From positions 1 to 22,290 of the forward strand of contig MU633829.1 in assembly GCA_026770595.1 (NCBI GenBank): DNA of 22,290 bases, written 5' to 3'. This stretch comes from Ochromonadaceae sp. CCMP2298 (taxonomy: Eukaryota; Sar; Synurophyceae; Ochromonadales; Ochromonadaceae). The translations under genes were made by a program, and so were the position numbers. Position 1 is the stretch's first letter, and each line of letters begins with the position of its first letter. Shown here one piece after another: positions 1 through 22,290 of the stretch. The notes beneath the pieces are model-generated. The model saw only the letters and a program-made list of their open reading frames with translations, searched no databases and had not been told where the DNA came from.

Positions 1-527
1 AAACTTTTCCGGTCCTAGGACAAAACAAGAGAGAAAAACCCTGTCCCTCTGCCAAAAAAGCGGCCGGAACAGAAGAAAAACCCTGCCCGTAATGAACAAT
101 CGGCGCGATAAGAACTTGTTCAGTAGTTCCCAGGATCCTGACGGAGTTCCCAGACTTCCAGGGACTTCTGTAACTTACTGTACTTTACGCTACCGGTAAT
201 AACCCTTTCTGCTGGCAAGTAATCCGGCGGGTTTGGCGAGGTCTTGAGGTCTAAAAAGATGCGCCAAAAAGATAGCGAATGTTGGTATTGGCGCCTAAAA
301 ACCGCAAATTCTTCACAAAAGGAGCCTATACAAACTGATACAAACTTTTGAAACGTTCTGTGAAACCTCCACACAAGAGCTTCTGGGCTTTGAGAGATCA
401 ATGTGTCCATGGAATGTGCGGGTGCTTGCAATAGCCCGCGAGCTCAGCCGTTCCTGCATATTTAATTGCTGACTTGCTCTTGCAGTCGAAGCTTAACGGA
501 CGAATCTCAATGTGCCATCTGGTCTAG
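1..527. other. Upstream non-coding region
   Basis: No convincing gene is seen here. The region lacks the C/A/T-only texture of the downstream introns. A 14-nt motif (GAAAAACCCTGTCC / GAAAAACCCTGCCC) occurs at 33-46 and 75-88. A TATTTAA stretch at 459-465 is TATA-like. A pyrimidine-rich run ending in CAG at 471-485 resembles a 3' splice site, so a 5' UTR intron or a trans-splice acceptor is possible. The transcription start cannot be placed from sequence. A 103-codon open frame on the opposite strand (120-431) resembles no family I recognise. Confidence 0.5.
510..527 (+). promoter_or_regulatory. Minimal uORF abutting the main start codon
   Basis: ATG at 510 opens a five-codon frame (MCHLV) whose TAG at 525-527 is directly followed by the main ATG at 528. 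The same TAG lies in frame with the main ORF, so no upstream in-frame start exists in contiguous sequence. If transcription starts upstream of 510, a termination-reinitiation arrangement is possible. Whether this segment is in the mRNA is unknown. Confidence 0.35.
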
Positions 528-714
528 ATGAAACAAAGGTAAGGATCGCCGCGGCGCGGGCGCAAGGCTACAAGATCCAAGGCTCTCCCCACACACGCTT
601 TGCCGATCTTTCGCTAATATTATTGCGCCATCCCCCAATTACTCCTCTGCAGAAATTCCGTCCTCTGGGCGCTTAGCCTGTTGTGGCTGGGACTGGTGTC
701 TCTTCACGCAAATG
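528..714 (+). CDS. Exons 1-2: signal peptide
   Basis: Exons 528-538 and 653-714. Splicing the 11-nt first exon (ATG AAA CAA AG) to the next gives MKQRNSVLWALSLLWLGLVS followed by LHA-NE. Lys and Arg form a short basic n-region, about 15 hydrophobic residues form the core, and cleavage after SLHA is plausible. Without splicing, ATG AAA CAA AGG runs into TAA, so the intron at 539-652 is required. That intron is GC-rich at its 5' end, unlike later ones, with GCTAAT about 35 nt before CTCTGCAG as a candidate branch site. The signal peptide implies entry to the secretory pathway. Confidence 0.8.
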
Positions 715-3700
715 GTACGTTAGCCCACAGTCTGCCTTTTCGTCTCGCCTTGCAACCTTCCTCGTTTTCCTCGCCTGACTGGTACCTTTTTGTTACCCCC
801 CTACCCCACCTCCACACCCCAACCCATCGCAGAAGTACCCTCGGCGCCCTTCCTGGACCTCACTGTGTTGAGTGACACGTCTATCAATGCGAACTTCTCA
901 TCTCCTCTGTCTGACGGTGGCTCGGCCATCACCAGTTTCAAGGTGGAGTGGGACACGGATCCGGGTGTGCAGGAGGTGCAGTCGATCACGACCAGGTGTG
1001 TGTTGGTGTGGGTGTGTGCCTGTATTCTGCTTGTGTTCTGTTGTGGTAGTGTGCTGGGAGCAAGTTTCAGTGCCACCGTAACATGCCTATAACCCCTAAC
1101 CCCGAATCCCTCTACCCCCACAGCACCTACACTGGCCCCAACGAGATCCAATCCATCACCACCACCGCGACCCCCATCAATGAGATACAAGTAGTCGACA
1201 TGTCCGCCCCTGCGGTCCTGGAGGTAAGTAGATATATATAGATAGATATACATATATAGCTATAGATAGAGATAGAGATATATAGCATACTGTACATGCC
1301 AATATCCATATCATTATGCCACTTTAACCCTTATCACCCGCAGGTACAAGAGATCCTCGTAACGGGAGCCACCGGCGGCTACTTCTTCCTCGAGCTCAAC
1401 ACAGTCGCCACCGGCGGTTCTCTGCAGTACTCGGGCTATATCTACGTCTCCTATCCCGCGGACGACTCTTCTGGCAACACTTTCGGCAAGAACGTCGCAG
1501 GTATTCAACCCACCTTTGTTGTACACACTCTATTAAACCCATGCTCTTTTTGTGATAGAACCCACCTTGATGTGTTTTTTATCTCCTTACGCTCTCTTAT
1601 CTCCATCCCCCCCTACACCCTCCTGCAGACATTGTGTCCGCCATGAGTAACGTCAAGACCAACGGGGTAAACAATTCTGGATTTTAAATTGAATTTTAGC
1701 ATAATGTGACTCCTAATCTGCCTACTTCCCCCGACTCCCCCCTACATCCACTCATATATCCACTCATATATCCCCCCTAGGTGGTAACCGTCACCCGCGA
1801 GACAGTCGACGCCTCCACGTACAAGTACCTGGTGACCTTCCCCGAATCCATGGGGGACGTGGAGCAGATGGTACACACCCCTCCTACACGCCCCTCTTAC
1901 ACCCCTTCACACCCCTCCTACACCCTTACACACCCCTAAACCCCCCTCCTAACCCCCCCTTCTACCTAGGTCGTACACACCACCGAGCTAACGCCCGTCA
2001 ACACCGCCTCCGCTGCAGTCTCGACCGTTTCGGCGGGTAACGTCATAGCGGGCAGTTACACGCTCTCATTCGGGGGCCAAACGACCGCCACCATCGCCTC
2101 CGACGCGACGGAGTCCGAGGTACAAAACCCACCTTTGTTGTACACCACTCTATCAAACCCACCCTTTGATGCTTTTTTTGTGATACCCACCTTACCTCTG
2201 ATGTCTTTTTATCTCCTTACGCTCTCTTGTTATCTCCACCCCCCATCCCTGCACCCCCCACACAATCTATTTTATACCATACTACCATAATATCATAATA
2301 AACCTCAATTAATTATAACCCTTTTATTATATACCATAATATCATTAAAACCCTCTTATTTAGGTACGCGTGGCCCTCGAGGCCCTCTCAACAGTGGACT
2401 CAGTGGCCGTTACGCGTTCCACCGTGGACTCGCAGAGAGGTACTTAACACTTCTATAGTATACTACTATACCACCTACTAATACACTGCTATACACTACT
2501 AACACACTACTATACTACTCACACACTACTACACACTATGCACCACTATACACTATACAATATAGGTTATGTGTGGACAGTGGAGTTTAACGGCGCCATG
2601 ACTGCCGGTAACGTGGCCGCCCTGATCGCCTCCTATTCAGGTACACTGTCCATGGTTTATGTATATGGTTTATGTCTGTACACTTATATGTCTAGTTTAT
2701 TATTCCTTTCTTTTGGTTTATATGACTATTCCCCTCATATTTAACCCCATTTAACTTCATATCTCTATATATTTAACCCCTTATCTATGTCTATTTACCC
2801 CCCCCCCCCGCTTAGGCCTCACGACCACCAACACCGCCGCCCCCGCCTCCGTATCCGTGTCCAGCATCGACGGCAACGAACTAGGGGGCGCGTTTACGCT
2901 GTCCTTCACGCACGGGGGTGTTACAGGTACACACATGTCATGTACTTATGTGTTATAATACTAATACATCTAATCTTCACTTACCACTCTTTATCCCCAC
3001 CCCCACTCCTCTCTTTCACATACACAGAGACCGCATCCGTGGCCTACAATGCCCCCCCCGAGGACCTCAAATCCGCCCTAGAATCCATGGCCAACAACAT
3101 TGTCCCCTCCGGCACCCTCTCCGTCTCCCGCACGGGCCCAGACGACCAACGGGGGTATTCCTGGACGGTAACGTTTTTGTCCGACTACGTACGTACTTTT
3201 GAGGGCAACCTGAGCCCCCTGGTGCCCAGCTTCGGCGCACTGACGGGGTCCGCTTCACTCGTAACAGTGGACGAAATCCGCCAGGTAGGAATTACATGAA
3301 AGTCGTCTTTTTATCCCCCCCTGGTGCCAAATCTGGACTTTTAACCTTGTTTCCACAAACGACTGGATTTTTTTATGTTTTCCTTTCATGGGTTTTATTC
3401 GAACACAGGGAACGGTCAAGGAAGTACAGCAGATCGCGGTAACGGGCACAGTGGCAGCGACCACCTACATGCTGCTGGAGTACGACGGTTACACCACCAC
3501 GCCAGTGCTGGTGCGCCCGTCCTCGGGCGCCTGCTCCTCGTCCGTCACCGAGGTGCAGACCATTACCTCCTCTACCGTGGACTCCAGCCAGGCGGGGGGA
3601 GACTTTGACGTGTCCATGTACCTCCAGTTCCGCCTCATCTACGGCACCGAGATCACCAACTGGATATACGCCAATGAAGCCTCCACATCCGACTGCTCAG

Positions 3701-6700
3701 CTACCGCCGATGCGATTCGGGACTCTCTGGAGTCGTTCACGTTCTTCGACGTGGTGACCGTTACGGGCAGCACTGTCTCTGCTTCCTCCATGACCTGTGT
3801 ATGGACGGTCTCCTTCGTGAGCTCCATTGGCGACATAGAGCCGTTACAAATCATGGTACGCAACCCCATATCGGGTGGTGTGGGCTCAATCGGTTCCTCA
3901 TCGACCGCGTCAGATGACACCCTTACCGTCGCAACCCTCACAGGGGGGGAGAAGGATGCCATCAAGGCGGCTCTTGAGCTGCTGCCCAATGTAGGCACTG
4001 TAACGGTTAGCGACAGCGGCACCCAGGGCACTGGGGGGGTTTGCACATGGATGGTCACTTTCGACACGAACGCGGGCAACCTGCCTCTGCTGCAGGCCGT
4101 CCTGTACGACTCCTCGGACGTAACCACCACCTCTGTGCAATCCTCCGCAACCACCTTTAGCACCATCACAATCACCATCACCCAAGACACGGCCGGCACA
4201 AGCCAAGCCATCGCGGGAAACTTCGCCCTGACCTTTCGTAACGCACGGTCCATCTACGTTCCCTTCGACGCCGACGCCAGGACCGTCAAGTTCATCCTGG
4301 AGTCGCTAGACACCGTAGGAAAAGTGGACGTTACGCGCTCCAACTCAGATGAGAACAACGGGTACACCTGGATGGTCACCTTCCTCACCGAACTGGGCTC
4401 GCTTGACCTGATATCTTTCGACGGGGGGGATATGACGGGCACGGTGGTTGGCGGGGTGGTGTCCAAGGACGTGGTGGGCGTGTCGCCCCCCTTCAACTCG
4501 CTAGATATCGTGAACAAGCTGCCCCTCGGCTCGGCCATCATAACGAACCTAGCTAATATGGCGATAGCAGTGGAGGAGCTTGACGAGGGCATCGCCTTCT
4601 ACTTCCGCGTGGCAGCCATCAACGCAGTGGGTCAGGGGCCCTACGCCTTCTCAGCGGTGCCCTACGCCATCCCGCAGTCCCAGAGGCCCGGCCTGCCTAC
4701 CACCTCAGTATTGGATATCGTAGATGGGACCAGTCTGGAGGTGACCTTCGCGCCCGCTGCACTCGACGGGGGCGAGGACGTTACCTTCTACAGGGTCGAG
4801 TACGCGAACCAGGTACGTCTCCCATACATATACATATAAACCCCAACTATACATACACAAACATATATATACATACTCATATAAACCCAAATTATACAAA
4901 CATACAATAAACCCACTGTTTCACTATATCTGTTTCACTTTATAGGCGTTCGCATCGGAGGTGCAGCAGCTGCAAGCGGAGTGCGAAGTGGTCAACGAGA
5001 TACAAGTGCTGACCTCGAGCACCACTCAGTCCATCCAGGAAGAGCAGATCGTGTACATCTCCACCAGCTATGCCAACGTGGACACAAACGAGCAGCAGCT
5101 GGTAACGTGCGACGCCACTGGCGGCTCATTCAGACTGACCTTTGCCGGTTACACCACGTCCGTCACGATCGCGTACGATGCGGGTGCAGCTGCCATCGAG
5201 GCAGCTCTGCAGCAGATCGAGATCATCTCAGACGTTACTGTGGCCTTCTCTGGCACGCAGACCACCGCCTGTTTCGAGCGCACCACCACCACCCAGAATG
5301 ACGGCTTCCTTGTCACCTTCAACAATATCGTGGACATGGATGGAAACCTCCCCCTCATGACGGCCTCCACTAACTCACTAAAGGGCGCCCGTTATATCGC
5401 TATTTCCGAGACCATTCCGGGCGATGCAGGCATCGGCGGCACCTTCCGTCTGTCTTTCCGCGGATCCATCACTGAAGATATCGAGGCGACCATCACCTCC
5501 TCCAACTATGCAACAATAGCGGCAGACATACAGACCAAATTGGAGCAATTGGACACCATATCTACCTCAGGGGTGACCGTTACGTCGGCGCAGGGGGAGC
5601 TGGCGACGTCGGACTTTGGCCAGCTATACCGCATCACATTCACAGGTATTTATATATATATATATGTATGTATTTAACCCCCTCCTTCTATAATATAATG
5701 TGTATTTAACCCCTCCTTTTAAACTATATATGTGTATTAAACCCCCTCTCAGGTGCCGATCTGGGCGGCAACGTGGAGGCCGTGCAGAACGTGGACTACT
5801 TCGACCGACTCACCGGATCAGACGTCAGCATTGTGGTGCTCACGGACGGTTTAGAGACCTCCGCCGAGCGGGGCTTCGCCGCTACCTCCTCCGTGGCGGG
5901 TAACGAGATCGCCGGTACCTTCGCGCTCACCTACAGGGGCCACACCACAGAGGCCATCGACTTCAACGTGGCCGACACCGTGCTCAAGAGCAAGATCGAG
6001 GCATTGCCAAATATTAATACCGTGTTCGTCACGCGCACCGGGCCGAGCGTGTTCAAGGAATATGCGTGGTCTGTCACCTTCCTCAGCATGCCCGGCGCCT
6101 ATCCTGATGGTACAGAGAACCTCCTCGAACTCGTTCCTGACTTCTCAATGCTTGAGGGGACTGGCTCAAGCGTCGCTGTAACGGTCCCGCAGGACGGCTC
6201 GGAGCCATTGTCAGGAACATTCTCTCTCACCATGACCACTGGCGATTCCAACGTGACCGAGGTGGCGTCCAACATCCCCGCAGACGCGTCGGCCTCAGAA
6301 TTGCAGGTAGGTGTCCAAATCACACAAAAGACGTCTTTTTATCGTCCCCTGGATCGAATCTGGTCTTTTCACCTTGAAGACGCATTCGCTAACTGATTTT
6401 TTTCCAATTCGGACGCCCCTCAGGCCTACCTGAACGCACTGGAGTCCGTAGGTACCGTGTCGGTGTCCCGAAACGACCTGTCTAACGGCTACCAGTGGCT
6501 GATCACGTTCGACGGCTGCAAGATCGTGAACGGCTCAGATGTGTGCAATCTGGGGGATGTGGCTTTATTGGGCGTTAACAATACACTCATGACGTGCGGC
6601 AGCTCCCTAGGAAGCACGCCTATCTCTGCATCACAGGTGGTGCAGGGCAGCGGGCCCGCTGAGTGCGCAGAAGGGCCGTGCTTCGGGTACGTAACGGATA

Positions 6701-9700
6701 TGGATGTGTATTAATCCCTATATATTAATCCCTCACATGTTTATGTATATTAATCCCTCTTGTATTAACCCCTCTATACTAGGTACGTTACGGATCTCTC
6801 CGACGACACCCTCTCCCACACAATCTCCTCCCTCACCGCCGGGGAGCCCTACTACGTACGCGTAGCCGGGCATAACTCAATCGGCTTTGGTTATGCCGCC
6901 CACACCGCTCCGGAGTTCCAAGTGCCTACCTACAACCCCCCCGGCCCTCCCCCAGCGCCCCGATTGGTCTCCAGTACCACCACGAGCATTACTGTGGAGT
7001 GGGACTATCCCCGAGAGAACGGCGGCGCCACTGTAAAGGGCTTCCAGCTGTGGGTTGACGACTGGGCAGGTGGCAACCCCCGCCTCGCGTTCGACGGCAT
7101 CGACCAAGATTTAACCACCTTCACCATCTCTGCTTCTACCTCGTTCGTACTGGATAGTGGGAAGAGCTACAGGTTCTTCGTGAGGGCTGTGAACTACTGC
7201 TTTGCCAACAACGCAGACAAGGCATGCCTGTCCGAGTTCTCCCCCTCATCGGTCTTCACCGTGCGCGCCCCCAGGGCCCCCCTGGCCCCCCCCATGCCCT
7301 ACCGCCACTCTGCTTCCAACATCGGCACTGTTGCGGGTGCAGACGGCGCCATTGTGGTGCGCTGGGCCCCCGCGCTGGACAACGGCGGCTCCGTTATCAC
7401 CAACTATAACATATACCATGCAGCCCCAGCGGCCTCCGCCTACACTGAGGTGGTTCTGGGCCTCCCCACGCCCGTCACCAACGACGCCTCTGAAGTATTC
7501 GAGTACGAACTAACCGGACTAAAGGAGGGCAATGTCTACCGCCTCTATGTGGTGGCGGTCAACTCGGTAGGGAAATCCGCCGCCTCCCCCATCCTCTCCC
7601 TGCTGGTGGGCATGCTTCCCGGTGTCAATGCGAGCCGTGACAACACCTACGCCTCCATGAGCCCATCCGTTACGGCCGTTTCATCCACCGAGATTAGGTA
7701 TGCTATACTCTATGCTGTATGCTATATGCTATATATTATTATGTTCTATAAACTATGTACTATACTGTTATGGATAGCAGGTGAGACACACCCCTAACGC
7801 CCCTACCCCTACCCCCTACCCCAAGCCTCTTCTGGCCCATGCCCGCCTCCTCCTCCACAGGGGGCATTCCCATCACCGGCTACAAGCTGTACGCATACGC
7901 CGGCGTGGGGCTCAACACCCTGGCCAACCCCCAGACCGTCTTCAATGAGGCTCAAATGGTGCAAACCTCGGTCGACGCGCAAACCCCTGCCGTGCAGTTG
8001 GTGACCATCCCCTCCAGCGTGACCTCCTTCTCCCTCTCAGGTACATACTATATATATAAAACCCTCATCATAACACAACAATATCTCTAAAACCCGCATT
8101 ATCTCTAAAATCCTCATTATCTCTAAAACCCTAGGCTACGGGCAATCCGGCGCCCAGACTCTGTCCCTCTCCAGCTCCACTGCGGCCATTGCCACCTACG
8201 TAACCACCCTGCTCTCCAGCCAGACAGGCTTCTCCGCCCTGGCGCCCACCGTCACAGCCTTCAGCACGGCTAACGGGTTAACCAGCTTCGAGATCACCTT
8301 TGACGGCCGCGACGGCACAGGTAAAACCCTCCTACACAACAACATTTCTAAAGCCCTCATTATAACACAACAATATTTCGAAACCCCAACAATATCTCTA
8401 AAACACAGTGATCGACCTGGTCGTGGCCACGCTGCCCGTCTCCACCACCTCCAGTGTCTCTACGCTGATAGAGGTATTCTCCCAAATCTTGTCTTTTCAC
8501 GTCAAACATACGCTATTGTTTTTCTAAAACTTTATACTTTATGGCTTATCTTATTCGGTCTACGGACGCCTTTCAAAAACCCTCATTATAATTCAACAAT
8601 ATCTCTAAAACCCTCATTACAACACAGGGCACGGAGGCCATCTCAGGCTCCTTCACGCTGTCCTTTAACAACTCCATGTCGGTCGATATGCCTTACGACG
8701 TCAGCGAGCAGGAGATGAAGGTAAAACCCTCATTACAGCACATAGCTCTAAAAACCTCCTCACAATATCTCTAAAACCCCACCGCCCTACAAACCTCCAA
8801 CACAAAAACATCTCTAAAACCCTCATTACGACCCTAAAACCCAGGCCTCGCTGGAGGACCTACCCGGCGTGGGTACCGTCACTGTCACCCGCACAGCCAC
8901 CCTTATCTCTGGCGTGGACCGCAACGCATACAGCTGGGCTGTTGAGTTCGACTCAGCCGCAGGCGACCTCCCCCTGCTCTACGCCACACCTGGCCGCCTC
9001 ATGCCCCTAGCCTCGCATTGCTCTGTGGCCGTCGCGGAGGTGGTTTCGGGCACGGCTGTGGTTTTGGTGTATGACGGCACGGGCGTGCCAGATGTACGAA
9101 CTGCGAGTGTGAGCAGCTTGGTCTCTGACCAGACCTACTCCTTCAAGGTAAATACATGCACCATTCACCATTAAAATACATACTTACACCAAACACTCAC
9201 ACTAACACCATACATACATACCATTCACCACACACTTCCACACACACACAGGTGGCGCCTATTAACGCCCTCGGGGAGGGGGTTTTGTCTGCCGCCACGG
9301 TAACCGTAGTGGCCAGCTCCGGCGCCTCGCCCCTATACACCACCGCCAACGGTTCCTCTCTGTACCAGGGAATTACATATTCCGTGGACGAGGAGCAGGT
9401 TATCACCGCCACTAACTGCGACTCAACCCTGATGGCGCTGCGCTACGGGGCCTACTCCGCTAACCTGACCAACAGCCAGACTGAGGCCGAGGTGGAGGCG
9501 ATCTTCCTGAACACTTTTTTCACCACAGGTATACCCATTATTTCCCATTTATATTACCCATTAACCCTATTATACCCATTATAATAACCCTATTATACCC
9601 ATTAACCCTTATTATACCCATTCCTAACTAGTGGACGTAACGCACACCACCTCCACTGACGGCTCAAACGAGATCGACATATGGCGAGTGGTCTTTCTGG

Positions 9701-12700
9701 ACGCCGGTGACGTGCCCTCTGTGACTGTCACGACGGTCGCAGGGTGCGTGGTGGGGGTCGAGGAGTTCGTCAAAGGTACCCATTAAGATCTTAATATTAC
9801 CCATAAATATTACCCATTAATCCTATTAAACCAACTTTACTGACCCTTCTTATACCCATTAACCCTTCTCATACAGGCTCCCGCAACCAGTTCACGATTG
9901 AGCCGAAATCTGCATCGGGGCAGGTGCTGCGAGACGTCACCACAGCGATAGGGTTTGCCGGCCAGGTATTACTATACTTATTCTACTATTATACTCGTAT
10001 TATACTCATTATACATATTAACCCTGCTTATTAACCATTACACGTATTACATATAAACCTTATTATATTATACCACCCACACGCACCTCCCCCCAACACC
10101 TACACCCCCCCGATTACAAAACAACAATACGACAAATACGACAGGACGTATTCTTCACCGAGACGCTATTCGCCAACGCCTCATGGTCTCGGGACCAAGG
10201 CGTGGCACTGTACAACGAGGTAGGTATTATGTTATACATATTATATTACTATATTATATTACTATACATATTATGTACTATATTATGTACAACGAGGTAG
10301 GTCTACTTATTATACAAACCCTTATACCCATCATACATACTATGCATATTAATCGCTTATTATTCCCTTACACATATTAACCCTTATACCCGACCCTTAT
10401 ACCCATACAGATGGTGTACGAGGAGCAGTCCGTCACTATCGCCCAAGCATCCCTAGCTAACGCAATAGTACTCGAATTGTCCGACTACCTGACCCCCTAC
10501 TCCACGGCCTCCTTCGCAGCCGCCTCCATCACCGGCACATCCAGGTACAGCCCAAAACCCATATTTATATATTATACATGTGTATTAAAACTCCTCCTTC
10601 TATACTATAATGAGTATTTAATCCCCCCTCCAACCCTCCAGCTCCTTCGCAGTGCAGCAGGCGATAGAAACCATGGCCAATGTGGATTCCGTGGACGTAC
10701 AGCGCGTCGTGGCGGATACCGGGGACGTCTCGTATCTCATCACGTTTCTGTCGAATCTGGGCGATGTACCCATCCTCACCACATCGGGAGCAGCGACCAT
10801 CAGCGAGGTATATACCAATTACTTTAATACCAATTACATATACCAATAATATCAACTATTTGTCTGGACTCGCAATAACGCCTACATCCTCCTCTCTTTC
10901 CACACCCACCTACCTCTTTTTCCACACTACCTATACCTCCCTCCCACTACCCCCCCCTCCCACGCAAACATACCAACATTTATATTTAAACCCAGGTGAG
11001 CAAGGGTCAGTCCGAGGTGCAGACACTCACAATAGCGGCTGACGAGGAATTCATCCGAGAGGAAAAGCTGTTCTCCATCCCTACTGCGGCCGTCTCCGCC
11101 ACCCTCACCTTCGCAGGTATGTATTTATGTGTTTATGATTGTATGTTTTGTGCATAAGTTACGTACCTGACCTCCCTCATTCCCCTCCCCCCCTCATACC
11201 CCCCTCTTCACAGGCACCACCACCTACACAGCAACACTCACCACCATCAGCGCAGCTACTATCGAGGCCGCGTTGGAGGAATTCTACGGCCCCAACCTGT
11301 CCCCCCTGGTTGTCGCTGTGACCCAGATAACCTCCGGCACGGATGAGGTGTACACCATAGGTGAGGGCACAGTCCCATTACATGTTATATACAGTCTCAT
11401 TATATACAGAACACTTATTATACTATCCGTATACATATTATACACTAACACTATTATACATTCCCACCAGTCTTCACATCTCCTGTGGGAGATGTGGGCG
11501 AGCTGGCCGTAACGTACGACGTGGGTGGGGGGGGTGTGGATGTGGTAGTGGTCGAGGCTGTCAAGGGCGTCTCCCCTGTCTCCGGCACCTTTACCCTCTT
11601 CTTCGAAGGTAAAAAAAGCCATTATAATTATTTAAACCATTTTATTAAACCCATCAAAACCCTTTTTTTTTAACCCATTTTATTGATTAAACCCATCTTC
11701 TTTTAAGGGTACTACACGGACGACCTAACGCACGACGCATCTGCGGCGGAGGTCAAGGTAAAACCCTCCTACGCAATATCTCCAAAACCCTCAAAACAAT
11801 ATCTCTAAAACACAAATATCTCTTAAACCCACCCACTCGACTGTTCAACCCTAATAAAACCCAGGCCGCTTTGGAGAATCTGCCTACCATCGATACGGTC
11901 AAGGTGTACCGAGAAGACCTCAACAATGGTACGCATATCTATACTATTCTTTATTATACCTATACTATACCTATACTATACTGTTTTATACCAATACTGT
12001 ACTTGACCATTTGCGTATTAACCCTATATATACATATATTATATTATATTATTAAACATTATTATACACATATACAGGGTTCAAGTGGACCGTGAGCTTC
12101 ACAAATAACGTGGGCAATCTGCGCCTATTGGTGGCCAACGACTACAGGTATGTCTCTATTAAGTATTTTAATCCTCCCCTGTCTATTTATCTTTTTTAAT
12201 CCTCCCCTGTCTATTTGTGTCTTTTAATCTTCCGCTGTCTCTATTTCTGTCTCTTTATCCTGCCTATACAGATACGAAATCCAGCGCATCTGGACGGCCG
12301 GCGGCACCCCCACCCCTTTGTCAGGACAGGTTATGCTGTTCTACGGGGGGGAAACCGTGCTAGGTAAACCCATCAAAACCCATTATATATATTAAAACCA
12401 TTATATTGAACCCATCATATTTATTAAACCCATTATAGTCGATTTCGACGCTTCGCACCTGGAGATGGCGGCTGCCCTCACCAGCATGGCGTCCGTGGGC
12501 CACGTGGAGGTCTCGCGCAGGTACCCATCGAAACCCATTATATTTATTAAAACCATAATATTAAACCCATTTTATCATATTAACCCCTCATTCCCCCATC
12601 CCCCAGCACATTCACCAACGGTCAGTACTCATGGCTCGTCACTTTCCGCAACTTAGTCGGAGACATCGAAAATCTGGGGGTATCAAATCTGCCCCTTTTC

Positions 12701-15700
12701 GGCTCAAACGCCACCGTTTACATCGAAAACATAGTTGAGGGGAATAACGACACTTTGCTGGGCCCTACTCCGACTCTGAATGTGTACGAAAAGGAGGCCG
12801 GCAAGCCCGACTATACTTCTTTGTATACGATCGACACGCCGGGAACCTTCCTCACCCGTGTGACGCAGCTGGTAGCGGGCGGGCTGAACGCGCTGTACTA
12901 CGACAACCAGTGGTTCTATGGCACCCCCTCGGCCCGCATCGACCCCCTCATAAACTTCGACTTCTCTACCGGCTTTGTTACGCCGGACAGCAGCGACCAC
13001 GTGTCCATCAGCTGGTCCGGCAAGATCATGCTCCCCAAGACGGAGGTTTACACGTTCTACCTGACGGCGGACGACTCGGCGATGCTGTATCTCAACCACA
13101 CCTTGCTGGTCAACACCACCGTCTGCTGCATCGAGCACCGCGTGCAGCTGCTGATGGAGGCGGGCGTCTACTACGACATCCTGCTGAACTACGTGGAGCT
13201 CACCGGCGCCGCCGCCATCTCCCTCAAATACTCCTCCAACTCAATCCGCAAGCAAACAGTCCCCCAGGGCGCCTTTTTCTCCGGCACCGACATCGTTGGC
13301 TCCCCTTTCAGCACCACCATCGTCCCCGGCGCGGCGGATTACCCATACACCACCGCCTACGGTGCTGGCCTGAGCAACGCCCAGGCGGGCAAGCCGGCGT
13401 CGTTCTTTGTGCAGACGAAGGACTCGGAGGGAAACAATCAAACCGTGGACTTCGAGGACTTTAACCCAGTCGACCTGCTGAAGGTCACGATCACGGACGG
13501 CTCCACAGTCTACTACGCAGACCTCTCCTACCTCGGCTCAGGCCTGTTCGAGGGCACCTACACCCCCCTCAGGGCCGCCAACTACACCCTCTCTATTGAG
13601 ATGGGGCAACAGAACATCTACTGCGGGCTGGGCGAGGCAAACAAGTGCTCCCCCTTCGATTTGCTCATAATTCCCGGACCCACAATCCCCGCCGTGTCAG
13701 AGGTATTTAACCCCTCATGTATATTTAACCCCCAAACTCAAATATGTATTTAACCCCATACTAAAATATGTATTTAACCCCCTCTCACCATTACCACCCA
13801 TAATCTACATTACATTTATATTATCTATTATTATCTGCAGGTGGAGTCCCCCTCTGTCGACATGATGGACTATTTGGTGGAGGCGGTGGCGGGCGAGTAC
13901 GGCACACTCTACATCCAGGCTAAGGATGCGTTTGGAAACAACCAGATTGTGGGTGGGGACGCGTTCAGAGTCATCTTCACCCTCCTAACGGACAGCGCGG
14001 TGCAGTACCAGGGCACTGTGGACGACCAGGGTGACGGCACGTACACGGTGAGGTACACCATTCCCACGGCGGGCAGTTACGACGTGGCCGTGACGCTCTC
14101 CTCGGTCGAGGTGGTGGAGTCCATTCTGAGCTGCGTGGCCGCCTCGGCCCCCTATGTGTACTCTCGCTACTACGACGGCCTGGACGCCTGGGAGACGCCC
14201 TCTTTCTGCGATCTAGCCCATCCCACCCTACTGGTCGTGCACAACGGCCTCAGCACCCCCTCCAGGTGTGTATAAAAAACCCTCCTATACTAAAATGTGT
14301 ATTTAACCCCATCCTATACTAATATGTGTATTTAACCCCCTATACTGAATATTAAACCCTCAGCACCTCCACCCACGCCGAGGCACTGGCTTACGCCACA
14401 GTGGGTCTGGAGAACACATTCACCGTAGAGGCGAGAGACATATTCTCCAACCTGCGCTCAGGTAAGTCCAAACCCCATATTATATACTATATGTGTATTA
14501 AACCCCCTCGTATACTATAATGGGTATTAATCCCCCAATATTGCGTATTTAACCCCTCATATTTAAACGCCTCCAATTGTGTAATTAGGCGACAACACAA
14601 CCCACTTCTACGGCTACGGCAACGGCAACAGCGACTACTTCGTGGTGGAATTCACACAGCCAGAGTCCGCAGGTAAAACCCAAACCCCCTCCTTGTATGA
14701 ATGGGTATCAAACCCCCTACTTGTATACTATAATGAGTATTTAACCCCCAATTGTGTATTTAACCTCTCCTTTGCCTTATTTTAACCACCTCCCAGACTA
14801 CCTCCGCCGCTCGTCCGCTGTCGATTACATCGTAGTGGAGGCCCTGCCCACCGGGGTAGAGGGCTTCTTTAGACTGTCCTTTGGGGGGCGGACTACGGAG
14901 GATATCCCGCATTCTGTGAGCAGTACGGGGCTGGAGGCGGTGCTGGAGCGCCTGCACGACTACCAACTGGACGTTATTGTGCAGAAGACCGTGTCAGGTA
15001 AGACATACTTTTTAGGGTGTTTACAGGTACAGGTACTTTAACCTCTCTAACCCGCTCCCTCCCTCCCTCTCTCCGTCCCTCCCTAGCCCTCGGTGCTACA
15101 GATACCATAACCTGGTCCGTAGAGTTCCTCACAATGCTCAACGTGTGGCAGTCCACACCCCCCGCGGGCCCCGCCACCGGCCAGCAATTGACCCTGGTTG
15201 CACCTACCGCCTACTCCGGCAGTGATGCCTTCTACGACCTCATGTACCTCACCCGCCCGGCCTCGTCAGGTATACCATGTCTTTACCCCCTCTCTCTTAC
15301 CATGCAACCCCCTCTGTACTAAAATGCGTATTGAACCCCCTGTGATCATACATTTAACCCCCTCTATACTGTGTTTTAAACCCCCCAGGCGTGTATCCTA
15401 TGTCCTTCACGCTGTGGCATACGGGCACATACAACGTCCGCATATTTAACAACGGACAGGACATCCAGGGCTCACCTAGGTTATACTCATGCTGTATATT
15501 CAACCCCCTCTATACTATAATGTGTATTTAACCCCCTCTTTCTATATTAAAATGTGTATTGAACCCCCTCTTTCTATACTTAAATGTGTATAAAAACCCC
15601 TCTTCAGCTCTATCTTCGTCTCAAACGCCTCCGTCGACCCCACCTCCTCCATCGCCTACGGTGCAGGACTGGTGGGGGGTGTGGCGGGGAAACAAATCAG

Positions 15701-18700
15701 CCTCACCATACAGGTAAAACCCCCTCCTTCTATACTATTATGTGTATTTAACCCCCTCCTTCTATACTAGTATGTGTATGTAACCCCCTTCTTGTATGTT
15801 ACTATGTGTATTTAACCCCCTCTATAATGTGTATTGAACCCCCTAAGGCAAAGGACACCCGCCAGCCCTCCGTGCAGTACATAACTACAATGGCTGTGGT
15901 GGTGCCCTACACCTCTGAGATACAGTCCGTTACACTGGGCAACTCGTCACCCCTCACGCTGACCTTTAGGGGCCAGACGAGTGGCTCTATAACACTAGGG
16001 AGCACCACCTACGCCGGTCTGCTGAGCATGCTTAACAACATGGGGGCCGTGGGGGGCGTCACTTTGCTGCAGACGAACGGCGCTGCAGTCGTTACCACTG
16101 ACGTACTGACCCCCGGTGCAACCTTCTGGGTGCAATTTGACAGCCTCACGGGCCCTTTGCCCTCTATGACATCTGCGGGTGCAGTGGTTGACACAGTGGT
16201 GCCCGGAGATGCGCCCTACAGAATACCCGTGCAGGTGGTGAAATGCTTCGCCGCCACCACTCAAACGGCCTCTATCTCTCTGGGTGAACTTAGTATCACA
16301 TTCCAGACCACTGCCACCATCGCATCCGTAGAGACTCTAATGTCCTCCGCATTCGGGGCGGTCACCCTCAGCAACCCCAATATCGCCGATGTGGATGGGC
16401 TTTTCTGCGGCACCGCGCAGTCCATCTTCGTCACCTTCGACATCAAAGGCCCCACAGCCTCTCTGACCACCACCACCCCCGCATACATCACCCCCTCCAC
16501 GGCAGAGGCCGACGGCGCCCTGGGGGGGATTGCGCCCTTCTGGGGTACATTCAGTGTCGGTGCGCATGGGGAAAACACCACTGAGCTATCCTTCGACGCG
16601 TCGGCTGACGAGGTACCTATAATGCGTATTAACCCCTCTCTTTCTATACTATGTGTATTGAACCCCCTCTTTCTATACTATACTATGTATTAAACCCCCT
16701 ACAGGTCAAGGACGCCTTGATGGCCCTCTACTCTATCGGAGATATCACCGTCACCAAAGACACCTACGGCCGCGCATACACGGCCGCCGGGGGCGACGTA
16801 TACGCAGACAGTACCACCAACCACATCTACTCCACCTGGACGATCGCCTTCACCGGCGCCTGCAGCGGCAACGCTAATGGAGTGGCTTCAAACCTCTGCC
16901 CCACCTCGCTGGGCGATGAGCCCTTGCTGCACATTAACAACCAAAACATCGCCTTTTTGGACTCCCCCCTCACGCACCAAGACGCCCCCTACGTGACCAC
17001 GCAGCGCAGGTACTAACCATAATACAAATACCACATATATACATACATAAACATACACACTATAATAACATTCAGTACATACATACTATACTAACATACA
17101 TACTTGACTAACATATACCAATACACATTAGCCTCAAGGGGTACCCAGGAAACAACCGCCTGAATCACGACGAGCTCAGTGCACTCTCTGTCACACTCAC
17201 GGGCCGCACCACTGGCGCTATGATTGGTATGAACTCTGTGCAGGAGCTGCGCTGCGCGCTCAACGGCCAGTCCTTCAGCGACTCAGGCTTCTTCGTGCAG
17301 GTACATAATACTAATATAATACATATAATAATACATAATATAATATACTAACCACCATAATACAATATACCACTACATACTACCAATATACCAACACTAC
17401 AGTTCCTCAACACCACCTTCGCGGTAGACCCATCCCTGACCGTCGCACAATTCGGGGATCTGCTGAGCGCACAACTGGGCGGGGATTTCAACACATCTGT
17501 CGCCTCGAGCACGCCTCAGAGGATCTGCGCCCTCAACGAGACCCTCTCTACGCAGATCACCTTCCACAGCCCCACAGGCGTGGCTTTGCCCATTATACAG
17601 GTATATAAACTTAGCATTATACTAACCATCTACCATAAATTATACCACCCATACATACTATACACATACTAAATGTATAAAATACTATACTAACCAATAT
17701 ACTAACATACCAATATATACAATAAACACTACCACCCATAGGTTATCAAGGCAATTATGGCTACTGCCGACGTGTACCCCCTCGTGCAGGTACGTACTAT
17801 GCTCTATGCCTGAACACCATCAATACGCTCTATAATACTAACACGCTCTATAACTTAATAACCATCTACGACGTATATTCCCTCAGCCGGTAGACGCCCG
17901 TTACGAAAGTGATTCTCTGGGCCTCTACACGATCGCATACACGCCCACGGTGGCAGATATCTACGACATAACGGTAAGTTTATGTATGTATATGTATGTA
18001 TGTATGTATCTTATATATGATTCCCCACCTCTCTTCCTACTAACAATCAATAAATTAATAATATAATTAATATCAATTAGGTGACCATCGACGGCATCGA
18101 CGTCTCGACCGACCTGACTGCGGGTGCGGAGGTGGTCCCCGCCCTAGAGTACTCCGCCACCTCCACCCACAACGTGTCCCAGGTATGTCTATTTGTCTAT
18201 TTATCTATTTATCTCTTCATCTTTGTCTCTGTATCTGTCGTTGCCCATTATACACACTTACACCCCATATGTATTTAAACCCAGGTCAACGTCGAGGGAG
18301 TTAGAGAGTACTTCACTGTACAGCTGAGGGACGCGTTCGGCAACGAGGTAAAAAAAAAATCCAATGGATTTAAATTCTGATATATTTTTTGTACATAAAT
18401 TTTTGCATATCATTTTTTAATATCATCTTTATCTATACCAATACCCATACCCACACCCATATAGTTGGTTGGCCCCATGGCCCACGATAGCCGTTTCATG
18501 CTCACGCTGGAGGGGGACGCGGACTCCTGCCAGGGCGACAGCACTAACGGTCTGATCAAATCATCAATCTTGATGGATGTGCTGGATCGCGAGCCCTACT
18601 CCGACGGTAAGTGTATTTATATGTATTTATGTTTATGAATTTATATGTATGTATTTATATCCCCCACCTCTCCTTACTAATATTTAATATCAACACAAAT

Positions 18701-21700
18701 AGGTATTTACTCCATGTCCTACCTCCCCACAACCTCGGGACGGTACAACATGTCTCTACAACTGCTCACCAAGGGCGGTCTGCTGGCCACGTATTACAAA
18801 AAGACCTCCCTTACTGAGCCACTGCTGGGCTCCGAGTCTAACCGCCACGACGGGACTTACCACCTACCCAACTGGTAAGTGTATGTATTTATTTGTATCA
18901 CCTCTCTTCTTACTAATCAACAATATCAAAATCGCTTCTTACTAATGAACAATATCTAACAATATCAAATAATTAATATCTAACAGGTGCGACGGGCTGC
19001 AGGCCGGAAACTGGTCCACTTTCTGGACATTCGGTACGCCCTCCACTGAGACCTTCTGCGACCTCAGTATCGAGGGCTGCGGCTGCGACTCCACCCGCCT
19101 GGACTCCAGGTAGGTCGAATTACCCAAAATACGTCTCTTTATCTGTCTTTTTATCATGATCCCTACCCTATTCTGTCATTTTCACCTTGAACATACGCTA
19201 ACTTTTTTTCTAAAATCCATTTTTTACTTTGGTTTGTCTAATTCGGACGCCTCTCAGCCTCTCATTCGACTTTGGCTCCAACACCCCCCTGCCCTTCGAC
19301 GGCGCCTTTTCAGGTATTAAATCCCCTCCTTGTATACTATAATGTGTATTTTAAACCCCCTCTCTTAACTGTGTATTAAACCCCCTCTATACTTCCAGGC
19401 CACTTCCCCAGCGATTTCTTTGCGGTCAGGTGGGAAGGCTACCTGACCGCCCCGGGCAGCGGCCTGTACACCATCACGGTGGCTTCGGACTACGGCGCAT
19501 CCGTGACCATCAACGGTACCTCTTACATCTCTTCAGTCCCCCTGACAACCGCCTCGGCCGCCTTCAGCATCCACCTGACTGCGGGCGAGCTGAACGCTAT
19601 CGAGATCGTGTACACGCACAACAAGGATGAGTCCGCCTTCTCCGCCTCCTGGTCCGGCCCCCTCGTCGCCCCCCAGATCTTGTCCGGCGCGCACCTCTCC
19701 TACGCTCGGCACGTTATCAACTCCCCCCTACCGGTCTACATCTACCCCGGGGATATCGACTCCTCTACCACGTCCGTTACGGGCTCCGGTCTGGCGGACT
19801 GCACCACCATGACCAACTGCTCCTTTATCGTGCAGTCCCGCGATACCGTGGGTAACAACATCCACAACTTTGGAAACTGGGACTTGAACGTGTCCCTTTT
19901 CGGGGTGGCCGACTGGGCAGGTAAGGTTTGGGTTCAATACATATTTACGTCATAGAAAGAAGGGTTTAATACATATTTTGGGAATGCATATTCACCCCCA
20001 TCTTCCTAACATCTTCCTAATCCTTACCCCCCTCCCCCCCTTTATCCCCTATAGGCTTCGATGCATCCAAGACGCAAATAAATGACGTTAACGTTACGGG
20101 CGTGCAGCATCTTAACTACACCATAGAGCCTTTGGGCTGGGTGGAGGTGGGGGTCGGAAGCACCCACTTCGGCTCCAGAGCTCTGCTGGTTGCCGCCGAC
20201 GTGACGGATTTGCTCTCTAGAGGTACATCAATCATACTCACACATCATAAAACTATCATAACACTCAATACCACCATAACACTATCATAATACTCAACAC
20301 CACCATAACACTATATCAACACTACCATAATACCCTCAGGTGACACAATCGTAATTGTGTCAGAGACGATGCTGATCTCCGACCAGGGAGACTTTGAGTT
20401 CTCCAATGGGGTGACCACGGTCCCCCTGAGCCGCCCCTACATGGGGGATAACGTAACCACCACTGGTAAGTTATGCCAATTATCACCAATTATGCCAACT
20501 ATCATATCAAATATGCCAACAACCAATTATCAATCACACCTCTTACAATTTTTCTTATCACCCACACCCATGCAGTGTACAAAATATCCAACTGCACTAC
20601 GGGCAAGTACCTGGTCACCTATTCGGGCAGCATCCGCGGCTACTACCAGGTAATGATCTTTTCATAAGTAATGATTTTGTTACATAATTCATATTTTTCC
20701 TAACTCAACTCCTCATATTTTACCATTACCTTTGAACCAGATAAACCTGATGACGCAAAGTGTGAACGAGAGGCAGTTCGTGGAGTTCCTGACCGAGGTA
20801 CGTTTACTGAATACTGATTATGTTATACTTATTATATTATATTAATTATGCCAATAATACTTGTATTATCACCTCAAACATCTTATTACCTCACCTACAC
20901 CTACACCTACACCTACACCCACACCCACACCTACCCTTACTAATAATGTGTATTGACCCCCCTCTATGGTACACATCCGCATTTAAACCACACCTACAGG
21001 GGGATCTTGGGGGCAATTACACCCTTACGGTTGTTTCGCACATGGGCGGTGCACTGGTCTCCGATACTACCATATCGCTCGCCCTGGGCGACTCCGCATC
21101 CACTGGGGTAGATATCGCCACCGCGCTGAGGGACCTGGATAGCGTCTTCGAGGTACGTTTATACATACTAATTATGCCGATTACCAATTACAATTATCAA
21201 GTTGCATCATTTAATCCTCTAACTTATATCACACATATTAATCATACCTCTACCACACACTAACTCATATCACCTATCACACACCACCTAACTCCTATAC
21301 CACCTATTTGTCGCCTACAAACACAGGTGGAGGTGGATATGGTGCAGTGCAACAGCACATCCTGCCAGTTCTTCGTTACATTCATGGGTGTGGATCAAGA
21401 CATCGTGCCCATCCAGGTATGCCATTATGGAGTCTCCGAATATGTATCCGATTATGGAGTATCTAGTTATGTTTCCGGTTATGTCGGTATATAGCGTGTG
21501 TATTATCCCCCCCATTACACCTATCTCTAACCCTTACCTACTATACCTATGCCTATCCCCCACCCAAAACCCTATCTATACCAATTTACCCCATACAGGT
21601 CTACTCCGAGCACGTCACTGGCAACTCCCTATCCGTCCAGGTGACCGAGATGGTTGCCGGCTCCGCCTCCCAGGATATCATCTCCTCCCCCTTTAGATTA

Positions 21701-22290
21701 ACTATGGCCCCAAACAAAACCAACGCCAAGTTCACCAACGCGGCCGGAAAAGGCTTGGTGTCTGGGGTGACGGGAGTGCAGTCAGCGTTCCAGATCCAGT
21801 CCAAGGACGGCTACGGCAACAACAGGCTGTACGACCAGGCACAGGATGTGTACAAGGTAATACAACTATAATTATATATAGTACCCTACCCTTACCCTAA
21901 CCATAACACTAACCTCTAAACCTAACCCCCAACCCCCAGGTACATGCATTCATCGCCGACCGCGACGCAGACGATGTACCCGCCCTGTCAGGTGTCGTAA
22001 CGTACGCATCCGCAGACGAGCCTAGCGACTGGGCAGACGTAGCGGGCGATTCGTGCGCCGCATACGCCGCCCTGCCCGACGCGCGTTCGGGTGAGTGCGT
22101 TACGGGTGAGAGCTGCGGCTGCGGGGCGGCCGACAACGCCGCCTGGGTGGGGCCTTTATCGTACGGTATCACCGCTGACCAGGCATGCTGCGCGTGCAAG
22201 GGCTCCTGCGGTGGCCTCTACGGGGTCACCTACACCCCCACCATTGCGGGCGTGTACACGCTAGCCGTGATGCACGGGTACCAGCTAGAG
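528..22290 (+). CDS. Giant secreted FN3/PA14/filamin-repeat protein, 65 exons, 3' incomplete
   Basis: One gene fills the window. It begins at ATG 528 and is still open at 22290. Its 65 exons total 13,950 nt (4,650 residues), interrupted by 64 GT-AG introns of 75-244 nt (28 phase 0, 24 phase 1, 12 phase 2). Every junction keeps the frame and rebuilds recognisable motifs, the main support for the model. Order of content: signal peptide; five FN3 domains (three split); roughly 23 copies of a beta module with a GTFxLSFxGxTT strand, a short ALExL helix and a YxWxVTF strand; two PA14 domains; about seven filamin-type Ig repeats; a Cys-rich insert. This points to an extracellular adhesive or structural protein. 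No enzyme motif or membrane anchor is visible, though an anchor could lie beyond the edge. Exon coordinates are in the segment entries below. Three acceptors are the less usual AAG (7825, 11707, 15847). I do not recognise an orthologue by name. Confidence 0.9.
833..1223 (+). CDS. Exons 3-4: N-terminal half of FN3 domain A and linker
   Basis: Exons 833-995 and 1124-1223, residues about 25-112. VPSAPFLDLTVLSDTSI, then DGGSAITSFKVEW, are the A to C/C' strands of a fibronectin type III fold. The expected E-G strands do not follow. Instead comes a linker with repeated EVQSITT / NEIQSITT / NEIQVV motifs leading into beta modules. The missing half (YFRVAAINAVGQGPY) appears at residues about 815-855 in exon 13. 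The same half-domain plus EVQ/NEIQ linker recurs at residues 856-920. Confidence 0.75.
1344..3284 (+). CDS. Exons 5-12: beta modules 1-3
   Basis: Exons 1344-1500, 1629-1666, 1781-1870, 1970-2119, 2364-2439, 2566-2640, 2816-2926, 3028-3284; residues about 113-430. Each module follows one plan. A GSYTLSFGGQTT-type hairpin comes first, then an acidic DATESE stretch, a short helix (VRVALEAL), a VAVTR strand, and after a variable loop a YVWTVEF / YSWTVTF strand. A tail near GDxxxL ends the module. Module 1 is degenerate (GGYFFLELNT; KYLVTFPESMGDVEQM) and module 3 has a longer loop (residues about 311-423). Introns repeatedly fall just before the helix and inside the Gly codon before YxW. The fold is not one I can name; an all-beta domain with one helix is an inference from the pattern. 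Confidence 0.8.
1501..1628 (+). repeat. Intron 5, near-copy of intron 8
   Basis: GT-AG intron of 128 nt. It shares long blocks with intron 8: ACCCACCTTTGTTGTACAC, TTTTTGTGATA, and TTTTTATCTCCTTACGCTCT, in the same order and with similar spacing. The copies sit near the helix of successive beta modules but are offset by about five coding nucleotides and differ in phase (1 here, 0 in intron 8). Confidence 0.8.
2120..2363 (+). repeat. Intron 8, extended near-copy of intron 5
   Basis: The longest intron in the window (244 nt). The first ~120 nt match intron 5 almost block for block. The rest is an A/T-rich extension with repeated ACCATAATATCAT-type stretches (about 2275-2345) before the acceptor TTTAG, absent from intron 5. 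Confidence 0.8.
2798..2809 (+). repeat. Poly-C tract near the intron 10 acceptor
   Basis: An uninterrupted run of 12 C just before GCTTAG. It probably serves as the pyrimidine tract of intron 10 and is a likely sequencing or slippage hotspot. Confidence 0.85.
3285..3408 (+). repeat. Intron 12, family E
   Basis: Starts GTAGG and shares with intron 15 the ordered blocks CGTCTTTTTATC, CCCTGG, AATCTGG and CTTTT.ACCTTG. It diverges in the 3' half, where a T-run and TTCGAACACAG are present. Phase 0, in the linker between modules 3 and 4. Confidence 0.65.
3409..4812 (+). CDS. Exon 13: beta modules 4-6, end of FN3 A, start of FN3 B
   Basis: This 1,404-nt exon is the longest (residues 431-898) and has no intron, whereas flanking exons are mostly under 260 nt. 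It carries an atypical Cys-containing module (DCSATADAIRDSLESF ... CVWTVSF), a shortened module lacking most of the first hairpin (GEKDAIKAALELLPNVGTVT ... CTWMVTFDTNAGNLPLL), and a canonical one (GNFALTF ... FILESLDTVGKVDVTR ... YTWMVTF). Residues about 815-855 (EELDEGIAFYFRVAAINAVG) are the C-terminal half of FN3 domain A. RPGLPTTSVLDIVDGTSLEV to FYRVEYANQ (856-898) starts FN3 domain B. An internal ATG at 3388 lies in intron sequence and is not the start. Confidence 0.9.
4946..6686 (+). CDS. Exons 14-16: beta modules 7-10 inside FN3 B
   Basis: Exons 4946-5645, 5753-6306 and 6424-6686; residues about 899-1404. The exon 13/14 joint continues the FN3 B half-domain with SEVQQLQ and VVNEIQVLTSS, the same linker wording as after FN3 A. 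Four modules follow: GGSFRLTFAGYTT, GGTFRLSFRGSIT, AGTFALTYRGHTT and SGTFSLTM hairpins, with helices AALQQI, KLEQL, KIEALPNI and YLNALESVGTV. The module strands end in FLVTF, YRITF, YAWSVTF and YQWLITF. Module 10 has several Cys near its end (CKIVNGSDVC, TCGSS, CAEGPC). The segment sits between the two halves of FN3 B. Confidence 0.85.
6307..6423 (+). repeat. Intron 15, family E
   Basis: Starts GTAGGT. Shares TTTTCACCTTGAA, then CGCTAACT followed by a T-run, then AATTCGGACGCC.CTCAG with intron 55. CGCTAAC plus the T tract look like the branch site and polypyrimidine tract. Phase 0, directly before the helix of module 10. Confidence 0.8.
6687..6795 (+). repeat. 13-nt direct repeat flanking intron 16
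   Basis: Intron 16 begins GTACGTAACGGAT (6687-6699), and the exon directly after its acceptor begins GTACGTTACGGAT (6783-6795), 12 of 13 identical. The donor GT is the first two bases of the first copy, and the acceptor AG immediately precedes the second. Confidence 0.85.
6783..7697 (+). CDS. Exon 17: C-half of FN3 B, intact FN3 C and D, start of FN3 E
   Basis: Residues about 1404-1709. ISSLTAGEPYYVRVAGHNSI is the C-terminal half of FN3 B. FN3 C (about 1457-1565) is complete: SITVEWDYPRENGGA, then GKSYRFFVRAVNYC. FN3 D (about 1567-1680) is also complete: IVVRWAPALDNGGSVITNY, then LKEGNVYRLYVVAVNSVGKS. A fifth domain opens at SPSVTAVSSTEI and continues in exon 18. These two contiguous FN3 domains show that the split domains elsewhere are real departures from a normal FN3 length of about 90-110 residues. 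Confidence 0.9.
7826..9147 (+). CDS. Exons 18-22: FN3 E first half, beta modules 11-12
   Basis: Exons 7826-8040, 8135-8320, 8409-8473, 8628-8720, 8845-9147; residues about 1709-1996. The acceptor CCAAG at 7825 is chosen because it restores TEISLFWPMPASSSTGGIP and ITGYKLYAYA, a proper FN3 B-C' segment. The tempting CACAG at 7860 would shift the frame. Module 11 is divergent (SAQTLSLSSS ... SFEITFDGRDGT). Module 12 is canonical (SGSFTLSF, MKASLEDLPGVGTVTVTR, YSWAVEF, GDLPLL). The exon 22 end, SSLVSDQTYSFK, starts the C-terminal half of FN3 E. Confidence 0.85.
8041..8844 (+). repeat. Family B introns 18, 19, 20 (3' part) and 21
   Basis: Introns 8041-8134, 8321-8408, 8474-8627 (3' part) and 8721-8844 are built from variants of AACAATATCTCTAAAACCCT and CTCATTA, repeated two to four times per intron. 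Intron 32 (11758-11864) is a distant member. Exons 19-21 lie between them and are not repeated. Confidence 0.75.
8474..8627 (+). repeat. Intron 20, chimera of family E and family B
   Basis: The first ~100 nt align with family E intron 55: TTTTCAC, AACATACGCTA, TTTTTCTAAAA, ACTTTATGG, ATTCGG, CGGACGCCTTTCA. At the point where intron 55 ends in CTCAG, this copy reads TTCAAAAACC. It then runs on with family B sequence (CAATATCTCTAAAACCCTCA) to its own acceptor ACACAG at 8627. Confidence 0.75.
9252..10807 (+). CDS. Exons 23-28: end of FN3 E, divergent beta modules 13-14
   Basis: Exons 9252-9528, 9632-9775, 9877-9965, 10145-10219, 10411-10544, 10642-10807; residues about 1997-2291. VAPINALGEGVLSAATVTVV completes FN3 E. 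Module 13 (LMALRYGAYSANLTNSQT, EVEAIFLNTFF, IWRVVFLDAGDVPSVT) is only weakly like the canonical form. Module 14 is drawn out and ends well (VQQAIETMANVDSVDVQR ... YLITFLSNLGDVPIL). Short exons with A/T/C introns alternate throughout. The weaker module matches lower confidence in domain limits but not in the frame. Confidence 0.8.
9529..10410 (+). repeat. Family C introns 23-26
   Basis: Introns 9529-9631, 9776-9876, 9966-10144 and 10220-10410 share TTATACCCATTAACCCTTAT-type units, repeated several times in introns 23 and 24 and more loosely in 25 and 26. Exons 24-26 lie between them. Confidence 0.65.
10209..10302 (+). repeat. 17-nt exact duplication of the exon 26/donor junction
   Basis: TGTACAACGAGGTAGGT spans the end of exon 26 and its donor at 10209-10225 and recurs exactly at 10286-10302 inside intron 26, 77 nt downstream. 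The second copy again presents GAG|GTAGGT. Using the second donor would add 77 nt and shift the frame. The 77 nt between the two donors itself starts GT and ends AG. Confidence 0.85.
10996..12520 (+). CDS. Exons 29-36: beta modules 15-17
   Basis: Exons 10996-11116, 11214-11360, 11471-11608, 11708-11757, 11865-11928, 12078-12147, 12272-12363, 12439-12520; residues about 2292-2546. The segment opens with SEVQTLTIAADEEF, the linker wording seen after FN3 halves. Module 16 is the clearest: SGTFTLFFEG, DDLTHDASAAEVK, AALENLPTIDTVKV, NNGFKWTVSF, VGNLRLL. It is cut into five exons of 50-138 nt. Its introns fall before the helix and in the Gly codon before FKW, matching modules 2, 10 and 12. Module 17 finishes in exon 37 (YSWLVTF). 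Confidence 0.85.
12148..12271 (+). repeat. Intron 34 tandem repeat
   Basis: Three successive copies of a ~26-30 nt unit containing TTTTAATCCTCCCCTGTCTA start near 12167, 12194 and 12222, the third more degenerate. A further partial copy precedes the acceptor TATACAG. Confidence 0.75.
12364..12606 (+). repeat. Family D introns 35 and 36
   Basis: Introns 12364-12438 and 12521-12606 share about 45-50 nt with few mismatches, including AACCCATTATAT.TATTAAAA and TATT.AACCCAT. Intron 31 (11609-11707) carries related TTTTATTAAACCCATC blocks. They are in phase 1 and phase 2 of the same module. Confidence 0.75.
12607..13702 (+). CDS. Exon 37: PA14 domain 1 and filamin-type repeat 1
   Basis: A 1,096-nt intron-free exon, residues about 2546-2911. 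After YSWLVTFRNLVGDIENL, a strand like TIDTPGTFLTRVTQLVAGG leads into LNALYYDNQWFYG, the start of a PA14 domain (about 2638-2780). Its core is SWSGKIMLPKTEVYTFYL, TADDSAMLYLN and AGVYYDILLNYVE. PA14 domains are beta-barrel modules often used for glycan or surface binding. IVGSPFSTTIVPG and AYGAGLSNAQAGKPASFFVQ, TKDSEGNNQ, GLFEGTYTPLRAANYTLSIE form a filamin-type Ig repeat (about 2785-2905). The SPF strand after PA14 suggests that PA14 sits within another filamin-like unit. Confidence 0.88.
13841..14265 (+). CDS. Exon 38: filamin-type repeat 2
   Basis: Residues about 2912-3053. GTLYIQAKDAFGNNQIVGGD, VDDQGDGTYTVRYTIPTAG and SYDVAVTLSS are the classic C, F and G region strands of a filamin/ABP280-type Ig repeat (AkDxxGN ... 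GdGtYxvxYxPxxaGxYxvxV). It is uninterrupted, in contrast to the next repeat. An unusual tail with two Cys (SILSCVAASAPYV, SFCDLAHP) follows before the next domain. Confidence 0.85.
14364..15479 (+). CDS. Exons 39-43: filamin-type repeat 3 split by beta module 18
   Basis: Exons 14364-14461, 14589-14672, 14797-14997, 15087-15269, 15389-15479; residues about 3053-3272. STHAEALAYATVGLENTFTV then EARDIFSNLRSGDN is the N-terminal part of a filamin-type repeat. A beta module follows (EGFFRLSFGGRTTEDI, LEAVLERL, TITWSVEF). The filamin C-terminal part then resumes as GVYPMSFTLWHTGTYNVRIF and IQGSPSS, the terminal SP strand. Confidence 0.8.
15608..17973 (+). CDS. Exons 44-50: filamin-type repeat 4 split by beta modules 19-22
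   Basis: Exons 15608-15713, 15848-16612, 16705-17009, 17132-17300, 17403-17600, 17742-17789, 17887-17973; residues about 3272-3831. DPTSSIAYGAGLVGGVAGK, then ISLTIQ|AKDTRQPS across the exon 44/45 joint, is a textbook filamin start; the joint uses a TAAG acceptor. Modules follow: LTLTFRGQTSGSI; SISLGELSITFQTT with IFVTFD; GTFSVGAHGENTTELSF with ADE|VKDALMALYSIGDITVTK and YSTWTIAF; and a divergent one (LSVTLTGRTTGAM). GLYTIAYTPTVADIYDITV in exon 50 returns to the filamin C-terminal strands roughly 500 residues after the start. Confidence 0.82.
15714..15847 (+). repeat. Intron 44, best tandem array of the family A unit
   Basis: Three clear copies and a shorter fourth of a unit with CTTCTATACTATTATGTGTA followed by TTTAACCCCCT fill almost the whole intron between GTAAAA and the TAAG acceptor. 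Neighbouring intron 43 (15480-15607) holds three copies. Confidence 0.85.
17010..17886 (+). repeat. Family F introns 46-49
   Basis: Introns 17010-17131, 17301-17402, 17601-17741 and 17790-17886 share ATACTAACATAC and TATAATACTAAC-type words and are almost devoid of G. Intron 47 (17301-17402) has only two G, those of the GT and AG dinucleotides. Confidence 0.6.
17974..18986 (+). repeat. Family G introns 50, 53 and 54
   Basis: Introns 17974-18080, 18607-18702 and 18875-18986 share the order GTAAGT, TATGTATTTAT-type stretch, CACCTCTC, TTACTAAT, AATATCA and an acceptor after AATATC-type sequence. They are phases 0, 1 and 2. Introns 51 and 52 between them are different. Confidence 0.75.
18081..18606 (+). 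CDS. Exons 51-53: filamin-type repeat 5, N-terminal part
   Basis: Exons 18081-18182, 18285-18347 and 18465-18606; residues about 3832-3933. VTIDGIDVSTDL ends repeat 4. VVPALEYSATSTHNVSQ, REYFTVQLRDAFGNE and DSRFMLTLEGDADSC are repeat 5 strands. Exon 54 supplies GIYSMSYLPTTSGRYNMSLQ, the F strand. The FTVQLRDAFGNE motif is the strongest filamin-type signature here. The exons are small (63-142 nt) and separated by related introns. Confidence 0.82.
18703..19920 (+). CDS. Exons 54-57: PA14 domain 2 nested after filamin repeat 5
   Basis: Exons 18703-18874, 18987-19109, 19258-19313, 19399-19920; residues about 3934-4224. TKGGLLATYYKKTSLTEPL begins a PA14 domain directly after the filamin F strand. 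It continues with a Cys-rich segment (NWCDGLQAGNW, TFCDLSIEGCGCDS), then DFFAVRWEGYLTAPGSGLYT, ITVASDYGASVTINGTSY and LTAGELNAIEIVYTHNK; approximate span 3959-4150. PA14 domain 1 has TADDSAMLYLN where this copy has VASDYGASVTING, so one Asp of the pair is changed. After it, INSPLPVYIYPG looks like the missing G strand of repeat 5. CSFIVQSRDTVGNNIHNFG then opens the next repeat. Confidence 0.85.
19110..19257 (+). repeat. Intron 55, family E
   Basis: Starts GTAGGTCGAATTACC and contains the family E blocks TTTTCACCTTGAACATACGC, TAACTTTTTTTCTAAAAT and AATTCGGACGCCTCTCAG. It lies in PA14 domain 2 in phase 2, a coding context unrelated to introns 12, 15 and 20. Confidence 0.8.
20055..21416 (+). CDS. 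Exons 58-63: insert and C-half of filamin-type repeat 6, beta module 23
   Basis: Exons 20055-20222, 20340-20465, 20576-20649, 20741-20797, 21000-21152, 21327-21416; residues about 4225-4447. After the repeat 6 N-terminal strands in exon 57, an unclassified stretch follows (GDTIVIVSETMLISDQGDFE, TVPLSRPYMG). TGKYLVTYSGSIRGYYQINL then resembles a filamin F strand. A beta module comes next (GGNYTLTVVSHMGGALV, IATALRDLDSVFEVEVDM, CQFFVTFMGVDQDIVPIQ). Exon 64 resumes with IISSPFRLTMAPN, an SPF strand that could close repeat 6. Confidence 0.75.
20466..21598 (+). repeat. Introns 59 and 61-63: AATTATGCCAA family and tandem repeats
   Basis: Introns 20466-20575, 20798-20999 and 21153-21326 share AATTATGCCAAT-type words. 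Intron 61 has a CACCTA/CACCCA hexamer run at about 20893-20935. Intron 63 (21417-21598) has two adjacent 27-nt units at 21424-21450 and 21451-21477 (21 of 27 identical), each with ATTATGGAGT and ending TCCG. Confidence 0.65.
21599..22290 (+). CDS. Exons 64-65: filamin-type repeat 7 with Cys-rich insert, runs off the edge
   Basis: Exons 21599-21856 and 21940 to the window end; residues about 4448-4650. KFTNAAGKGLVSGVTGVQSA, FQIQSKDGYGNNRLYDQ is a filamin-type start. Exon 65 then has a compact Cys-rich insert: SDWADVAGDSCAAYAALPD, ECVTGESCGCG, DQACCACKGSCGG (nine Cys in about 50 residues). GLYGVTYTPTIAGVYTLAVM resumes the filamin C-terminal strands. The DSCAAYA...ACCAC pattern resembles small Cys modules I recall from marine protist proteins; that recollection is unverified. 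The frame is open at 22290 with no donor visible, so the exon continues. Confidence 0.85.

Follow-up and report, generated by a model that had tools for sequence, protein, structure and literature searches.

The introners described in the sections of Gozashti et al. 2022 (PMC9860276) considered here are look-alike introns in unrelated genes with similarity up to both splice sites, and are characterized by terminal inverted repeats (TIRs), insertion at AG and enrichment in genes. The introner elements of Micromonas, in the corresponding parts of PMC3879977, are many repeat introns lying in sense in transcribed regions and at novel gene positions. The same features are found in a set of repeated introns that includes introns 12, 15, 20 and 55 of a gene in the window, the 22,290-nucleotide stretch of Ochromonadaceae sp. 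CCMP2298 analyzed here (contig MU633829.1), the likeness to the families of Gozashti et al. resting on descriptions and not on sequences. These four introns are very probably copies of one introner family, a non-autonomous repeat of ~150 nt that would make an intron on insertion in sense. Their features are given below, with introns numbered as in the initial annotation, which gave the gene roughly 60.

3285-3408, + strand: introner copy 1, which is intron 12; phase 0, degenerate, with the 3' end TTATTCGAACACAG in place of AATTCGGACGCCTCTCAG
6307-6423, + strand: introner copy 2, which is intron 15; phase 0, six of six blocks exact
6308-6328, + strand: 5' TIR arm of intron 15, TAGGTGTCCAAATCACACAAA, placed from the sequence and the family TIR (18/21)
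6387-6393, + strand: CGCTAAC followed by a T-run in intron 15, branch-point-like, at the block position
6399-6419, + strand: 3' TIR arm of intron 15, a match to the end pattern with 3 mismatches
8474-8627, + strand: the whole of intron 20; phase 0
8474-8575, + strand: introner copy 3, part of intron 20; 5' part eroded and 3' AG lost
8576-8627, + strand: non-introner tail of intron 20, a AAAACCCTCATTA type repeat (repeat family D6/D14) that provides the acceptor
19110-19257, + strand: introner copy 4, which is intron 55; phase 2, the top-scoring copy of the window
19196-19202, + strand: CGCTAAC followed by a T-run in intron 55, branch-point-like, at the block position
19233-19253, + strand: 3' TIR arm of intron 55, a match to the end pattern with 1 mismatch

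A search profile built from 101 copies outside the window recovers all four introns (E = 8.2e-17 for intron 12, 2.8e-22 for intron 15, 8.5e-16 for intron 20 and 2.8e-25 for intron 55). Nothing else in the window falls below E = 1 (next best 1.2), and the best value for the reversed window and 20 block-shuffled windows, searched with the full profile, is 3.7. The initial annotation had described ordered blocks common to the four introns; the similarity is borne out in all of them, but the six blocks are all exact in introns 15 and 55 only, with two of six exact in intron 12 and none in intron 20. Nor does intron 20 have the GTAGG start ascribed to the four, as it begins GTATTC. Here the similarity (profile without window copies) is restricted to 8481-8575, the element ends in CGCCTTTCA without AG, and a further 52 nt lead to a later CAG through the tail repeat, a type also common to neighboring introns. 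The CGCTAAC and T-run of introns 15 and 55 resemble a branch point. Phases 0 and 2 had been called correctly, the measured values being 0, 0, 0 and 2 for introns 12, 15, 20 and 55. The flanking exons had been called unrelated, which holds for intron 55 (only chance-level blastp matches of the flanking peptides) and for introns 12 and 20 against each other (no match); weak matches do reveal related repeat modules next to introns 12 and 15 (E = 1e-4) and next to 15 and 20 (E about 0.01), with the intron sitting at different places in the module. In the exon block that follows intron 55 a PA14 match begins, at position 43 of the profile, and the start of the domain would lie in the exons around this intron. 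The window copies are probably older insertions because they score below most copies of the collected set, which is biased towards well-preserved copies.

Look-alike introns in unrelated genes throughout the genome, which the initial annotation had named as a check on its introner interpretation, are abundant. A 19-nt core allowing up to three mismatches occurs at 113 places genome-wide compared with one in the reversed control, and the 100 core matches listed are spread very unevenly over 56 contigs, with 16 on C185. With intron 15 as query 40 of 99 candidates were scored, and with intron 55 as query 40 of 105, self included; longer matches to these two introns have 72-89% identity (self matches excluded) and seven short end pieces 89-94%. 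The profile, which spans both ends over ~147 positions, gives 105 matches in 223 kb of match-enriched sequence. Removal of 5 matches without clear ends leaves 100, and of 3 duplicates 97 unique copies in which both ends could be located; because copies had to have GT and AG to enter this set, its 100/100 GT-AG ends are not a result. In most copies the similarity extends to both splice sites.

RPB1 of RNA polymerase II hosts at least 14 copies, seen as 14 junctions in translated ORFs. Conceptual splicing extends the RPB1 ORF from 240 to 1057 amino acids across 11 junctions, with three more junctions in an ORF of the CTD, and no gap falls around the junctions in alignments to solved RPB1 chains (inspected by eye) or to metagenomic RPB1 (checked by script). 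Among eight further conceptually spliced ORFs, six have Pfam matches (kinesin, TTC21, a DUF4455 protein, TauE, PheRS alpha and a HEAT/mTOR-domain protein) and two have none; a phytoene desaturase host is a partial gene scoring under the model's full-length cut-off. TTC21, DUF4455 and kinesin genes are linked to flagella. The PheRS host ORF has, by eye, a signal-peptide-like start; taken with phytoene desaturase and the three flagellum-linked genes, this would fit a plastid-bearing flagellate. Conceptual removal of the copies restores conserved proteins without gaps at the junctions, and from these restored proteins the copies are predicted to be spliceosomal introns.

The element sits precisely at (C)AG|G, adding no codon to conserved proteins and removing none, and both splice sites coincide with its conserved ends (GTAGGTG...CCTCTCAG). 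Coding tests were made on the 95 of 97 copies with long enough flanks. The flanks are coding-like for 85 of them compared with 44% of 788 overlapping windows from four 10-kb pieces chosen irrespective of copies (P = 7e-21), and the sense orientation scores better for 88. Among these 95 of the 105 matches no copy was found clearly outside sense coding sequence, with 10 of the 95 under the coding threshold. With 120-nt flanks the frame is open at +0, +1 and +2 in 78, 66 and 53 of 97 copies; in antisense it is open in 40 of 97, and when the intron is retained in 10 of 97. With 45-nt flanks this shifted-acceptor control is weak, since the frame is open in 98 of 99 copies whichever of +0, +1 and +2 is used; the RPB1 alignments are relied on instead. 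No locus-specific target-site duplication is detected among the 97 unique copies (registers -14 to +6, all |z| < 2), a test in which an invariant AG or CAG duplication is indistinguishable from a target preference. Nine copies have CTG on the left, each with CAG on the right, where AG was required for inclusion. A CAGG duplication was rejected because the trend of the +1 G runs opposite to decay, this base being rarer in better preserved (32/48) than in eroded copies (43/49; P = 0.016).

Absence of the intron at the same place in relatives, also proposed by the initial annotation, is seen at the protein level for the intron 12 site, where the ORFs of P0129-P0133 run uninterrupted (five of 10 homologues, the other five lying outside the site). 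In P0130 and P0133, whose clusters have longest contigs of 40.9 and 12.6 kb, the positions of introns 3-12 are crossed without a gap; P0132, from a cluster with a longest contig of 21.1 kb, covers introns 4-12, the alignment being gapped at intron 11. Together with this site up to nine neighboring introns are uninterrupted in relatives, although intron loss in them might also account for this. The intron 15 site is spanned uninterrupted by P0121, P0123, P0124, P0125 and P0127, contigs that could be cDNA, and P0122, with an exon 98% identical, reads into the same element at this site. Homologous ORFs likewise pass uninterrupted through the RPB1 intron sites, with contigs that could be cDNA. Viral contigs searched with three exact patterns gave no match, in a set that may lack records close to the window's genome. 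A mixture of two species in the bin is not supported, tetranucleotide composition being a continuum once an all-N segment is dropped, although the copies are very unevenly distributed. Introners are characterized by similarity up to near both splice sites, non-homologous flanks, splicing and novel positions; the copies in unrelated genes and, at the protein level, the absence from the intron 12 site in relatives support the introner interpretation.

The ends of the element (TAGGTGTCCGAATTA / TAATTCGGACGCCTC) form imperfect TIRs at its very ends, the common 5' end and the common 3' end agreeing at 18 of 21 positions (consensus and pattern matches). The 3'-end pattern with up to three mismatches occurs at 71 places, reverse 5' ends included, and at none in the reversed control; no far-apart TIR pair is present among the matches listed. 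End similarity inside one copy is 9.4 compared with 6.5 when shuffled. The two arms of a single copy do not resemble each other significantly more than arms taken from different copies (P = 0.09), and comparing the 5' type with the 3' type gives P = 0.06. In 37 of the 60 best-scoring copies the predicted fold has at least eight pairs between the ends (mean z -1.1). Harbinger-type transposases were considered as partner: of 11 DDE_Tnp_4 matches, the four loci inspected all lack the element's TIR and share no ends with it.

Our reading is that the family arose from a small DNA element that is non-autonomous, with reverse splicing as a live rival. The repeat would insert in sense into coding sequence, producing a new spliceosomal intron each time, with antisense or unspliceable copies presumably purged by selection. 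Given an introner, spread as DNA, with a transposase acting in trans on a MITE-like element, is the somewhat favored route; the TIRs would fit a TIR DNA transposon or MITE, and the lack of a target-site duplication signal counts against this route because it is unusual for cut-and-paste DNA elements. An RNA route, in which the spliced intron would enter other mRNAs at CAG|G by reverse splicing, be copied into DNA by reverse transcription and reach the genome by recombination, is rather unlikely, although it would fit the exact insertion, the lack of a detected target duplication, both splice sites lying inside the element, and the sense orientation in coding sequence with no copy clearly elsewhere. 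The same pattern was argued to indicate this route for Micromonas in the relevant part of Verhelst et al. 2013 (PMC3879977), whereas the TIRs would have no obvious role in it, though an RNA stem could form.

Landing of a mobile repeat in pre-existing introns is improbable: intron 20, where the element is followed by a tail of another intron type, has this appearance, but most copies are similar up to both splice sites and site 12 is without an intron in five relatives. Still less probable is an origin of the four introns from a single one by gene conversion inside the gene, the rival named by the initial annotation, or by module duplication. The presence of all four in a single repetitive gene, and nearest neighbors on the same contig for 13 of 97 copies compared with 6.4 expected (a mild excess, reached by 50 of 2000 shuffles), would agree with it; against it stand the genome-wide copies, the mean identity of 0.797 within contigs compared with 0.795 between them, and the different module places of introns 12 and 15. 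It fails because the three placed window introns (12, 15 and 55; intron 20 is absent from the alignment) are closer to copies on C209 and C185 than to each other. Convergence, whether on common splicing signals or through a non-coding RNA within the introns, is scarcely credible; the blocks do contain the branch-point-like motif and T-run, but similarity covers the full profile length and the window has no Rfam match at gathering score.

The preferred introner reading makes intron gain directly readable, with at least 14 look-alike introns in the highly conserved RPB1, most of these 14 positioned at codon resolution by comparison with solved structures or homologues, and with relatives uninterrupted at the tested sites. 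A sense-only TIR element without detectable target duplication also bears on whether introners move as DNA or RNA. More tentatively, the lineage may be in or just past a broad intron invasion by several intron-making repeats at the same time, involving the TIR element and a second class of introns made of tandem 29-32-nt units, with most introns of the window gene recent gains; within this reading the TIR element perhaps ties the end of a transposon to transcription or to splicing.

The family is set here beside published families by description, not by sequence. For Micromonas, likewise compared by description and not by sequence, the authors favored reverse splicing in the portion of PMC3879977 used. 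Fungal introner-like elements (PMC4457414) are reported as similarly repeated introns gained in genes without target-site duplication; they are described without TIRs in the sections of PMC9860276 used, whereas the present family has them. The introners of Amoebophrya (PMC7789003, in the text drawn on) also have inverted repeats between intron ends, but are mostly non-canonical with direct repeats of 3-5 nt, in contrast to the GT-AG ends and lack of a locus-specific direct repeat here. According to the same sections of PMC9860276, the Aureococcus introner adds 12 bp, whereas here no residue is added and the splice sites lie at the conserved ends, and family 4 of Acanthoeca sp. is described as having "TIRs but no TSDs".

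In the window, which is the entire contig C96 of an 11.25-Mb assembly in 724 contigs, a profile rebuilt from 101 non-window members of the repeat family finds exactly four introns of the giant gene (limits redrawn by eye, phases from translation).
3285-3408: intron 12
6307-6423: intron 15
8474-8627: intron 20, a compound intron in which an introner that has lost its acceptor is followed by a repeat from a different type of intron
19110-19257: intron 55
Introns 15 and 55 have exact copies of the sequence blocks that the initial annotation described as common to all four; in intron 12 the blocks are only partial, and in intron 20 they are eroded.

BLAST searches with introns 15 and 55 gave 99 and 105 candidates, 40 being scored in each case, and every longer match has E < 1e-14, with seven short pieces weaker. 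Iteration of the profile from six starting copies yields 105 matches in 223 kb of match-enriched sequence, most loci having been chosen via their matches. The 19-nt core pattern of the family occurs with up to three mismatches at 113 places in the genome, split 56 to 57 between the strands, compared with one place for the reversed pattern. Because 71 of the 105 profile matches carry the core at this threshold, the genome may hold around 170 copies, a crude estimate from a profile set biased toward well-preserved copies. None lies in four 10-kb pieces chosen regardless of copies, as expected at this density (a fifth piece is all N). The distribution is uneven, with 16 of the 100 listed core places lying on contig C185, compared with a mean maximum of 2.3 under random placement on equal contigs. 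This 17.6-kb contig, which includes the gene for the RNA polymerase II subunit RPB1, is an extreme hot spot. Copies in C209:3793-10766 and C223:10276-16082 have identical ends and flanks, as if the two contigs were haplotypes or one were a duplicate made in assembly.

The family has terminal inverted repeats (TIRs): its common 5' end (TAGGTGTCCGAATTACATAAA) matches the 3' end, read as reverse complement (GAGGCGTCCGAATTAGATAAA), at 18 of 21 positions, and the 3'-end pattern therefore also finds 5' ends. Variants of the 5' end (GTAGGTGTAGGTGTTGTAGAATTA, GTAGGTAGAATTA and GTACGGTTAGAATTA) and of the 3' end (TCGGACGCC, TCGGTCTACGGACGCC and TCGGTCTACGGCC) suggest subfamilies; the association of 5' and 3' types within copies is not significant (P 0.06). 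The left and right flanks show locus-specific identity in none of the registers tested, giving no signal of a target-site duplication. The exon before the copy ends in CAG in 79 of 97 cases, the intron itself ends in CAG in 91 and the base following it is G in 75.

The host genes were read with the copies conceptually removed. In one C185 segment coding for RPB1 the longest ORF grows from 240 to 1057 residues across 11 junctions, and another segment yields an ORF of the C-terminal domain (YSPTSPA repeats) with three further junctions. Pfam matches six of eight other spliced ORFs (kinesin, TTC21, a DUF4455 protein, a TauE transporter, phenylalanine-tRNA ligase and a HEAT/mTOR-domain protein) and leaves two without any match. 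Contig C620 has a phytoene desaturase gene, recognised by NCBIfam over part of its length, with a copy further downstream in the same gene. Judged by eye, RPB1 junctions 205, 440, 505, 559, 626, 737, 817 and 871 are locally ungapped against solved RPB1 chains, the closest gap to junction 205 being a few residues upstream. For every junction from 559 to 1000, one or more of three metagenomic homologues (P0001, P0003 and P0012) align without a gap; P0001 and P0022 have a gap near junction 918. No residue was therefore gained or lost by insertion at the ungapped sites. Using a coding score trained on the window gene alone, sense exceeds antisense in 88 of 95 copies, and the remaining seven include an RPB1 copy that is certainly sense. 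Coding-like flanks surround 85 of the 95 (79 of these better in sense) compared with 44% of 788 control windows from the four unselected 10-kb pieces. A further match, C115:6537, is without a clear acceptor.

Homologous ORFs of relatives cross several insertion sites. P0055, 98.7% identical to RPB1 over 155 residues on a 987-nt contig, is uninterrupted at junctions 737 and 817 and after SPQ enters an intron-like tail where the window's own assembly has no intron; because of this tail it is probably unspliced at that point, and both introners are either absent or already spliced out. Eight homologues were found for intron 15, two of which do not reach the site. P0122 (98% identical) runs directly into the same element and represents another allele or strain in which the insertion is present, and P0121, P0123, P0124, P0125 and P0127 (50-71%) cross the site ungapped. 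The intron 12 site is covered by five of ten homologues, all of which (53-63% identical) cross it ungapped. P0130 and P0133 have no gap at any of the ten positions of introns 3-12, and the other three cross most of them, each with a gap near intron 11, alone or together with one near intron 6. Four of these five homologues stop matching beyond TSST(V) and continue as an intron-like tail, at a position without an intron in the window. P0132 lies on a contig of 21.1 kb and P0133 on one of 12.6 kb, and the cluster of P0130 includes contigs of up to 40.9 kb; contigs of such length with intron-like tails are most likely genomic. On that reading, a 2.4-kb stretch of the window (996-3408) has ten introns, including one introner, that P0130 and P0133 lack, most of these introns being absent also from the other three relatives. 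For the introner at site 12 the simpler explanation is a gain in the window's lineage; the other nine introns may have been lost in the relatives.

Other repeats also occupy introns. Tandem 29-32-nt units (TATAATGTGTATTTAACCCCCTC) form introns at window 5646-5752, 15480-15607 and 15714-15847 and occur in other introns. The unit, which contains a branch-point-like TTTAAC and a pyrimidine tract, is found with up to three mismatches at 232 places genome-wide compared with none for the reversed control. In the segments examined, 13 of 14 groups, allowing up to five mismatches, share the strand of the introners there, and three examples outside the window lie, by eye, within GT-AG introns of unrelated genes. 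The unit is possibly a second intron-making repeat. The introns at window 1501-1628 and 2120-2363 have CCCACCTTTGTTGTACAC and TTTTTATCTCCTTACGCTCTCTT in common and may represent a further family. Separately, 11 PIF/Harbinger-like DDE_Tnp_4 transposase matches lie above the cut-off of the DDE_Tnp_4 family, on C296, C669, C503, C443 and seven more contigs.

The common sequence, its spread, the exact sites, the TIRs, the lack of a duplication signal and the coding bias are observed; movement by a transposase, selection against other insertions and splicing in the cell are inferred. Given an introner, we lean toward a DNA route, which accounts for the TIRs. Reverse splicing of RNA also fits and would explain why no duplication is seen and why the copies lie mostly in sense. 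The bias by itself cannot choose between the two routes, because it was interpreted as reverse splicing in Micromonas in 2013 (PMC3879977), yet some algal introners are called MITE-like by Gozashti et al. 2022, citing their reference 12 (PMC9860276). Introners are an already known kind of element: that survey gives them in 175 of 3,325 genomes, a set with 520 Tara Oceans assemblies that may include the present one.
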